Shown: positions 1-64,000 of the stretch, piece after piece | Position numbering within the stretch: position 1 is the stretch's first letter | Layout: every line of letters begins with the position of its first letter | Assembly (NCBI GenBank): GCA_017502305.1 | Contig: JAFVVG010000026.1 | Coordinates: forward strand, 1-64,000 | Direction: 5' to 3' | Length of the DNA: 64,000 nt | Source: Clostridia bacterium | GTDB taxonomy: Bacteria > Bacillota > Clostridia > Christensenellales > Aristaeellaceae | Notes under the pieces: model-generated | What the model was told of the DNA's origin: nothing | The model's input: the letters and a program-made list of their open reading frames with translations, nothing else | Databases searched by the model: none | Made by a program: the position numbers and the translations under genes

Positions 1-581
1 ACGCCGATCTTGGACTTGTACTCGGCCTTGAACTGGTTGGCCAGCTCCTTCAGGTCGTCAGCGGTCAGCTCAACGTCCTGGGTGACGCCCTTCTTTTCCT
101 TCATCTCATCGATGAGGGCCTCGAAGTACTTCTTGCCGACTTCCATAACGACGTCGGAATACATCTGGATGAAACGGCGATAGCAGTCATAGGCCCAACG
201 GGGGTTGCCGGACTTGGCAGCCAGAACCTCGACCACTTCCTCGTTCAGGCCCAGGTTCAGGATGGTATCCATCATGCCGGGCATGGAGGCGCGGGCGCCG
301 GAACGAACGGAAACCAGCAGGGGGTTTTCCTTATCGCCGAACTTCTTGCCGGTGATTTCTTCCAGCTTCTTAACGTTAGCCATGATCTCAGCCTCGATAT
401 CGGCGTTGATCTGACGGCCATCCTCGTAATACTGGGTGCAGGCCTCGGTAGAAATGGTGAAGCCCTGGGGCACAGGCAGGCCGATGTTGGTCATCTCAGC
501 CAGGTTAGCGCCCTTGCCGCCCAGCAGCTCGCGCATGGTGCCGTTGCCTTCGGTGAAAAGGTAGACAAACTTCTTCGCCAT
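1..581 (-). CDS. ppdK: Pyruvate, phosphate dikinase, N-terminal part (runs off the window)
   Basis: This enzyme interconverts pyruvate, ATP and phosphate with PEP, AMP and PPi, and in anaerobes often works glycolytically. Only the first 193 residues lie in the window. They show the N-terminal nucleotide-binding domain, with [10 protein letters not shown] at residues 21-30, the GLPVPQGF segment after it, and SVRSGA at 91-96 followed by the [13 protein letters not shown] stretch typical of PPDK rather than PEP synthase. The ATG at 579-581 follows a strong AGGAGG ribosome site. The gene is divergent from the membrane-protein gene at 864 and has its own promoter. The family call is secure; the phosphohistidine and PEP-binding domains lie outside the window. 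Confidence 0.96.
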
Positions 582-690
582 GGGTAACACTCCTCCTCAT
601 ATTCTTGCAAGGGGATCTCCCCTTACATGGACATAGCCTGACAAGGCGCTTGTTATCGCCCGCCAGACTGATCCTTCATATATCGTTAAA

Positions 691-719
691 ATGATACCAT
701 CATTTTCCCCATTTTGCAA
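691..719 (-). promoter_or_regulatory. Predicted sigma-A promoter of ppdK
   Basis: On the minus strand a -35 element TTGCAA (714-719) and a -10 element TATCAT (691-696) are separated by 17 bases. Transcription would start near 684, giving a leader of about 100 bases before the ppdK start codon. The rest of the 582-863 gap shows no other gene. Confidence 0.6.
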
Positions 720-863
720 GCCATTATCCGACTTTCGCAGCGTATTTTGTGAAAATATTTGCGTTGTTAGCGTTTACATTTTATTGTTCTCATCATCCTT
801 TTTCACGCTTTCCGAACTTTTTTACATATTCAGGCACGAATTCGTCCCGGTGCTTCGTATTGA

Positions 864-2123
864 TTGCAGAAGTCTACAGAGGAGATGCTGCTTTTGCGCT
901 CAAAAAATCAGGCTGCCAGCGCCAGACTCATGGTGACTTTTTCCATTCTGTGCGTCCTGCTCTCCCTTATGTGCATCATGATGTTTACCGGCTACTGGCC
1001 CACCCACCACAATGCCTACAACTCCTATACCCGGCAGGCCTGTGCCTGGCTGGAGGGCCGCCTGGACATCCCCGGTGGCGAGAAACTCACCTGGCTGGAG
1101 CTTGCCATTTACGGCGGCAAATACTACGTCTCCTTCCCGCCCTTCCCTTCGTATGTACTGCTCCCCTTCGCGGCCATTTTCGGGCTCAGCACCCCCGACG
1201 CGTGGATCGCCCTGGCAGTCACCTGTTTGGGCGTGGCTTATGCCTGCCTGCTCTGCAAGCGCCTCTCCCGGGACGACTACGGCATCTTCTGGGTGCTGTT
1301 TCTCTTTCTTGGCACCGGCTATCCGTTTATCGCTGTCAACGGCTGGGTATGGTTCTTTGCCCAGAACCTCTGCTTCACCTTATCGCTGATGGCCATTTAC
1401 CACGCATTGAAAGGCCAGGGCTCCATGTGTCTCACCTGCTGGGCCGCCGCTGTTGGCTGCCGCCCCATGGTACTGATCTACCTTCCGCTGCTTCTGTGGA
1501 ACCTTTACCGCCAGCAGCGCAAGGCCAGTCCACACCTCCCCGGCTGGCGTGTGGTGCTGCGCCGTTGGTACTGGGTTATCGGCCCGCTGGTGCTTGGTGG
1601 TTCGTATATGCTGCTGAACTACCTTCGTTTCGGCAGCGTCGCGGAGTTCGGCCACAACTACCTGCCAGAGTTTCAGCGGGCCGAAAACGGCCAGTTCAGC
1701 CTCACATACATCTTGGGCAACCTGTGCAACCTTATCCGCCTGCCCAAGTGGAACGGCACCGAGGAGCCTCTTACCTTCTTCAAGATCAACGGCTTCGCGT
1801 TTTTTATCACCAATCCCCTTCTGATCTCCATGCTTGTAGCCCTGGTCTACGCTCTTGTGCGCAAGCGGCTTCCCAAGGCGCTCACGGTGCTCCTTCCCCT
1901 TCTCTCCCTGGGGTATGTGCTCATCATCTGCGCCCACCGCACCCTGGGCGGCTGGCAGTTTGGCAACCGTTACCTTCTGGACATCATGCCCTGGATGTTC
2001 TTTGGCTTCCTCCATTGGAAGCCACGCTCCCCCGCTTTCACGCATTGGAATATCCCCATCGCCCTGTTTGCCGCCGTCACCAACCTGATCGGCAGCGTCA
2101 TCCTCTACAACAAGTGGATATAA
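864..2123 (+). CDS. Polytopic membrane protein of unknown function, glycosyltransferase-C-like topology
   Basis: I do not recognise a named family. The protein has roughly 10 hydrophobic segments, beginning at residues 22-41. The first extracytoplasmic loop is rich in W, H and Y (GYWPTHHNAYNSYTRQ), followed by YGGKYYVSFPPFPSY. This layout resembles GT-C membrane glycosyltransferases and Dol-P-sugar mannosyltransferase-like proteins, which carry catalytic acids in that loop, but I see no clear DxD or ExD motif. The start is uncertain. The longest frame opens with TTG at 864. The only good ribosome site (AGAGGAG, 878-884) abuts ATG 885 and is best spaced for TTG 894. The gene stands alone, divergent from ppdK, and ends in a terminator shared with rnfB. 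Confidence 0.8.
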   Translation: MQKSTEEMLLLRSKNQAASARLMVTFSILCVLLSLMCIMMFTGYWPTHHNAYNSYTRQACAWLEGRLDIPGGEKLTWLELAIYGGKYYVSFPPFPSYVLLPFAAIFGLSTPDAWIALAVTCLGVAYACLLCKRLSRDDYGIFWVLFLFLGTGYPFIAVNGWVWFFAQNLCFTLSLMAIYHALKGQGSMCLTCWAAAVGCRPMVLIYLPLLLWNLYRQQRKASPHLPGWRVVLRRWYWVIGPLVLGGSYMLLNYLRFGSVAEFGHNYLPEFQRAENGQFSLTYILGNLCNLIRLPKWNGTEEPLTFFKINGFAFFITNPLLISMLVALVYALVRKRLPKALTVLLPLLSLGYVLIICAHRTLGGWQFGNRYLLDIMPWMFFGFLHWKPRSPAFTHWNIPIALFAAVTNLIGSVILYNKWI

Positions 2124-2129
2124 CACAAA

Positions 2130-2170
2130 GATCCCCCTCGCCGCATTGGCAAGAGGGATCCATATTTCTT
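2130..2170. terminator. Bidirectional terminator between the membrane-protein gene and rnfB
   Basis: The arms GATCCCCCTCGCC (2130-2142) and GGCAAGAGGGATC (2148-2160) pair over 13 bases, with two wobble positions and a GCATT loop. A/T-rich tracts lie on both sides. It separates two convergent genes. Confidence 0.7.
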
Positions 2171-2173
2171 AAA

Positions 2174-3373
2174 TTATTCAGCCTTCTCAGCCTCGGCCAC
2201 CTGAACGGGAGTTTCCGTTTCCTTCATGGTCTCGGTCTGCTTGGCGGCCTCGCGGGCAGCCTTGGCAGCCAGAGCCGCCTGGATCTTAGCTTCCATCTCA
2301 GGGGTGCGTGCAGGCTTGGGAGCCTCTGGCTTCACGGCCAGCACGGGTTCGGGGGTGGTGCCCACCTTGGCATGACGGTCGCGGGTATGCTCACGCACCT
2401 TCATGGTGATGCACTTCTTGGGGCACTTGGCAGCGCAGGCGCCGCAGCCGGTGCAGGCGGAAGTGATCTCGTGGGGCATCTTCTTTTCGCCGATGATGGC
2501 CTCGAACTGGCACTGACGCTTGCACATGCCGCAGCCAATGCATTCTTCCGGGTTGATCTCGGCGATCTTCCGCTCGTCCCAATCAGCCCAGATGGCGTGG
2601 GTGGGGCAGGCCTCGGCGCACATCATGCAGCCGACGCACTTCTCCATATCGATCACAGGCAGGTTGTTCACCATGGTGATGGCGCCAAACTTACAGGCGA
2701 TGGCACAGCGCTCACAGCCGATGCAGCCAACGCGGCAGTTGTCACTGACGAGGTAGCCTTCCTCAGCGGCACGGCACATCAGGCGCACAGGGCGGGTCAC
2801 AGGCTGGAGATCCAGCACACCCTTGGGGCAGGCAGCCACACACTTGCCGCAGGCCTTGCACTTATCCTCGTCCACCACAGCGATCTTCTTGTTCTCGTCA
2901 ATGTGGATGGCGTCGAAGGGGCAAGCCTTCACGCAGGTGCCCAGGCCCAGGCAGGCGTACTTGCAGGCACGGTTGCCGTCGCTGACCAGGGAGGCAGCCA
3001 CGCAATCCTGAATGCCGGTATAGTTGAACTTGGTCTTGCAGTGCTCAATGTCGCCCTGGCAGATGACCTTGGCCACCAGGCGGGCGGAAGCGTCGGCAGG
3101 GGCCACGCCCATGGCGGCGGCGATCTGCTCGGCAGCCTCGGCGCTGCACACGGGGCAAGCGTTCACAGGAGCCTTGCCCGCAGCGATGGCGTCGGCGCAG
3201 CCGTCGCAGCCGGGATAGCCGCAGCCGCCGCAGTTGGCGCCGGGCAGCAGCTCACGCACGGCGTCGCGCACAGGGTTGCTGGGAACAGCGAATACCTTGG
3301 AGGTCAGCGTCAGCAGGCCGCCGAAGAGCAGGCCCATGCCGCCAAGCACAAGGGCAGCAAACAAAATATCCAT
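2174..3373 (-). CDS. rnfB: Rnf complex subunit B, multi-cluster ferredoxin subunit
   Basis: RnfB accepts electrons from reduced ferredoxin and passes them through iron-sulfur clusters in the membrane-bound ferredoxin:NAD+ oxidoreductase. Residues 1-28 form a membrane anchor. An N-terminal 4Fe-4S domain follows (Cys48, 51, 56, then CPVC at 73-76). Six ferredoxin-type CxxCxxCxxxC motifs then start near residues 137, 172, 213, 246, 278 and 307. After residue 325 comes a 70-residue tail rich in Ala, Lys, Glu and Pro. At 399 residues it is longer than most RnfB proteins because of the motif count and the tail. It is last in the operon, 16 bases after rnfA. The family call is firm. Confidence 0.95.
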   Translation of the reverse strand: MDILFAALVLGGMGLLFGGLLTLTSKVFAVPSNPVRDAVRELLPGANCGGCGYPGCDGCADAIAAGKAPVNACPVCSAEAAEQIAAAMGVAPADASARLVAKVICQGDIEHCKTKFNYTGIQDCVAASLVSDGNRACKYACLGLGTCVKACPFDAIHIDENKKIAVVDEDKCKACGKCVAACPKGVLDLQPVTRPVRLMCRAAEEGYLVSDNCRVGCIGCERCAIACKFGAITMVNNLPVIDMEKCVGCMMCAEACPTHAIWADWDERKIAEINPEECIGCGMCKRQCQFEAIIGEKKMPHEITSACTGCGACAAKCPKKCITMKVREHTRDRHAKVGTTPEPVLAVKPEAPKPARTPEMEAKIQAALAAKAAREAAKQTETMKETETPVQVAEAEKAE

Positions 3374-3389
3374 GTCGTTACCTCCCCTT

Positions 3390-3968
3390 TTACTTGATCA
3401 GGCCGCCGAAGCCAGCGAAGGCAACGGCCATCAGGCCAGCGGTAATCAGCGCGCCGGGGAAACCATCCATCCACTTGGGCATCTTGGAAAGGGACAGCCG
3501 CTCGCGGATGCAGGCAAACAGCACCATCGCCAGGGTGAAGCCCAGGGCGGCGCAGCAACCATTAATGGTGCTCTCCAGCAGGTTATAGCCCAGGTCGGAG
3601 TTCAGGATGGCCACGCCAAGCACGGCGCAGTTGGTGGTGATCAGGGGCAGATACACGCCCAGGCTCTGGTACAGGGAGGGAGACATCTTCTTCAGGGCCA
3701 TTTCCACCACCTGCACCAGCACAGCGATGACCAGGATGAAAGCGATGGTCTTCATGTACTGCAGGTTGAAGGGAATCAGCAGGAAGTTCTCCACAATCCA
3801 CGCCACGAAGGAGGCCAGGGTCATGACGAAGGTAACGGCCATGCCCATGCCCAGAGCGGTATCAAACTTTTTGGACACGCCCAGGAAGGGACAGATGCCC
3901 AGGAACTTGTTCATCACAAAGTTGTTGACCAGAAGGCCGCCGACCAGAATCGTCAGATAAGTATTCAT
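3390..3968 (-). CDS. rnfA: Rnf complex subunit A
   Basis: An integral membrane subunit of the Rnf ion-translocating complex. The 192 residues form about six transmembrane helices, starting [19 protein letters not shown] and including the family signature [11 protein letters not shown] (residues 24-34). That segment supplies cysteine for a cluster shared with RnfE inside the membrane. Its start overlaps the end of rnfE by four bases (ATGA), showing translational coupling. The length is normal for the family. Confidence 0.96.
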
Positions 3969-4603
3969 GCCAGCTCCTCCTTCTTCGCGGCAGCCCTCTT
4001 GGCCGCCAGATTCTTGATGGCATTCACCAGGGCCAGCAGCAGGCCCAGAGTCACAAAGCCGCCGGGCACGTTCAGCATGATGCCCATGGGCTGGTACGCC
4101 TCGGGCATGATCTGGGCACCGAAGATGGTACCATTGCCAAACAGCTCGCGGATGGCGCTGAGAATGGTGATGGCTGCGGTGAAGCCCAGGCCCATGCCAA
4201 GGCCGTCAGCCAGGGAAAGCACGGGGCCGTTCTTGAAGGCGAAGGCTTCCGCGCGGGCGAAGATAATGCAGTTCACCACAATCAGGGGGATGTACATGCC
4301 CAAGGACTCACTCAGCGCGGGAATGTATGCCTTCAGGAGCATCTCCAGGATGGTCACGAAGGAAGCAATGACCACGATGAACGCGGGAATGCGGACCTTA
4401 TCCGGGATCACCTTGCGCAAAAGGCTGATGAACAGGTTGGAGCACACCAGCACAAAGGTGGTGGCCAGGCCCATGCCGATGCCGTTGGAGGCGGCGGTGG
4501 TGATGGCCAGCGTGGGACACATACCCAGCATCAGGGTAAAGGTGGGATTCTCGGTAATCAGGCCGTTAACGAAGACCTGCAGGAAGTTTTTCTGCTTAGG
4601 CAT
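3965..4603 (-). CDS. rnfE: Rnf complex subunit E
   Basis: The pseudo-symmetric membrane partner of RnfA. The 212 residues contain about six helices and the characteristic [15 protein letters not shown] segment (residues 19-33) with the conserved Cys near position 29. The C-terminus is a short Lys/Ala-rich cytoplasmic tail. The gene overlaps rnfD by eight bases upstream and rnfA by four bases downstream. In standard rnfCDGEAB operons an rnfG gene lies directly before rnfE; here rnfD runs straight into rnfE. Confidence 0.96.
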
Positions 4604-5540
4604 GCTTCTTCACCTCCCCAAAGGGCTTGGGCGTGGTAAACTTATCGATCATAGGGGTTACCACGTTCATGAACAGGATCGCAAAGCTGCATCCTTCCGG
4701 ATAGGAAGCGAACGCGCGGATCACAAACAGCAGAATACCGCAGCCAACGCCGAAGATGATCTTGCCAATGCCGGTCACAGGGCTGGTGGCATAGTCGGTA
4801 GCCATGAAGAAGGCGCCCAGCATCAATCCGCCGGCCATGATCTGGTAAACAGCCATCTCAGCGCCGTCCTTCAGCAGATAGCAGAGGAACACGGTGCCGA
4901 TGAAGGTCACCGGGATACGCCAGTCGATGATGCCGCGAACCAGCATGTACAGGCCGCCGGCGATGATGGCCAGCTTGCAGGTCTCACCCAGCACGCCGCC
5001 GCAGTTGCCGATCATCAGGTTCCACAGGCTCATGTCGGCGGGTACATTGCCGGCCCCCAGCAGGGCCAGAGGAGTAGCGGAGGACACAGCGTCCACAGCG
5101 TAGTTGGTCTGGGGATAGGTGGACATCAGGCTGGACCAGCTGATGAAGAGAATGGCACGGGCCGTCAGGGCGGGGTTCATGAAGTTGGAACCGATGCCGC
5201 CGAAGATCTGCTTCACCAGCACAATGGCAATGATGCCGCCCACCACTGCCAGCCACAGGGGGGCATTGGCAGGCAGGTTGTAGGCCAGGAGCAGGCCGGT
5301 CACCACGGCGCTCCAGTCGCCGATGGTGGACTTTTCCTTCGCAGCCTTCTGATACACATACTCAGCCAGCACGCAGGTGATCACGGAAACGGCGATCAGC
5401 GCGGCGGCATTTGCGCCATAGAGGACGATACCGGCGATACCGGCAGGAGCCAGCGCCAGGCAAACCTCCTGCATGATCCGCTGGGTCGAGGCCTTCGACC
5501 TCAGATGCGGAGAGGAGGAAACAGCCAGATTCTTTTGCAT
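4596..5540 (-). CDS. rnfD: Rnf complex subunit D, flavin-bearing membrane subunit
   Basis: RnfD is the large membrane subunit, homologous to NqrB, and carries covalently bound FMN. The 314 residues hold about nine helices. The flavinylation-type motif SSAT-PL is visible with the acceptor threonine at about residue 156. GGIGSNFMNPALTARA (114-129) is the conserved family stretch. The N-terminus starts with a Ser/Lys-rich cytoplasmic segment. It lies three bases after rnfC and overlaps rnfE. Nothing in the protein suggests a fusion with the missing RnfG domain. Confidence 0.95.
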   Translation of the reverse strand: MQKNLAVSSSPHLRSKASTQRIMQEVCLALAPAGIAGIVLYGANAAALIAVSVITCVLAEYVYQKAAKEKSTIGDWSAVVTGLLLAYNLPANAPLWLAVVGGIIAIVLVKQIFGGIGSNFMNPALTARAILFISWSSLMSTYPQTNYAVDAVSSATPLALLGAGNVPADMSLWNLMIGNCGGVLGETCKLAIIAGGLYMLVRGIIDWRIPVTFIGTVFLCYLLKDGAEMAVYQIMAGGLMLGAFFMATDYATSPVTGIGKIIFGVGCGILLFVIRAFASYPEGCSFAILFMNVVTPMIDKFTTPKPFGEVKKHA

Positions 5541-5543
5541 GAA

Positions 5544-6881
5544 TTAACCCTCCTTCTTCGCTCCCGCCTGCTTGCGGCGGATGTTGATGACTTTCTTGGC
5601 CGTGCGGCAGGACTGGGTCAGGCTCCGCTTGGCGGGGCAGGCAAAGGTGCAGGCGCCGCATTCCATGCAGTTCAGCACGCCCATCTTCTCGGCCTCCTCA
5701 AAGCGCTGCGCCCGGGAAAGAGCGTCCAGCTTGGCGGGCATCAGCTTCATGGGGCAGGCCTTCACGCAGCGGCCGCAGCGGATGCAGGCGCTCTCGTCGG
5801 GCTCCTTGGCTTCCTCGCCCAGGGCCAGAATGCCGGAGCAGCCCTTGGTCACGGGAATGTCCGTGCGGGCGATGGCGGTGCCCATCATGGGGCCGCCGTA
5901 GATCAGCTGCTTCACGCCCTGCTGTACACCGCCGCAGGCGTCCAGGAGCTGCTCCACCGTGGAGCCGATGCGCACCAGGAAGTTGCCAGGCTTTTCCACC
6001 AGGCCGCCCACGGTGGTCACCCGCTCGATCAGCGGACGCCCCTCGCACACAGCCTGCTGAACGGCATACATGGTGCCAACATTGCACACAACCAGGCCAA
6101 CGTCCAGGGGCAAGCCGCCGGTGGGCACCTTTTTCTTCGTCAGGGCGTACACCAGCTGCTTCTCGCCGCCCTGGGGATACATCACAGGCAGACCCTTCAC
6201 GGAAATGCCTTCTTTGGCGGCAGCCTTCATGGCCTCGATGGCGTCGGGCTTGTTGTTCTCGATGCCAATGATAGCTTCCTTCACATCCAGGGCCTTCATC
6301 ACAATGCTGATACCCTGAATGATCTCCCGGGCATGCTCCAGCATGAGGCGATGGTCAGCCGTCAGGTAGGGCTCGCACTCGGCGCCGTTGATGATCAGCT
6401 TTTCGATGGTCTTGCCCTCAGCGGGATTCAGCTTCACCGCCGTGGGGAAGGTTGCGCCGCCCAGGCCCACGATGCCGGCCTCCACCACGATCTTGCGCAG
6501 CTCGTCGGCAGTGAGGTTTTCGGGATTGGCGGCAGGGGTCAGTTCCACCCACTCGTCCTTGTAATCGTTGTCGATGATCACAGCCGGCACAGCCACGCCG
6601 CTGGCCAGCAGGCAGGGCTGCACATCCCACACCTTGCCGGACACGGAAGCATGCACATTGGCGGAAACATAACCTGCGGCCTCGCCGATCAGCTGACCGA
6701 CCTTCACCAGGTCACCCTTCTTCACCAGCGCCTTGGCGGGCGCGCCGATATGCTGGGACAGCGGGATAATCACCCGGGCCGGCGCGGGCAGCTTCACAAT
6801 GGCATTGGCGCCATTGACACTCTTGCCGTTCACACTTTCATGAGGATGAACGCCACCGGGAAACATACGGGTTCCAAACAC
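5544..6881 (-). CDS. rnfC: Rnf complex subunit C, NADH-binding subunit
   Basis: RnfC carries the NADH/FMN site and two 4Fe-4S clusters. I place the start at GTG 6881: AAGGGGG lies ten bases upstream, and it puts the protein just before the family N-terminus (FPGGVHPHES). An ATG further upstream at 6950 has no ribosome site and sits at the predicted transcription start. GLGGATFPTAVKL and the following NGAECEPY are the flavin- and nucleotide-binding signatures. Two ferredoxin motifs (CIRCGRCVKACP and CMECGACTFACP) lie near the C-terminus, followed by a basic tail. It is first in the rnfC-D-E-A-B operon. Confidence 0.94.
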   Translation of the reverse strand: MFGTRMFPGGVHPHESVNGKSVNGANAIVKLPAPARVIIPLSQHIGAPAKALVKKGDLVKVGQLIGEAAGYVSANVHASVSGKVWDVQPCLLASGVAVPAVIIDNDYKDEWVELTPAANPENLTADELRKIVVEAGIVGLGGATFPTAVKLNPAEGKTIEKLIINGAECEPYLTADHRLMLEHAREIIQGISIVMKALDVKEAIIGIENNKPDAIEAMKAAAKEGISVKGLPVMYPQGGEKQLVYALTKKKVPTGGLPLDVGLVVCNVGTMYAVQQAVCEGRPLIERVTTVGGLVEKPGNFLVRIGSTVEQLLDACGGVQQGVKQLIYGGPMMGTAIARTDIPVTKGCSGILALGEEAKEPDESACIRCGRCVKACPMKLMPAKLDALSRAQRFEEAEKMGVLNCMECGACTFACPAKRSLTQSCRTAKKVINIRRKQAGAKKEG

Positions 6882-6958
6882 GGATATGGGTCCCCCTTCC
6901 AATTGATCTATTGGCATAAGCAAGCATGACAAACACACCTGCATTTTCACACGAAAAC

Positions 6959-7004
6959 ATTATATCATACTTTCGCGGATTCCGTACATAACAATATTGT
7001 CATA
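6959..7004 (-). promoter_or_regulatory. rnf promoter with extended -10 and an overlapping palindrome
   Basis: The minus strand carries TGATATAAT (6959-6967), a perfect -10 hexamer with the TGn extension; the -35 is weak. An imperfect palindrome centred on ACAATATTGT (6991-7000, extending to 6987-7004) lies over and just upstream of the -35 position, where a regulator could act. I cannot assign it to a known family with confidence. No terminator is visible between recN and this promoter, so read-through from recN is possible. Confidence 0.55.
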
Positions 7005-7035
7005 AACCATATTTATTTTTTGTCAAACCTGGTCA

Positions 7036-8742
7036 TCAGCCCCGGATTTGCGCCGCTTTGTCCAGCATCAGGGCGGCATGGCTGCGGGCGCTTTCCTCGC
7101 TGCCGTCCGCGCCGCCCATCATCCTGGCCACCTCGCCCGTGCGCTCATCCGGATCCAGCAGCCGTACGGAGGTATTGGTTCTCCCCGCTTCCACCCGCTT
7201 TTCCACCAGGAACTGATGGTGTGCCATGGCAGCAATCTGCGGCAGATGCGTCACGCAGATCACCTGGCGGGAGTGTGCGATCAGCGCCATCTTTTCTGCT
7301 ACCACCTGGGCCATACGCCCGCTGATACCGGTGTCGATCTCGTCAAACACCATGCAGCCCACGCCGCCGTGCTCCGCCTCCAGGGATTTGATGGCCAGCA
7401 TCAGCCTGGAAAGCTCGCCGCCGGAGGCGATCTTCGAAAGGGGCTTCATGGGCTCGCCGGGATTGGGCGAAATCATGAATTCCACCGTATCATCGCCGAC
7501 GGACTGGGGCATCAGCTGCTTGCCCTGAGGTTTTTCGGCAAACGCTACCTGGAAGATTGTTTTTCCCATGCCCAGGTCGCCAAGCTGCTGCATCATGTTC
7601 TTTTCAAAAACGCGGGCCAGCACCGTCCGTGATTCCGTCAGCTGCCGTGCCAGGGAGCGATAGGCCGCCAGCAGCTTCTTGTGCTCGGCGCCCATGGCCG
7701 CCACTTGCTGGTCCATGGAGGCGTAATTGTCATACTCCTCCTGCATGCGCTCCTGTTCAGCAAGAATCACAGGAATATTCTCGCCGTATTTTCGCTCCAG
7801 GCGGCGGATCAGATCAAGTCTGGTTTCCACATATTCGGCCCTGGCCGGGTCGAACTCACCGTTTTCGATGATGTCCGCCAGCTCATAGCCCACTTCTTCC
7901 AACTCATAATAAGCAGATTCACACCGCTGGGCCAGGTTTTTGTAGTTTTCGCCCAGGGCGGCAAGGCTGTTCAGCGCCGCCGCGGCGCCCTTGAGCTTCA
8001 CCAGCAGGGATTCGCTGTCCTCCCCGGCGGAGATGGCGTGGTGGGCCAGCTGCACCGCCGTAGCGATCTTCTCCGAGTGACGGAAGCGTTCCTTCTCCTG
8101 GGTCAGTTCCTCTTCCTCGCCGGCTTTCAGCTTGGCTTTATGCAATTCATCCAGGGATTTCTTCAGCGTCTCCATGCGGTATTGCTTCTGCTCGTTTTCC
8201 TTTACAAGCCTGGCATACCGCCGGTGGTTCACGATAAACGCCTGATAGGCCGCATCTACCTTTTCCCGCAGCTGCTGATGGCCTTCATCGCCGCTCTCGT
8301 CCAGGAAGCGCAGGTGGAATCTGGAATCCATCAGGAACTGTCCCTCGTGCTGACCGTGCACATCCATCAGCAGGGCTGCCAGTTCCTTCAGGGCCGCCAC
8401 GGGCATCACCACGCCGCAGATACGGCACAGGTTGCGGCCGCTGCGGCTGATCTCCCGGTAGAGCGTCACAATGTCCCCCTCGGGTTCGATCTCCTGCTCT
8501 TTCAGGAAGGCCGACACCTCCGGGCTGCCCTGGGCGTCAAACACAGCCTCCACCCAAGCCTTGTCCGTGCCGGTGCGGATCAGCTCCCTGTCGGCCCTGC
8601 CGCCCAGCACCAGGTTCACCGCGTCCACCACAATGGACTTGCCCGCGCCGGTTTCGCCCGTCATCACATGGAGTCCCGTGGAAAAATCCATGGTCAGCTC
8701 CTCGATGAGGGCGATGTTATGCATCCTCATGGAAAGGATCAT
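7036..8742 (-). CDS. recN: DNA repair protein RecN
   Basis: RecN is an SMC-like ATPase that acts at double-strand breaks. The 568 residues show an N-terminal Walker A (GETGAGKS, about residues 29-36), a long coiled-coil middle (about 150-370), then the SGGELSRLMLAIKS signature and Walker B FDEIDTGISG near the C-terminus. The start at 8742 follows GGAG at nine bases. It sits 15 bases after argR in a nadK-argR-recN run, an order seen in many Firmicutes. Confidence 0.96.
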   Translation of the reverse strand: MILSMRMHNIALIEELTMDFSTGLHVMTGETGAGKSIVVDAVNLVLGGRADRELIRTGTDKAWVEAVFDAQGSPEVSAFLKEQEIEPEGDIVTLYREISRSGRNLCRICGVVMPVAALKELAALLMDVHGQHEGQFLMDSRFHLRFLDESGDEGHQQLREKVDAAYQAFIVNHRRYARLVKENEQKQYRMETLKKSLDELHKAKLKAGEEEELTQEKERFRHSEKIATAVQLAHHAISAGEDSESLLVKLKGAAAALNSLAALGENYKNLAQRCESAYYELEEVGYELADIIENGEFDPARAEYVETRLDLIRRLERKYGENIPVILAEQERMQEEYDNYASMDQQVAAMGAEHKKLLAAYRSLARQLTESRTVLARVFEKNMMQQLGDLGMGKTIFQVAFAEKPQGKQLMPQSVGDDTVEFMISPNPGEPMKPLSKIASGGELSRLMLAIKSLEAEHGGVGCMVFDEIDTGISGRMAQVVAEKMALIAHSRQVICVTHLPQIAAMAHHQFLVEKRVEAGRTNTSVRLLDPDERTGEVARMMGGADGSEESARSHAALMLDKAAQIRG

Positions 8743-8757
8743 GTCGCATAGCTCCTA

Positions 8758-9207
8758 TTACTTCATCATATCCTGGATCCGGGTGATCACGCCGGGAACT
8801 TCCTCGTTGCTGCGGATGATCAGCAGAATGGTGTTGTCGCCTGCCAGGGATCCCAGGATCTCCGGCCAGTGCAGGCTGTCCAGCGCCTCCGCCGCCACAT
8901 TGGCGGAACCGGAAAGGGTCTTCACCACGATCAGGTTATTGGAGGCCGTCACGCTGAGCAGGCTCTCCGCCAGCATGCGGATGAAGCGCTCGTTGAGACC
9001 ATTTTCGGCTTTGTCCGCAGTAGCGTATTTATACGCGCCGTTGGGGGAAAGCACCTTCAGGAGGCGCAGCTCCTTGATATCACGGGAAACAGTGGCCTGG
9101 GTCACCTTGATGCCACGGGCACGCAATGCTTCCGCCAGTTCTTCCTGGGTTTCCACATCCTGCTTTTCAATGATATCCAGGATGGCGACCTGTCGAACAG
9201 ATTTCAT
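8758..9207 (-). CDS. argR: Arginine repressor ArgR
   Basis: ArgR is a hexameric arginine-sensing regulator of arginine biosynthesis and catabolism genes. The 149 residues comprise an N-terminal winged-helix domain with the recognition segment GIKVTQATVSRDIKELRL (about 32-49) and a C-terminal oligomerisation and arginine-binding domain containing GDNTILLIIRSN. Length and domains are normal. It lies between nadK and recN, and the promoter of this operon carries an ARG-box-like sequence, which fits autoregulation. Confidence 0.95.
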   Translation of the reverse strand: MKSVRQVAILDIIEKQDVETQEELAEALRARGIKVTQATVSRDIKELRLLKVLSPNGAYKYATADKAENGLNERFIRMLAESLLSVTASNNLIVVKTLSGSANVAAEALDSLHWPEILGSLAGDNTILLIIRSNEEVPGVITRIQDMMK

Positions 9208-9231
9208 GATTATCTCTCCTTTGCAATCCTT

Positions 9232-10068
9232 TTATCGGCTCCATTCCGCCAGCTTGTCACGTACAAGCTGGAAAAACTGTGCCGGCTGCGTTCTGATAAG
9301 CTGAATTTTTTCCGGTGCTTTGCTGATGCGTACGCTGTCGCCGGCAGAAAGATCAGCGCAGCTTTGGCCATCCACCTGCAGGGAAGCACGCAGCTCCGCA
9401 TCACTGCCAAGCTGCAGGCAGATTTCAGCGTTGCCCGGCACCACACAGGGCCGGTGCTGCAGGCTGTGGGCGCAGATGGGGGTGATCACCGTGCAGTCCA
9501 CATGGGGCGACACAATAGGCCCGCCCGCCGAAAGTGAATAGCCCGTGGAGCCTGTGGGCGTGGTCACCACCAGGCCGTCGGCGATGTACCGTCCCGCCCG
9601 TTCGCCGTCCACCAGGGCGTCCAGGGTGATCAGCCTGGCATAGCCGCCGCGGCTCACCACCACATCGTTGAGGGCCAGCCAGCGGCATGCGCCTTGCTGC
9701 ACGCTCAGAAGGGAGCGTTCCTCCAGGGTGTACTTGCCATCCAGCAGACTTCGAAGCACATCGTTGATGTCCTCCGGCTCCGCTTCTGCCAAAAAGCCGA
9801 CCCGCCCCAGGTTCACGCCCAGCAGGGGGATGTTCCACTTCACAGCGGCCTGTGCCCCCCGCAAGAGCGTTCCGTCGCCGCCCAGGGATAGGATGGCGTC
9901 CGGCTTTTCTGTTGCCCTGGAAAATGGCGTCACGCCGGGCAACCGTTCCGCGGCGTCCTCCTCGGCCTGCACGGCGATGCCCGCGCCCTGCAGGAATCTT
10001 GCCGCTTTTGCGGCACAGGCCACGGCGTCCTTGCGCTTGCCGTGAACCATCAGGCCAATCCGCTCCAT
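9232..10068 (-). CDS. nadK: NAD kinase
   Basis: Phosphorylates NAD to NADP. The 278 residues contain the diagnostic GGDGTLLRGAQ motif (about residues 62-72) and the substrate-binding stretch TPTGSTGYSLSAGGPIV (about 163-179). The ATG follows AAAGGGG. It is the first gene after the predicted promoter and is co-transcribed with argR and recN. Confidence 0.95.
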   Translation of the reverse strand: MERIGLMVHGKRKDAVACAAKAARFLQGAGIAVQAEEDAAERLPGVTPFSRATEKPDAILSLGGDGTLLRGAQAAVKWNIPLLGVNLGRVGFLAEAEPEDINDVLRSLLDGKYTLEERSLLSVQQGACRWLALNDVVVSRGGYARLITLDALVDGERAGRYIADGLVVTTPTGSTGYSLSAGGPIVSPHVDCTVITPICAHSLQHRPCVVPGNAEICLQLGSDAELRASLQVDGQSCADLSAGDSVRISKAPEKIQLIRTQPAQFFQLVRDKLAEWSR

Positions 10069-10097
10069 ACCGCATCCCCTTTCTTACAATCCTTTTA

Positions 10098-10126
10098 AGT
10101 ATAGCATAGAATGAATATTCATTCAA
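10098..10126 (-). promoter_or_regulatory. Promoter of nadK-argR-recN with an embedded ARG-box-like operator
   Basis: The minus strand has TTGAAT (10121-10126), a 17-base spacer and TATACT (10098-10103). The -35 and spacer carry the perfect palindrome GAATGAATATTCATTC (10109-10124). It includes TGAAT-GAAT-ATTCA (10112-10125), which fits the ARG-box pattern TGAAT-N4-ATTCA. A bound ArgR would block RNA polymerase. The promoter is well supported by sequence; the operator is inferred. Confidence 0.65.
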
Positions 10127-10146
10127 GCATATACAATCGCAAACAA

Positions 10147-10179
10147 CAAAAAAACGGGCGGAAGCCTGTCCGTCCGTTT
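10147..10179 (-). terminator. Terminator after tlyA
   Basis: An 11-base stem (10152-10162 with 10169-10179, one wobble) with an AGCCTG loop is followed on the minus strand by a run of seven T. It ends the envelope/isoprenoid run downstream of tlyA. Confidence 0.85.
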
Positions 10180-10197
10180 CTGTAATATGCATCGGGA

Positions 10198-11010
10198 TTA
10201 TTTTTTCATTTCTTCATGGGCACGGGCCACCAGCTCGTGAATCATTTCCGGCGTGCAGGGCTCCTCTTCGGTGGTTTTCTTTGTGATCTTGGCCAGGAAC
10301 TCGATATTCCCCTCCGGGCCGGTGATGGGCGAATAATCCAGTGCCTGCACCTGCCAGCCGAAGGTCGGTGCGAAATCCACAATGCTCTGGATCACGTCTT
10401 CATGCACCTTGGGTTCACGCACCACACCCTTCTTACCCACACGGTCCTTGCCGGCCTCGAACTGGGGCTTGATCAGCGTGTAGAACACGCCCTCGTCCCC
10501 CATGAGCTGGGCAGCCACAGGCAGGATCAGCTTGATGGAAATGAAGCTCACGTCCATCACCGTCACCGTGGGATGCAGGGGCACCTGCTCCGGCGTCAGG
10601 TAACGGGCGTTGGTGCGTTCCATCACCGTCACACGCTCATCGTTGCGCAGCTTCCAGTCGAACTGGCCATAGCCCACGTCAATGGCGTATACATGGGCAG
10701 CGCCGCTGCGCAGGCATACATCGGTAAAGCCGCCGGTGGCAGCGCCGATGTCCATGCACACCTTCCCCGTCAGGTCAGCGCCAAAGGACTTGATGGCCTT
10801 CTCCAGCTTCAGGCCGCCACGGCTGACGAAATTGTGGGCCGCGCCCCGGAGGATCAGTTCATCCTCGGGCTTCACGGTCTCGCTGGCCTTGAGAACCTTT
10901 CTCTCGCCGATATACACCAGGCCGGCCATAATATTCGCCTGGGCCTTCTCGCGGCTCTCGCACAGGCCGCGATTTACCAGCGCCACATCGGCGCGGACTT
11001 TCTCACTCAT
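10198..11010 (-). CDS. tlyA: TlyA-family rRNA methyltransferase
   Basis: A 2'-O-cytidine rRNA methyltransferase of the TlyA/FtsJ-like class. Residues 1-60 form an S4 RNA-binding domain. The SAM-binding Rossmann motif DIGAATGGFTDVCLRSGA follows near residue 90, and the C-terminal half holds the catalytic domain (VMDVSFISIKLI, LIKPQFEAG). The 270-residue length is typical. Its start overlaps the end of dxs by eight bases; dxs-tlyA is a common Firmicutes pair. Confidence 0.93.
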   Translation of the reverse strand: MSEKVRADVALVNRGLCESREKAQANIMAGLVYIGERKVLKASETVKPEDELILRGAAHNFVSRGGLKLEKAIKSFGADLTGKVCMDIGAATGGFTDVCLRSGAAHVYAIDVGYGQFDWKLRNDERVTVMERTNARYLTPEQVPLHPTVTVMDVSFISIKLILPVAAQLMGDEGVFYTLIKPQFEAGKDRVGKKGVVREPKVHEDVIQSIVDFAPTFGWQVQALDYSPITGPEGNIEFLAKITKKTTEEEPCTPEMIHELVARAHEEMKK

Positions 11011-12883
11011 GCTTCATGCCTCTCTTGTTTTCCAGCGCATAGCAGATGCGCCTTGCCATCTGCCCGGGTTCCAGACCCAGGTATTTCATCAGCTGATCCC
11101 TTCTGCCATGCTGCACAAAGGTATCGGCAATGCCAAAGGACAGCAGCGGCCCCGGAATCTCCTCCGCCACGCAGAAGGCGCTGACAGCGCTGCCGAAGCC
11201 GCCCACCAGCACATGCTCTTCCATGGTGATGATGGGCTTGTCCTTCAGGCTGCGGAGCATTTCCTCATCCATGGGCTTCACGGTGGAACAATTCACCACA
11301 GCGGCGGAAATGCCATAGTTCATCAGCTTCTCGCGGGTCGCAAGAGCCTCTTCCACCATGGAGCCTACCGCCAGCAGGGTGCAGTCGCTTCCCTGCTCCA
11401 GCACTTCCCATTTGCCCGGCACAAAACCGGCATAGGGGTATTTCTCACCCTGATCAATACTCTTGCGGCCATAGCGGATAGCCAGGGGCGCGTCGTAGGT
11501 CGCGCTCCAGCGTACCATGGCCTTCAGTTCGTTCAAATCTCTGGGCGCCAGCACCGTCATGTTGGGCATAGGCAGCAGCGAGGCCAGGTCATACACGCCA
11601 TGATGGGTAGCGCCATCCTCGCCCACCAGGCCGGCCCTGTCCAGCATGAAGGTCACGGGCAGCTTCTGCATGCATACATCGTGGATCAGTTGATCATAGC
11701 TCCGCTGGAAGAAGGTGGCGTAGACCGCGAAATAAGGCTTCATGCCCCCCGCCGCCATACCGGCAGCCATGGTCACGGCATGCTCCTCGGCTATGCCCAC
11801 GTCCAGCATACGCTCCGGAAACTCCTTCTGGAAAGCGCTGAGCCCCGTGCCGCTGGGCATAGCGGCGGTAATGGTCACAATGCGCGGATCCTCCCTGGCC
11901 ATCTCCGCCAGTTCCCTGGCCATGGTTTTGCCAAAGGAGGGCAGCTTGGAGGCCGTGCGCAATCCGCCCGTCTCCACATAGAAGGGCGGCGTGCCATGGA
12001 ACATCTCCGGCTTTTCCTCGGCCTTGTCATAGCCGTGGCCCTTGCGGGTCAGCACGTGGATGACCGCCGGGCCGTCGAATTCCTTGGCCAGCTGCAGGGT
12101 ATGCTCCATGCTCTTCAGGTCATGACCGTCAATGGGGCCAAAGTAGTGAAAGCCCAGGGCCGTGAAGAAGCCATCCTCCTCCACCAGCAGGGATTTCACC
12201 GCGTCCTTGGTCCAATTGATCAGATTATACACCGGCTTGCCGATGACGGGAATGTTGTTCAGCCCCCGCTTGACCTTCTTTTTGGTGCTTGTCCACCCCT
12301 TGCTGACCCGGATGTTGGTCAGGTAGCGGGAAAGCGCGCCCACATTGGGAGCAATGGACATTTCGTTATCGTTAAGAATCACAATCAGCTTGGTGGAAGC
12401 GTTGCCGGCGTCATTGAGAGCCTCGTAACACATACCGCCGGTGAGAGCGCCGTCGCCCACCAGGGCGATCACGGCATGCTTCTCGCCCTTGTAGTCCCTT
12501 GCCCTCGCCAGGCCCAGGGCGGCGGAAATCGCCGTGGAGGAATGGCCGGTTTCGAATACGTCGTACTCGCTCTCGCTTCTTTTGGGGAAGCCGGAGATAC
12601 CGCCAAAGCTGCGCAGGGTGTGGAACAGGGTGTACCGCCCGGTAAGCAGCTTATGTACGTAGCTCTGATGCCCCACGTCAAAGACGATCTTATCCCCGGG
12701 CAGGTCAAACACACGGTGGAGCGCCATGGTCAGCTCCACCACGCCCAGGTTGGACGCCAGGTGTCCGCCCCGCTGCGAAACCGTGGAAACAAGCTCCTCC
12801 CGGATTTCCGCCGCCAGGGAATCCAGCTCCTCATAATCCAGACCCTTCAGGTCCGCGGGAGCCTTCACTTCTTTGAGGTGCAT
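11003..12883 (-). CDS. dxs: 1-deoxy-D-xylulose-5-phosphate synthase
   Basis: First enzyme of the MEP isoprenoid pathway, condensing pyruvate and glyceraldehyde 3-phosphate with thiamine diphosphate. I place the start at ATG 12883, five bases after GAGGAGG; an open frame further upstream lacks a ribosome site. The 626 residues show GHQSYVHKLLTGR, the thiamine-diphosphate motif GDGALTGGMCYEALNDAG, the transketolase-type central domain (DVGIAEEHAVTMAAG) and a C-terminal transketolase domain. Length is normal. It is preceded by the small DUF4870-like gene and overlaps tlyA. Confidence 0.95.
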   Translation of the reverse strand: MHLKEVKAPADLKGLDYEELDSLAAEIREELVSTVSQRGGHLASNLGVVELTMALHRVFDLPGDKIVFDVGHQSYVHKLLTGRYTLFHTLRSFGGISGFPKRSESEYDVFETGHSSTAISAALGLARARDYKGEKHAVIALVGDGALTGGMCYEALNDAGNASTKLIVILNDNEMSIAPNVGALSRYLTNIRVSKGWTSTKKKVKRGLNNIPVIGKPVYNLINWTKDAVKSLLVEEDGFFTALGFHYFGPIDGHDLKSMEHTLQLAKEFDGPAVIHVLTRKGHGYDKAEEKPEMFHGTPPFYVETGGLRTASKLPSFGKTMARELAEMAREDPRIVTITAAMPSGTGLSAFQKEFPERMLDVGIAEEHAVTMAAGMAAGGMKPYFAVYATFFQRSYDQLIHDVCMQKLPVTFMLDRAGLVGEDGATHHGVYDLASLLPMPNMTVLAPRDLNELKAMVRWSATYDAPLAIRYGRKSIDQGEKYPYAGFVPGKWEVLEQGSDCTLLAVGSMVEEALATREKLMNYGISAAVVNCSTVKPMDEEMLRSLKDKPIITMEEHVLVGGFGSAVSAFCVAEEIPGPLLSFGIADTFVQHGRRDQLMKYLGLEPGQMARRICYALENKRGMKHE

Positions 12884-12893
12884 CAGATCCTCC

Positions 12894-13373
12894 TCATCTG
12901 TTGTACCGATCCAGCATATGGCCCACCAGCGGCAGCGTGAAACGTCCGCCCTGCCAGGCCACAAACATCATCCGGATCCTTACAACAAGCATCACAATCG
13001 CCAAAGCGATATATACAATCCAAAGAATCAGGTTCAACAGAAAACCGAGATACGGTATGCCGCCGAATACGGCGTTCACCGCCAGCAGCGCACCGGCTGT
13101 CAGCAGATGGCACACCGTCAGCCCCACGGACTGAAGGGCATAGTGCCGGATGGCCCGGCTCTTCTTCTCAGCAAAAATCAAAAACAGCGCAAAGGGCGGG
13201 AGCATGGCTGCCAGGGTGCAGGTCAGCTTCACAACGGCCTCGGTGGACACAATTTCCTCCACCGCATCCACCTGGGGCTCCTGCTCCACAGGCTCCATAT
13301 CATAATACCGATCGTCCTCCAGCACTTCGTCCTGCCAGGACGGGCGCTGCTGCGTTCTTCTGCGGCGCTCCAT
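12894..13373 (-). CDS. Small membrane protein, DUF4870/Tic20-like
   Basis: A 159-residue protein of unknown function. The first 45 residues are charged and cytoplasmic (Arg, Glu, Asp). Three or four hydrophobic segments follow, with the pattern KKSRAIRHYALQSVGLTV between the first two, which resembles the conserved H-A-x-Q turn of DUF4870 proteins. It lies between ddl and dxs with gaps of about ten bases, so it is co-transcribed with envelope genes. I assign no function. Confidence 0.75.
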   Translation of the reverse strand: MERRRRTQQRPSWQDEVLEDDRYYDMEPVEQEPQVDAVEEIVSTEAVVKLTCTLAAMLPPFALFLIFAEKKSRAIRHYALQSVGLTVCHLLTAGALLAVNAVFGGIPYLGFLLNLILWIVYIALAIVMLVVRIRMMFVAWQGGRFTLPLVGHMLDRYNR

Positions 13374-13385
13374 GGTTGACCTCCG

Positions 13386-14606
13386 TTACAGCTTGGCGCC
13401 CTTGCAGCCCTTGGCACCCTTGGTGCCCTTGGTCCCGCCCAGGCTCACGCTCTTGAGGATATCGGAGGTAAAGGCATAGTTGCGCAGGTTCTTGTCCTCG
13501 TGGGCCCGCTGGGCGCATGCCACCAGCTTATCGATCATCCGGCTGTATTTCAGCCCGGCGTTTTCCCACAGGTAGAAGGCGAGAGACCCGGGAATGGTGT
13601 TGATCTCCGTGATGTAAACCTCATCGGAGTTCCGATCCCACATATAGTCGATGCGCACCACGCCCTTGCAGTCCATCATGCGGAAGATATCGCAGGAAAG
13701 CGCATGAATGCGATCCCTCAATTCCTCCGGAATGGGCGCGGGCAGAATGCGGTGCAGGCTGGCCATGCCCTTGCTGCCGCCGCTGGCCAGGTACTTCTCC
13801 TTGAAGTCAAGGAACTTCTCGGCGGAAATGGGCATTTCAATGGGTGAAGCCTCCACGTCGTCGTCATAGCCCAGCACGGAGCAGTTCAGCTCAATGGGCT
13901 TGTCGAGGCCCTTCTCCACCAGCACACGGCGGTCGTAATCGAAGGCCAGGTCCAGAGAATCCTCCAGGCCCTCCCGATCATCCGCCCGGCTCACGCCGAT
14001 GGAGGAGCCCAGGTTGGCGGGCTTCACAAACACAGGATAGCCCAGCTTCTTCTCCACGTCATCCAGGATGGCGGTCTTGTCCTTCTCCCACATGGAGCGG
14101 GTGTACCAGCAATCCGGCAGGATGGGCAGATCAGCGCCCCTGAAGAACTGCTTCATCATGATCTTGTCCATGCCCACGGCGCTGCCCGCCACACCCGTGG
14201 AGGTGTAGGGTACATTGGCCAGCTCCAGCATGCCCTGAAGGGTACCGTCCTCGCCGTTAAGGCCATGCATGACCACCACAAACACTTCCACACGGGCGGC
14301 CACCACCTGCTCTGGCTTGCCAAAAAGGCCCTTGCCGGGGCGGGTAGCCAGCAGTGCGCCGGAGCCGGCGGTGATGTCCAGGTGCACCTGCTCAATGCCC
14401 TTGCCGTCGGGGTTGAAGTTTTTGTAGGTCTCGATCTTCCTGAGGGCTTCGCCGGTATACCACATCCCCTGCTCGCTGATGTACACGGGGATCACGTCAT
14501 ACTTCTCGGTGTCCACGTTGTTCATCAGCTGCACTGCGCTGATGATGGCCACCTCACGCTCGCAGCTGCGGCTGCCGAAGATCACGCCAAGCTGAATCTT
14601 GCTCAT
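13386..14606 (-). CDS. ddl: D-alanine--D-alanine ligase with a Gly/Lys-rich tail
   Basis: Makes the D-Ala-D-Ala dipeptide that MurF adds to the peptidoglycan precursor. The 406 residues show the N-terminal GVIFGSRSCEREVAIISA motif, the ATP-grasp core (VFVKPANLGSSIGVSR) and the C-terminal ITEINTIPGSLAFYLWENAG catalytic segment. It exceeds the usual 350-370 residues, partly through a repetitive tail (GGTKGTKGAKGCKGAKL) at the very end. The next gene upstream in the operon encodes a MurF-like ligase, the natural partner. Confidence 0.94.
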   Translation of the reverse strand: MSKIQLGVIFGSRSCEREVAIISAVQLMNNVDTEKYDVIPVYISEQGMWYTGEALRKIETYKNFNPDGKGIEQVHLDITAGSGALLATRPGKGLFGKPEQVVAARVEVFVVVMHGLNGEDGTLQGMLELANVPYTSTGVAGSAVGMDKIMMKQFFRGADLPILPDCWYTRSMWEKDKTAILDDVEKKLGYPVFVKPANLGSSIGVSRADDREGLEDSLDLAFDYDRRVLVEKGLDKPIELNCSVLGYDDDVEASPIEMPISAEKFLDFKEKYLASGGSKGMASLHRILPAPIPEELRDRIHALSCDIFRMMDCKGVVRIDYMWDRNSDEVYITEINTIPGSLAFYLWENAGLKYSRMIDKLVACAQRAHEDKNLRNYAFTSDILKSVSLGGTKGTKGAKGCKGAKL

Positions 14607-14621
14607 AGAGGATGCTCCTCC

Positions 14622-16199
14622 TTATTGTTCGGAATAGTTGTCCGGCAGGTCATTCTCAAACAGGGCCACGTCACCCGGCTTGCCGATCTGCCGCAGCAGC
14701 GCCGCGGCCTCGTCCAGGCTCTTCACGGGGTGGATGTTCTCCTCCCCAAAGCCAGCTTCCTTCAGGCCCTCGGCAATGGGCTGAGTGTGCTTCACGCCCA
14801 CCAGGATGGCCACGTCCACGCAGTCGGCCATTTTGCGGCCAAACTCGCGGTTGAATTCATCCTCCCCCTGGCCCAGTTCCACCATGCCGGGGGTAATGAT
14901 GATGCGCCGGCCCGGGAACTCCCGGATCACCCGCAAGGCCGCCTCGGCGCCCCGGGGGTTGCTGTTGAAGGCATCGTCAATGATGGTCACGCCGGTGGAG
15001 GGAATTAGCTGCAGGCGGTGCTCCACAGGAGCCAGCCTGGCAATGCCGCGGCTGATCTGCCGCAGGGTTAGGCCCAGGTGCAGGCACACCGTGGCCGCCA
15101 GTAAGATGTTCTGAATGTTATGCTCGCCCAGCAGCTTGGTTTCGCAAAGGATGCTTCCCTCCCGGGTGCACAAGTTGAAGCGGCTGCCCGCCGGGGAAAC
15201 CGTCACATCCTCCGCCCATACGTCAGCAACGCCGTTGCTGTTCAGGCAGCACAGACGCTTCGCTTTGGCTGTCTTGTCATAAAGCTCACGGCAAATGGCG
15301 CCGTCATCCGGGAAGAAGCAGCAGCCCCCCTCGGGGATGGCGTCCATCAGCTCATACTTGGTTTTCTTGATGCGCTCAATGGTCTTGAAGGTATCCAGAT
15401 GCTGGGGACCCACGCTGGTCAAAACGCCGTGATACGGATGCACCAGGCGGCACATTTCCTTGATGTCGCCCACGTGCCTTGCGCCCATCTCCGCCACAAA
15501 CACCTGGTGTGCAGGCTGCAGCTTGGTGCGGATGATCTTCGTCACACCCATGGGCGTGTTGAAGCTGGAGGGCGTCACCAGCGTCTGATACTTTTCGCTG
15601 AGCATGGTACCCAGGATGAATTTCACGCTGGTCTTGCCATAGCTGCCGGTAATGCCGATCTTGATCAGGTCGGGCCGGTTTTTCAGGATGCGCTGAGCGT
15701 CCCGGAAGTACATCTCGCTGATGAGCTTCTCGATGGGCCAGGCCAGGAGACCCGCCAGCGCCACCCACAGGGGCAGAAGCAGCGGAAACAGGAAGAGGGC
15801 CTTCCCGGGCAGCAGGCAGCAGATAATCGCAAATACCACTACTGCCACCGCATACAGCCGCTTGATGCGGGGCGTGAACACCAGGGCCTTCTTGGCCTTT
15901 TGCTTACTGGCAATCCAATACAGCAGCGCACCCATCGCCACAGCGCCAACGCTGGCGATGATCATGCCGGCAATGTAACCCGCATGCGTGGCGGCATCCT
16001 TGCCGGAAAGCGCATTCCACACAAGGTTCAGGCAAATCAGCAGCAGAAAAAGAATCGCGCCCGGCAGCAGCGCGTTTTTCCAGTTGCGCTTCAGCGTGCG
16101 GAAATAGCCGGGGCACTGATAGCTCTCCAGCTGAAAATAATGAATCAGACCGCGGGAGGCCAGCACACAGGCCAGCGCCACCGCCAATGCGTATATCAT
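14622..16199 (-). CDS. MurF-like Mur ligase with an integral membrane N-terminal domain
   Basis: Predicted UDP-MurNAc-tripeptide:D-Ala-D-Ala ligase. Residues 1-155 contain about five hydrophobic segments (1-20, 43-63, 75-97, 112-130, 136-154), which soluble MurF lacks. The ligase core starts near residue 180 with the P-loop ITGSYGKTS, then VAEMGARHVGDIKEM, GPQHLDTF and NIQNILLAA. The C-terminal domain holds DDAFNSNPRGAEAALRV. At 525 residues it equals a Mur ligase plus the membrane domain. Together with ddl 15 bases downstream it would build the pentapeptide at the membrane. An alternative is a related amide ligase on another envelope precursor. Confidence 0.85.
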   Translation of the reverse strand: MIYALAVALACVLASRGLIHYFQLESYQCPGYFRTLKRNWKNALLPGAILFLLLICLNLVWNALSGKDAATHAGYIAGMIIASVGAVAMGALLYWIASKQKAKKALVFTPRIKRLYAVAVVVFAIICCLLPGKALFLFPLLLPLWVALAGLLAWPIEKLISEMYFRDAQRILKNRPDLIKIGITGSYGKTSVKFILGTMLSEKYQTLVTPSSFNTPMGVTKIIRTKLQPAHQVFVAEMGARHVGDIKEMCRLVHPYHGVLTSVGPQHLDTFKTIERIKKTKYELMDAIPEGGCCFFPDDGAICRELYDKTAKAKRLCCLNSNGVADVWAEDVTVSPAGSRFNLCTREGSILCETKLLGEHNIQNILLAATVCLHLGLTLRQISRGIARLAPVEHRLQLIPSTGVTIIDDAFNSNPRGAEAALRVIREFPGRRIIITPGMVELGQGEDEFNREFGRKMADCVDVAILVGVKHTQPIAEGLKEAGFGEENIHPVKSLDEAAALLRQIGKPGDVALFENDLPDNYSEQ

Positions 16200-16981
16200 G
16201 CTTGTTCCTCCATCAGGAATACATGAGCAATTTTGTTGAACCGCTGCACCTGCTCCAGGTAAGCGAAGTGGGTGCCGCCCTGCAGCACCGCCAGACCCGC
16301 GTCAGGGATGTCCTTTTCCATCTGCCGGCCCATCCACAGGGGCGTTTCCGTGTCCTGGTCGCCCCAGATCAGCAGCGTGGGCTGCTGGATTTTGCTATAC
16401 CTGTCGCTAAGATCCAGGCTGATGACCTTCACAAAGGTCTGCCGCATCTCGGCGTCCAGGGCGTTGTAATCCCGGCTGCCGTATTTTTGACGGAGCTTCT
16501 CCTCCATTTTATCCGGCAAGGAACCGAAAATTTTCATTTTCTTTGCCGTCTGGCACAGGCCCTTGAGCTTCCTGAACTCCTCGCTGCGCTTGCGGCTTTC
16601 CTCAGTCTGGGGCTTTTTGATGCCAGCCGCCCCGGTGAGGATCAGCCTGGTGAAAAGCGTGCTGTCCTCCGAGGCCAGATACGCCGCAATACGTCCGCCA
16701 AAGGAATGGGCAATCACCGCGCAGGGCAGAAAGTCCAGCTGCCTCAGCACCTCCAGCGTAGCGGCGGCGTACTCCGGCACACCCCAGGGTTCCGGCGGAC
16801 GGCTGCTCTGGCCGTGGCCGGGAAAATCAAGGTTCAGAACCTTCATATCCTGGCTGAGGAAATCCGCCACGGGCTTCATCAGGCTTGTATCGCAGCCCCA
16901 GCCGTGGAGCAGCACCACGCGGCTGTTTCCCTGCCCCGTCAATTCACAATGGAACACCGCACCATTCGCACGGACCTCCAT
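16196..16981 (-). CDS. Alpha/beta hydrolase
   Basis: A 261-residue single-domain alpha/beta hydrolase. The oxyanion strand HGWGCDTSLM, nucleophile elbow AHSFGGRIA (Ser near residue 91) and the C-terminal histidine in GGTHFAYLEQ are visible. GDQDTETPL supplies the likely catalytic acid. The substrate is unknown. The stop overlaps the start of the MurF-like gene by four bases, and the ribosome site GAAGGGAG supports ATG 16981, so it probably heads the envelope operon. No lipid or signal anchor is visible. Confidence 0.88.
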   Translation of the reverse strand: MEVRANGAVFHCELTGQGNSRVVLLHGWGCDTSLMKPVADFLSQDMKVLNLDFPGHGQSSRPPEPWGVPEYAAATLEVLRQLDFLPCAVIAHSFGGRIAAYLASEDSTLFTRLILTGAAGIKKPQTEESRKRSEEFRKLKGLCQTAKKMKIFGSLPDKMEEKLRQKYGSRDYNALDAEMRQTFVKVISLDLSDRYSKIQQPTLLIWGDQDTETPLWMGRQMEKDIPDAGLAVLQGGTHFAYLEQVQRFNKIAHVFLMEEQA

Positions 16982-17054
16982 GTTCTCGCTCCCTTCGCGC
17001 GGCAGACTGCCGCTGCTTTATCATACCATGACTCCCAGGGAAAGTATGCTCCGT

Positions 17055-17510
17055 TCACGCATCCAGCCGCCAGATATACCGGCACTTCACAGCGCTGATC
17101 TCCCAGCGGCTGCGGATCTCCCGGGGCACGTCCACAATGCGCTCCATTTCGCAGCCCAGGCCTTCGCAGGTGCGGCGGCTGGGGATGTTGTCCGGATCGG
17201 TGGTGATCACAACGCTCTTCTTTCCCCGTTCCAGCATCAGCGGCTTCAGCAGTGCACAGGCCCGCTGGGCAAACCGCTTGCCCCGGTAGGGCGGATCCAC
17301 ATGATACCCGATGTGTCCGAAATAATACACGCAGGGGCTCTCCCCCAGCCGCAGGCTGATGCGCCCCGCCTCACGGCTCACGCCGTGGGGAGCGATGATA
17401 TAGTCATAGCATTCGCCAAAGCCCATATCGCTATCCGGCGGATACAGCCTGATGGGCACCAGGTCAATCACCCCGTCGGTATAGGCAGGATGGAATCTTC
17501 TGAAAAACAC
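17055..17510 (-). CDS. GNAT-family acetyltransferase
   Basis: The 151-residue protein carries a GNAT core with the acetyl-CoA loop HVDPPYRGKRFAQRACALL (near residues 82-100) and the later NIPSRRTCEGLGCEME strand. It begins with GTG at 17510, two bases after the stop of the PfkB kinase gene. An AGGAAG ribosome site lies inside that gene's end, so the two are translated from one message. The substrate is unknown. Confidence 0.85.
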   Translation of the reverse strand: MFFRRFHPAYTDGVIDLVPIRLYPPDSDMGFGECYDYIIAPHGVSREAGRISLRLGESPCVYYFGHIGYHVDPPYRGKRFAQRACALLKPLMLERGKKSVVITTDPDNIPSRRTCEGLGCEMERIVDVPREIRSRWEISAVKCRYIWRLDA

Positions 17511-17512
17511 GC

Positions 17513-18439
17513 TTACACTTCCTGTACCTTCACCTGGCCCAGCAGGTTGTCGAAATCCTCGGGCACAATCAGCTGCGTGCCCTCGGTCATCACGCTGGCA
17601 GCGCCGGCAGCCACGCCGTAGCGGAAGGCACGGGCCATGTCACCCTCTACCTCCAGGCCTTTGAGCAAGCCGCCCACCATAGCGTCACCGGCGCCCACGG
17701 TGGAATTTGCCTCCACACGGAGAGCCGGCGCGAAGAGCGTCTTCTCCTTGGAGACATACATGGCGCCCATGCTGCCCATGGAAACCACCACATGCTGCAC
17801 GCCCTTGCGCAGGAAGATCAGCGCGGCGTCGCGGATGGAGCGCAGCGTGCGCAGCTCAAGCCCCAGGGTGGCCTCCAGCTCGGAAAGATTGGGCTTGATC
17901 AGGAACGGTCTTGCCTCAGCGCCCAGTTCCAGCTCCTTGCCGCCCACGTCCAGGATGCAGTTTACGCCGTCCATGGCCAGCATCAGATCCCGGTAGGTAC
18001 CCAGGGGGCATCCCGGGGGCAGCGAGCCCGTCAGCACAGCATAGCGGCTATCGGCAGTCTTCTCCCGGGCCAGGTCGAAAAAGGCCTTCAGCTGGGAAGC
18101 ATCCATGGGGGCTCCAGGCTCGTTGAGCTCGGTAACGCCCTTGCCGTCGCGGCTGACGATCTTCGTATTGGTTCGCACGCTGCCCGGCACCGTCATGAAG
18201 GCATGCTGCATGCCTTCCTTTTCCAGCATGGCCTCCAGCCGCGCGGAGCCGTCCTCGCCCATGATACCAATACACTGGCAGTTCAGGCCCAGGCGCTGGG
18301 CCACCACGGCCACGTTGATGCCCTTGCCGCCCATATCCCGGCGGGAAGTACGGATGCGGTTCACCTCGCCCAATACCAGGCTGTCCACCTCAACCGTCTT
18401 ATCAAAAGAGGGATTCATGCAAATCGACGTAATCATCAA
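17513..18439 (-). CDS. PfkB-family sugar kinase, 1-phosphofructokinase type
   Basis: A 308-residue ribokinase-superfamily kinase. The family signature RRDMGGKGINVAVVAQRLG lies near residues 34-52 and the catalytic GAGDAMVGGLLKGL near 250-263. NPSFDKTVEVDSL at the N-terminus matches the 1-phosphofructokinase / tagatose-6-phosphate kinase branch (FruK/LacC). No fructose PTS gene is adjacent, so the exact sugar phosphate is not fixed. It is followed immediately by a GNAT gene. Confidence 0.88.
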   Translation of the reverse strand: MMITSICMNPSFDKTVEVDSLVLGEVNRIRTSRRDMGGKGINVAVVAQRLGLNCQCIGIMGEDGSARLEAMLEKEGMQHAFMTVPGSVRTNTKIVSRDGKGVTELNEPGAPMDASQLKAFFDLAREKTADSRYAVLTGSLPPGCPLGTYRDLMLAMDGVNCILDVGGKELELGAEARPFLIKPNLSELEATLGLELRTLRSIRDAALIFLRKGVQHVVVSMGSMGAMYVSKEKTLFAPALRVEANSTVGAGDAMVGGLLKGLEVEGDMARAFRYGVAAGAASVMTEGTQLIVPEDFDNLLGQVKVQEV

Positions 18440-18466
18440 AGCACCCCCATGTTCTCATACTGATCT

Positions 18467-18495
18467 ATTATACCATTTTGTTGCCTGTCGCGCAA
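18467..18495 (-). promoter_or_regulatory. Promoter of the PfkB kinase gene
   Basis: Minus strand: TTGCGC (18490-18495), a 17-base spacer and TATAAT (18467-18472) preceded by TGG, an extended -10. It gives a leader of about 20 bases. Confidence 0.65.
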
Positions 18496-18501
18496 CCATG
18501 G

Positions 18502-18533
18502 AAAAACGCCCCCGCACATTTCTGCCGGGGGCG
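18502..18533 (-). terminator. Terminator after the MFS gene
   Basis: The arms CGCCCCCG (18507-18514) and CGGGGGCG (18526-18533) flank an 11-base loop and are followed on the minus strand by five T. It separates the MFS gene from the PfkB promoter, and its left arm lies just upstream of that promoter. Confidence 0.85.
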
Positions 18534-18542
18534 CAAACCGAT

Positions 18543-19838
18543 TTACCTTTCAAGTTCCCTGTATAATGGCCGTCTCAGCTGCCAAAGGCTGAGGATGGTG
18601 CCAAGGCACCCCACAATGAAGAACATCAGCGCGATACCGGCTCCGCTTCCCGTGCCGAATATGGGCACAAGCAAGCGCTGCAGCGGCGAATCCGCCGCCA
18701 TGAACGGCTCGAACACCCTGTCCGCCAGCGCACCGCCCAGGGCCAGGCTCAGGGGGATGGTGCAGTTCTGCAGCGTATCCCTGGCCGAAAACACCCGTCC
18801 ATGCATTTCAATGGGAACGCCGGAGCGGATCACCACTGTCAGGTTGGCGTTCATCACCGCCGCCAGCAGATAGGTGGCAAAGGCAGTCACAGCCCATACC
18901 CAGACGCTGCGCGAAAGGCTCATGGGAATGCTGAGGGCAAAGATCAGCACGTACGCCGTAAAGATCAGCCGCACCTTCTGCCTGACAGGCTTCATCACCG
19001 TCACCAGGAGACTGCCTGCCAGCAGGCCAAGGGAAACCGCGCTCTGCACCAGCCCCAGCGCCTGCTGTTCGTTTCCGCCGCGTGCCAGCACAAAGGGAAC
19101 CAGCATGCCGTCGTTGCCCAGCTTGGCCAGGAAATTGGTGGCGGCGATGAACAGCGTCATCGCCAGCATAGCACGATGCTCTTTCAGATACCGCATGCCC
19201 GCCATGCAGCTGCGCAGGAATGTTTCATCCCTTGCCTTCTCTGCGTGAGGCACGCGCGGAATCCTGATCCAGAAAAGCAGAACGGCAAACGCCACCGCAA
19301 AGCTGACAAGGTCAAACGCCAGCACCACCCGCATGCCGCCGAAGGCCAGCAGCACGCTGCCCAGCGCCGGAGAAAGAATGGAGATCACCGCTCCGGACAC
19401 CCCCTGCAGCCCGCCGGCCCGGGCATAGTGCTTTTCCGGTACCAGCATGCTTGTGGCCGCGAAGGACGCAGGCTCCTGGAAGGCATTCATAAAGCTCAAC
19501 AGCACATTGATGGTATACAATTGCCAGATCCTGAGTTGCCCAAGGCTATACAGCACAAGCACCGCCGCCGTGCCGCAGGCAGCAAACGCATCAGCGATAA
19601 GCATGATGTGCTTCTTGTCCCACCTGTCCGCCATAGCGCCGGCAACAAAGCGAAACAGAATCGTGGGCATAAAGGAACACAGCGTCAGCGTGGTCACGCT
19701 GGCGGCACTTCCCTCCTGCTGATACGCCCAGATCACCAGGGCATAGTTCGTCATCGCCGTACCCAGGGCAGATACAGCCTGCGAAGCCCACAGCAGCAGA
19801 AATTGCTTCAATTCTTTGAAAACAGATGTGTTTTTCAT
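18543..19838 (-). CDS. Major facilitator superfamily transporter
   Basis: A 431-residue transporter with about 12 hydrophobic helices. The MFS motif between helices 2 and 3 reads GAMADRWDKKHIMLIADA (about 65-82), and the matching half-way motif is weaker. It resembles MFS multidrug exporters of the MdrT/macrolide type (QASVSALGTAMTNYALVIWAY opening), but the substrate cannot be read from sequence. The ATG follows AAGGAG. The leader upstream carries a short reading frame and competing hairpins, consistent with drug-induced expression. Confidence 0.88.
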   Translation of the reverse strand: MKNTSVFKELKQFLLLWASQAVSALGTAMTNYALVIWAYQQEGSAASVTTLTLCSFMPTILFRFVAGAMADRWDKKHIMLIADAFAACGTAAVLVLYSLGQLRIWQLYTINVLLSFMNAFQEPASFAATSMLVPEKHYARAGGLQGVSGAVISILSPALGSVLLAFGGMRVVLAFDLVSFAVAFAVLLFWIRIPRVPHAEKARDETFLRSCMAGMRYLKEHRAMLAMTLFIAATNFLAKLGNDGMLVPFVLARGGNEQQALGLVQSAVSLGLLAGSLLVTVMKPVRQKVRLIFTAYVLIFALSIPMSLSRSVWVWAVTAFATYLLAAVMNANLTVVIRSGVPIEMHGRVFSARDTLQNCTIPLSLALGGALADRVFEPFMAADSPLQRLLVPIFGTGSGAGIALMFFIVGCLGTILSLWQLRRPLYRELER

Positions 19839-19892
19839 AGCTTCCCGCTCCTTATCAATCGCTTTCTGATCGTAGGCAGCGCAAAGCTATCT

Positions 19893-19950
19893 GGGTGATT
19901 CGTTCCCGATGCTCCGTGCAGGTATCACCCACTCAAGCCTTGCGCGGAGC
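19893..19950 (-). promoter_or_regulatory. Two mutually exclusive hairpins in the MFS leader
   Basis: Hairpin A pairs GCTCCG (19945-19950) with CGGAGC (19911-19916). Hairpin B pairs GGGTGAT (19924-19930) with ATCACCC (19893-19899). Each uses the other's arm as loop, so only one can form at a time. This is the geometry of translational attenuators such as erm-type leaders. No T-run follows, so any control is more likely on translation or RNA stability. Confidence 0.4.
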
Positions 19951-19989
19951 CCTGCCATCTGCAGGCAGCGGGAGCCAGGTAAGCGGCAA
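19933..19989 (-). CDS. Possible leader peptide of the MFS gene
   Basis: A short frame encodes MPLTWLPLPADGRAPRKA if it starts at TTG 19989, eight bases after GGGGAGG. A GTG at 19998 in the same frame would add three residues but abuts the ribosome site. It ends just before hairpin B of the leader. Position and ribosome site suggest a regulatory peptide on which a stalled ribosome would change the fold downstream. Coding by chance cannot be excluded. Confidence 0.3.
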   Translation of the reverse strand: MPLTWLPLPADGRAPRKA

Positions 19990-20024
19990 ACCGTCCACCT
20001 CCCCTTCATTCTCTTGTTGCAACC

Positions 20025-20053
20025 ATTATACTGCATTGCGGCCCGATTGGCAA
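20025..20053 (-). promoter_or_regulatory. Promoter of the MFS transcript
   Basis: Minus strand: TTGCCA (20048-20053), a 17-base spacer and a perfect TATAAT (20025-20030). Transcription would start near 20018, leaving a leader of about 180 bases before the MFS start at 19838. Confidence 0.7.
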
Positions 20054-20057
20054 ACAG

Positions 20058-20084
20058 AAAAGGGAGCCGCCGCAGCGACTCCCC
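20058..20084 (-). terminator. Terminator of the DUF3798 ABC transporter operon
   Basis: Minus strand: GGGAGTCGC pairs with GCGGCTCCC (one wobble) across a short loop, followed by TTTT. It lies 21 bases after the last permease gene and overlaps the -35 of the MFS promoter. Confidence 0.75.
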
Positions 20085-20104
20085 AAGGATTGTCCGATGA
20101 ATGA

Positions 20105-21361
20105 TCAGTTCCGCAACGCTTCCGCAGGATTTTTCTTCTTCTGGATGCCGCTCCAGGCGTGCATGACCAACGCCAGTGCGATAACGCCATAGGAGATGAA
20201 CACGCGGAAGTATTCGCCGATGGCCGCGTCGCCGAAGAGGTTTTTGCCGGCGCTGGGCGCAACGATGAACAGCAGATGGAACAGGATGCAGCCCAGCAGT
20301 GCCTGGCTGTTGGTAGCCCGGCGGATGCTCGCGCCACCCACCAGGATGGCAGCGCCCGCGTACAGGCCGACCTGCTCGTGGGCGCCATAGGTCTGGAAGG
20401 AACCCATGTTCTGCACGAAGATCAGCTGGCCCCAGCTGGCCAGAACCGTGGAAATCACGATGGCGATCACACGCACGCGGTCCACATTGATGCCGGAAGC
20501 ATTGGCCACGGTGCGGTTCTGGCCCACAGCACGGAACTGCTGGCCGATGCGGGTCTTCATCAGTCCCAGGTTGAACAGGCACAGGGCGCCCACCACCAGG
20601 AAGGTGGCCATGGGCACCTGAACCATGGCAAACAGGCCGGAAACCGCGGGGATCTGATACAGGCCGCAGCAGGCCGCCAGACCCACCAGGGTAATGGCGC
20701 CGCGCTTCACATTGCTCTTCTTCAGCAGCATGGAAACGATGGTGGCCAGTGCCAGCACACCGCACACGATGTATAGCCCGGTGCCGAAGTCCACACGCCA
20801 CAGGCCGTCCAGGGCATACTTGAAGCCGCGCTCCGTGGAAAGGTCAATGGTGTTGGCCACGCCGACGGAGCCCTTGATCACCAGGCCAGGAGCCTTCAGG
20901 GGAATCAGGTTGCCGAAGATGAACAGGAACAGCAGCTGATACAGACCGTTGGCGAAATAGCCAAGGATCAGGCCGCCGATCATTTCCTGGCCCTTCATCT
21001 TGTTGAGCAGCTTGCCGATCAGGAAGCCGAAGAACGCGGCGATCGGCACAGACATGCCGGCGGCCAGCAGCAGGCCCGGCAGGCCGCTGACGCCCCATTC
21101 GATCACCCACAGGCAGGCGATCTGCGCCGCCATGGCGCCGATGGTAATGGCGAAGTTGATACCCATGCCGGCAACAATGGGAATGATCAGCGCCAGCACG
21201 ATGAAGGCATTGCGGCTCAGGCGGCCAAACAATTCATACATCACATAGGGAATGGACTGACCACTGTAAACCATGCAGACCAAGCACAGCGCGACAAACA
21301 TGATCGTTACCGCGTTGTTGCGCAGGAAAGTGCGCACATCGGTTTTACGCACGCGATTCAC
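20105..21361 (-). CDS. ABC transporter permease, second subunit of the DUF3798 system
   Basis: A 418-residue BPD_transp_2 permease with about ten helices. It has the family segments MGINFAITIGAMAAQIA (near 64-80), and KTRIGQQFRAVGQNRTVANASGIN where the ATPase docks (about 265-288). These permeases serve sugar (CUT2) or nucleoside (BMP-type) importers. Its start overlaps the end of the larger permease by 17 bases, and it is last in the operon. It has no extracytoplasmic insertion, unlike its partner. Confidence 0.88.
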   Translation of the reverse strand: MNRVRKTDVRTFLRNNAVTIMFVALCLVCMVYSGQSIPYVMYELFGRLSRNAFIVLALIIPIVAGMGINFAITIGAMAAQIACLWVIEWGVSGLPGLLLAAGMSVPIAAFFGFLIGKLLNKMKGQEMIGGLILGYFANGLYQLLFLFIFGNLIPLKAPGLVIKGSVGVANTIDLSTERGFKYALDGLWRVDFGTGLYIVCGVLALATIVSMLLKKSNVKRGAITLVGLAACCGLYQIPAVSGLFAMVQVPMATFLVVGALCLFNLGLMKTRIGQQFRAVGQNRTVANASGINVDRVRVIAIVISTVLASWGQLIFVQNMGSFQTYGAHEQVGLYAGAAILVGGASIRRATNSQALLGCILFHLLFIVAPSAGKNLFGDAAIGEYFRVFISYGVIALALVMHAWSGIQKKKNPAEALRN

Positions 21362-23216
21362 CTCCCGACTTGGTCAGGGCATAAAGGATAATGCCGTTGG
21401 AAATAAGGATACGCAGGGTTTCGGAAATGGTGGAGCCGGGCACAAGCATGTTGGCCACAGGCATGCCCAGGGTCAGCACGCCCTGGAACAGGAACGTACC
21501 GATCAGCACATGGCTGATCTTGCAGCGGGAGGTGGAAGCGCCGCCGATGAGGATCGCGGAGGCCGCGATGAAGCCCATCTGACGGGGCGCCGTGTACAGC
21601 TGCATGAAGCCGTAGCTCTGGGAGTACACCAGAATGCCCACAGCGCCCAGCACGGTGGACAGCACCGTACCCACCAGGCGCATTTTGTCGACGTTGATGC
21701 CGGTTGCCTCGGCAAAGCGGGGGTTGTTGCCCACGGCGGACATGGCCACGCCGGTCTTGGAACGGGTGAACAGCCACACCAGGAAGCAGCACACCAGCAT
21801 GAACAGCAGCAGGCCGGTGGGAACCACGAAATCGCCGATCTGGAAGGCCAGCAAATCATCCAGAATATGGCGGAAGTTGGTGCCGTCCAGGCCGATGGTG
21901 TTGCGCAGGCCGGTACCCAGGGGCCAGCGCAGCTTCAGGCTGGTAAAGGGCAGTACAAGCCATGCGATGCACATCAGCGACACGATGGAGAAGCCCACAT
22001 ACGTGGTAACAGACATCTCCTCGCCCTTCAGTCGGTTCAGCAGATGGCCGTACATCCAGCCGCACACCGCGGCGATCACAATACCCACAAGAATTGCGAA
22101 CAGGAAGCCGCCCCATCCGGGGATGCCCAGCTCAATGGTCATCAGACCGCCGATCAGGCCGGCGACCAGGCCAATGGGCAGGCCCAGGTTCAGGCTGATA
22201 CCGCACTGGATACCGGGCACCATGGCCAGAACCATGATGGAGTTCATGCCCATGCGCACCAGGGTGTTGGAGAGCAGCGTGGACAGGGAAAGATCATACC
22301 ACAGGGACATGAAGCACAAAAGAATGAAGAACAGACCGATGATGATGCGGGGAATGCCCAGCTTGCGGGCCAGCAGCTCGTAGAACAGAACCACAGCCGC
22401 GCAAACCAGCAGCGCCAGAGCGCCGTAAAGCAGGTCATCCGCATAGCGAACCAGGAAGGCGCTCACCGGGTTTTCCAGGGCGGCGCCGCTGCCGGCCGCC
22501 ATGTAGCGGTCGTACTGGACAGTGAAATCATCGCCCTGCTGATAGACGATATCCTGAATGGTACCTTTCAGGGTACTCAGGGCGCTGGCGTCCAGCACAG
22601 GGTAGATGCCCTGAAGCGCGGCACCGACGGGCTCGTAGGCCTGATCAGCCTTCGCAAGCAGGCCGGTCATTTCTTCCGTGGCGACAAAGCCGGACATATC
22701 CACCGTGATGGTTTCCTCAGCGGGAACGTCCTCGCCGGCAGCGATCTTTGCCTCGCGCTCAGCGGCGGCAGCGGCTTCCGCCTCTGCCATATGCTCGTCG
22801 ATATACGCCTGCTCCGCTACGTAAGCGGCAGTGTAATAAGCCTTCAAGCGCACTTCATCCTCCGCCACGGCAGCCTCCAGGGCAGAGGTATCCAGGGCGG
22901 CGTAATCCGTCGTAGCGTTGGAATACTTGGCACGGGTTTCTTCTTCAGCCTTGGCAACAGCCTCGCGAATGGCAGACATGCCGCCTCCGGCAGCCTTGGC
23001 CGCCGCGGTGGCGTCCTTCTTGGCGATGGCCACATAGCTTTCCACCACGCCGTCGCCTGTGGCGTTGAGCAGGGTGCGGATGCGCAGATCCGTCAGGATC
23101 TTCTGTCCCTCAGCCGCTTCGCGCTTGGGCAGGTTGACGAAGCCCAGCACCGCAAGCGCAATGGAAGCGATGACCAGAATCACCGCGACAATGCGTTGAA
23201 CCTTGTTCTTGGTCAC
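21345..23216 (-). CDS. ABC transporter permease with a large extracytoplasmic helical domain
   Basis: A 623-residue permease. One N-terminal helix (about residues 8-28) is followed by about 230 residues of soluble sequence rich in Ala and Glu, probably helical and outside the membrane. The BPD_transp_2 permease domain occupies about 265-615, with SLNLGLPIGLVAGLIGG and SKTGVAMSAVGNNPRFAEATGIN as the ATPase-coupling region. Typical members are about 320-400 residues, so the extra domain is unusual. It may contact the binding protein or act as a scaffold; that is inference. It overlaps the ATPase gene by four bases. Confidence 0.85.
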   Translation of the reverse strand: MTKNKVQRIVAVILVIASIALAVLGFVNLPKREAAEGQKILTDLRIRTLLNATGDGVVESYVAIAKKDATAAAKAAGGGMSAIREAVAKAEEETRAKYSNATTDYAALDTSALEAAVAEDEVRLKAYYTAAYVAEQAYIDEHMAEAEAAAAAEREAKIAAGEDVPAEETITVDMSGFVATEEMTGLLAKADQAYEPVGAALQGIYPVLDASALSTLKGTIQDIVYQQGDDFTVQYDRYMAAGSGAALENPVSAFLVRYADDLLYGALALLVCAAVVLFYELLARKLGIPRIIIGLFFILLCFMSLWYDLSLSTLLSNTLVRMGMNSIMVLAMVPGIQCGISLNLGLPIGLVAGLIGGLMTIELGIPGWGGFLFAILVGIVIAAVCGWMYGHLLNRLKGEEMSVTTYVGFSIVSLMCIAWLVLPFTSLKLRWPLGTGLRNTIGLDGTNFRHILDDLLAFQIGDFVVPTGLLLFMLVCCFLVWLFTRSKTGVAMSAVGNNPRFAEATGINVDKMRLVGTVLSTVLGAVGILVYSQSYGFMQLYTAPRQMGFIAASAILIGGASTSRCKISHVLIGTFLFQGVLTLGMPVANMLVPGSTISETLRILISNGIILYALTKSGGESRA

Positions 23217-24823
23217 TGCGCGTCGCCTCCCTTCTCCTCATGTTCACCGGGCTTGATGCCGCTCATGGCCAGACCGAAGTCGGCGTCGCTGGCGCTGGGC
23301 AGCAGGGTATCAACAAGTTTGCCTTCGGAAACGATCATGATCCGGTCGCAGATGCTGCGCAGCTCCTGCAGCTCGGAGGAAACCATCACAATGGTCATCC
23401 CCTGCTCCCGGTTCAGCTTCACCAGGGTCTCAAGCACCAGCTTCTTGGCGCCGATGTCGATGCCACGGGTAGGCTCGGACACGAAAAGGAACTTGGGCTT
23501 CATCACCAGCGCCCGGGCAATGCAGACCTTCTGCTGGTTGCCGCCGGAAAGGGTGCCGGCATGCTGTGTGGGGCCAAAGCAGCGGATGTCCAGCTCCTGA
23601 ATCATCTGGTTGGCCACCTGACGGATGGCACCGGCATTCTTGAGGGACATGGGGCCGATCTTGTAGAGATACTCGTCCTTGATCTGCATGGCATTGAACA
23701 CAATATTGTCTTCAATGCTCTGGTCAAGCAGCAGGCCCACGCCCTTGCGGTCCTCGCTGACCATGGCGATGCCGGCGCGCAACGCATTGCTGGCGTTGCC
23801 CAGCTTCAGCTTTTCGCCAAAGATCTCAACGTCGCCATCAGCAGCATAGAGGCTCATCACACCGTTGGGAATACCCAGCTTGCCCTGGCCGGCCAGGCCG
23901 CCGATGCCCAGGATCTCGCCCTCGTTCACGTCAAAGGAAACGCCGCGGACTTCCTCGCCGGGCATATCCACATACAGGTCACGGACCTTCAGCGCCACAT
24001 TGCCCGCGGGAACCTCACGGGGCTCAGTAGAAACCATGGCCTCGCCCTTGCGGCCGATCATCAGCTCAGCCAATTCAACGATGGTGGTATCCTTCTTGTC
24101 CCGCTTGGCGGCCAGCTTGCCGTCGCGCAGGATGGTGATGGAATCAGCCGCAGCCATCACCTCATCCAGGCGGTGGGTGATAAAGATAATGGCAATGCCG
24201 CTCTGGGCAATGGCCTTCATCACGGAAATCAGCTGGGTGGCCTCGCTCTCCGTCAGCACGGCGGTGGGCTCGTCAAACACCAGCAGCTTGATGCCGGTCT
24301 TGTCGATTTCACGGGCGATCTCAACAAACTGCATATAACCCACGGGCATGCCTTCCACGCGGGTGAATTCGTCGATATTCATGCCCACGCTGTCCAGCGC
24401 CTTGCGGGCGTCGGAGGACATGGACTTCATGTCCAGGGTTTCCAGGTTGCGGCCAAAGAAACGGCTGAACATATTCTTGTTGGAAAGCTCGCGGTTGAGC
24501 TTGATGTTCTCCGTCACAGTGAAGCCAGGCAGCAGCATAAACTCCTGGTGCACCATGCCGATGCCCTTGTGCATGGCATCATACGGGGAAGCGATGTGGG
24601 TCTTCTCGCCATCCAGCAGCACTTCGCCCTCGAAGCCGCCGGTGGAATGAATCACAGGCATGCCAAACAGAACGTTCATCAGCGTGGATTTGCCTGCGCC
24701 GTTCTCGCCCAGCAGCGCATGAATCTCGCCCGGACGCACGGTAAGGGTCACGTCGTTCAGAACGGTGTTTTCACCATAGCGCTTGCTGATGTGATTCATT
24801 TGCAAAACGTATTCAGCGCTCAA
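23213..24823 (-). CDS. ABC transporter ATPase, two nucleotide-binding domains
   Basis: A 536-residue protein with two fused ATPase domains, the layout of CUT2/BMP-type importers. The N-terminal domain has Walker A GENGAGKST and Walker B LLVFDEPTAVLT. The C-terminal half has the signature LSGGNQQKVCIARAL and FLFVSEPTRGIDIGA, but its Walker A position reads GLAGQGKLG, degenerate as is usual for this family. It lies between the binding-protein gene, with a hairpin in the gap, and the two permease genes. Confidence 0.92.
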   Translation of the reverse strand: MSAEYVLQMNHISKRYGENTVLNDVTLTVRPGEIHALLGENGAGKSTLMNVLFGMPVIHSTGGFEGEVLLDGEKTHIASPYDAMHKGIGMVHQEFMLLPGFTVTENIKLNRELSNKNMFSRFFGRNLETLDMKSMSSDARKALDSVGMNIDEFTRVEGMPVGYMQFVEIAREIDKTGIKLLVFDEPTAVLTESEATQLISVMKAIAQSGIAIIFITHRLDEVMAAADSITILRDGKLAAKRDKKDTTIVELAELMIGRKGEAMVSTEPREVPAGNVALKVRDLYVDMPGEEVRGVSFDVNEGEILGIGGLAGQGKLGIPNGVMSLYAADGDVEIFGEKLKLGNASNALRAGIAMVSEDRKGVGLLLDQSIEDNIVFNAMQIKDEYLYKIGPMSLKNAGAIRQVANQMIQELDIRCFGPTQHAGTLSGGNQQKVCIARALVMKPKFLFVSEPTRGIDIGAKKLVLETLVKLNREQGMTIVMVSSELQELRSICDRIMIVSEGKLVDTLLPSASDADFGLAMSGIKPGEHEEKGGDAQ

Positions 24824-24849
24824 TGATGGTGAACCTCCTCTTGCAAAAG

Positions 24850-24877
24850 ATAGGCCCGCCCGACAATGGGGCGGGCC
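24850..24877 (-). terminator. Intra-operon hairpin between the binding-protein and ATPase genes
   Basis: A perfect nine-base stem GGCCCGCCC / GGGCGGGCC (24853-24861 with 24869-24877) has a seven-base loop and is followed on the minus strand by TATCTTTT. It likely attenuates transcription so that the binding protein is made in excess over the ATPase and permeases, or stabilises the upstream message. Confidence 0.7.
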
Positions 24878-24914
24878 TGTTAGCCTACGCCGTTACAGCG
24901 TATGTGGTTTTTGC

Positions 24915-26057
24915 TTACTTGGCCAGGTAATCGGCGAAGTTCACAGGAGCCAGCAGGATGGTGTAGTAGTTGTCGAAGGTTTTGCCTTCGGCATTGGTGT
25001 AGTTGGCAACCTTGGCGCCATCGATCTTGGCATTGAACATCTCAGACAGCTTGGCAGCGTCGTTACGGTCGGTGATTTCACCCTGGGCCCAGGCCTTGCC
25101 GTATTCAACGCCGATCTCGATCATGGTCATAGCAACGGGAGAAGCCCAAGTGGAGAAGCGGCCGGTAGCGCCATGCTCTTCCAGCTTAGCGGCGATCTGC
25201 TGCAGAGCGCCCAGGTCGTCACCGCCCACGGCCAGTTCCAGGCCCAGGGTAGCGGGGAAAGCATGATAGGGAGAGGGGCAGCAGGGCTGGGGATAGTAAG
25301 CGTTGGGCTCAGCCAGCACAGCAGTCTGCAGAGAGGGCTGCATGCCGCAGTTGGTGGTGAAGAAAGCAACCTTCTTGCCTTCGTACTTCTTCATCTGCTG
25401 GGGAACGTCCTCCAGGATGAACTGCTGGGAAGCGGACAGGCCAGCCTCGGCGGTGGGGTCGGGAGCAACCACGTCAACCAGCTCGATGCCCAGGGCGTCG
25501 GCGTTCTGCTGCAGCAGCTCATGACGGCCAACGATCAGCTCCATGGCCATGTGACGGGGGAAGGAATAGTGGATGAACACTTCGATGCCCCACTCAGCGC
25601 ACTTCTCCATGATGGAGTCGCCCTGAGCAACTTCGTCAGCATACATCACGATGTCGGAAGCAGCGGAGATAACGGCAGGATCTTCCTGGGGGGTGCCGGC
25701 GATCAGCAGGATGTCGTCGCGGCCGATTTCCTTGATCTTGTCAAAGGCAGCCTTGGTGCCGGGCACAGCCTGGCAGACCACGATGGCCTTCACTTCGGGA
25801 TCAGCGGCGAAAGCCACGATCTTGGAAACGGTGGTTTCCATCTCGGACATGAAGCTGTCGGGATAGGTGTCGGTCACGATGTGCTCAGCGCCGAAGGTGG
25901 CGATGGCCTTCTCGGCAGCGCGGAATTCTTCCTCGCCCTGAGAAACGGTACCGGTCAGGATTGCGACCTTCCAGTTGCCTTCCTCGGCAACGGCGACGGT
26001 GGCGGTCATGGACAGCAGCAGGGCCACAGCCAGAACCAGGCTCAGAATCTTCTTCAT
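24915..26057 (-). CDS. DUF3798-type periplasmic-binding-like protein of the ABC importer
   Basis: A 380-residue extracytoplasmic protein. Residues 1-24 are a signal peptide ending AVAVA-EE, a signal peptidase I site with no lipobox cysteine. The mature part has a periplasmic-binding fold feel (WKVAILTGTVSQGEEEF, IVVCQAVPGTKAAFDKI). It also has the segment VMYADEVAQGDSI followed by HYSFPRHMAMELI that I associate with DUF3798 proteins. It heads an operon with a two-domain ATPase and two permeases. The substrate is unknown; the transporter type suggests a sugar, nucleoside or similar small polar ligand. Confidence 0.82.
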   Translation of the reverse strand: MKKILSLVLAVALLLSMTATVAVAEEGNWKVAILTGTVSQGEEEFRAAEKAIATFGAEHIVTDTYPDSFMSEMETTVSKIVAFAADPEVKAIVVCQAVPGTKAAFDKIKEIGRDDILLIAGTPQEDPAVISAASDIVMYADEVAQGDSIMEKCAEWGIEVFIHYSFPRHMAMELIVGRHELLQQNADALGIELVDVVAPDPTAEAGLSASQQFILEDVPQQMKKYEGKKVAFFTTNCGMQPSLQTAVLAEPNAYYPQPCCPSPYHAFPATLGLELAVGGDDLGALQQIAAKLEEHGATGRFSTWASPVAMTMIEIGVEYGKAWAQGEITDRNDAAKLSEMFNAKIDGAKVANYTNAEGKTFDNYYTILLAPVNFADYLAK

Positions 26058-26129
26058 GATGAGTTCCTCCTTTTAATATATGGAGTTCTTTTCTCCACGC
26101 AAACTTAATTGCGTTTTTGAATTGTTAAT

Positions 26130-26158
26130 AAAATACCATACCCGTCTTTGAATGTCAA
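26130..26158 (-). promoter_or_regulatory. Promoter of the DUF3798 ABC transporter operon
   Basis: Minus strand: a perfect TTGACA (26153-26158), a 17-base spacer and TATTTT (26130-26135) preceded by TGG. The leader is about 65 bases and ends in AAAAGGAGG eight bases before the start codon. The remaining intergenic stretch, about 26160-26300, shows no gene. Confidence 0.75.
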
Positions 26159-26303
26159 TCAACGGCGCATCCCGTCCATCATCTCCGCAAACCCTTGTCT
26201 CACAAGGCTTTCAGCCCATTTTTCTTCCATGCGCTCAGCCAAAAAACATCAAAAGAACATACATGTTTTGTATCCAGTATACCGTTTTCATCCCATTCAG
26301 CAC

Positions 26304-26339
26304 AAAAAACACCCCGGAGAGCATTTCCCTCCGGGGTGT
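26304..26339 (-). terminator. Terminator after tatD
   Basis: Arms ACACCCCGGAG (26309-26319) and CTCCGGGGTGT (26329-26339) form an 11-base perfect stem followed on the minus strand by a run of six T, ending the metG-tatD transcript. Confidence 0.9.
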
Positions 26340-26351
26340 CGTTCATCTGTA

Positions 26352-27128
26352 TCATGCCTTGATGCCGTACACATCCATGGCATTCTGTGTTGTGTAGGCC
26401 GCCAGCTCCTCCAGGCTTTCGCCGCGGAGAGCCGCGATCTTCTCTGCCACGTAGTACACGTTTCCCGGCTCGTTCCGTCGTCCCCTCACGGGCTCCGGCG
26501 CGAGATACGGGCTGTCGGTTTCCACCAGCAGCCGCTCCCGGGGCACGTTCATGGCCGCCTCCTGGAGCTTGGGCGCCTTTTTGAAGGTCACCGGCCCGGC
26601 GAAGCTGATGTAGTATCCCAGTTTGAGATACTCCCTGGCGATCTCCCAGCTGCCGGAAAAGCAGTGGATGATGCCGCCGGTCAGCTTGCCCTTGTGGCGT
26701 TTGAGCAGGTCAATCATATCCTTATGGGCGTCCCGCACATGATAGGCCACGGGCACGTTCAGCTGCCAGGCCAGCTCCATCTGCTTCTCGCACACGTCCA
26801 TCTGCACTTCCCTTGGGGAAAGGTCGTAGTAGTAATCCAGGCCGATCTCCCCCAGGGCCACAACCTTATCTTCCTTCAGCCATTGGGCCAGCAGATCCAG
26901 GTCGCCGTCCTGCATGGTTTTCGCCTCATGGGGATGGATGCCCACAGCGGCGTAGCAGCCCTGATGGCCAGCGGCAAAATCCGCCGCGTGCCGGCTGCTT
27001 TCCATGTCCGAGCCGATCACCGCGTATCTGGTGACTCCCCTCTCCAGCATTCTGGCAAGGGTCTCGTCCCGGTCGGCGTCAAACTTATGGTCGTCCACAT
27101 GGCAGTGGGAATCAAACAGCTCCATCAT
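26352..27128 (-). CDS. tatD: TatD-family metal-dependent hydrolase (DNase)
   Basis: A 258-residue TIM-barrel metallohydrolase. Metal ligands are visible: the HxH pair in FDSHCHVDD (residues 8 and 10), GEIGLDYYYD (Glu near 92), YHVRDAH (about 129), IIHCFSG (about 153) and ETDSPYLAPEPVRG near 202. TatD proteins act as 3' exonucleases in DNA repair or proofreading. It overlaps the end of metG by four bases, a very common clostridial pairing, and therefore shares metG's T-box control. Confidence 0.94.
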   Translation of the reverse strand: MMELFDSHCHVDDHKFDADRDETLARMLERGVTRYAVIGSDMESSRHAADFAAGHQGCYAAVGIHPHEAKTMQDGDLDLLAQWLKEDKVVALGEIGLDYYYDLSPREVQMDVCEKQMELAWQLNVPVAYHVRDAHKDMIDLLKRHKGKLTGGIIHCFSGSWEIAREYLKLGYYISFAGPVTFKKAPKLQEAAMNVPRERLLVETDSPYLAPEPVRGRRNEPGNVYYVAEKIAALRGESLEELAAYTTQNAMDVYGIKA

Positions 27129-29161
27129 CCCACGATGGCACCGTCCTCAACGCCCTCGCCCACGGAAACCAGTCGCAGGTTATCGTTGCCGTCCACGGCG
27201 GAAAGGATCATGCCGTGGCTCTCGATGCCCATCATCAGGCGGGGCTTCAGGTTGGTGATGGCCACGATCTGCCGGCCCACCAGCTCCTCGGGGTTGGGAT
27301 AATACTGGGCAATGCCGGAGAGAATGGTGCGCTCGCCATCCTTGCCAAAGCTCAGGCGGAACTGAAGCAGCTTCTTGGACTTGGGCACATTGGTGCACTC
27401 CAGCACCCGGCCCACCTGAATCTTGCTCTGGAAGAAAGTATCGATGTTGATTTCAGCGGGATACTCAGGCTCCTCGTGCTTCTTCTCCTGCTTCTTTTCC
27501 TGCTTGTCGGCCTTCTTTTCTTCCTTCTTCTGCTGCTTCTCTTCCTTCTTATCGGCCTTGTCGGCAGCAGGGCTCAGCACTTCCAGCTCCTTCTTGATGT
27601 CAATGCGGGGGAACAGCGCTTCGCCCTTGCAGACCTTGATACCATCCGGCAAAGAACCGAAGCACTTGAGGGATTCCCAGGTCTTGAGCGTCTCATCCGT
27701 CACGCCCAGCTGCTGGAAGATGCGTTCGGGAGTAGTGGGCATGAAGGGGTAGATCAGCACCGCCACATAGCGGATGCACTCCGCCAGCATCAGCAGCACA
27801 TTGCCCAGACGATCCTTCTTCTCCGGGTCCTTGCCCAGGATCCAGGGCTGGGTCAGGTCGATGTACTTGTTGCACTCGCCAATAACCTTCCAGATTTCCG
27901 CCAGAGCCTGGCTGTACTGCAGCTTATCCATCTGCTCCTCCACCAGAGAGGGCAGGGCTGCGCAGTGCTCGCGCAGGGGGGTATCAAGGGCTTCATCAGC
28001 AGCGTCGTTCTTCCATGCGGGAACAATGCCGTCGAAATACTTTTCCATCATGGCCACCGTGCGGCTCACCAGGTTACCCAGGTCGTTGGCCAGGTCGGCG
28101 TTCATGCGGGTCAGGAAAGCTTCGTTGGTGTAGTTGCCGTCGGAGCCAAAGGGCATCTCGCGCATGAGGTAATAGCGCAGGGCGTCGCAGCCATAGCGGT
28201 CCACAATGGGCTGGGCATACTGCACATTGCCCTTGGACTTGCTCATCTTGTCGTTGCCAAACAGCAGCCAGCCGTGGGCGAACACCTGCTTGGGCAGCTC
28301 CAGGCCCAGGGCATGGAGCATGATGGGCCAGTAAATGGTGTGAAAGCGGACGATCTCCTTGCCTACCAGGTGCACATTGGCAGGCCAGTACTTCTTCATC
28401 AATTCATCGTTTTCGGTACCGTAGCCCAGGGCGGTAATGTAGTTGGTCAGCGCGTCGATCCACACATACACCACGTGCTTGGGGTCAAAGTCCACGGGCA
28501 CGCCCCACTTGAAGCTGGTGCGGCTTACGCACAGGTCCTGCAGGCCGGGCTTGAGGAAGTTGTTGATCATCTCGTTGGCGCGGCTGGCAGGCTGGATGAA
28601 ATCAGGATGGCTCTCGATATACTCAATCAGCCAGTCCTGATACTTGCTCATGCGGAAGAAATAGCTTTCCTCGGTAACCAGTTCCGTGGGACGGCCGCAG
28701 TCGGGGCAGACCTTCACGCCGTCCTTTTCCACCAGCTGACTGGCGGTCCAGAAGGACTCGCAGGGGGTGCAGTACTGGCCCTCATAGGAAGCCTTGTAGA
28801 TGTCGCCCTGCTCGTAGAACTGGCGGAAGATCTTCTGCACAATCTTCTCGTGGCGCTCGTCGGTGGTTCGGATGAAATCGTCATACTGGATGTTCATCAG
28901 CTTCCACAGGTCCTTGGTGTTGGCCACGATCTTGTCCACATACTCCTTGTGGGTCACGCCGGCCTCGGCAGCCTTCATTTCAATCTTCTGGCCGTGTTCG
29001 TCGGTACCGGTGAGGAAATAGGCATCGTAGCCGGTCAAACGCTTGAAGCGGGTCATGGTATCAGCCGCAACGGTGGTGTAGGTGTGGCCGATGTGCATAT
29101 TGCCGCTGGGATAGTAGATGGGTGTGGTGATGTAGAACTTCTTCTTGCAATCCTGGCACAT
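27125..29161 (-). CDS. metG: Methionyl-tRNA synthetase
   Basis: Charges tRNA-Met. I place the start at ATG 29161, eight bases after AGGAGGG. The 678 residues contain the HIGH motif (NMHIGHTY), a Cys-x2-Cys zinc knuckle pair (CTPCE and CPDCG) and the KMSKS loop (DKMSKSKGN). After the anticodon-binding domain comes a linker of about 40 residues made almost only of Lys, Glu, Gln and Asp (near 545-585), then a C-terminal OB-fold tRNA-binding domain (FQSKIQVGRVL to IVG). The linker is unusually long. A T-box riboswitch precedes the gene. Confidence 0.96.
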   Translation of the reverse strand: MCQDCKKKFYITTPIYYPSGNMHIGHTYTTVAADTMTRFKRLTGYDAYFLTGTDEHGQKIEMKAAEAGVTHKEYVDKIVANTKDLWKLMNIQYDDFIRTTDERHEKIVQKIFRQFYEQGDIYKASYEGQYCTPCESFWTASQLVEKDGVKVCPDCGRPTELVTEESYFFRMSKYQDWLIEYIESHPDFIQPASRANEMINNFLKPGLQDLCVSRTSFKWGVPVDFDPKHVVYVWIDALTNYITALGYGTENDELMKKYWPANVHLVGKEIVRFHTIYWPIMLHALGLELPKQVFAHGWLLFGNDKMSKSKGNVQYAQPIVDRYGCDALRYYLMREMPFGSDGNYTNEAFLTRMNADLANDLGNLVSRTVAMMEKYFDGIVPAWKNDAADEALDTPLREHCAALPSLVEEQMDKLQYSQALAEIWKVIGECNKYIDLTQPWILGKDPEKKDRLGNVLLMLAECIRYVAVLIYPFMPTTPERIFQQLGVTDETLKTWESLKCFGSLPDGIKVCKGEALFPRIDIKKELEVLSPAADKADKKEEKQQKKEEKKADKQEKKQEKKHEEPEYPAEINIDTFFQSKIQVGRVLECTNVPKSKKLLQFRLSFGKDGERTILSGIAQYYPNPEELVGRQIVAITNLKPRLMMGIESHGMILSAVDGNDNLRLVSVGEGVEDGAIVG

Positions 29162-29200
29162 GGTATGTACCCTCCTTTTTTTGATGGACGGGCATATGAA

Positions 29201-29425
29201 AAGTCCGCCCCATTGCAATAGGGGCGGACTTGTAAAATCCGCGTTGCCACCCTGATTTGTCGCTCATCATACGCTTAACGGCGCGACCCGTCGCGGCCTA
29301 AAGCAATCTCTCAGCCACGAAGCTCCGGAGCCATGTTCCCCTGCCCTCCGCGGCTGCCTCTCACCTACCGCAGCTCTCTTGGCACTTCGGCACAGGGTAC
29401 TCTTTCCTTCAACGCTTGTAAAGCA
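29201..29425 (-). promoter_or_regulatory. T-box riboswitch of metG-tatD, methionine specifier
   Basis: The minus-strand leader carries the T-box core AGGGTGGCAACGCGG (29239-29253), which pairs with the CCA end of uncharged tRNA. The terminator AAGTCCGCCCC / GGGGCGGACTT (29201-29211 with 29221-29231) follows. A Met specifier codon ATG is present in the stem I region at 29332-29334 (context GGGAACATGGCTCC). When tRNA-Met is uncharged the antiterminator forms and metG is transcribed. The T-box core is diagnostic; the specifier position is inferred from context. Confidence 0.88.
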
Positions 29426-29426
29426 T

Positions 29427-29456
29427 ATTATAGCCAATAAACAGTCCCATTGTCAA
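29427..29456 (-). promoter_or_regulatory. Promoter of the metG T-box transcript
   Basis: Minus strand: perfect TTGACA (29451-29456) and perfect TATAAT (29427-29432) with an 18-base spacer. The -35 overlaps the stop codon of the preceding GNAT gene. Confidence 0.85.
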
Positions 29457-30334
29457 GACAAATCCTGCTTCTTTTCCCAATACGTCCATCGTACCACCGG
29501 CTCATACCCGATCTTCTGATAAAAGGGATTCGTGCCGCCGGTCATGTGGGTGGCACCCAGCTTGCTCATCCTGCGGTAAAGCTCGCTGAGGATCGCCGCC
29601 GCCAGCCCTTTTCGCTGGTGCTGCGGCACCGTGCACAGGGGCTCCATATAGGCCAGGTTGTTTTCCGGCGTCCACCACATGCCTGCGTAGCACACATACT
29701 CCCCTGCCTCATTCTCAATGGCCAGCGCATGCTCAAAGGTAGCGTGGGGCGCCGCCATCAGTTGGAAGGCGTGCTCGTAATCCCCATCCCAGGGGCCTTC
29801 TTCCGCCTCGTGACCAAAGCCCTTCCAGCAGCACTCGCTGCACTTGGCCGGGTCCAGCGGAAGTTCGGCGAAGCGGTAGCCCGCCGGCAGCGGATAATCC
29901 AGCGGTTTGCTGAAATCGTAGATGCAGTCCGTATCCTCCCAGACTTTCCGATAGCCTGCCCTTTCCGCCGCAGCCAGCAGCGCCGTCTGACCGCCGAAGA
30001 GAATCAGCCGCTGCTTGCCGTCCATATTGGGCATATGGTCACCGGCATAGGCGATCATCTCCTCCGCCAGCTCCTCATAGCCGGGCCGCAGGGAGAAATA
30101 CACGTCCGTCACCGGATTTTCCATAAACACCAGCGCCACGATCGCTTCCCCATCCTTCCATATGCGACAGCGGTGCATATAGCTCTTGTCCATCCAGTCG
30201 GAGCACAGGGCATATTCCAGGAAAGGCGCCGGCACACCGTTGCGCCAGTCCTGTTCGTAGATTTCCGTCATGAACCGATACACATCCATGTGGTCACACA
30301 GGATGCGGTATTGGTGGTGGGTGATATTCTTCAT
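29453..30334 (-). CDS. GNAT-family acetyltransferase, 293 residues
   Basis: Two GNAT-like halves are likely. The C-terminal half is clear: YMEPLCTVPQHQRKGLAAAILSELYRRMSKLG gives the acetyl-CoA-binding loop (about 232-263), followed by MTGGTNPFYQKIGYEP. The N-terminal 150 residues hold a more degenerate domain. The substrate is unknown. The start overlaps the methyltransferase gene by four bases (ATGA), so the two are translationally coupled. Confidence 0.85.
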   Translation of the reverse strand: MKNITHHQYRILCDHMDVYRFMTEIYEQDWRNGVPAPFLEYALCSDWMDKSYMHRCRIWKDGEAIVALVFMENPVTDVYFSLRPGYEELAEEMIAYAGDHMPNMDGKQRLILFGGQTALLAAAERAGYRKVWEDTDCIYDFSKPLDYPLPAGYRFAELPLDPAKCSECCWKGFGHEAEEGPWDGDYEHAFQLMAAPHATFEHALAIENEAGEYVCYAGMWWTPENNLAYMEPLCTVPQHQRKGLAAAILSELYRRMSKLGATHMTGGTNPFYQKIGYEPVVRWTYWEKKQDLS

Positions 30335-31056
30335 CGTTTATCTCCTTTGGTGAAAAAGTACAGCTCCGTAATGTCCTCCATCTGCCGCTCCAGATACCCG
30401 CTGATCACAAACCCGGCGGTGATCTGACCACCGATGTACTGCTCCATGGTATGGCCGTATTCCACCCAATCGCCCTGATCGCCATGATCCAGCGAGGAAT
30501 AGGGCATGCGGTTCACCGCCTTGTAGCAGCCAAGAGCCGCGTCATATTCGCACACATAGGCAATGGGATTGCTGGAACACATGATGAAGCTGCCGCCCTT
30601 TTTCAGCACCCGGTATACCTCACGGAAAACCGGTGTCACATCGGGCACATAGAAAAGCGACGGCGGATTCAGCACCAAATCGAAGCTTTCATCGTCGAAC
30701 CGGGATAAATCGCACATGTTGCCATGCTGGATATCCATATCCAGCTTTTCCCGTCCGGCGATTTCCCGATCCTTATCCAGCATCTTTTCAGAAAGATCAA
30801 GCACGGTGACTTCCGCCCCGGCGCAGGCCAGCAGCGGCCCCTGCAGGCCGCCCGCCCCCGCCAGGCAAAGCACCTTTTTGCCGCGCAGGTCTCCATACCA
30901 CTCCGGCGGAACGGCCCGGTCACAGCCGAACATCAATTCCAGCTGACCATTACGGGCCTTCCGCAGCTGTTCCGGCGTGGCGCAGGCAGACCAGTTCACA
31001 TCATTCTCCACCAGGCGGTCGATGTTCCGTTCCACCTGGGCAAAAACGTTATCCAT
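30331..31056 (-). CDS. SAM-dependent methyltransferase
   Basis: A 241-residue class I methyltransferase. The SAM motif VLCLAGAGGLQGPLLACAGAEVTVLDLSEKML lies near residues 62-93, and the motif IV/V stretch FDLVLNPPSLFYVPDV near 128-143. I place the start at ATG 31056 behind GAAGGTGA. A longer frame upstream would be translated through the predicted 6S RNA and is rejected. The substrate is unknown. It is coupled to the GNAT gene. Confidence 0.88.
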   Translation of the reverse strand: MDNVFAQVERNIDRLVENDVNWSACATPEQLRKARNGQLELMFGCDRAVPPEWYGDLRGKKVLCLAGAGGLQGPLLACAGAEVTVLDLSEKMLDKDREIAGREKLDMDIQHGNMCDLSRFDDESFDLVLNPPSLFYVPDVTPVFREVYRVLKKGGSFIMCSSNPIAYVCEYDAALGCYKAVNRMPYSSLDHGDQGDWVEYGHTMEQYIGGQITAGFVISGYLERQMEDITELYFFTKGDKR

Positions 31057-31110
31057 TTTATCACCTTCATACGAAAAAAGGACAGCAGACACGCTGCCGC
31101 CACTTTTTTG

Positions 31111-31305
31111 AAATAAAATGCCCCAAGATGCCGATGCGCCCGTATTTTCACCCGCTCGGTTAAGCAGGCTGGTGCCCTGCCGATAGCCTCTGCCGTCCCC
31201 TGGCGTCATAAGACGGGGGCATGACATCACTATACTTGGACCCGGGCTCCATTTATGAAATGTCGGGGAACAATCGGAACACTGTCGCGCATCCCAGGAG
31301 CTTAT
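31111..31305 (-). ncRNA. ssrS: Probable 6S RNA
   Basis: An untranslated stretch of about 195 bases has its own perfect promoter. Its ends pair: GCTCC-T-GGGATGC (31289-31301) with GCATCTTGGGGC (31120-31131), a 12-pair terminal stem with one bulge, then ATTTTATTT. A small hairpin CCTGCT / AGCGGG (31163-31168 with 31151-31156) sits on the 3' side, where Firmicute 6S RNAs have a hairpin in the central bubble. The opening ATAAGCTCCTGGGATG resembles known 6S 5' ends. 6S RNA binds sigma-A RNA polymerase in stationary phase. The call rests on structure and partial sequence likeness, without an alignment. Confidence 0.68.
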
Positions 31306-31311
31306 GGCATT

Positions 31312-31340
31312 ATTATATGCCCGGCGGCTGGCGCTGTCAA
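31312..31340 (-). promoter_or_regulatory. Consensus promoter of the 6S RNA
   Basis: Minus strand: TTGACA (31335-31340), a 17-base spacer and TATAAT (31312-31317), a full match to the sigma-A consensus. Transcription would start near 31305. Confidence 0.88.
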
Positions 31341-31357
31341 GAACCATTTCATGTCAC

Positions 31358-31395
31358 AAAAACCCGCCTGCGCATCACAAGTCTATGCAGGCGGG
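31358..31395 (-). terminator. Terminator after the TPM-domain gene
   Basis: Arms CCCGCCTGC (31363-31371) and GCAGGCGGG (31387-31395) form a nine-base stem followed on the minus strand by five T, 23 bases after the TPM gene stop. Confidence 0.88.
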
Positions 31396-31417
31396 CCGAA
31401 CGTCATCCCTGGAAAAA

Positions 31418-32266
31418 TCAGAATCTGCGGCCCACGCCGCCGCCAAAGGACCTGCCGCTGGAGGAACGGTGCACACTGATGCCCCGTCCGCTGCTGCCGC
31501 CGGATCTTCCGCCCATGCTGCCGCCGCCGGTGTTGGTGGGATGCCGCATCACCGATACGCTCTGGCGCAGGAACTGCTCCTCATTCTTGACGAATTTGCA
31601 GCTGATGTTGTTTCTGTCGTAGCGGTAGGTACTGCCCTTCAGGCTGTATTTGCCGCTGACGGAGGTAAACATCAGCGCGGCCACAGCGATGCCCACCAGC
31701 GCGGCAACGCCCATTTCGCCGGTGGTCAGGGCGTTGTACAGGCCAGAAAGCCGCTGGCCAGTCTCCGCGTCATAGCGGAAGGAGCCCTCCTCGCGGCCCT
31801 GGATCAGGAAGCGCTCCAGGTACTGCAGAACAGCCACCGCCGCCCTGCCGTAATCCCCCGTAGCCAGGTGATCATAGCTCACGTTAAACAGGGTCTCCAG
31901 GCGATCATCGGTGATATAGTCAATCATCACGCCGCTGGTGGAAATCACCGGCGCGCGGTTGTTCATGTCGATCATGTACAGAAGACCCGCACCATCTTCG
32001 CCCATGCCGTAACCATGCTGTTCAAAGTAAGTATCGGCATAGTCCTGGATAATCTGATCGCTGTAGGTCGTGGGGACGTCATAGGTGGTCAGCACAGCCA
32101 CGTCCATCTGGAACTGTGCCTCAATCCGCTGAATGATCTGTTCCATGTCGCTGATCTCAAACACCGAAAACAGGCCCGCGTCGTCCACGATCATGGCATT
32201 GTCTGCCAGGGCCGCGCAGGGCAGCATCAGCACCAGGAGCAGCATGCAAAGGATGCGCTTTACCAT
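31418..32266 (-). CDS. TPM-domain membrane protein (YgcG-like)
   Basis: I place the start at ATG 32266 after GGAGGTG. The 282 residues begin with a signal peptide (about 1-22, ending ALADN). A TPM domain follows (about 25-155; VDDAGLFSVFEISDMEQIIQRIEAQFQMDVAVLTTY). A membrane helix lies near 190-212, and the tail is rich in Gly, Ser and Arg (GGGSMGGRSGGSSGRG). TPM proteins are secreted or membrane proteins with phosphatase-like or repair-related roles that are poorly defined. The gene overlaps its zinc-ribbon neighbour by seven bases. Confidence 0.85.
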   Translation of the reverse strand: MVKRILCMLLLVLMLPCAALADNAMIVDDAGLFSVFEISDMEQIIQRIEAQFQMDVAVLTTYDVPTTYSDQIIQDYADTYFEQHGYGMGEDGAGLLYMIDMNNRAPVISTSGVMIDYITDDRLETLFNVSYDHLATGDYGRAAVAVLQYLERFLIQGREEGSFRYDAETGQRLSGLYNALTTGEMGVAALVGIAVAALMFTSVSGKYSLKGSTYRYDRNNISCKFVKNEEQFLRQSVSVMRHPTNTGGGSMGGRSGGSSGRGISVHRSSSGRSFGGGVGRRF

Positions 32267-33309
32267 ACGAACGCACCTCCCAAACACAGCGCCGCGAATA
32301 CAGCCGCGCCCACCAGCAGACTGCACAGGAGCAGCTTGCTCTTCTTCAGGGGCAGCTTGCCGCACACAGCGCCGGTCTGCCCGTTCATCATATAGTAGTA
32401 AGGCTCGCCCTTCTCGCCGCCCTTGTAGGTCAGCACCCAGGCAGGCAGCATCAGATACTTCATTTTGGTGTTGGTCACCTGATAATCCGTCTGACCGCTG
32501 AGACTGTTGAACTCGCCTTTCTGGCTCATCAGGCTCTGGGCATAGCCCTGGGTCTCCTCCAGAATGCCGCCCTGCACGCCTTCAGCCTCCACGTCCCGCT
32601 TCTCTGCCAGGAAGCCGCTGAGGTATCCCATGGCAAAGGGCTTCACCGCTTCCATATCGTAGGGGTGAATGCCGTCGGAAAGCTTACCGTCGGCCTTGCT
32701 CAGCGCCTTGCGCACCATGTTGCGGAAAGAAAGCTTACCCTCCCGCTGCACGGCGAAATACCGGGTGGTGGTCACCGTCTGCTTGGGAGTGGTAGCCACG
32801 CTGACCCTGGTCCCCTGGCCGCTGAAGGTTGCCTCGCCCTCCACATCCGCCAGCCAGTAGGGATAATACACGCCGGAGAAATCCTCCATCTGCTGGGGGG
32901 TGAAGAAAGATCGGTCTATGAACTTCTTGCTCTTCACATAGGCGTTGAACTTTTCCTCCGCCGCCTTGCGGTCCAGCTGGAAGGGAATCACCCCATCAGG
33001 CTTGAATTCATCCGTAAGCCGGTCCGTCATCACCACAGGATTGTGGCAATAATAGCACCGTGCCGCCGCAGTGGTATCGTCGGTCACAATCTCGGCGCCG
33101 CACATCTTGCAATGGTACGTGCGCAGATGCTCCGTGGCGGAATCCTCCACCACTGGCTCGGCCTCGGCCTCCTTGGCTTCGGACTGCTGGCTGATCTCAT
33201 CTTCGTTAAAGGACGCGCTGCAATAGGGACACAGGAATCGCTGTCCTTCCGGGTCAAACTCCAGATACCCGCCGCAGGACGGGCACTTGAACGTAGCCGT
33301 CTGGCTCAT
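32260..33309 (-). CDS. Zinc-ribbon protein with a C-terminal membrane helix
   Basis: A 349-residue protein of unknown function. It has two zinc ribbons at the N-terminus (CPSC...CPYC near residues 9-30 and CKMC...CYYC near 67-89), linked by an acidic segment. A beta-rich middle follows (YYPYWLADVEGEATFSGQG, RYFAVQREGKLSF). A hydrophobic C-terminal helix (LLLCSLLVGAAVFAALCLGG, about 327-346) could anchor it. It is upstream of and overlaps the TPM gene, so the two products may work together at the membrane. Confidence 0.82.
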   Translation of the reverse strand: MSQTATFKCPSCGGYLEFDPEGQRFLCPYCSASFNEDEISQQSEAKEAEAEPVVEDSATEHLRTYHCKMCGAEIVTDDTTAAARCYYCHNPVVMTDRLTDEFKPDGVIPFQLDRKAAEEKFNAYVKSKKFIDRSFFTPQQMEDFSGVYYPYWLADVEGEATFSGQGTRVSVATTPKQTVTTTRYFAVQREGKLSFRNMVRKALSKADGKLSDGIHPYDMEAVKPFAMGYLSGFLAEKRDVEAEGVQGGILEETQGYAQSLMSQKGEFNSLSGQTDYQVTNTKMKYLMLPAWVLTYKGGEKGEPYYYMMNGQTGAVCGKLPLKKSKLLLCSLLVGAAVFAALCLGGAFVW

Positions 33310-33341
33310 GCTTGCCCCCTCCTTTTCGCAAACTTATATAC

Positions 33342-33370
33342 ATTTTACCATATCCAACTTCCATGTGCAA
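33342..33370 (-). promoter_or_regulatory. Promoter of the zinc-ribbon/TPM operon
   Basis: Minus strand: TTGCAC (33365-33370), a 17-base spacer and TAAAAT (33342-33347) preceded by TGG. AAAGGAGGG follows before the start codon. Confidence 0.65.
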
Positions 33371-33417
33371 GCATGGGTTGCATCCACAAAATCTGCTGGA
33401 AATTTTCATTTTCCCTC

Positions 33418-33446
33418 TTGACAACCCCTCCCCACCCGTGTATAAT
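33418..33446 (+). promoter_or_regulatory. Consensus promoter of tRNA-Ser
   Basis: TTGACA (33418-33423), a 17-base spacer and TATAAT (33441-33446), a perfect sigma-A promoter 33 bases before the tRNA. Confidence 0.88.
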
Positions 33447-33479
33447 GAACAACGTTGCGGATGACCGACGTAACATCAT

Positions 33480-33570
33480 GGAGAGTTGGCTGAGTGGTCT
33501 AAGGCGCACGACTGGAAATCGTGTGTGGGCTTATACCCCACCTAGGGTTCAAATCCCTAACTCTCCGCCA
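33480..33570 (+). tRNA. tRNA-Ser (anticodon GGA), CCA encoded
   Basis: The acceptor stem GGAGAGT pairs with ACTCTCC. The anticodon stem CACGA/TCGTG encloses loop CTGGAAA with anticodon GGA at 33514-33516, reading UCC and UCU. A long class II variable arm (GTGGGCTTATACCCCAC) and a T-arm with GGTTCAAATCC are present. The 3' CCA is encoded at 33568-33570. Confidence 0.97.
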
Positions 33571-33574
33571 TCGC

Positions 33575-33614
33575 AAACCCCTTGAAGCATAAGGCTTTGA
33601 GGGGTTTTCTTTTT
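33575..33614 (+). terminator. Terminator of tRNA-Ser
   Basis: AAACCCCTT pairs with the AGGGGTTT arm around an AAGCATAAGGCTT inner helix, then a T-rich run follows. It starts five bases after the encoded CCA. Confidence 0.85.
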
Positions 33615-33630
33615 CCCTTTTCCTTTTTTA

Positions 33631-33668
33631 CAACAAAAAACCACCGGATATCCGGTGGTTTTTGTTTA
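33631..33668. terminator. Bidirectional hairpin, end of the DUF4317 operon
   Basis: AACCACCGGAT / ATCCGGTGGTT (33639-33660) is a perfect 22-base palindrome with A and T runs on both sides. It can end the minus-strand DUF4317 transcript and back up the tRNA terminator on the plus strand. Confidence 0.85.
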
Positions 33669-33672
33669 TCCA

Positions 33673-34848
33673 TCATTCCCCAATGGTCACGTTCACGCCG
33701 TTCACCGCCACATCGCCATCAGCCAGTACCAGGATGTATCGCCGGCCGTCAATGATGCGGGTCTCGATGAGATCGCTGTGGGCGGGATCCACGTTGATGG
33801 TCACGCTGGGGGTGTTCACCTTGAAGGACTTGGGCGTCACCATGTTCACCGCCGGCAGCTTGGCATAGGCGCCGAAGGCCTCGGTATACTGATGGTCAAA
33901 GGCGTCCATCTTCTCCTGGGAAACGCCGCTGCTCTCCAGCACGTCCTTCACGTCCTGGCGGGTCAGTTTGAGGGGTTCAGCGCTCTTGTCCGCCTTGCGC
34001 TCCTCAATCATGGTGCTGACGGTCTCATGCACGGCCTGCATCACATCCAGGCTGCACTCCTCCTGGAGGGCCTCCTGCAGCACGGCCTGGAAGGTTTCCT
34101 TCTGGGTGCTGGCAGGCATCTGGGGCTCTGTGCCAAAGATGTTCTTCACGAATTCATCATGGGTATTGCCGCTGTCACGGGTATAGAACATGGCGGTGTA
34201 AATGTTCGCGCTGCGCTCCTCAAAGGCAGGGAACAGGAACCCGACCTCCGGCATAGCCACCATCCAGTCCGTGGGCTTGTTGTGGAACTCGCCCTCGGCA
34301 GCGAAGTACCCCAGCGCGGGCTTGGTGGGCTTCACCGGGCACACAGCGCACAGGATATAGCTGAACACGTCCGTGGAGCGATCCGCGTCCGCCTCGTCGT
34401 TCTTATCCTTGTAAGACAGATCATAGCCGTCGTAGGTCATCAGGATCAGGTAATTGCAGGCGTTGGCGTCCGCCTCTACGGACTGCACCTCCTGCTCCTT
34501 CATGGCCTGGATGCAGCCGACCACCTTGCCGTAGAATTCATTCACGGCCATGTCGTCCTTCAGGGCGGAGGCACGCAGATCCATCAGCAGCTTGTGCTCC
34601 TCCCCTTCCATGGTCTGCTTCGCGGTAAAGTCCACCGGAAGCAGGTTCTGGCTGGCGGTACCGCTCAGGCACCGCTTGAAGATGGCCATATACTTTTCCA
34701 CCTCTTCCTGGGCCATGCCGTAAAGGGGCAGGGCAAAGGTGGAGATCACCTGTCCATCGTGGCTCACATAACAGCCGCGGATCACATTCTGGTTACGCTT
34801 GTCCGGGTTCAGCCGGCGGCGGATTTCCGAAAAGTCACGCTGATTCAT
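33673..34848 (-). CDS. DUF4317 family protein
   Basis: A 391-residue cytoplasmic protein of unknown function. The opening MNQRDFSEIRRRLNPDKRNQNVIRGCYV, with the following KRCLSGTASQNLLPVDF, matches the DUF4317 pattern I know from Clostridia. No signal peptide, membrane helix or catalytic motif stands out. Length is normal. It is six bases after the MATE gene, so it is co-transcribed with MATE and PAP2. I cannot give a function. Confidence 0.82.
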   Translation of the reverse strand: MNQRDFSEIRRRLNPDKRNQNVIRGCYVSHDGQVISTFALPLYGMAQEEVEKYMAIFKRCLSGTASQNLLPVDFTAKQTMEGEEHKLLMDLRASALKDDMAVNEFYGKVVGCIQAMKEQEVQSVEADANACNYLILMTYDGYDLSYKDKNDEADADRSTDVFSYILCAVCPVKPTKPALGYFAAEGEFHNKPTDWMVAMPEVGFLFPAFEERSANIYTAMFYTRDSGNTHDEFVKNIFGTEPQMPASTQKETFQAVLQEALQEECSLDVMQAVHETVSTMIEERKADKSAEPLKLTRQDVKDVLESSGVSQEKMDAFDHQYTEAFGAYAKLPAVNMVTPKSFKVNTPSVTINVDPAHSDLIETRIIDGRRYILVLADGDVAVNGVNVTIGE

Positions 34849-34854
34849 TTTTCA

Positions 34855-36258
34855 TTATCCCTCGTTTCCAGTATCGTCCCGGGTGATATTCCTGATCCAG
34901 CCCATCTTCCTGTAATGCCAGATGTTCACCGGCATCTTCACAAATTCATCCAGGCACAGGATGAAATACACCCACATTTCCGGCAGTTTCAGCACAAACG
35001 CGCAGATCAGTCCTACCGGCACAGCATAGCCCCACATAGCCACCGTATCGCACACAAGGCCATACTTCACATCGCCGCCGGAACGGAAAATGCCGCAGAT
35101 GAACATGGTGTTCAGCGACATGCCCATGATGTAATAAGCATTGATCAGCAGCATGATGTTCAGCTCGGACTTTACGGTTTCTGTCACCGTAACGTAAATG
35201 TGCATAAAGTCCAGCACCAGGGGCCGGCACAGGAGGATCACCACGCCGCCCAGCAGCGCCGTGACAACAGCCAGGCGGATGAAGCGCCGGGCGTATACCT
35301 TCGCTTCCTCCAGCCGGTTGTCGCCCATGGCTTTGCCAAGAATGATGCTGGCAGCCGAGGCCGTGCCAAAGCACACCACCGTGCCCAGGTTACGCACCAC
35401 CGAGGCCACGGAGTTCGCCGCCACAATATCGCTGCTCAGGTGGCCCAGAATCACCGAATACACGCTGAAGGCCAGACCCCAGATGATATCGTTTCCTGCC
35501 GCCGGCACAGCCAGGCGCATGAAATCCTTCATCAGTTGGCCGCCCCTGGCCAGCATGTATTTCACCTTCAGCCGGATGACCCGGCACCGGGCGCCGTCAA
35601 CAACGCACACCGCCACTTCAATCGCGCGGGTGATGGTGGTGGCCAGGGCAACGCCCAGGATGCCCAGCTCCGGGAAGGGGCCGATGCCAAAGATGAAGCA
35701 GGCATTCAGCACCACATTCATGATCACCGCCGAGCAATGAACCACGGCGCTCATCTTCACACGCTCCACGCTGCGCATCACACTCAGATATACCTGCGCC
35801 AGCGCGCCAAGCACATAGGAGGCGCTCACCGCCTGAAGATACACCACACCGGTTTCGATCAGCTGCGCATCGTCAGTGAAAATGCGCATGATGGTCCCGG
35901 GCCATACCGCCGCCGCCAGGCCAAAGGGTATGCTCACCAGCAGGGCAATCTTCAGGGCAATGCCCAATACCTTCTCCACGGCCCTGCGGTCGCCCTTACC
36001 CCAGTACTGGGCAGCCATCACCGCCGAAGCGGAAGAAATGCCATAAACAAGATTGCTGAGGATGAACGCTACCTGCCCCGCCAGGGAAGAGGCGCTCAGC
36101 GCCGCCTGGCTGACGAAGGAAAGCATCAGAATATCGGCGGAGTTCACCGCCGCGTCCATCAGGTTTTGAAGGGCAATGGGCAGGGTGATCCGCAGCGTAT
36201 GCTTATAGAAGCTGCGTTTCTCTTCCCTGGAGCCCAGAGCCCAAGCTTGCTGACTCAT
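34855..36258 (-). CDS. MATE-family efflux transporter
   Basis: A 467-residue protein with 12 predicted helices in two related halves. The family's first-helix pattern (LPIALQNLMDAAVNSADILMLSFVSQAALSASSLAGQV, near 30-67) and the second-half equivalent (PAAGNDIIWGLAFSVYSVILGHLSSDIVAANSVA) are clear. MATE proteins export drugs or metabolites using Na+ or H+. The start is one base after the PAP2 stop region and uses a GGAGG inside PAP2. Confidence 0.92.
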   Translation of the reverse strand: MSQQAWALGSREEKRSFYKHTLRITLPIALQNLMDAAVNSADILMLSFVSQAALSASSLAGQVAFILSNLVYGISSASAVMAAQYWGKGDRRAVEKVLGIALKIALLVSIPFGLAAAVWPGTIMRIFTDDAQLIETGVVYLQAVSASYVLGALAQVYLSVMRSVERVKMSAVVHCSAVIMNVVLNACFIFGIGPFPELGILGVALATTITRAIEVAVCVVDGARCRVIRLKVKYMLARGGQLMKDFMRLAVPAAGNDIIWGLAFSVYSVILGHLSSDIVAANSVASVVRNLGTVVCFGTASAASIILGKAMGDNRLEEAKVYARRFIRLAVVTALLGGVVILLCRPLVLDFMHIYVTVTETVKSELNIMLLINAYYIMGMSLNTMFICGIFRSGGDVKYGLVCDTVAMWGYAVPVGLICAFVLKLPEMWVYFILCLDEFVKMPVNIWHYRKMGWIRNITRDDTGNEG

Positions 36259-36259
36259 C

Positions 36260-37189
36260 TTACGCGCCGACCTCCGTCTTTCCCGCGCCCAGGCGGCTCC
36301 AGAAGCGGAACGTCATCGGCCAGAGGACGCCGCCCACCACCGTCATCAGGAAGTAACGGATGCCGTGGGCAAACATGGCCTCGCCAAAGAGCGCCGTCAG
36401 CAAAGGCTTCATGCCGGAGCGTACCGCCACCACCAGCGCCAGGCCGATGGCCACCTTGCAGAGCTGGGCCCACCAGACAGCCTTGGTCTCGAAATGGAGA
36501 TGCTTTTCATCCGCCCACCAGGCCAGCAGCATGCCCGCCATGGCGCCCACAAGCTGCCAGGCAGCCTTCACGCCATGGGCGTCGAATTCCGCCACATTGG
36601 CGGGCCGGGCCGGCATCAGCAGCACATAGCCCAGCAAAACCAGCGCCATAGCCATGGCGGCAAAACGTACCCATAGCTGGATCTTGCGGCTGTCCTTCTG
36701 CAAAAGCCAGCAGCCGCCGATCACCGTCACCGCGCCTGTCGCCAGGGAAACACCCACATCCGCCGGGGTATGTACACCCAGGTACATGCGGGAGAAAGCC
36801 ACGATCATGATCGCCGCAACGCACAGCGCGGCAACCCACTTCTTTTTCAGCCATACCGCCAGCGTACCAAAGCAGGTGACGGCGGATTGCGTGTGTCCGC
36901 TGGGGAATGAATACCCGCTGGCGCCCTCGCGCGCCGCTTCCACAATGGTAAATTCCGGATTCATCACCCAAGGCCGTGGCACCAGAAAGACCGCCTTCAG
37001 CAGCTGATTCACCGCCGTGCCGAAAAGGCCCAGCAGCATAAAGCGGAAACCCCAGGTCTTATGGACGCACCACAAAACCACCATGCCCAGCACCATGAAT
37101 ACCGTTTCGTCACCCATTTCCGTGAGGGTCAGCATCAAGTCGTCCATCCAGGGTGTCCGGATGGATTCCAGCCACTTCAGAATCGTCAT
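36260..37189 (-). CDS. PAP2-family membrane phosphatase
   Basis: A 309-residue integral membrane protein with the three PAP2 motifs: KAVFLVPRP (about 66-74), SGYSFPSGHTQS (about 91-102) and SRMYLGVHTPADV (about 133-145). Additional helices fill the C-terminal half. Such enzymes remove phosphate from lipid phosphates, including undecaprenyl diphosphate. It lies between the GH2 gene (12 bases upstream) and MATE. Confidence 0.92.
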   Translation of the reverse strand: MTILKWLESIRTPWMDDLMLTLTEMGDETVFMVLGMVVLWCVHKTWGFRFMLLGLFGTAVNQLLKAVFLVPRPWVMNPEFTIVEAAREGASGYSFPSGHTQSAVTCFGTLAVWLKKKWVAALCVAAIMIVAFSRMYLGVHTPADVGVSLATGAVTVIGGCWLLQKDSRKIQLWVRFAAMAMALVLLGYVLLMPARPANVAEFDAHGVKAAWQLVGAMAGMLLAWWADEKHLHFETKAVWWAQLCKVAIGLALVVAVRSGMKPLLTALFGEAMFAHGIRYFLMTVVGGVLWPMTFRFWSRLGAGKTEVGA

Positions 37190-37201
37190 ATGTCCTTCTC
37201 C

Positions 37202-39838
37202 TTATCCTCTGTTCACCAAGCAGGCCGCCAGGCACTGTGCCTCCGGCTCCCCGGCAATCTCCCACAGCCTGATGGTGCAGTGCAAAACGCCGTCCTTCTC
37301 GTAAAGAATGCCCATGCGCCGGCAGCGCTCCACGTTGTCGATCATCTCCACCGCCATGCGCTCCGGCTGGTCGAGCACCTCGCAGTGAGCATGCGCCAGC
37401 AGCCGGTACCACGGGGGCGTGGTGTATTCCTCCGCGGGGAAGCCGCGAAGCGCCGGGTGCTGCGGATCAATACACAGGCCCATGGTACCCACAGGCACCT
37501 TCCTGCCCATGGATTCAGAAATCGAGCGGAACATGGGATAGCACCAGAAGTCCGTGCAATATTCCGCGGGCAGCTTGCCTTCCCCGTCGGGAATCACAAT
37601 ATCGCCAGGCCGCGCATCTTCCACACACGTCACGAAGCGCGCCTTGCGGCCATCAGCTTCGATACCCTCGCGGGTGATCTTCGCCATGCCCCTGGGGAAC
37701 ACCCACAGGGGATATTCATTCCAGGTGCCGTCCTCCAGCTCCAGGCGCACAAGCAGCCTGCGGGGCTTGTCCGCCTTCACCCTGCCAAAGCTGACCATGC
37801 CGCAATCCGTCAGGCGGCCCGTGGCCTTGGGCACTTCCAGCGCACATGTCCGGAGCACGGCGCCGTCCTCCTGCAGGCTGCAAACCACCTGGCTGTGTCG
37901 GCGCTCGGGATTGGTCTCCGAAACCATCACGCCAAGCTTCACTTCATCGCCGTCCGCCAGCACAAAGCGTTCCATGCAGCCAAGCACCACACAGGAATCG
38001 CAAAAGCAACGCCACTCCTGGGGCGTCACCAGCCCCTTGGATTCCATCATGGCGTTCAGCACGCCCACCAGCGCCGTTCCCTGGCCGGGGAAATCCTGCA
38101 GATCCAGCAGCTGAAAGCCGCTGAGTTCCCGTGAACGCAGCGCCGTTTCCAGTTCCCTTCGGTAGCAGTCCACCGCCAGGCGGCCCGCGGAACGGAAGTA
38201 GCTTTCGTGCTTGTCGTAAAGACCCTTCGCCTTCAGCCGTTTGGCGAATTCCTCAAAGTTTCTGGGCTTCAGCGGGCCGGTATATTTCTCCATCTCGCCA
38301 AAATCCGGATAGAAGGTATACTGGCCGATCTCATGGGACACCACCGGCACCCGTGGAATCAGCGCATCACCGGCTTGGGCTTCCACTTCCTTCACCCCGG
38401 TGCCATACTGGATCAGTGTCCTGCCGCCGGTCTGTCCGGCAGCCTCCGCCTGGCCCGGCGCGATGATTTCATCATAATTGTGCACAGATTCCGGCTCGGT
38501 GAGCTGCACGTGGCCCTGAGGCGCGTCGCACATGGCATAAGAGCCGCGGAACAGCCGCTCCCTGTCCAGGCGTACGCCGCAGAACACGTCCTCGTGGGGC
38601 AGCACCCTGGGAACAAACTGAAAATTGTTGGAGCCGGAAGTATACAGTCTATCCTGCCGGTAAGCCCGGAAGCCCACGAGCATCTCGTCCAGTCTTTCAG
38701 CGCTGCCCCAGAGCTCATTGCCCAGGCTCAGCATCATGAAGGACGGATGGTGACCAAAGCAGCGCAGGATGTTGAAGCCCTCCTGGATCAGGTAATCCTG
38801 CTCCTTTTCATTGTAGCCTTCCTCCCCCGGCGCCGCCACCGTGCCCCAGAAGGGCAGCTCCGGCTCCAGGTAGATCCCCAGCTGATCCGCCGCCGCGAAG
38901 GCAGCCTCCGGCGGGCAGCAGGTATGGCAGCGATAATGGTTGATGCCATATTCTTTGGCTGTATTCAGTACCTTCAGCCAGCTTTCCACATCCGTGGGCG
39001 CATGACCGGTCAGCGGAAAAACCAGGCCCTCATGCTTGCCCCGCAGGAAGATCTCCCTTCCGTTGAGCAAAAGCTTCCTCCCCTGGGTGGAAAACCAGCG
39101 CATGCCAAAGGAAATGGTCTTCTCCGCCTCCGCCGCTTTCACCCGCACCTTCAGCAGGTTGGGATGGAACTCGTCCCACAGGGGCGGCTGATGGGCAAAG
39201 GAGTATATCGCGTCGATCCGCCCATCCTTCACCGGCACCTCCAGCGAAGGATAGCCCTCCACCTCCACGGTTGCCACGCCGTTTTGCATACCGGTCACAT
39301 CCGCCGTTACCCGCATGCTCCGCAGATCTTCGCAGGGCGCTGCCGTCACGTTCAAAAGCAGCACGTCGCCCAGCTCCAGGCTGATTTCGCCTGTGATGCC
39401 GTTCCAGTTAGTCTGCGTATCCTTGGAGGTCATGTGGCCGCCGCCGGTGGGATAGTCCACATTGTTCACCCGGATCACCATCTCATGCGTTCCTGCCTCC
39501 GGGCCTTCAAACAGGTACTTATGCTTCCCGCACAGGCTGTCGCAGCTGCCCAGGCAAACGCCATCCAGCCACACCGTGGATATCCGTGTGCGCTCCAGCC
39601 GCAAAAGGGCCAGCAGCTTTTTTTCCGGCACCACAAAGCTGCGGCGGAACCACGCGCAGCCCTCAAACTTGTATTCGTCCGTCAGGTACCCTTCGGGCCT
39701 CTCCGGATTGATTTCTCCAAGCCTGGCCCGGGAGGTGGTTCCCGGCAGCGTCATTTCATATGCATATGTTTCCGGCGCCATGTCCAGTTTTTCCTTGTCC
39801 AGCGCCGTTTGCCACAATCCGCTCAGGTCTATTTTCAT
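37202..39838 (-). CDS. Glycoside hydrolase family 2 enzyme
   Basis: An 878-residue cytoplasmic glycosidase without a signal peptide. The N-terminal sugar-binding jelly-roll (about 1-180), an Ig-like domain and the TIM barrel are recognisable. The likely acid/base is the Glu in LSLGNELWGS and the nucleophile the Glu in VVSHEIGQYTFYP. GKHEGLVFPLTGH and INHYRCHTCCPPEAAF are barrel landmarks. Members cleave beta-galactosides, beta-glucuronides or beta-mannosides; the exact sugar is not visible. It leads a four-gene run with PAP2, MATE and DUF4317. Confidence 0.92.
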   Translation of the reverse strand: MKIDLSGLWQTALDKEKLDMAPETYAYEMTLPGTTSRARLGEINPERPEGYLTDEYKFEGCAWFRRSFVVPEKKLLALLRLERTRISTVWLDGVCLGSCDSLCGKHKYLFEGPEAGTHEMVIRVNNVDYPTGGGHMTSKDTQTNWNGITGEISLELGDVLLLNVTAAPCEDLRSMRVTADVTGMQNGVATVEVEGYPSLEVPVKDGRIDAIYSFAHQPPLWDEFHPNLLKVRVKAAEAEKTISFGMRWFSTQGRKLLLNGREIFLRGKHEGLVFPLTGHAPTDVESWLKVLNTAKEYGINHYRCHTCCPPEAAFAAADQLGIYLEPELPFWGTVAAPGEEGYNEKEQDYLIQEGFNILRCFGHHPSFMMLSLGNELWGSAERLDEMLVGFRAYRQDRLYTSGSNNFQFVPRVLPHEDVFCGVRLDRERLFRGSYAMCDAPQGHVQLTEPESVHNYDEIIAPGQAEAAGQTGGRTLIQYGTGVKEVEAQAGDALIPRVPVVSHEIGQYTFYPDFGEMEKYTGPLKPRNFEEFAKRLKAKGLYDKHESYFRSAGRLAVDCYRRELETALRSRELSGFQLLDLQDFPGQGTALVGVLNAMMESKGLVTPQEWRCFCDSCVVLGCMERFVLADGDEVKLGVMVSETNPERRHSQVVCSLQEDGAVLRTCALEVPKATGRLTDCGMVSFGRVKADKPRRLLVRLELEDGTWNEYPLWVFPRGMAKITREGIEADGRKARFVTCVEDARPGDIVIPDGEGKLPAEYCTDFWCYPMFRSISESMGRKVPVGTMGLCIDPQHPALRGFPAEEYTTPPWYRLLAHAHCEVLDQPERMAVEMIDNVERCRRMGILYEKDGVLHCTIRLWEIAGEPEAQCLAACLVNRG

Positions 39839-39877
39839 GGGTACAGCCCCTTTTCCCTTATTGATGCGACCACGCCA

Positions 39878-39906
39878 AGTTTACCATATTCCGCCCCATG
39901 CCGCAA
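39878..39906 (-). promoter_or_regulatory. Promoter of the GH2-PAP2-MATE-DUF4317 operon
   Basis: Minus strand: TTGCGG (39901-39906), a 17-base spacer and TAAACT (39878-39883) preceded by TGG. Both boxes are only moderate matches. Confidence 0.5.
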
Positions 39907-39970
39907 GCGTGGGCAATTATGAAACTTTGATGAGAAATGCCCGGAATGCCTATTTTTTCTTTTTGCAAGG

Positions 39971-39979
39971 TGATATAAT
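39971..39979 (+). promoter_or_regulatory. Extended -10 promoter of the AI-2E transporter gene
   Basis: TGATATAAT (39971-39979) is a perfect extended -10. No convincing -35 is present. The transcript would begin near 39986, about 78 bases before the start codon. Confidence 0.55.
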
Positions 39980-40063
39980 GCAATTGTCGTTCACGGCACA
40001 GCCGCTGCACGCATCAAGGTATACCCTGATGGATATACTTGCTTTTGCAAAGGAAGGAAGCTT

Positions 40064-41197
40064 ATGAAACTCAGCCGCAAAACCCTGTTGGAGATTGCCG
40101 TCACCGGCCTGCTCCTTTTCCTAGCCATCCACTATTGGGACAGCGCCATCGGCCTGGTGGGGCTGATCCTCGCCGCCGCGTCTCCCCTTGTATTCGGCGG
40201 CGTACTGGCCTTTATCGTCAATATCCTCATGAGCTTTTTCGAACGCAACCTGAAAAAGCTTTTCCGCCTGAAAAAGGAGCAGAAGTGGCTTCGCCCCGTC
40301 AGCATGGTGCTGGCCTTCATCGCCGTGGTGCTGGTGCTGGTGCTGATCGTCCGCATGATCGTCCCCGAATTGACCCGCTGCATCGAGGTGCTGATCTCCG
40401 CCGTGCCCAACGCCCTGCGTGCCATCGCCCGCTGGGCCGAGGAAACCTTCAACGTCTCCGGCCTTGTGAACCAGGTGATGACAGATTTCCAGGCCAACCA
40501 GGAAAAGCTGCAGGAGACCCTTTCCAAGGGGCTGAACGTGGTGCTCTACGGCGCCGGCAGCGTCATGAGCGTGGCTGTTTCCGCCGCCAGCACCGTGGTT
40601 TCCAGCGTGGTTACCCTGTTTCTGGGCGTGGTTTTTGCCATTCACCTGCTCACCGGCAAGGAACGCCTTGGCGCGCAGATGAAGAAGCTCATGCGTCATT
40701 TCCTGCCTGAGAACATCAACGCCCGGGCCCATCATGTGCTCCACGTGCTGAACGACAGCTTCCACAGCTACATCGTCTGCCAGGTCACGGAAGCCTGCAT
40801 TCTGGGCGGCCTGTGCGCCATCGGCATGATGATTCTCCGCCTGGACTATGCCCTGATGATCGGCTGTCTCATTGGCGTGACCGCGCTGATCCCCATCGCC
40901 GGCGCGTATATCGGCGGCGGCGTTGGCGCCATCATGCTTTTCTCCGTGGATCCCACCAAGGCGCTGATCTTCCTGGTCTTCCTGGTGGTGCTCCAGCAGA
41001 TCGAGGGCAACGTGATCTACCCCCGCGTGGCCGGCTCCTCCCTGGGCCTGCCGGGCATCTGGGTATTGGCGGCCATCACCATCGGCGGCGGCTTGCTGGG
41101 CATCACCGGTATGCTCATCGGCGTGCCGCTGACCACCGCCTTCTACCGGCTGCTGAAGGAGCACATCAGCAAAGCAGAAGCCTCATCAAAGGCATAA
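40064..41197 (+). CDS. AI-2E family transporter
   Basis: A 377-residue membrane protein of the AI-2E/PerM family with about eight helices. It has the conserved C-terminal segment ALIPIAGAYIGGGVGAIMLF, then VLQQIEGNVIYPRVAGSSLGLPGIWVLAAITIGGGLLGI. Members are implicated in autoinducer-2 or sugar export and in Na+/H+ antiport; the substrate here is unknown. The start follows AAGGAAGG. The gene stands alone, divergent from GH2, and shares a terminator with a convergent GNAT gene. Confidence 0.92.
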   Translation: MKLSRKTLLEIAVTGLLLFLAIHYWDSAIGLVGLILAAASPLVFGGVLAFIVNILMSFFERNLKKLFRLKKEQKWLRPVSMVLAFIAVVLVLVLIVRMIVPELTRCIEVLISAVPNALRAIARWAEETFNVSGLVNQVMTDFQANQEKLQETLSKGLNVVLYGAGSVMSVAVSAASTVVSSVVTLFLGVVFAIHLLTGKERLGAQMKKLMRHFLPENINARAHHVLHVLNDSFHSYIVCQVTEACILGGLCAIGMMILRLDYALMIGCLIGVTALIPIAGAYIGGGVGAIMLFSVDPTKALIFLVFLVVLQQIEGNVIYPRVAGSSLGLPGIWVLAAITIGGGLLGITGMLIGVPLTTAFYRLLKEHISKAEASSKA

Positions 41198-41235
41198 AAC
41201 GAATCCCCGCAGACACGCTCTGCGGGGATTCGTTT
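41197..41235. terminator. Bidirectional terminator between the AI-2E and GNAT genes
   Basis: A 17-base perfect stem (41197-41213 with 41219-41235) with a CACGC loop and A/T runs on both sides. The stop codon of each convergent gene overlaps the foot of the stem. Confidence 0.92.
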
Positions 41236-41728
41236 ATTCGTATTTGATTTTCATCATCAAGCAAAGTGCGCCTTCCTCGTCGAAAAACTCGCCCTCCGGT
41301 ACAAACCCTGCTTTCTCATAGCACCGGACAGCCCGTTTATTGCCCGTCTCCGGGTCAATAAACAGCGTTTTCACCTGCGGATGCTTGTGGTGAATGATCT
41401 CCACCATCTGCCGCAGCGCCTCGCTGCCATAGCCCCGGCTGCGATCTTCCACCCTGCCGATCCACATATCCAAGCCGATCGTCGCATCATCCTGCATGTA
41501 ATACTGGATGAAGCCGATGGGCTTCTCATCCAGGAGGATGAAGTACGGGAACACATCCCTGGGATGCTTCACCCTTTCGCCATACTTTTCGATGATGCGT
41601 TCCAAAGTCACCGGCGGTTCGCCCTTCTCGTCACACCAGACGAATTCCTGCAGCTCCGGCTCGTGGAACCAGCTTTGCAAAGCCTTGTAATCGGCCATGG
41701 TATCTTCCATCAGGCGCAGGGTAATCAT
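41234..41728 (-). CDS. GNAT acetyltransferase resembling aminoglycoside 6'-N-acetyltransferases
   Basis: A 164-residue GNAT enzyme. GLDMWIGRVEDRSRGYGSEALRQMV (about 86-110), the TLFIDPETGNKRAVRCYEKAGF strand and the preceding IGFIQYYMQDD follow the pattern of AAC(6') and related siderophore or lysine acetyltransferases. Its start overlaps the ABC ATPase gene by four bases, so it is the last gene of the TM1266-ABC operon. That context suggests it acts on the imported compound or a related metabolite. A true resistance role is not shown. Confidence 0.85.
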   Translation of the reverse strand: MITLRLMEDTMADYKALQSWFHEPELQEFVWCDEKGEPPVTLERIIEKYGERVKHPRDVFPYFILLDEKPIGFIQYYMQDDATIGLDMWIGRVEDRSRGYGSEALRQMVEIIHHKHPQVKTLFIDPETGNKRAVRCYEKAGFVPEGEFFDEEGALCLMMKIKYE

Positions 41729-42306
41729 GCCATTTCGCCTCCCAATGGAAATTCAATCACCCTGCATCCCAGCTTTTCCGCCTGGGAGCGGTCGTGGGTG
41801 ACGAGAATCAGCAGCCTGTCCCCCACGCTCTGGGCAATCAGCTCCAGCATCTTCTCCGCCGTGGCCTCGTCCAGCTCGCGGACAGGTTCGTCCAGCACCA
41901 GCACATCGCTCTGGTAAGCCAGCGCCCGGGCCAGGGACACGCGCCGCCGCATGCCGCCGGACAGCTCATTGGGATACAGCTTCCCCGCCTCCGGCAGAAG
42001 CACCTTTTCCAGCCACACCCGAGGGTCGATGCCTTCCCCCGCCAGGCGCAGGTTTTCCTCCGCCGTGTACCAGGGCAGCAGCCGGTCCTCCTGGAAATGA
42101 CAGGCAAACCGGGTTCCCTGGGGCAGGATAATCTTCCCCTCATCCGGCTTGTCCAGGCCGCAGATCAGCCGCAAAAGTGTTGTCTTTCCGCAGCCGGAGG
42201 GCCCGAAGAAGCACACCGCCCCCTTGTCCGGCAGGGTCATATTCACGTTTTTCAGCACCTGTCTCCCGTCAAAGGAGCGGCTCACGTTCTCAAGCATGAT
42301 GGACAC
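41725..42306 (-). CDS. ABC transporter ATPase, NitT/TauT type
   Basis: I place the start at GTG 42306, seven bases after AAGGGGG. The 193-residue ATPase has Walker A FGPSGCGKTT, signature LSGGMRRRVSLARAL, Walker B VLVLDEPVRELD and the switch histidine in LVTHDRSQAEKL. It is short for this family, which is usually 240-260 residues, because it lacks the C-terminal extension. It overlaps the permease gene upstream and the GNAT gene downstream. Confidence 0.92.
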   Translation of the reverse strand: MSIMLENVSRSFDGRQVLKNVNMTLPDKGAVCFFGPSGCGKTTLLRLICGLDKPDEGKIILPQGTRFACHFQEDRLLPWYTAEENLRLAGEGIDPRVWLEKVLLPEAGKLYPNELSGGMRRRVSLARALAYQSDVLVLDEPVRELDEATAEKMLELIAQSVGDRLLILVTHDRSQAEKLGCRVIEFPLGGEMA

Positions 42307-43045
42307 GGCGCAGCCCCCTTTCAAACGCTGCCTTCAGCAGGCGTTCAATCACCAGGCTCAGGATGATCACCACCAGCGTCCAGGCCAGCAGGTTGTCTGT
42401 TTCCAGGTATATTTTCGACGTGTACAGCTGGGTACCGATGGCGTTCTTCGGCACACCGATGACCTCCGCCGCGATGGTGGCCTTGAAGCACAGGCCCACG
42501 CAGGCCTGGCATGCCGCCACAAAGGTGGGCAGCACCGTGGGTATCACCACCCGCCGCCAGGTTTTAAGGCGGCTCCAGCCAAAGAGCTTCGCCATCTCCA
42601 GCAGCTGCGGATCGGTGGAGGTAATGCCCTCGCGCACGTTGGCGAACACCACCGGCACCACCATCAATACGCCGGCCAGAATAGGCACATTGGAACTCGA
42701 CAGCCAAACCAGCGCCAGAATAATGAAGGACGCCACCGGCGTGGCCCGCACCACCAGCAGCGCCGGACTGATGACCTCATCCAGCAATTTCGACAGATGG
42801 CAGGCGACCGCCAGCGCGCAGGCAATGATCATGCCCAGCATATAGGCCGCCGCCGTGCGCCACAGGGACATACCCACGCAGCGCCAAAAGGGCGCCTCCG
42901 CCATAAAAGCGAAGCGCCGCGCCACCTGCAGCGGCGAGGCCAGGAGCAAATCCTGACCCACCGCCCGGTAGCACGCTGCCCATACCAGCAGCCAGAAAAT
43001 CAGGGGAAACGCTTTTCTCAGCGCCCTTTTGACCTTTGCGTTCAT
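42290..43045 (-). CDS. ABC transporter permease, NitT/TauT type
   Basis: A 251-residue permease with six helices. The BPD_transp_1 coupling loop ITSTDPQLLEMAKLFGWSRLKTWRRVVIPTVLP (about 144-176) is clear and of the SsuC/TauC/ThiX class. It starts nine bases after the binding-protein gene and overlaps the ATPase gene by 17 bases. Confidence 0.93.
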   Translation of the reverse strand: MNAKVKRALRKAFPLIFWLLVWAACYRAVGQDLLLASPLQVARRFAFMAEAPFWRCVGMSLWRTAAAYMLGMIIACALAVACHLSKLLDEVISPALLVVRATPVASFIILALVWLSSSNVPILAGVLMVVPVVFANVREGITSTDPQLLEMAKLFGWSRLKTWRRVVIPTVLPTFVAACQACVGLCFKATIAAEVIGVPKNAIGTQLYTSKIYLETDNLLAWTLVVIILSLVIERLLKAAFERGLRRVHHA

Positions 43046-43054
43046 AAGCCTCTT

Positions 43055-44011
43055 TTACTTCGCAATGTAGTAGAAGTCCTCACCGGGCACTTCGCCGCCC
43101 ACGGACTTGGGGTTGGCATTGTACAGCACCTGGAAGAAGGGCGCGATCTGCGTTTTCATTTCCTCACCGGTAATGAACACGATGTGGCAGTTGGGAATGG
43201 CCTTCTTGGCCACAGCAGCCTTGGGGATGATGCCCTGGGCCTCCACCATCTGGCTGGCCTCGTCCACGTTGGTGTTCACAAACTCAACGCTGGCGGCATA
43301 AGCGTCCATGAAGGTCGCCAGCTTATCGGCGTTGTTCGCGGCCCATTCCTTGTTCACAATCACGCAGCCCATGCTCAGCACGGCGGTTTCGCCCTTGCCG
43401 GCGGCGGCCTGGTTGAACAGCTCCGTCACGTCCATGGCGATGCGGAAATCCTTGTTCTGGTTCAAAACGCTGGTCACATGGGGTTCGGGAAGCAGGGCCA
43501 CGTCCACCGCGCCGCTGGCAGCCAGGGTAGCCAGCTCGGCATGCTCAGCCTTGTACTCCACAGTGATGTCATCCGCCAGGCCATTGGCCTCCAGGATGTA
43601 GTTCACCACATATTCCGGCGTGGAGCCCTGGCCGGTGGCCCACAGGGTCTTACCCTTCAGGTCCTCCAGGGTGTTGATCTCCGGGTTGCTGGTCACAATG
43701 TGCAGAACGCCCAGGGTGTTCAGCGCCACCAGCTGAACCTTGCCCTCGGTCTTCTTGTTCAGGGTAGCGGCCAGGTTGGTGGGCACGCAGGCGATATCAG
43801 CGTTGCCGCTGGCCACGGCGGCCACCACCTCATCAGGGGCGCCGGCCAGGGTGAAGTTATAGGCGCCGTCGTTATCGTTCATCACCTTCACCAGGCCGAT
43901 GCCGGTGGGGCCCTTGAGGGCATACACATTCACGGCTTCCTCCGCCGCGGCGCAGGAGGCCAGGCTCAGGGCCATGCACAGAACCATCATCATCGCAATA
44001 ATCTTTTTCAT
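43055..44011 (-). CDS. NMT1/THI5-like substrate-binding lipoprotein
   Basis: A 318-residue binding protein. Residues 1-20 form a lipoprotein signal ending LASC, so Cys20 is the lipid anchor. The mature part has the NrtA/SsuA/THI5-like pattern: VYALKGPTGIGLVKVM, NADIACVPTNLAATL, LEDLKGKTLWATGQGSTPEYVVNYIL and VDVALLPEPHVTSVL. Ligands in this family include sulfonates, nitrate, bicarbonate and pyrimidine thiamine precursors; this one cannot be fixed from sequence. Its ATG overlaps the TM1266-family gene stop (ATGA). Confidence 0.9.
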   Translation of the reverse strand: MKKIIAMMMVLCMALSLASCAAAEEAVNVYALKGPTGIGLVKVMNDNDGAYNFTLAGAPDEVVAAVASGNADIACVPTNLAATLNKKTEGKVQLVALNTLGVLHIVTSNPEINTLEDLKGKTLWATGQGSTPEYVVNYILEANGLADDITVEYKAEHAELATLAASGAVDVALLPEPHVTSVLNQNKDFRIAMDVTELFNQAAAGKGETAVLSMGCVIVNKEWAANNADKLATFMDAYAASVEFVNTNVDEASQMVEAQGIIPKAAVAKKAIPNCHIVFITGEEMKTQIAPFFQVLYNANPKSVGGEVPGEDFYYIAK

Positions 44012-44280
44012 AAATCAATCGTCCTTTCAAGTTTTTTCGCGGTCAGGGCGCTTTTCACCGTCACGCCGGAAAGGTTCCCCAGCTTGCCGGTCAAGGCGCC
44101 CACCTGTTCATTGGTTCCCTCCACGATCAGGCCGATCACCGCCAGGCCGGTATCCTTTTCCGGAATACCGATGCGCCCGCGGATGATCTCCCCATAGGCG
44201 GAGAGAATCCTGTTCACATCCTCGGCGCGGCAGCGCTCCTCCACCACCACGCCCACGAAACCCAGTCGAGTATCGCTCAT
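44008..44280 (-). CDS. TM1266-family putative regulator
   Basis: A 90-residue ACT-like protein starting at ATG 44280 behind GGAGGG. The pattern RLGFVGVVVEER, LSAYGEIIRGRIGIPEKDTGLAVIGLIVEG and LTGKLGNLSGVTVKSAL matches the TM1266 family, annotated as a putative regulator of the iron-only hydrogenase system. It has no DNA-binding domain, so a ligand-sensing role is more likely than direct DNA binding. It is the first gene after the riboswitch-like leader and is translationally coupled to the binding lipoprotein. Confidence 0.85.
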   Translation of the reverse strand: MSDTRLGFVGVVVEERCRAEDVNRILSAYGEIIRGRIGIPEKDTGLAVIGLIVEGTNEQVGALTGKLGNLSGVTVKSALTAKKLERTIDL

Positions 44281-44298
44281 ATCTTTTCCCTCCGCATG

Positions 44299-44467
44299 AA
44301 AAAAAACAGGCTGGTTCCGGCGCAAATCGCCTATGAATCGCCTGATGATAAACGCATATACGTATCCCCCTTTCCCATCTCCCGCCAGGGCATCCCCGGG
44401 CAGTCAATCAGGAGCCAATGTACCGCGCCTCCCCCGCACGTCGCCGCTAAGGTTTGGCTTTCCGGCC
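44299..44467 (-). promoter_or_regulatory. Putative riboswitch of unknown class ahead of the TM1266-ABC operon
   Basis: The leader RNA holds a helix AGCCAA/TTGGCT (44454-44459 with 44413-44418) and a helix CCTGAT/ATCAGG (44407-44412 with 44341-44346) closing about 60 bases. The 3' strand of the latter also supplies the left arm CAGGC (44340-44344) of an intrinsic terminator. That terminator pairs CAGGC with GCCTG (44307-44311), contains an inner GGCG/CGCC helix, and ends in eight T. The two folds exclude each other, so stabilising the first would let transcription proceed. It lacks the conserved cores of TPP, SAM-I, T-box and c-di-GMP-I classes as I know them. Confidence 0.55.
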
Positions 44468-44473
44468 ACAGAT

Positions 44474-44502
44474 ATTATACCCAACTTTTCACCATTTGAA
44501 AA
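44474..44502 (-). promoter_or_regulatory. Promoter of the TM1266-ABC-GNAT operon
   Basis: Minus strand: TTTTCA (44497-44502), a 17-base spacer and TATAAT (44474-44479). Transcription starts near 44467, giving a 187-base leader. Confidence 0.65.
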
Positions 44503-44523
44503 GCGTTTCGACAAATATTTGAC

Positions 44524-44557
44524 AAAAAAACAGGAGACGCGCATCGCACGTCTCCCG
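44524..44557 (-). terminator. Terminator after the S41 protease gene
   Basis: GGAGACG (44533-44539) pairs with CGTCTCC (44549-44555), followed on the minus strand by TGTTTTTTT. It separates the protease gene from the TM1266 promoter. Confidence 0.85.
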
Positions 44558-44563
44558 AAAACA

Positions 44564-45808
44564 TTATTTTGCAAGCTTTTCCTGCATAACCTCCAGGGCC
44601 CGGGCCAGCTGCACGTCGTTCAGGTCGCCGAACTCATACATGCCGTTGTCGCCCTTGGGCAGGGCGATCTCCACATCCGGCGTGATGCCGATCTTGTGCA
44701 CCTTGTTGCCGCTGGGGGTATAATACTGGGCAATGGTCAGCTGCATGCCGGAACCATCATTGCTGATGGGCAGTACGCTCTGCACAATGCCCTTGCCATA
44801 GCTCTGCACACCCACAATGGTAGCGTTTGCCCGATCCTTCAGGGCGCCGGCGAGAATCTCGGAGGAGGAGGCGCTGTTCTCGTTGAGCAGCAGCACCAGC
44901 TGCACATCCGTCTTGCCGTTCTTGGTGTGGTAATATTCACGGGTGCCGTCGCGGTACTGCAGATAGCACAGCGTACCCTTGTCCAGGAACATATCGCCGA
45001 TGGTTTCCGCGTCGTCCACCCAGCCGCCGGGGTTGTCGCGCAGGTCGATGATCACACCCCTGGCGCCCTGGCTGACCACATCATTCAGGGCCGTCTCGAA
45101 CTTGGCTGCGCAGTCGCCGGCAAACTCATACAGGGCGATATAGCCAATCTCCTCGTCCAGCATCATGGCATCCACCCGGTTCACGTTGATCTGCGCGCGG
45201 GTCAGCACGAAGCTGATCTCCTCGCCGTTGCGCAGGAAGGTCACATTCACGTCCGTGCCAGGGGTGCCGCGCATGATATCCACCGCGTCCTGCAGGCTGA
45301 AGGCGTCCACATACAAATCCTCCACCTTGTAGAGGATATCGCCCTTGTGTACGCCGGCTTCCCGGGCAGGGCCGTTGTCGAACACACGGCTCACGGTGCA
45401 GATGCCCGTGGCGTAGTTGCCGGAAATCTGGATGCCCACGCCGGCATACTCACCTTCGTCATCTTCCCACAATTCCTTATAATCTTCCGGCGTATAGTAG
45501 AAAGAATAGGGATCGTCCAGGCCCGTGAGCAGACCCATGGCGGCGCCTTCCGCCAGTTTGGCGGAGTCCACCTCTTCATAGAAATAATACTCGGCGATCT
45601 CCTGCATTTCCAGCAGCTTGTCAAACTGCTTGTATTTTTCATACTGCGCTTTGGGGATGGTCACCGTATCACCGTTATCGGTCACCTCCGCGCCGACGGT
45701 GAAGTCCAGCATGCTGGTCAGCCCGGAAAAGGGCAGATACGCGCAGCCCGAGAGCAGGCACGCCGCCAGCACCAGGGAAAGAAACAGAACAATCCTCTTT
45801 TTCATCAT
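44564..45808 (-). CDS. S41-family C-terminal processing protease, lipoprotein
   Basis: A 414-residue CtpA-like protease. Residues 1-22 are a lipoprotein signal ending LLSGC. A PDZ domain spans about 115-195 (GVGIQISGNYATGICTVSRVFDNGPAREAGVHKGDIL). The S41 catalytic domain follows, with Ser in NENSASSSEILAGALKD and Lys in GVQSYGKGIVQS. These enzymes degrade or process extracytoplasmic proteins. It lies 15 bases after the PucR-type regulator gene. Confidence 0.93.
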   Translation of the reverse strand: MMKKRIVLFLSLVLAACLLSGCAYLPFSGLTSMLDFTVGAEVTDNGDTVTIPKAQYEKYKQFDKLLEMQEIAEYYFYEEVDSAKLAEGAAMGLLTGLDDPYSFYYTPEDYKELWEDDEGEYAGVGIQISGNYATGICTVSRVFDNGPAREAGVHKGDILYKVEDLYVDAFSLQDAVDIMRGTPGTDVNVTFLRNGEEISFVLTRAQINVNRVDAMMLDEEIGYIALYEFAGDCAAKFETALNDVVSQGARGVIIDLRDNPGGWVDDAETIGDMFLDKGTLCYLQYRDGTREYYHTKNGKTDVQLVLLLNENSASSSEILAGALKDRANATIVGVQSYGKGIVQSVLPISNDGSGMQLTIAQYYTPSGNKVHKIGITPDVEIALPKGDNGMYEFGDLNDVQLARALEVMQEKLAK

Positions 45809-45823
45809 TGATCACCCTCTGCG

Positions 45824-46876
45824 TTACTTGCGGTTCAGCTTATCGCCGCCGCACTTTTTCAGTTCCATCAGAATCTTGAAGGTCACCGCGTCGTCAAAGG
45901 AACGCAGGTCCAGCCCGGTCAGGCGCTGCACCTTGTCCAGGCGGTACACCAGCGTGTTGCGGTGGATGTAGAGCTGCCTTGCCGTATCGGAAAGATTCAG
46001 ATCCTTTTTGAAGAACATATCGATGGTATAAAGCATTTCCTCGTTGAAGAGCCTGGCGGTTTTCCGGTTGAAGAGCATGGCGTGATAGGCGGCGCTGATG
46101 TCCTGGGGCAGCTCCATCAGGAAGCGTTCCAGAATCAGCCGGCTGTAAACAAACACACTCTCCTCCGCCTGGAAGATGCGCCCCACCTCAATGGCCCGCT
46201 TGGCCTCGGCATAGCTTTCCCGCAGCTCCTCTATGGTATGACAGCTCCGGCCGATGCCCACCGTCATCTGGTGGGCCGTTTCCCCCATCAGGGTTTCCTG
46301 CAGCGCCTGGGCATACTGGGCCAGATCCTCCATGGTCTCGGCGTCGCTCACGTCCTTGATCAGGGCGGCGGTGTGCCGGTCCATGTCGATCAGCACATCC
46401 TTGTCCTGCATGGGCGTGATCTCCCGCAGAAGCTCAAAGGCACGGCTTTTCCCCGTCTGTACCATATGGAAGACCATCACGCAGCGTTCCAGCTCACGGG
46501 GCAACTGATGCTCGTTGCTCAGGGCCTCCAGCTCCGCTCCCGCCAGTTCGCCGCGAAGGGCACGCCTGTACACGTCAAAGCTGTTTTCGCTGTGCTGCTC
46601 GCCGCTGCCCATGCTGGTCACCAGCGCTCCGCCGATGATCAGCACGTCCCTGGCGCCAGGCAGCTTATCCGGACAGGACAGCAGCACCGCAGGCTGCTTC
46701 ACCGGCAGATAGAGCATGCCGTCCATGGCCTGGGGGACGCCGTCCGTCATGTCCTTGAGGGCCGTTCGCACCTCTGCGGGCAGGTTGGCTCCCCCGTCGC
46801 GGTCCATTACGCTGACCGGAACGGAAAGCTGGCTCAGCACCAGTTCCATCCTGTCCAGCAAATGCTTGTCCATCAT
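45824..46876 (-). CDS. PucR/CdaR-family transcriptional regulator
   Basis: I place the start at ATG 46876, behind AGAGGTG; the ATG at 46912 lies only nine bases after the -10 box and cannot be used from that promoter. The 350-residue protein has a poorly conserved sensory N-terminus, a central GGDEF-like region (TVGIGRSCHTIEELRESYAEAKRAIEVG) and a C-terminal helix-turn-helix (NLSDTARQLYIHRNTLVYRLDKVQRLTGLDL). CdaR relatives control sugar diacid use, and the uxuAB genes lie just upstream, so uronate control is possible but unproven. Confidence 0.88.
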   Translation of the reverse strand: MMDKHLLDRMELVLSQLSVPVSVMDRDGGANLPAEVRTALKDMTDGVPQAMDGMLYLPVKQPAVLLSCPDKLPGARDVLIIGGALVTSMGSGEQHSENSFDVYRRALRGELAGAELEALSNEHQLPRELERCVMVFHMVQTGKSRAFELLREITPMQDKDVLIDMDRHTAALIKDVSDAETMEDLAQYAQALQETLMGETAHQMTVGIGRSCHTIEELRESYAEAKRAIEVGRIFQAEESVFVYSRLILERFLMELPQDISAAYHAMLFNRKTARLFNEEMLYTIDMFFKKDLNLSDTARQLYIHRNTLVYRLDKVQRLTGLDLRSFDDAVTFKILMELKKCGGDKLNRK

Positions 46877-46920
46877 TGCAAACACCTCTTGCGCAGAATT
46901 ATTCTTCCGCATTCTATGAC

Positions 46921-46929
46921 ATTATAACA
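46921..46929 (-). promoter_or_regulatory. Extended -10 promoter of the PucR-type regulator gene
   Basis: Minus strand TGTTATAAT (46921-46929) has a perfect -10 and the TGn extension; the -35 is weak. Transcription would start near 46914. Confidence 0.6.
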
Positions 46930-46996
46930 CATTCCACGCCTTGAATAAAGCGAAAATTTTACGAAAACAAGAAACTTTTTGTTAACTTTGCCCAAA

Positions 46997-47028
46997 GCAA
47001 AAACGGCACAGCCGAAGCCATGCCGTTT
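46997..47028 (-). terminator. Terminator of uxuAB
   Basis: AACGGCA (47002-47008) pairs with TGCCGTT (47021-47027) around an inner GGCTTCGGCTG loop, followed on the minus strand by TTTGCTTT. Confidence 0.8.
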
Positions 47029-47045
47029 GTTATGTTGTATCAGGA

Positions 47046-48659
47046 TCAGCCCAGGTACTTCTTCAGGGTCGCGCGCACAGCGCCGGGGCCAGCCAATTCC
47101 TCGGCCAGAAGGCTCTCCACCTTCTCGGCCAGGCCGGCCTCGTAGAGGTTCACGCCGAAGATCACCGGGTTGGACAGGATGCCCTGCAGCTTGCCCTTCA
47201 CACTCTCGGGCTCGCCTACCTTCACATCAGCCAGGTCAGATTGCATCTGGGCCAGCATGGGATCGGAGGAGCAGTTCATCTCCTTGCCCTGGTCGTCCAC
47301 AGCCTTCAGGTAGCGCAGCCAGCCGGCCAGCACCAGCGGAATGGCCTGCAATTCGGCGGCGTTCTTCTCAGGATCGGCCATGTAGCTCTTGATGGTCTCA
47401 CCAAAGCGGATGGCGATCTTCTGGGAGGTGTCGGTGGCGATACGCTGGGGGGTATCGGGGATGAAGGGGTTGGGCAGGCGCTGCTCAACAACCTCATCGA
47501 TGAAAGCCTTGGGGCTGATGATGCCGGGGTCGGTCACCACAGGCAGGCCTTCCACATAGCCGATGGTCTTGACCAGCTTCACCAGCTGCTCGTCCTTCAT
47601 CTCGGCGGCGATGGACTCATAGCCCAGCAGGCAGCCGTACACAGCCAGGGCGGTGTGCAGGGGGTTCAGGCAGGTGGTGACCTTCATGCGCTCGGTCATG
47701 TTCACGATCTCGCGGGTGGTGAGATACACGCCGGCCTTCTCCAGGGCGGGGCGACCGTTGGGGAAACGATCCTCCACCACCAGGTACTGGGGAATCTCAG
47801 CGTTCACGAAGGGCGCGATGTAGGTATTCTTGCTGGTAATGACGGGCGCCATGTCCTCCACGCCGGCCTCGTTCAGCTGCTTCTCGATCACTTCCGCAGG
47901 ACGGGGGGTGATCTTGTCGATCATGCTCCAGGGGAAGGAAACCTTGTTTTCGTCTTCCACATAGGCCACGAAATCAGCGGTGACAAAGCCCTTCTCAGCC
48001 CAGCCCCTGGCAATGGTCAGCACAGAAGAGCGCAGCTTCTCGCCATTGTGGGAGCAGTTGTCCATGCTCACCATGGCGATGGGCGCGGCGCCGGCCTGGA
48101 AGCGGGCCCACAGCATAGCGGCCACACAGCTCATGGCGTGACGGGCCTTTTCGGGGCCTTCCTCGATATCCGCCAGCACCACGGGCATCATTTCGCCCTT
48201 GATGTTGGTCAGGGCATAGCCCTTTTCGGTGATGGTAAAGGAAGCCATCTGCAGCTCGGCGCTTTCAAAGCACTTCTTCAGCTGGTTCCACTTGTCCGCG
48301 CTGGCGGAATTGGCGGGCACGCCCTTGGCAATGGAAGCGATAACTTCCTTGTCGGTGGAGCCGTCGGGCTTCAGGGCCACCATGAGGGTCATGGAGTCGT
48401 GGGGCTCGTAGATCTTCTCAATAATGTCATAGTCGAAGGTCTCGGCGGCGATGATACCGCTGCGGGCCATGCCGTTGTTCAGCAGGCGCTGCTGCAGACC
48501 GGCGATAAAGCCGCGGAAAATGTTGCCGGCGCCGAAGTGCACCCACACAGGATGCTCCTGGGTATACTCGGCCATCTGCTTCCAGTCATACTTGGGCAGG
48601 ACGATGCCGGCGGCCTCGAAGGCAGCCTTATCCTGCAGGCCAGCGTAAGAAAGCTTCAT
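47046..48659 (-). CDS. uxuB: D-mannonate oxidoreductase (fructuronate reductase)
   Basis: Reduces D-fructuronate to D-mannonate with NADH. The 537 residues belong to the mannitol dehydrogenase family: HFGAGNIFRGFIAGLQQRLL (about 41-60) is the nucleotide-binding part, and SMDNCSHNGEKLRSSVL and KVTTCLNPLHTALAVYGCLLG are the catalytic landmarks. Its start is two bases after uxuA, with AAGGGGG inside the end of uxuA. The pairing with uxuA makes the fructuronate assignment firmer than the family alone. Confidence 0.93.
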   Translation of the reverse strand: MKLSYAGLQDKAAFEAAGIVLPKYDWKQMAEYTQEHPVWVHFGAGNIFRGFIAGLQQRLLNNGMARSGIIAAETFDYDIIEKIYEPHDSMTLMVALKPDGSTDKEVIASIAKGVPANSASADKWNQLKKCFESAELQMASFTITEKGYALTNIKGEMMPVVLADIEEGPEKARHAMSCVAAMLWARFQAGAAPIAMVSMDNCSHNGEKLRSSVLTIARGWAEKGFVTADFVAYVEDENKVSFPWSMIDKITPRPAEVIEKQLNEAGVEDMAPVITSKNTYIAPFVNAEIPQYLVVEDRFPNGRPALEKAGVYLTTREIVNMTERMKVTTCLNPLHTALAVYGCLLGYESIAAEMKDEQLVKLVKTIGYVEGLPVVTDPGIISPKAFIDEVVEQRLPNPFIPDTPQRIATDTSQKIAIRFGETIKSYMADPEKNAAELQAIPLVLAGWLRYLKAVDDQGKEMNCSSDPMLAQMQSDLADVKVGEPESVKGKLQGILSNPVIFGVNLYEAGLAEKVESLLAEELAGPGAVRATLKKYLG

Positions 48660-48661
48660 GA

Positions 48662-49741
48662 TTACTTATCCCCCTTGATCTTGCACAGCGCTTCCCAGAT
48701 GCCGTTCAGGTAGGTGGCGCCCAGGGCGCGGTCGTACAGACCATAGCCGGGGCGGCCTTCCTCGTCCCAGATCATGCGGCCATGGTCGGGGCGGATATAG
48801 GTATCGGGGCAGGTATCGTAGATGGCCTCCATGATGGCGAACATATCCAGGTCGCCGGTAGAGGACAGGTGAGCCGCCTCGCGGAAGTGGCGGTGGCCCA
48901 GGTACTTCACGTTGCGCACGTGCATGGCGCCGATGCGGTTCATCTCGCCGAAGTGACGGATGATGGAAGGAATATCGTTGTCAGGATTGGAGCCCAGGGA
49001 ACCGGTGCACAGGCACAGGGTATTGGCAGGGCTGTCGTGCAGCTTCACGATCTTGTCGTAATCCTCCTGGCTGTGGGCAATGCGGGGCAGGCCGAAAATA
49101 GGCCAGGCGGGATCGTCGGGATGGCAAGCCATCTTCACGCCAACTTCCTCGCACACGGGGATCACGCGGTCCAGGAAGTACTTGTAGTTCTCGCGCAGCA
49201 TATCGGGGGTGATGCCCTCGTACTGCTTCAGGGTCGTCTCCAGCAGGGCCAGGCGCTCGGGCTCCCAGCCGGGCAGGGTGAAGCCCTTCGAATCTTCGGC
49301 CGTGCGGCGGACAATTTCCATGGGGCCCATTTCGCCCAGGTCTTCCTCGTTGAAGTACAGGCTGTTGGAGCCGTCCTCCTCGATCTCGCGGGCCAGGTCG
49401 GTACGCAGCCAGTCAAACACGGGCATGAAGTTGTACACGATCACCTTCACACCGTACTTGGCCAGGGTGCGGATGGTGGAGCAATAATACTTGATGTATT
49501 CGTCGCGGGTGGGCAGGCCCATCTTGATGTCCTCGTGAACGTTCACGCTCTCGATGACTTCCAGTTCCAGGCCGCAGGAATGGACGTAATCCACCAGCTC
49601 CTTGACTTCTTCCTCAGGCCAGTCAACACCGGCAGGCTTGTCCAGCAGGCCCATCAGGCCGGACATGCCGGGAATCTGCTTCACATACTTCAGCGGGATC
49701 GGATCGGACTCCTTGCCATACCAGCGGAACGTCATTTTCAT
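48662..49741 (-). CDS. uxuA: Mannonate dehydratase
   Basis: Converts D-mannonate to 2-keto-3-deoxy-D-gluconate in the glucuronate pathway. I place the start at ATG 49741, eight bases after GGAGGG. The 359 residues begin [24 protein letters not shown] and contain [40 protein letters not shown] and [14 protein letters not shown], all typical of UxuA, with Cys/His/Asp metal ligands. Length is normal. First gene of the uxuA-uxuB operon. Confidence 0.95.
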
Positions 49742-49785
49742 GGGGTGCACCCTCCAAAGCAATAATTTCTGATGATCGGGAGCCA

Positions 49786-49825
49786 GACAATTTTTGTCCG
49801 CATTTCCCTATGCTGTATTATACAG
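49786..49825 (-). promoter_or_regulatory. Candidate operators at the uxuA promoter
   Basis: Two 13-base palindromes are present: CTGTAT-T-ATACAG (49813-49825), overlapping the -10, and GACAA-TTT-TTGTC (49786-49798), just downstream of the transcription start. Both positions suit a repressor. I cannot name the regulator. Confidence 0.45.
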
Positions 49826-49845
49826 AACGCTTTTCATGAAGTCAA
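49817..49845 (-). promoter_or_regulatory. Promoter of uxuAB
   Basis: Minus strand: TTGACT (49840-49845), a 17-base spacer and TATAAT (49817-49822), a near-consensus sigma-A promoter. Confidence 0.8.
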
Positions 49846-49909
49846 CGCCGCTCCCCTGTCCCTTTTTCATTTTCCCGAGAAATCAAACGGTTCTTTCTGA
49901 AAATGCTAC

Positions 49910-49962
49910 GAATTGATTTTCTTTTATCAATTCATTTTCTTTTGGCCTGTGTTGTGATAGAA
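49910..49962 (+). promoter_or_regulatory. Inverted repeat and extended -10 ahead of trkA
   Basis: GAATTGAT (49910-49917) and ATCAATTC (49926-49933) form a perfect eight-base inverted repeat. TGATAGAAT (49954-49962) is an extended -10 about 40 bases before the trkA start; no good -35 is seen. The repeat lies near the -35 to -50 position and may bind a regulator. Confidence 0.45.
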
Positions 49963-50003
49963 TAATCCCGTTGCATTAATCCATCCAACCGGAGGTATTT
50001 GCC

Positions 50004-51368
50004 ATGCGTATTCTTGTTGTGGGCGACGGCAAGGTCGGCCACACTCTGGCTGAAAGCCTTACCAGGGAAGGTCACGACGTGGTCATCATCGACCGCGATG
50101 AAGAGGTTCTCCAGCACTGCCAGGATACCCTGGACGTTTTGTGCATCCAGGGCAACGGCGCCAACGCCAAAACCCTTCTCGAGGCCGGCGTCTCCGCCGC
50201 GGATATCGTTATTTCCGCCACCGCCAGCGACGAGACCAACATGCTATGCTGTCTCATCGCCAAGCGCTTGGGCGCCAAGTACACCATCGCCCGCATCCGG
50301 GACCCGGAATACAACGAAAGCCTCACGCTCCTCCAGCGGGAGCTGGGCATCGACCTGACCATCAATCCCGAGCGTGCCACCGCCATGGAAATCAGCCGCC
50401 TTCTGCGCTTCCCCTTCGCCAGCAACATCGAGTTTTTCGCCAAGGGGCAAGTGGAAATGGTAGAATTCCGCGCCCTGGAGCATGACAGCATCGTGGGCCG
50501 GCCCATGAAGCAGCTGGCCCAGTACCTGCCCGGCATCCCCCGCGTGCTTTATGCCGCCGTGGAGCGCGAGGGCCAGGTGCACATCCCCAACGGTGATTTC
50601 ATCATCCGCTCCGGCGATCGTGTCCACGTGGCCGGCGATATGGTCACCATTACGGATTATTTCCGTTTTCTCGGCCGTGATGACATCAAGATCAGAAAGG
50701 TCATGCTGCTGGGCGGCAGCCGCATCAGCTACTATCTGGCCAAGATGATCATCCCTATGGGCATTCACGTCACCATTATTGAGATCGACCCTGAGAAGGC
50801 CGCCGATTTGAGCGAAATGCTCCCCCAGGCGGATATTATCCTTGGCGACGGCACCGACCAGGAGCTCCTCACCCAGGAGGCCATCGAGAACATGGACGCC
50901 TTCGTCTGTCTGTGCAACCGTGACGAAGAAAACCTTATGACCGGCCTGTACGCCGCCCGCCAGGGCGTGCCCAAGGTGATTGTGAAGAACAGCCGCGTGG
51001 CCTACGAGGAAATCCTTTCCGAGCTGGGGCTGGACAGCATGGTCAGCCCCCGTGCCATCACCTGCAACAACATTCTTCGCTATGTGCGTGCCCGCGTCAA
51101 CGGCAAGGGAACCGCCGTGGAGCGCCTCTACCGCCTGATGGATGGCAAGGCCGAAGCCCTTGAATTCATTGCCAGGGAGAGCGATCCCTATATCGGCGTG
51201 CCGCTGAAGGATCTCCATGTCCGCAAGAACACGCTTGTAGCCGTCATTGTCCGCGGCAATAAGGTCATCGTCCCCTTCGGCAACGATCATATCGAGGACG
51301 GCGACCGGGTCGTCATCATGGCCGGCGAAAGCGGCATCAGCGATCTGAACGAGGTCATCCGCCGATGA
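50004..51368 (+). CDS. trkA: Trk potassium uptake regulatory subunit TrkA
   Basis: The cytosolic NAD/ATP-binding gating ring of Trk/Ktr K+ channels. The 454 residues hold two RCK repeats. The first starts MRILVVGDGKVGHTLAESL with the GxGxxG nucleotide loop, and the second near residue 230 (KVMLLGGSRISYYLAKMI). Each is followed by a TrkA_C domain (for example GRPMKQLAQYLPGIPRVLY and GVPLKDLHVRKNTLVAVIV). The start follows GGAGG. It overlaps trkH by four bases. Confidence 0.95.
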   Translation: MRILVVGDGKVGHTLAESLTREGHDVVIIDRDEEVLQHCQDTLDVLCIQGNGANAKTLLEAGVSAADIVISATASDETNMLCCLIAKRLGAKYTIARIRDPEYNESLTLLQRELGIDLTINPERATAMEISRLLRFPFASNIEFFAKGQVEMVEFRALEHDSIVGRPMKQLAQYLPGIPRVLYAAVEREGQVHIPNGDFIIRSGDRVHVAGDMVTITDYFRFLGRDDIKIRKVMLLGGSRISYYLAKMIIPMGIHVTIIEIDPEKAADLSEMLPQADIILGDGTDQELLTQEAIENMDAFVCLCNRDEENLMTGLYAARQGVPKVIVKNSRVAYEEILSELGLDSMVSPRAITCNNILRYVRARVNGKGTAVERLYRLMDGKAEALEFIARESDPYIGVPLKDLHVRKNTLVAVIVRGNKVIVPFGNDHIEDGDRVVIMAGESGISDLNEVIRR

Positions 51369-52813
51369 ACAAGAAGCTGATTATCCGTCTGTTGAGTTCT
51401 ATCCTCCTGGTAGAAGCCGTAGCCATGATTCCCTCGCTGCTGGTATCTTTTTACTTTGGCGATGGCGACGCCATGGCCTTCATCGTCACGATGCTTTTGC
51501 TCCTGGTGATCGGCCTGCCGGTCCACATCCTCTCCAAGCCGGAAAACGCCAACCTCCGTGCCCGCGAAGGTTTTCTGGTGGTGCCCCTGGCCTGGGTCCT
51601 CCTGTCCGTGTTCGGCGCACTGCCCTTTGTCATCAGCGGCATGATCCCCAATTTTGCCGACGCCCTGTTTGAGTCAGTCTCCGGCTTCACCACCACCGGC
51701 GCCTCCATCATGACCGATGTGATGAACCAACCCCGGGGCGTGATGTTCTGGCGCAGCTTCACCCACTGGGTGGGCGGCATGGGCGTTCTGGTGCTCACAC
51801 TGGCTCTCCTGCCCAAGCTTTCCGGCCGCACCTCCCACCTGTTCAAGGCCGAAAGCCCCGGCCCCACCCTGAGCAAGCTGCTCCCCCGCATGGGCGATAC
51901 CGCCAAGGTGCTTTACCTTCTCTACGGTCTTCTTACCGCCATCCTGCTGGTGGTGCTGATGCTCTGCGGTATGAATTTCTACGACGCCTCCATCCATGCC
52001 ATGGGCACCGCCGGCACCGGCGGCTTCAGCAACTATAGCGCCAGCATCGCCGGCTTCAACTCCCCCTTGATCGAGTGGGTTGTCACCCTGTTCATGCTGC
52101 TCTTCGGCGTGAACTTCGCCCTGTACTATAAGCTCCTGCGGGGCGACTGGCGTGAAATGAAAAACAACGAAGAGCTGCGCTGGTTCCTGGGCATTTTCGC
52201 CGTGCTGGCCCTGATCATCACGCTGATCATCCTGCCCCAGTTTGAGGGCAGCTTCTTCACCGCCCTGCGTTATTCCTCCTTCCAGCTCGCTTCCATCATG
52301 TCCACCACTGGCTTTGCCACCACCGATTTCAACCTTTGGCCCATCGCGGCAAGAATGCTGATTTTCTTCGGCATGTTCCTGGGCGGCTGCGCGGGTTCCA
52401 CCGCCGGTGGCATAAAGATCATCCGCGTGGGGCTTATGACAAAGCAAGGTCTGCGCGAGATCCGCCGTGTGTTCCAGCCCAGAAAGGTACAGGTCGTCCG
52501 CTTCGAGGGCAAAGCCGTAGAAGAATCCGTGCTGCATCAGGTGTGCGTGTTTTTCTTCATGTATCTTGCGCTGATCATCTTCGGCGGTGTGGTGCTTAGC
52601 TTTAATGGCCTGTACGATTTCGAAACCAATTTCACCGCCGCCCTCACCTGCGTAAGCAACGTAGGCCCGGGCCTTGGCGCGGTAGGCCCTGCCGGCAACT
52701 TTGCCGGCTACAGCGATTTCTCCAAGGTCTTCTGCAGCCTGCTGATGCTGGCCGGCCGCCTGGAGATTTTCCCCATCCTGGCTCTGTTCCATCCTGCCAT
52801 GTGGCGCAAATGA
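51365..52813 (+). CDS. trkH: Trk potassium channel subunit TrkH
   Basis: The membrane K+ pore. The 482 residues contain the four pore repeats with selectivity-filter segments SGFTTTGASI, GTAGTGGFS, MSTTGFATTD and VSNVGPGLGAVG. Length and helix number are normal. It is translationally coupled to trkA and followed by a strong terminator. Confidence 0.95.
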   Translation: MNKKLIIRLLSSILLVEAVAMIPSLLVSFYFGDGDAMAFIVTMLLLLVIGLPVHILSKPENANLRAREGFLVVPLAWVLLSVFGALPFVISGMIPNFADALFESVSGFTTTGASIMTDVMNQPRGVMFWRSFTHWVGGMGVLVLTLALLPKLSGRTSHLFKAESPGPTLSKLLPRMGDTAKVLYLLYGLLTAILLVVLMLCGMNFYDASIHAMGTAGTGGFSNYSASIAGFNSPLIEWVVTLFMLLFGVNFALYYKLLRGDWREMKNNEELRWFLGIFAVLALIITLIILPQFEGSFFTALRYSSFQLASIMSTTGFATTDFNLWPIAARMLIFFGMFLGGCAGSTAGGIKIIRVGLMTKQGLREIRRVFQPRKVQVVRFEGKAVEESVLHQVCVFFFMYLALIIFGGVVLSFNGLYDFETNFTAALTCVSNVGPGLGAVGPAGNFAGYSDFSKVFCSLLMLAGRLEIFPILALFHPAMWRK

Positions 52814-52824
52814 TTGTTTTCCCC

Positions 52825-52859
52825 AAGAACCGCCCTTTTCCGGCGGTTCTTGTTCTTTT
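52825..52859 (+). terminator. Terminator of trkAH
   Basis: AAGAACCGCC (52825-52834) pairs with GGCGGTTCTT (52842-52851) around a CTTTTCC loop, followed by GTTCTTTT. Confidence 0.9.
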
Positions 52860-52874
52860 GCCCGAACACATCAT

Positions 52875-52896
52875 CGCCGGATAAGCGCATCCGGCG
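52875..52896. repeat. REP-like hairpin in the trkH-dgt gap
   Basis: CGCCGGAT (52875-52882) and ATCCGGCG (52889-52896) form a perfect eight-base stem with loop AAGCGC. The sequence resembles short extragenic palindromes. No further copy is seen in the window and no T-run follows. The rest of the 52860-53030 gap shows no gene. Confidence 0.4.
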
Positions 52897-53030
52897 GCAC
52901 GTGTTTCCCGCTCCACTCCCATTTTTTGTTTATCTTTTTGCGCAAAAACGCCGGAAATCCTCATTTCGCAAAGGAATTTCGCCTCCCTGCGTTGTATATA
53001 CACATTATCCAGGCAAAGGAGGGTGATACT

Positions 53031-54035
53031 GTGACCATCAGGGAGCGTTGCGAGCAGGAAGAACTGGCGCGGCTTTCGCCGTTGGCCGTCAAGTCCTGCC
53101 AGACAAAAGGCCGCCAGCGCCCGCAGGAACCCTGTGCCCTGCGCACGGAGTTTCAGCGCGACCGCGACCGCATCATCCACAGCAAATCCTTCCGCCGGCT
53201 GAAGTTCAAAACCCAGGTCTTTCTCTCCCCCGAGGGCGACCACTATCGCACCCGCCTCACCCACACCCTTGAAGTCTCCCAGGTGGCCCGCACCCTGGCC
53301 CGCTGCCTGCAGCTCAATGAGGATCTCACCGAGGCCATTGCCTTGGGGCATGACCTGGGCCACACGCCCTTTGGGCATATCGGCGAGCGTTCCCTGGACG
53401 AGCTCATGCCCGAGGGCTTCCGCCATAACGAGCAGTCCCTTCGCATGGTGGATCTGCTGGAGAGAGACGGCAACGGCCTGAACCTGACCTGGGAGGTCCG
53501 CGACGGCATCCTCTGCCACAGCGGCAAGCAGCACCCTGCCACCCTGGAGGGCCAGTGCGTCCGCCGTGCCGACCGCATCGCTTACCTCAACCACGACCTG
53601 GACGACGCCCTTCGCGCCGGTATTTTGCAGCCCTTCGAGCTTCCCGCCGATTGCCTCAAGGTGCTGGGCAAAACACACTCCGAGCGCATCAACACCATGA
53701 TCCTCGATATTGTGGACAACAGCGCCGGAAAACCCGAGCTCTCCATGAGCCCCCTGGTGCAGTCTGCCATGGACGGCCTGCGGGAATTCATGTTCGAGAA
53801 GGTCTACCGCGACCGCTGGCGCGCCACCGAGGAGAACCGCTGCGACCACATCATGAAGGAGCTCTGGGCCTACTATATCGCCCATCCCGGCGAAATGCCC
53901 GAGGAATTCCTTATGATCGGCTATCAGGCCGGTTCCGAGCGCAGTGTGTGCGACTTCCTCTCCTGTATGACGGATCGTTATGCCGTCAGGCTCTATCAGC
54001 AGTTGTTTATTCCTGCATCCTTCCCCGCAATTTGA
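53031..54035 (+). CDS. dgt: Deoxyguanosinetriphosphate triphosphohydrolase family protein
   Basis: An HD-domain dNTP triphosphohydrolase. I place the start at GTG 53031, behind AGGAGGG. The 334 residues show the metal-binding HD set: HTLEVSQVAR, IALGHDLGHTPFGHIGE and VRRADRIAYLNHDLDDAL. RIIHSKSFRRLKFKTQVF is the family opening. These enzymes adjust dNTP pools. It heads the conserved dgt-dnaG-rpoD cluster of Clostridia. Confidence 0.93.
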   Translation: MTIRERCEQEELARLSPLAVKSCQTKGRQRPQEPCALRTEFQRDRDRIIHSKSFRRLKFKTQVFLSPEGDHYRTRLTHTLEVSQVARTLARCLQLNEDLTEAIALGHDLGHTPFGHIGERSLDELMPEGFRHNEQSLRMVDLLERDGNGLNLTWEVRDGILCHSGKQHPATLEGQCVRRADRIAYLNHDLDDALRAGILQPFELPADCLKVLGKTHSERINTMILDIVDNSAGKPELSMSPLVQSAMDGLREFMFEKVYRDRWRATEENRCDHIMKELWAYYIAHPGEMPEEFLMIGYQAGSERSVCDFLSCMTDRYAVRLYQQLFIPASFPAI

Positions 54036-54105
54036 TGCTTTTTCCGTCATTTGAAAGAAGGAAATGCGCGAAACGTGGCGAAAGAATAGGACAGGTGAAG
54101 GTTAT

Positions 54106-55869
54106 ATGGCACCACGCTTTCCCTCCCAATGGCTGGACGAGCTCCGCCAGAGGGCAGATATTGTACAAGTCATCTCAGGTTATGTGACGCTGAAGAGGAA
54201 CGGGCATAGATATTGGGGTCTGTGCCCGTTTCACGGCGAAAAGACAGCCTCGTTTTCCGTGGACGCGGAGCGCCAGCTCTACTACTGCTTCGGCTGCAAG
54301 GCCGGCGGCAGCGTGATTCAGTTCATCATGGATATTGAGAGGCTTGACTTCCAGGATGCCGTCAAGCACCTGGCGGATCAGCTGCACATGCCCCTTCCCC
54401 AAATGGAGAACGATCCTGATTACGAGCGCCGCCGCAACCAGCGTGACAGGCTTCTTGCCGCCAACCGCGAGGCCGCTCAGTTCTTCCACTCCACCCTGTT
54501 TACCGAGTCCGGCCAGCCCATGCTCGATTACTTCAAGCGCCGCGGGCTGACGGATAATGTCATCCGCAAGTTCGGCCTGGGTGCTTCCCCCTCCGGGTGG
54601 GATACGCTTACCAGGCACCTGCAATCCAGGGGCTACTCCCTGGAGGAGCTCCGCCTGTGCGGCCTGACGGTGGTCAAGCCTGCCGAAAACGGCAAGCCCC
54701 AGCGGGCCTACGACATGTTCCGTAACCGTGCCATCTTCCCCATCATCGACCAATACGGCAATGTGCTGGCCTTTGGCGGGCGCATTCTTGGGGATGGTCA
54801 GCCCAAGTATCTCAATACCTCCGACACCCCGGTGTTCAACAAACGCATGGGCGTTTACGCAGCCAACCTGCTGCGCAAGGAACGGCACCTGGAGCGTGTG
54901 GTGCTGGTGGAGGGCTACATGGACGTTGTCTCCCTGACGCAGTTCGGCGTTCCCGGTGTGTGCGCCACCCTGGGTACCGCCCTCACGCCCGAGCAGGCCC
55001 GCTTGCTCAAGCGCTTCGCCCCCAAGGTCTACCTGGGCTACGATGGCGACAGCGCAGGCCAGAACGCCATTCTCCGCGGTCTGGACATTCTCCAGGCCGA
55101 GGACATCCCCGCCCGGGTGCTGGACTTCCCCGACAAGCTGGACCCGGACGAGTTCATCCGTCGCGACGGCATCGAGGGCTTCAACAACCTGCCGGCCATC
55201 ACCCCGGAAACCTACCGCATGCGCCGTTTGCGTGAACAGCACGACCTTTCCACCCAGGAGGGCCGCACCGAATACGCCAAAGCTTGCGCCAATGTGCTCA
55301 AGCACCTGGAGCCTGTGGAGCTGGAAAATCACCTGCAGGAGCTGACGGTGCAGACCGGCTTCACCCGGGACGTGCTCCTGGCCCAGATCGGCGCCACCCT
55401 GCCCAAGGCAGCCGCCGTCACACCCGCGAAGCGTGAACCACTCAAGCGTTCCCCCGGCCCCTCTGCCGAGGACGTCCGTGCCGAGGAATTGCTGATTTCG
55501 CTCATCGGAACAGGCCGTTTGCCCGGAGATATCGCCAGCGAGGAGGATTTCACCGACCCGGTGTTGAAAACCCTTTACGGCGACCTGATCCGCGGCCGCT
55601 CCCCCGCCAGCCTGGTGGAGGAACAGCAGGATGAACACCTGCGCGCCCGTTTCAGCCAGCTATTGATGACCCCACCCTCCGAGAATACCGACCAGCTCAT
55701 CCGCATGGCCCAGGATTGCCTCAATTCCATGCGCCGCCGCCGGCTGGAGGAACGGATCAAAACCATCATGCAATCCATTAACGCCCTTTCGGGCCCTGAC
55801 AAGATAACCGCTATGACCGAGGTTCAGTCGCTCACCGCGAAGCTGAGCCGCCTGAAGTCCGCCAGGTAA
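54106..55869 (+). CDS. dnaG: DNA primase DnaG
   Basis: Synthesises RNA primers at replication forks. I place the start at ATG 54106, giving the family opening [20 protein letters not shown]; an ATG 42 bases upstream is less well placed. The 587 residues show the CHC2 zinc finger (CPFHGEK and [11 protein letters not shown], about 40-65) and the Toprim core ([12 protein letters not shown] and [13 protein letters not shown]). The C-terminal helicase-binding region follows. The gene lies between dgt and rpoD. Confidence 0.95.
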
Positions 55870-55900
55870 GCCGGCGGCAAAGAAAAGGAGAGGATCCCGT

Positions 55901-57004
55901 TTGACGCTTTCACCCGATGTACGCCAGGCCAAGCTGAATGAGCTGTACGAATTTGGCAAATCCAAAGGCTCCCTGACCTACAAGGAGATCATGGACCGCC
56001 TGATGGAAATGGACATGGAACCGGACCAGCTCGACAAGGTTCTGGAAACGCTGGAAGCCCTGGGCGTTGAGGTTGTCAACGAGAACGACCCTGCTGCCCA
56101 GGCCACCCCCGAACCCGTGGAGGAACACGACGATCATCTGGACCTCTCCGTACCCGAAGGCATCTCCATCGACGACCCTGTGCGCATGTACCTCAAGGAA
56201 ATCGGCAAGGTTCCCTTGCTGACCGCCGAAGAGGAAGTCGAGATCGCCAAGAAGCTCGAAAGCGGTACTGAAGAAGAAAAGGACGAGGCCAAGCGCAAGC
56301 TGAGCGAGGCCAACCTCCGCCTGGTGGTGTCCATCGCCAAGCGCTATGTGGGCCGCGGCATGCTCTTCCTCGATCTGATCCAGGAGGGTAACCTGGGCCT
56401 GATCAAGGCCGTGGAGAAGTTTGACTACCGCAAGGGCTTCAAGTTCTCCACCTACGCCACCTGGTGGATCCGCCAGGCCATCACCCGTGCCATCGCCGAC
56501 CAGGCACGCACCATCCGCATCCCCGTGCACATGGTGGAAACCATCAACAAGCTGATCCGCGTCAGCCGCCAGCTGCTTCAGGAATACGGCCGCGAGCCCA
56601 GCCCCGAGGAAATCGCCAAGGAAATGGGCATCTCCGAGAGCAAGGTCCGTGAGATCATCAAGATCGCCCAGGAGCCCGTGAGCCTGGAAACCCCCATCGG
56701 CGAGGAAGAGGACAGCCACCTGGGCGACTTCATCCCCGATGACGACGCCCCCGCCCCCGCCGAGGCCGCTTCCTTCGCCCTGATGAAGGAGCAGCTGCTG
56801 GATGTGCTGGATACCCTCACCCCCCGCGAGGAAAAGGTGCTGCGCCTGCGCTTCGGCCTGGACGACGGACACCAGCGCACCCTGGAGGAAGTGGGCCGCG
56901 AATTCAACGTCACCCGCGAGCGCATCCGTCAGATCGAGGCCAAGGCCCTGCGGAAGCTCCGCCACCCCAGCCGCTCCAAGAAGCTGCGTGATTACCTTGA
57001 CTAA
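55901..57004 (+). CDS. rpoD: RNA polymerase primary sigma factor RpoD (SigA)
   Basis: The housekeeping sigma factor. It starts at TTG 55901, seven bases after AAGGAGAGG. The 367 residues have a short region 1.1, region 1.2 ([16 protein letters not shown]), region 2 with the -10 recognition stretch ([20 protein letters not shown]), region 3, and region 4.2 with the -35 helix-turn-helix ([27 protein letters not shown]). Length suits a Firmicute SigA. The many near-consensus TTGACA/TATAAT promoters in this window fit it. Confidence 0.97.
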
Positions 57005-57015
57005 TCAACCGAAGC

Positions 57016-57050
57016 ATACCCTGTCTGTTTCAGACAGGGTATCTCTTTCC
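57016..57050 (+). terminator. Terminator after rpoD
   Basis: ATACCCTGTCTG (57016-57027) and CAGACAGGGTAT (57031-57042) form a 12-base perfect stem with a TTT loop, followed by CTCTTT. Confidence 0.85.
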
Positions 57051-57080
57051 CCTGATGAAAAATGGCGCATCGCCCGCCGC

Positions 57081-57332
57081 ATGGCTGCCTCCATGGCTAT
57101 GCGCTATTCCATCAGACCCGACATCACATACGATATCTACCTGGTCTGTTTATTGGCATTACCTAAAATTATGGCTGCCGAACCATCCCACCGTCTGGGC
57201 TTTGCGCACGCCCTTTCCTGGCCACTGCGTCAGACAGCTACCCGCGCCGCTGTGGAGCTACGCAACGCGCCGCCTCAATCCAGCTTACCAGAAACCCTGC
57301 GCCGTGTCATCGAGACAGGCCATCTCATGTAA
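57081..57332 (+). CDS. Possible small protein between rpoD and trmK
   Basis: An 83-residue open frame with plausible composition (for example SIRPDITYDIYLVCLLALPKI). Its stop TAA runs directly into the GGAG of trmK, as in tightly packed operons. The start is weak: no ribosome site precedes ATG 57081. The frame extends back to a TTG at 56997 inside the end of rpoD, which would pass through the terminator. No family is recognised. It could equally be a chance frame. Confidence 0.3.
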   Translation: MAASMAMRYSIRPDITYDIYLVCLLALPKIMAAEPSHRLGFAHALSWPLRQTATRAAVELRNAPPQSSLPETLRRVIETGHLM

Positions 57333-57341
57333 GGAGATACC

Positions 57342-58013
57342 ATGCTTGACGAAAGACTTTCCCTGGCCGCCGAACTCTTTGAGCCCTGCCACCTGGGGGC
57401 TGATATCGGCACCGACCACGGTCTTCTTCCCTGCCATCTGCTGAAGGCGAACATCTGCCGGAAGATGATCTTTGCCGACGTCAGCGAGAAAGCACTGCGC
57501 CATGCCGAGGAGCAGGTGGCCCGCCAGCAGCTGCAAAATCGCGCCACGCTCGTTTGTGCTGACGGCCTGGACGCATTGACGGAGCCATGCGGCTGCGTAT
57601 CCGTCATGGGCATGGGCGGCGAAACCATCGCCGGCATCCTTACCCGTGGGCAGGCTCAGCTGCAGGGCGCCGTGCTGGTACTCTCCGCTCACACGGATCT
57701 TCATCTGGTGCGCCAGGCCGTTCAGGAAATCGGCTACCACATCGTCCGCGAGGAGCTGTGCCGCGCGGCGGGGCGTTTCTACGTGGTATGGCGTGCCGAA
57801 CCCGGCGCGGCTGCCATGACCGACGATGAGATCCGCTTTGGCCCGCTGATGCTGCGGGAAGCTACTCCCCTGCTAAGGGAGTATGTTGCCTGGCGCATGG
57901 CTGTGCTGGGCGAACGCCTCAACGGCCTGCTCTCCGCCCGTGAGAGCAACGACGCAGCCATTGCCGCCATCCGCCGCGACCTTGCTTTCTATCAGACCAT
58001 ACTGGAGGAATAA
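57342..58013 (+). CDS. trmK: tRNA (adenine(22)-N1)-methyltransferase TrmK
   Basis: Methylates A22 of tRNA using SAM. The 223 residues begin LDERLSLAAELFEPCHLGADIGTDHGLLPCHLL, the TrmK SAM motif, followed by FADVSEKALRHAEEQ and CVSVMGMGGETIAGIL. A helical C-terminal domain completes it. The gene is followed four bases later by nif3, the usual clostridial pair downstream of rpoD. Confidence 0.94.
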   Translation: MLDERLSLAAELFEPCHLGADIGTDHGLLPCHLLKANICRKMIFADVSEKALRHAEEQVARQQLQNRATLVCADGLDALTEPCGCVSVMGMGGETIAGILTRGQAQLQGAVLVLSAHTDLHLVRQAVQEIGYHIVREELCRAAGRFYVVWRAEPGAAAMTDDEIRFGPLMLREATPLLREYVAWRMAVLGERLNGLLSARESNDAAIAAIRRDLAFYQTILEE

Positions 58014-58016
58014 CCC

Positions 58017-58784
58017 ATGACCGTACAGCAGGTATACGATTTCATCAACGCCCGCGCCCCCTATGAAACCCAGGCTCCCTACGATAATTCCGGTCTCCTT
58101 GTGGGCGATCCCTCCGCTCCGGTGCAGGGCGTTCACTTTGCCATGGATCTGACCCAGCCCGTCATTGACGAGGCCATCGCGTCCGGCGCGAACCTGATCG
58201 TCACCCATCATCCCATCATGTTTTCACCCATCAAGCGCCTGGTGACCACCGATTACGAAAGCCGCCTCATCATGCGCCTGGTGCGGCACGGCATCGCCAT
58301 GATCTCCGCCCATACCAACCTTGACCAGGCCCCCGGCGGCATCAATGATGTGCTGGCCCAGCGCCTTGGCCTCACCGGCATCACCGGCGAAGGCTTCCTG
58401 CGCATGGGCGAGCTGCCCCGTCCTATGTCCGCTTCCGAGCTTGCCGCTCATGTCAGCCAGGCGCTGAACACCACCGTACGCACCATGGGTTCCGGTGAAA
58501 ACATCACCCGCCTGGCCATGTGCTCCGGCGGCGGAAGCGACGAGTGGCGTGCCGCCCGCGATATGGGCGCCCAGGCCTTCCTTTCCGGCGAGATCAAGCA
58601 CCATCACGCCCTGGAGGCTGCCGACAGCGGCATCCTCTGCCTGGAAGCCGGCCACCACGCCACCGAGGAACCCGGCATTTTTGCCCTGGCCGACGCTTTA
58701 CAAAACGAGCTGAATGCGGTACAATGTAATGTGCATGTATCGACATCCCGGCTTGCCGCTTATGCCGCGCCCGGGAGGCCTTGA
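58017..58784 (+). CDS. Nif3-like dinuclear metal-centre protein
   Basis: A 255-residue member of the Nif3/YqfO (GTP cyclohydrolase I type 2) family. Metal ligands are visible in LIVTHHPIMFSPIKRL, SAHTNLDQAPGGINDVLA and GHHATEEPG. It has the short form without the inserted PII-like domain. Function is not firmly established in the family. It is downstream of trmK. Confidence 0.92.
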   Translation: MTVQQVYDFINARAPYETQAPYDNSGLLVGDPSAPVQGVHFAMDLTQPVIDEAIASGANLIVTHHPIMFSPIKRLVTTDYESRLIMRLVRHGIAMISAHTNLDQAPGGINDVLAQRLGLTGITGEGFLRMGELPRPMSASELAAHVSQALNTTVRTMGSGENITRLAMCSGGGSDEWRAARDMGAQAFLSGEIKHHHALEAADSGILCLEAGHHATEEPGIFALADALQNELNAVQCNVHVSTSRLAAYAAPGRP

Positions 58785-58819
58785 CGGAGGCCCTGTGACC
58801 CGTCAGAAGGAGGAACCCT

Positions 58820-59530
58820 ATGGATCAGCAGCAACTGGAGCTTATGTGGCAATACCAGCAGGAGGATATCAAGGCGGACCGTCTCGCCAACGAGATCAAG
58901 CGCTCCCCCACCCGCCAGAAGCTGGAAAAGAGCCGCGACTTCATCATAGAGCAGCAGAAGCAGTATAAGCAGATTGAGGAGCAGGTCGCCATGCTGGCCG
59001 ACCGCAAGGATGCCATCCGCGACGCCATCGCCCGCTGCGAGGATCAGATCGCTGCCATCTCCCAGAAGTTTGAGCAGAATCCCCCCGAGGACGAGGAAGC
59101 CGCCCGCGCCATGCTGGCCGAGGCTGCCAAGTACCAGTCCACCATCGCCGGCTACGAGCAGGAGATGCGCCGTATGGTGAAGGATTCCGCCGATTACGAT
59201 CAGAAGCAGCGCTCCTGCCGCCACGAAGCCGCCAAGGTGAAGGTGGAGTTTGACCAGCTGAAGATCACCTACGATAAGGAAATTGGCGAAAAGAAGGCCG
59301 CCCTGGATGCTCAGCGCGCCGTGGCCGCCGCCAAGGCCGTAGGCATCGACGCCAAGCTGATGGAGGAATACAACACCATCAAGAAGCGCATTATGCCCCC
59401 CATGGCCCGCCTGGTGAACAACCAGTGCAGCGGCTGCAATACCGCCCAGCCCTCTTCCCTGCTGAGCAAAATCAAGAGCGGCACGGAGCTCATCGAATGC
59501 GAGACCTGTGGCCGAATGATTATTCCGTAA
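58820..59530 (+). CDS. Coiled-coil protein with a C-terminal C4 zinc ribbon
   Basis: The 236-residue protein has a long coiled coil (about 5-165, rich in Glu, Lys, Gln and Ala) and ends in a zinc ribbon with CSGC (about 203-206) and CETC (about 227-230). This matches the small family of zinc-ribbon coiled-coil proteins found after trmK-nif3 in Firmicutes. The biochemical role is not established to my knowledge. The start follows AAGGAGGA. Confidence 0.88.
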   Translation: MDQQQLELMWQYQQEDIKADRLANEIKRSPTRQKLEKSRDFIIEQQKQYKQIEEQVAMLADRKDAIRDAIARCEDQIAAISQKFEQNPPEDEEAARAMLAEAAKYQSTIAGYEQEMRRMVKDSADYDQKQRSCRHEAAKVKVEFDQLKITYDKEIGEKKAALDAQRAVAAAKAVGIDAKLMEEYNTIKKRIMPPMARLVNNQCSGCNTAQPSSLLSKIKSGTELIECETCGRMIIP

Positions 59531-59533
59531 CCG

Positions 59534-59763
59534 TTTCACAAAAGTGTCAAAGCCACTTTTGTGAAATAGGCGCTTCGTCACTGTGTCCGGCGCAAGCGCC
59601 GTCCACGGCCGTTCCTTCGCGTAAGGAAAGTTTCCGGCAAAGCCGGAAACACCCCGCCCCGGCGGCAAAGCCCCCGGATACGATTACAGTCGAAGGGCCT
59701 GCGGGCCCTCCGACGCCACCCCTAAGGCTTGTCAATTTGCTTCCGGCGGCATATACCGCCGGA
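59534..59763. repeat. Array of seven consecutive hairpins
   Basis: Seven inverted repeats lie in a row in 230 bases: 59534-59566 (13-base stem TTTCACAAAAGTG), 59588-59601, 59612-59628, 59630-59650 (nine-base stem with AAA loop), 59659-59677, 59689-59714, and 59742-59763 (TCCGGCGG stem followed by a T run). No gene is visible. The last one looks like an intrinsic terminator in front of the flavoprotein gene. It may be a dispersed repeat cassette or a structured RNA. Confidence 0.65.
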
Positions 59764-59771
59764 TATTTTTT
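59742..59771 (+). terminator. Terminator-like hairpin just before the flavodiiron gene
   Basis: TCCGGCGG (59742-59749) pairs with CCGCCGGA (59756-59763), then TATTTTTT. It lies 19 bases before the fprA start codon. It could end the zinc-ribbon transcript or act as an attenuator if transcription starts within the array. Confidence 0.65.
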
Positions 59772-59790
59772 CACAATGGAGGAAATATAC

Positions 59791-60936
59791 ATGACTACCA
59801 ATATCCGCTATATCGGCGTCAACGACCACGACATCGACCTGTTCGAGGGCCAGTATACCGTGCCCAACGGCATGGCCTATAACTCCTATGTGATTCTCGA
59901 TGAGAAAATCGCCGTACTGGACACCGTGGATATCCGTAAGTGCGATGGTTATTTCGCCAACCTGGAATCCGCCCTGGCCGGCCGCACCCCCGATTATCTG
60001 ATCGTCTCCCATGTGGAGCCCGACCACGCCTCCTCCGTGAAGTGTTTCACCCAGAAGTATCCCTCCGTCAAGATCGTCGGCAACGCCAAGACCTTCCAGT
60101 TCCTGGCCAACTATTTCGACCTTTCCGCCTCCGAGCAGGTGGTGGTAAAGGACGGCGACACCCTCGACCTGGGCGCACACAAGCTCACCTTCATCCTGGC
60201 CCCCATGATCCACTGGCCCGAGGTTATGATGAGCTATGAATCCACCGAAAAGGTGCTCTTCTCCGCAGACGCCTTCGGCAAGTTCGGCGCCCTGGATGTG
60301 GACGAGGACTGGGATTGCGAAGCCCGCCGGTATTACTTCAACATCGTGGGTAAATTCGGCGTACAGGTGCAAGGCCTGCTGAAGAAGGCCGCCGGCCTTG
60401 AGATCAACACCATCTGCCCCCTGCACGGCCCCATCCTTACCGATGCCATCCCCCATGCCCTGAACCTGTACCAGACCTGGAGCAGCTACGGCGTGGAAAC
60501 CCAGGGTGTGTTCATCGCCTACGCTTCCCTCTACGGCAACACCAGGCAGGCCGCGCTGAAGCTCAAAGAGCTGCTGGAAAAGCGCGGCTGCCCCAAGGTA
60601 GCCATTACTGACCTTGCCCGTGAGGACATGGCCGAGGCCCTGGAGGATGCCTTCCGCTATGGCAAGGTGGTGCTGGCCGCCTCCAGCTACAACGGCAGCG
60701 TCATGCCCTTCATGGAGGATTTCCTCCACCACCTCAAGGGCAAGAACTACCAGAAGCGCACCGTCGCCCTGATGGAGAACGGCACCTGGGCGCCCTCCGC
60801 TGCCAAGACCATGCAGGCCCTGCTGGAAGGCATGAAGGGCATCGCCATCCTGGAGCCGGTGGTCACCATCCGTGGTGCGCTGAAGGAAACCGACCTTCCC
60901 GCCCTGGAGCAGCTGGCGGACGAACTGATGAAGTAA
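59791..60936 (+). CDS. fprA: Class A flavodiiron protein (FprA-type)
   Basis: Reduces O2 and/or NO to protect anaerobes. The start at ATG 59791 follows GGAGG. The 381 residues have a metallo-beta-lactamase-like diiron domain with ligands in SHVEPDHASS, APMIHWPE, FSADAFGKFG and CPLHGPI. A flavodoxin domain follows (IAYASLYGNTRQAALKLKELL from about 255). There is no rubredoxin or NADH-oxidase extension, so electrons come from separate carriers. It is preceded by the hairpin array and stands alone. Confidence 0.95.
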   Translation: MTTNIRYIGVNDHDIDLFEGQYTVPNGMAYNSYVILDEKIAVLDTVDIRKCDGYFANLESALAGRTPDYLIVSHVEPDHASSVKCFTQKYPSVKIVGNAKTFQFLANYFDLSASEQVVVKDGDTLDLGAHKLTFILAPMIHWPEVMMSYESTEKVLFSADAFGKFGALDVDEDWDCEARRYYFNIVGKFGVQVQGLLKKAAGLEINTICPLHGPILTDAIPHALNLYQTWSSYGVETQGVFIAYASLYGNTRQAALKLKELLEKRGCPKVAITDLAREDMAEALEDAFRYGKVVLAASSYNGSVMPFMEDFLHHLKGKNYQKRTVALMENGTWAPSAAKTMQALLEGMKGIAILEPVVTIRGALKETDLPALEQLADELMK

Positions 60937-60943
60937 CCACGCA

Positions 60944-60973
60944 AAAACCCCGGAGCAACCGCTCCGGGGTTTT
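60944..60973. terminator. Bidirectional terminator between fprA and the Gfo/Idh gene
   Basis: AAAACCCCGGAGC (60944-60956) and GCTCCGGGGTTTT (60961-60973) form a 13-base perfect stem with an AACC loop, serving two convergent genes. Confidence 0.92.
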
Positions 60974-60975
60974 CA

Positions 60976-61962
60976 TCAGTCAAAGGGATAAACCATACCC
61001 CACTGGGCGCGGAGCTCATCCATCACCCGCATGATATGCAGCGTCTCGCTGTGGGGCATCTCCTCGCATTCCAGCTTGCCTTCCGCCATATCCCGCATGC
61101 AGCACTGCACCTGATACTCATAGCCCGTGATCTGCTCCGGCACATGGATGGTCTTCACCGGCACACCGGAATAGCTGTTGTCGTAGACTTCGATCACGCC
61201 GGGATTGTTGCAGTTGTCCACCGTGATGCGGCCCTTGTCACCGTAGACCACGCAGCGGCGGTCGGTGTTGGTGAAGGCGGTGCTCATCAGATGAGCCACC
61301 TTGCCGTCGGCGTAATAGAGGCTGATGTTCTCCGTGTGGTCCACACCGGTATCCATCATGCCCACGCTGCTTTCCATGCGCACCACATCATCGCCGAAGA
61401 CCATGGAGGCGAAGTTCAGCGTATACACGCCCAGGTCCAGCAGCGCTCCGCCCGCCAGCTCCGGCAGGAAGACGCGCTCCTTTTCCATCATGCTGTAACC
61501 CAGGTTGGCCGTCAGCACCCGGGGTGTGCCGATCTCACCCTCAGCGATCAGATCGTTGATAATCTTCCTGGCTGGCTGGTAGCGGGTCCAGATGGCCTCC
61601 GTGAGGAACACGCCCTTCTCCTTAGCCAGGGCAAGCACTTCTTCCGCCTGGCGGGCGTTGCCGGTAAAAGCCTTTTCGCACAGGATGGGGCGGTTATACT
61701 TCAGGCACAGCTTCATGTGTTCCGCGTGATGGGAATGAGGCGTTGCCACATACACCAGCTCCACCTGATCGTCCCTGAGCATCTCCTCATAGGAGCCATA
61801 AGCCTGCTGGAATCCTTCCTCCCTGGCAAAGGCTTCCGCCCTGGAAAGGTCCCTCGCCGCCACGGCGTAGAGCTCCACATCTTCACCCCGCTGCTTCATG
61901 CCACGCAGGGTTTTGGCCATCGTCCGGGCGATCATGCCCGCGCCGAGAATCGCAATTTTCAT
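60976..61962 (-). CDS. Gfo/Idh/MocA-family oxidoreductase
   Basis: A 328-residue NAD(P)-dependent dehydrogenase acting on sugars or cyclitols. The Rossmann motif MKIAILGAGMIARTMAKTLRGM opens the protein; VATPHSHHAEHMKLCLKYNRPILCEKAFTGN carries the catalytic-type lysine. The C-terminal domain has LLDLGVYTLNF. The start follows GGAGGAAA. Substrate unknown. Confidence 0.92.
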   Translation of the reverse strand: MKIAILGAGMIARTMAKTLRGMKQRGEDVELYAVAARDLSRAEAFAREEGFQQAYGSYEEMLRDDQVELVYVATPHSHHAEHMKLCLKYNRPILCEKAFTGNARQAEEVLALAKEKGVFLTEAIWTRYQPARKIINDLIAEGEIGTPRVLTANLGYSMMEKERVFLPELAGGALLDLGVYTLNFASMVFGDDVVRMESSVGMMDTGVDHTENISLYYADGKVAHLMSTAFTNTDRRCVVYGDKGRITVDNCNNPGVIEVYDNSYSGVPVKTIHVPEQITGYEYQVQCCMRDMAEGKLECEEMPHSETLHIMRVMDELRAQWGMVYPFD

Positions 61963-61997
61963 TTTTATTTCCTCCCGAAAAGGTTGTTTCTACCCTC

Positions 61998-62026
61998 ATT
62001 CTACTTTGGAAAAACCTCCCTGTCAA
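61998..62026 (-). promoter_or_regulatory. Promoter of the Gfo/Idh gene
   Basis: Minus strand: TTGACA (62021-62026), a 17-base spacer and TAGAAT (61998-62003). Confidence 0.8.
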
Positions 62027-62030
62027 CAGA

Positions 62031-62057
62031 AAAAGCCTGCCGCGTCACGCAGCAGGC
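62031..62057 (-). terminator. Terminator after the esterase gene
   Basis: GCCTGCTGCG pairs with CGCGGCAGGC (one wobble, 62035-62057), followed on the minus strand by TTTTTCTG. It lies directly before the Gfo/Idh promoter. Confidence 0.85.
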
Positions 62058-62078
62058 CGGGGTGTTGCAGTAATGCTG

Positions 62079-63026
62079 TCAATCAAAGAAGGTGGGCAGG
62101 CCGCCGTACATGATCAGCTCCACGCTCTTGGTGCTGTGTCCGCCGCTGCACTGGGTATAATACAGGTTGCCGTCCCGGAAATTCTCGCAGTATACGAAGG
62201 TATCCGTCAGAAGGCTCATGGCGTTGACCTGCGCGGTCATGCCGGGGTATCCCACGTCACCCTCGCCGCCGCAGCCGGCATAGATGAAGAAATCATCCTT
62301 GGTATATCCCGCCCGGGCAACGCTGTCCGCAAGCTTCTGGGCAGCAGCCGCTGCGTCGCCGCCAAAGCTTGCGCCGCCGCAGCAGGGCATGTAGTAGGCA
62401 ATCTGATCCAGGCTGTGCTCAAACGTGGCCCAGCAGGACACAGCGCCCATGGAGAAGCCGCTGTATGCCCGGTGCGTGCGGGAGGCGCGGATCCCCTCGG
62501 GAGTTACATCCTCAGCGTAGGTGTTGTACTCGCTCTCAAAGGCAGGAATCAGGTAATTGTTCAATTCATACCAGAAGTTGCCGGCGCACCAGCCCTCATC
62601 CTTGCCGGGAACCATGTAGGTAGGCGCCACGATCAGCAATGGCTTGATGTGACCCTTTTCGATCATGGCGTCAAGCGCAAACTGCATCGTGGAGAAGGAT
62701 CCTGCGCCGCGGAAAAACGTGGTGTAGCCGCCGCCATGACCGTGCATCAGGTAGAGCACGTTATAGCGGGTATCAGCATCCGCTGCGTCGTAGCCATAGG
62801 GCACATAGACCAGCGCGCTCTTGGTGTAGGGCTGGCCATCCTCGGTCTGCGCCTCATAGCGGAAGAGCACCGTCTTGCCCCGCTGGGTCACTCCGGTAAT
62901 GTAATTGGGATCCATTTCCACGAAGGTATTGTCCGGGAAGTCAGCCTTTCGCTGGCTGCCCTCCGCACAGGCGAATCCGCCCAGCATCAGCACCGCCGCC
63001 AGCAGCATAGCCATCAGCTTTTTCAT
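62079..63026 (-). CDS. Secreted esterase of the alpha/beta hydrolase fold
   Basis: I place the start at ATG 63026, nine bases after AGGAG. The 315 residues begin with a signal peptide (about 1-21, ending FACA-EG). The Cys there is not in a good lipobox, so release or weak anchoring is uncertain. The esterase D/feruloyl-esterase-like fold follows: LYLMHGHGGGYTTFF (oxyanion region), SGFSMGAVSCW with the nucleophile Ser, and QCSGGHSTKSVE with the His. Relatives act on acylated plant polysaccharides; the substrate is unknown. Confidence 0.9.
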   Translation of the reverse strand: MKKLMAMLLAAVLMLGGFACAEGSQRKADFPDNTFVEMDPNYITGVTQRGKTVLFRYEAQTEDGQPYTKSALVYVPYGYDAADADTRYNVLYLMHGHGGGYTTFFRGAGSFSTMQFALDAMIEKGHIKPLLIVAPTYMVPGKDEGWCAGNFWYELNNYLIPAFESEYNTYAEDVTPEGIRASRTHRAYSGFSMGAVSCWATFEHSLDQIAYYMPCCGGASFGGDAAAAAQKLADSVARAGYTKDDFFIYAGCGGEGDVGYPGMTAQVNAMSLLTDTFVYCENFRDGNLYYTQCSGGHSTKSVELIMYGGLPTFFD

Positions 63027-63167
63027 TGCATCCATCTCCTTTTCATATTATGTTACTTCCTATATAATTCAGTATACATGATCATCAAATTGAATACAAC
63101 TGCAATTTCATTCGAAACTATGGACAAAATGATGCTTATGCATACAACCCACTGCTTTCACATAAAG

Positions 63168-63203
63168 AAAAAACGCTGAAACCTTAAAGATTTCAGCGTT
63201 TTT
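63168..63203 (-). terminator. Terminator of the truncated tRNA-Arg gene
   Basis: AAAAACGCTGAAA (63169-63181) and TTTCAGCGTTTTT (63191-63203) form a 13-base stem followed on the minus strand by T-rich sequence. It lies four bases after the tRNA 3' end. The stretch 63036-63167 holds only a possible weak esterase promoter. Confidence 0.85.
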
Positions 63204-63207
63204 CACG

Positions 63208-63249
63208 CGAGCCCGGCAGGACTCGAACCTGCGACCTTTTGATTCGCAG
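63208..63249 (-). pseudogene. 3' half of a tRNA-Arg gene, likely attachment-site remnant
   Basis: The minus strand reads from the anticodon loop (CTGCGAA), through the 3' anticodon stem TCAAA, variable loop AGGTC, and T-arm GCAGG-TTCGAGT-CCTGC, to the acceptor strand CGGGCTC and discriminator G. The 5' half is absent: the bases upstream do not pair with TCAAA or with the acceptor strand. The sequence resembles tRNA-Arg of the ACG type. Integrases of mobile elements commonly use this 3' half of tRNA genes, so it is probably attL or attR. Confidence 0.65.
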
Positions 63250-63468
63250 ACCATCCCTGACCAACATTTTTTACCAATTCGATCTCATGTCCAGCTGCTT
63301 GCTATGGTCGCTTCAAGGTGAACCATGAGGCTACATTCCCCTTACTGTTTCTCTGCACGTCATTTGCCATCTAAATGACCTCCTTTTGCTTTTGTTGCAG
63401 TTGCCAGACCGCTTCATTATCTTAGCAAAAGGAGTTTTTTGCGTCTACTCATCGGTTAACCTTCTTTG

Positions 63469-63491
63469 AACCACTGGCCTAGCCAGTGGTT
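63469..63491. repeat. Perfect inverted repeat near the right edge
   Basis: AACCACTGGC (63469-63478) and GCCAGTGGTT (63482-63491) form a ten-base stem with a CTA loop. T residues follow on the plus strand, so it may be a terminator for plus-strand transcription or part of the mobile element. The 63250-63468 stretch is lower in GC and shows no gene. Confidence 0.55.
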
Positions 63492-63501
63492 TTCAGTATA
63501 C

Positions 63502-63530
63502 AAAAAGGAACCGGCATCAACGCCGGTTCC
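63502..63530 (-). terminator. Terminator after the leucine-rich-repeat gene
   Basis: GGAACCGGC (63507-63515) pairs with GCCGGTTCC (63522-63530), followed on the minus strand by TTTTTGTAT. Confidence 0.9.
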
Positions 63531-63547
63531 CTTGCGTGTTTATTGAA

Positions 63548-64000
63548 TTAGATATACGGAATCCCGTTACGCACCGCATATTCAACAATTTGGGAAACGT
63601 TATAGGCTAGGATCACCAGATACGAGCTGCCATCAAAAGCGTCATCGGCGATATCCTTGTTACTAATGTCAAACCACACCTGAACCAGCGATTCGCAATC
63701 CTTGAATGCCCGGGGACCAATGGTGTCGATACCGCACAGATCGGCATAAGTAAATGCCGTACCCATGAAGGCTTCCTCACCAATTTCTTCAAGCTTCGAA
63801 GGCAGTTTCAGCTGAGCTTTTTCCACCACCTTAACCTCACACAGATCATACGCGCCGTTGGCAAGGAAGACACCTGCTAATGTTGTACCCGCCTTGTCGC
63901 TGGTTTTTACGCTCACTTTGCCGGTACTCAGGTTATCCGGCACCTCAAAGGTAACCATCTCCGCATCGTTCGCAATCATCAGGATCGGGCCGAACTTGCT
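63548..64000 (-). CDS. BspA-like leucine-rich-repeat surface protein, C-terminal part
   Basis: The frame is open to the window edge, so only the last 150 or so residues are visible. They include LPSKLEEIGEEAFMGTAFTYADLCGIDTIGPRAFKDCESLVQVWF, the LRR_5 (BspA/TpLRR) repeat pattern. They end with a short domain closing NGIPYI, common at the ends of these proteins. Such proteins are often surface-exposed or secreted adhesins. Base composition is less GC-rich than in the rest of the window, and the gene lies beyond the truncated tRNA. Confidence 0.75.
   Translation of the reverse strand, partial: SKFGPILMIANDAEMVTFEVPDNLSTGKVSVKTSDKAGTTLAGVFLANGAYDLCEVKVVEKAQLKLPSKLEEIGEEAFMGTAFTYADLCGIDTIGPRAFKDCESLVQVWFDISNKDIADDAFDGSSYLVILAYNVSQIVEYAVRNGIPYI

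Follow-up and report, generated by a model that had tools for sequence, protein, structure and literature searches.

Genomic islands that target tRNA genes can be recognized by the published criterion of the Islander catalogue (PMC4383910), in which the anticodon-loop class combines an intact tDNA, a downstream 3' fragment in the same orientation, an adjoining integrase domain and a length of more than 2 kb. The locus described here shares all of these features and its signature matches that criterion. The sizes of the catalogued islands peak at 13.6 and 39.9 kb, whereas the present island measures 4.1 kb and its integrase is represented by a C-terminal fragment only. Two other known systems are found as pieces within it, namely IS30-family insertion sequences and the left end and tnpA leader of IS200 elements, known as Rfam family STnc490 and as the Salmonella 5' tnpA sRNA (PMC12594629). 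Structurally, the locus has everything that defines an anticodon-class tRNA-targeted island except a complete integrase, and it is an ordinary, degenerate example of the catalogued type which opens no new mechanism. We consider it very probable that this is a tRNA-Arg-targeted genomic island which was inserted by an integrase and has since decayed.

The window, a stretch of 64,000 bases, comprises bases 1-64000 of a 74,895-base contig from a 2.24-Mb draft genome (64 contigs, 87% complete), and the analysis was extended rightward past its end. The initial annotation had taken 63168-64000 as the edge of an integrated element marked by a half tRNA-Arg with its terminator. Both features were found in this span, the first three bases of which (63168-63170) are not part of the terminator hairpin. 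Listed from the left by contig position, the features are:

63171-63204, minus strand: original host-side tRNA-Arg terminator adjoining the half tRNA (intrinsic hairpin, -20.4 kcal/mol, z -7.1)
63205-63246, minus strand: attR, the displaced 3' half of tRNA-Arg (42 bases), an exact direct repeat of 67376-67417
63247-63350, no strand assigned: island end (attR arm), 104 bases with no informative relatives
63351-63506, minus strand: orphan IS200-type 5' end with left-end hairpin, tnpA leader and about the first six codons (RF01405 STnc490 and DNA identity)
63548-66271, minus strand: Ig-like/LRR_5 secreted surface protein of 907 aa (LRR_5, E=7.6e-8), the 3' part of which (63548-64000) lies in the window
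66418 to about 66904, plus strand: 5' part of an IS30 element (IS30 transposase, E=2e-19, below the model's cut-off)
About 66905-67189, plus strand: C-terminal fragment of a tyrosine integrase (PF00589, E=5e-12)
67185-67283: four TGTGACA repeats in two pairs, 12 bp apart, between integrase and tRNA
67335-67375, minus strand: island-supplied terminator (-30.2 kcal/mol, z -9.0)
67376-67417, minus strand: attL core within tRNA-Arg, identical to 63205-63246
67378-67452, minus strand: intact tRNA-Arg(ACG), oriented as the half tRNA and sharing the 42-base core

At the left end, the 3' half of tRNA-Arg and its terminator were observed to be intact and the 5' half replaced, as first described. The 42-base core extends from the anticodon loop to three bases beyond the end of the gene, and ARAGORN called no whole tRNA at this position. 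The Rfam tRNA model scored 22.1 bits here, short of its threshold of 29, since the 5' half is unpaired. The contig contains the exact 42-mer at two places, one of them inside the window. A whole-genome search with the 70 bases of the half tRNA and terminator returned a single further strong match (45 bases, 98%, 67376-67420). The initial annotation had pointed to the right for a full tRNA-Arg whose end would be a direct repeat of these 42 bases, and this is where the intact gene was found. A whole tRNA is therefore present at one end and a 3' fragment at the other, in the same orientation and displaced to the correct (downstream) side. The two copies are 4.17 kb apart and enclose an island of about 4.1-4.2 kb. 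The reported drop in base composition beyond the half tRNA was also confirmed, with a GC content of 0.482 between the copies versus 0.599 in the 10 kb to the left (the flanks are at about 60%), where the lowest value of any 4.1-kb stretch is not below 0.568. A half tRNA in raw sequence can thus flag an integrated island even when the integrase is nearly gone.

The terminators at the two ends were found to differ. The host-side terminator at the half tRNA is of the type GTGAAAAACGCTGAAATC, and nearly the same terminator was observed 3' of the uninterrupted tRNA-Arg in three congeners (G012, G005 and G015). The intact tRNA is followed by GTAGAAGAAACCG..., unlike the terminator at the half tRNA, and therefore the element replaced the terminator as well as the 3' part of the gene.

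In the order of events that we infer, the attP of a mobile element with a phage-type tyrosine integrase would have recombined with tRNA-Arg(ACG); this attP would have carried the 3' part of tRNA-Arg, beginning in the anticodon loop and reaching slightly beyond the gene. The element's copy would have rebuilt the whole tRNA and supplied its new terminator, while the original 3' half, displaced together with its terminator, would have come to lie at the far end (attR). Strand exchange normally requires identity in the anticodon loop, and an A/G mismatch between the copies at position 34 of this loop speaks against the proposed insertion; the half tRNA would read GCG, one base off the intact ACG gene. 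Drift in the dead half or a difference already present in attP would explain this mismatch. IS200-type and IS30-type elements would later have entered the island, and deletions would have stripped it of most of what it held. The integrase would thereby have lost at least its N-terminal two thirds, and with them the first catalytic arginine. What would remain is the 4.1-kb island with the surface-protein gene, its own integrase no longer able to excise it.

The uninterrupted site was found in the same three congeners, in which a single tRNA-Arg behind pheA leads straight into the host-side type of terminator. In G015, the tRNA-Arg and terminator are followed by the same esterase gene as in this genome. 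When the flanks of the island were joined by script, the resulting sequence matched the uninterrupted tRNA-Arg and terminator of G012, G005 and G015 at 95-96% identity over about 167 bp. Together with the direct repeat and the integrase domain, this uninterrupted site upholds the initial reading of the half tRNA as the footprint of a tRNA-targeting integrase at its non-reconstituted end.

Tandem pairs of tRNA-Arg(ACG) were observed at or near this site in four congeners (G002, G017, G011 and G004; loci L044, L045, L047 and L048). From such pairs one could propose that two tandem tRNA-Arg genes were ancestral and that the second lost its 5' half through an insertion or a deletion between the two, without any integrase event. 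This is very unlikely, as the tRNA is single in the nearest relatives that have the site (G012, G005, G015 and G008), and a terminator-free spacer of about 48 bp separates the genes of the tandem pairs, whose acceptor stems also differ. Furthermore, the repeat begins in the anticodon loop, which is the standard crossover for integrases, and an integrase fragment lies at the expected place.

A tyrosine recombinase had been anticipated next to the full tRNA, and a PF00589 fragment is indeed located there, but it is truncated and fused to IS30 sequence. The fragment consists of the 90 C-terminal residues, its match to PF00589 covers positions 90-169 of 172, and, as read from the sequence, it retains the H-x-x-R motif along with the second histidine and the tyrosine. 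The region of the box I arginine, which is present in an intact 425-aa relative from G004, is missing. Recombination therefore cannot be deduced from a complete enzyme, which counts against the integrase-mediated insertion that we favour. The fragment points at the intact tRNA, with about 190 bp between its 3' end and that of the tRNA. Among the integrase genes of relatives, the nearest share 45-50% identity with the fragment and remoter ones 33-43%. Intact ones located near tRNA genes (33-46% identity) adjoin tRNA-Arg(CCG) in G004, G008 and G026, tRNA-Met in G025 and tRNA-Pro in G017, and they are oriented as here toward the tRNA 3' end at a distance of about 170-220 bp. The four TGTGACA repeats between fragment and tRNA are probable arm sites of the integrase.

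A single ORF of 250 aa (L011 3637-4389, equal to contig 66437-67189) was observed to run from the N-terminal part of the IS30 transposase into the C-terminal part of the integrase without a stop. Copies in G009 and G006 match the left end of this IS30 element at 93-94% identity. The island piece shares with IS30-family insertion sequences the left end and the N-terminal HTH of the transposase, but unlike them it is without the 3' half and its ORF continues into the integrase fragment. The truncation of the integrase and its fusion to IS30, the 4.1-kb size and the island-supplied terminator on the intact tRNA had not been foreseen.

The LRR surface-protein gene that had been placed beyond the half tRNA is the 907-aa Ig-like/LRR_5 gene listed above. 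Its homologues in five congeners are 34-45% identical, and within the stretches fetched around them we found no tRNA and no match to two integrase queries; the cargo is therefore not tied to this type of island. The only evident genes in the ORF list of the 4.1 kb are the LRR protein and the IS30/integrase ORF. Domain searches of these genes gave no capsid, packaging or conjugation families, which are the genes that would place the island among prophages, satellite phages or ICEs. No intact copy of the island was found, which counts against the favoured reading, and the chimeric ORF matched only distant integrases in the named genomes. Integrases of satellite phages are among the matches of the integrase fragment in phage records. 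Phage, satellite and conjugative element are all possible parents of the island, the remnant being compatible with each.

The island has probably lost its mobility. Both att cores and the putative arm sites are intact, the genome holds other integrase-like genes (C30 and C43) and satellite-phage integrases are among the matches of the fragment, so that one might see in the island a satellite which is still mobilisable by an integrase supplied in trans. We give this little credence. Integrases recognise specific arm and core sites, and such specificity argues against mobilisation by the C30 and C43 genes, which share only 27-38% identity with the fragment across 52-56 residues; truncated IS pieces also lie at both ends of the island. 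Least probable of all is a false joining of two contigs through shared tRNA sequence, which the fragmented assembly (64 contigs, 87% complete, no reads) might suggest but which fits poorly with a half-tRNA junction inside the contig and not at its edge, with cargo and an integrase fragment between flanks that are neighbours in G015, and with different terminators at the two ends.

This site seems to have received more than one element. The second type of terminator (GTAGAAGAAACCG type) was also found 3' of tRNA-Arg in G008, and in G012 and G005 part of it follows the first type at a distance of about 100 bp. In these two congeners (L037 1214-1420 and L038 11429-11230), TTCGGCA-like direct repeats and a half terminator occur behind tRNA-Arg, and these resemble a scar left there by a further element. 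Given the two terminator types and the relic of the second type in G012 and G005, the site has probably been used repeatedly, whatever the order in time, and the exact ancestral state is therefore uncertain, which weighs against the favoured reading. The pheA/tRNA-Arg region is a variable site in the genus, apparently occupied and vacated by elements of different origin. G008 has an 11-kb stretch at this site, which was considered as a copy of the island and rejected, as it has neither an evident integrase nor a half tRNA.

Between the half tRNA and the IS200-type remnant, bases 63247-63350 gave no extended match in 60 relatives except one of 29 bases. The remnant itself scored 54.8 bits with Rfam RF01405 STnc490 at 63383-63491 (gathering threshold 56, E=1e-9) and is 82-93% identical at the DNA level to IS copies in G018 and G015. 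No match to the Y1 transposase (PF01797), the tnpA by which IS200/IS605 elements are assigned, was found in the genome. As in STnc490 and in the Salmonella 5' tnpA sRNA (PMC12594629), the left-end hairpin and leader are present, and they are recognisable over the whole model. The island copy differs in falling just under the Rfam threshold and in having lost tnpA after about six codons. There is only a slight chance that the leader has been kept for a new function as a small RNA, or the IS30/integrase ORF as a DNA-binding regulator. In three cases (63383-63506 here, and L082 and L083 in the relatives G018 and G015), IS200-type left ends were observed to follow immediately on terminator-like hairpins that have T-rich tails. 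In this genus and family, IS200-type elements may insert preferentially at terminators.
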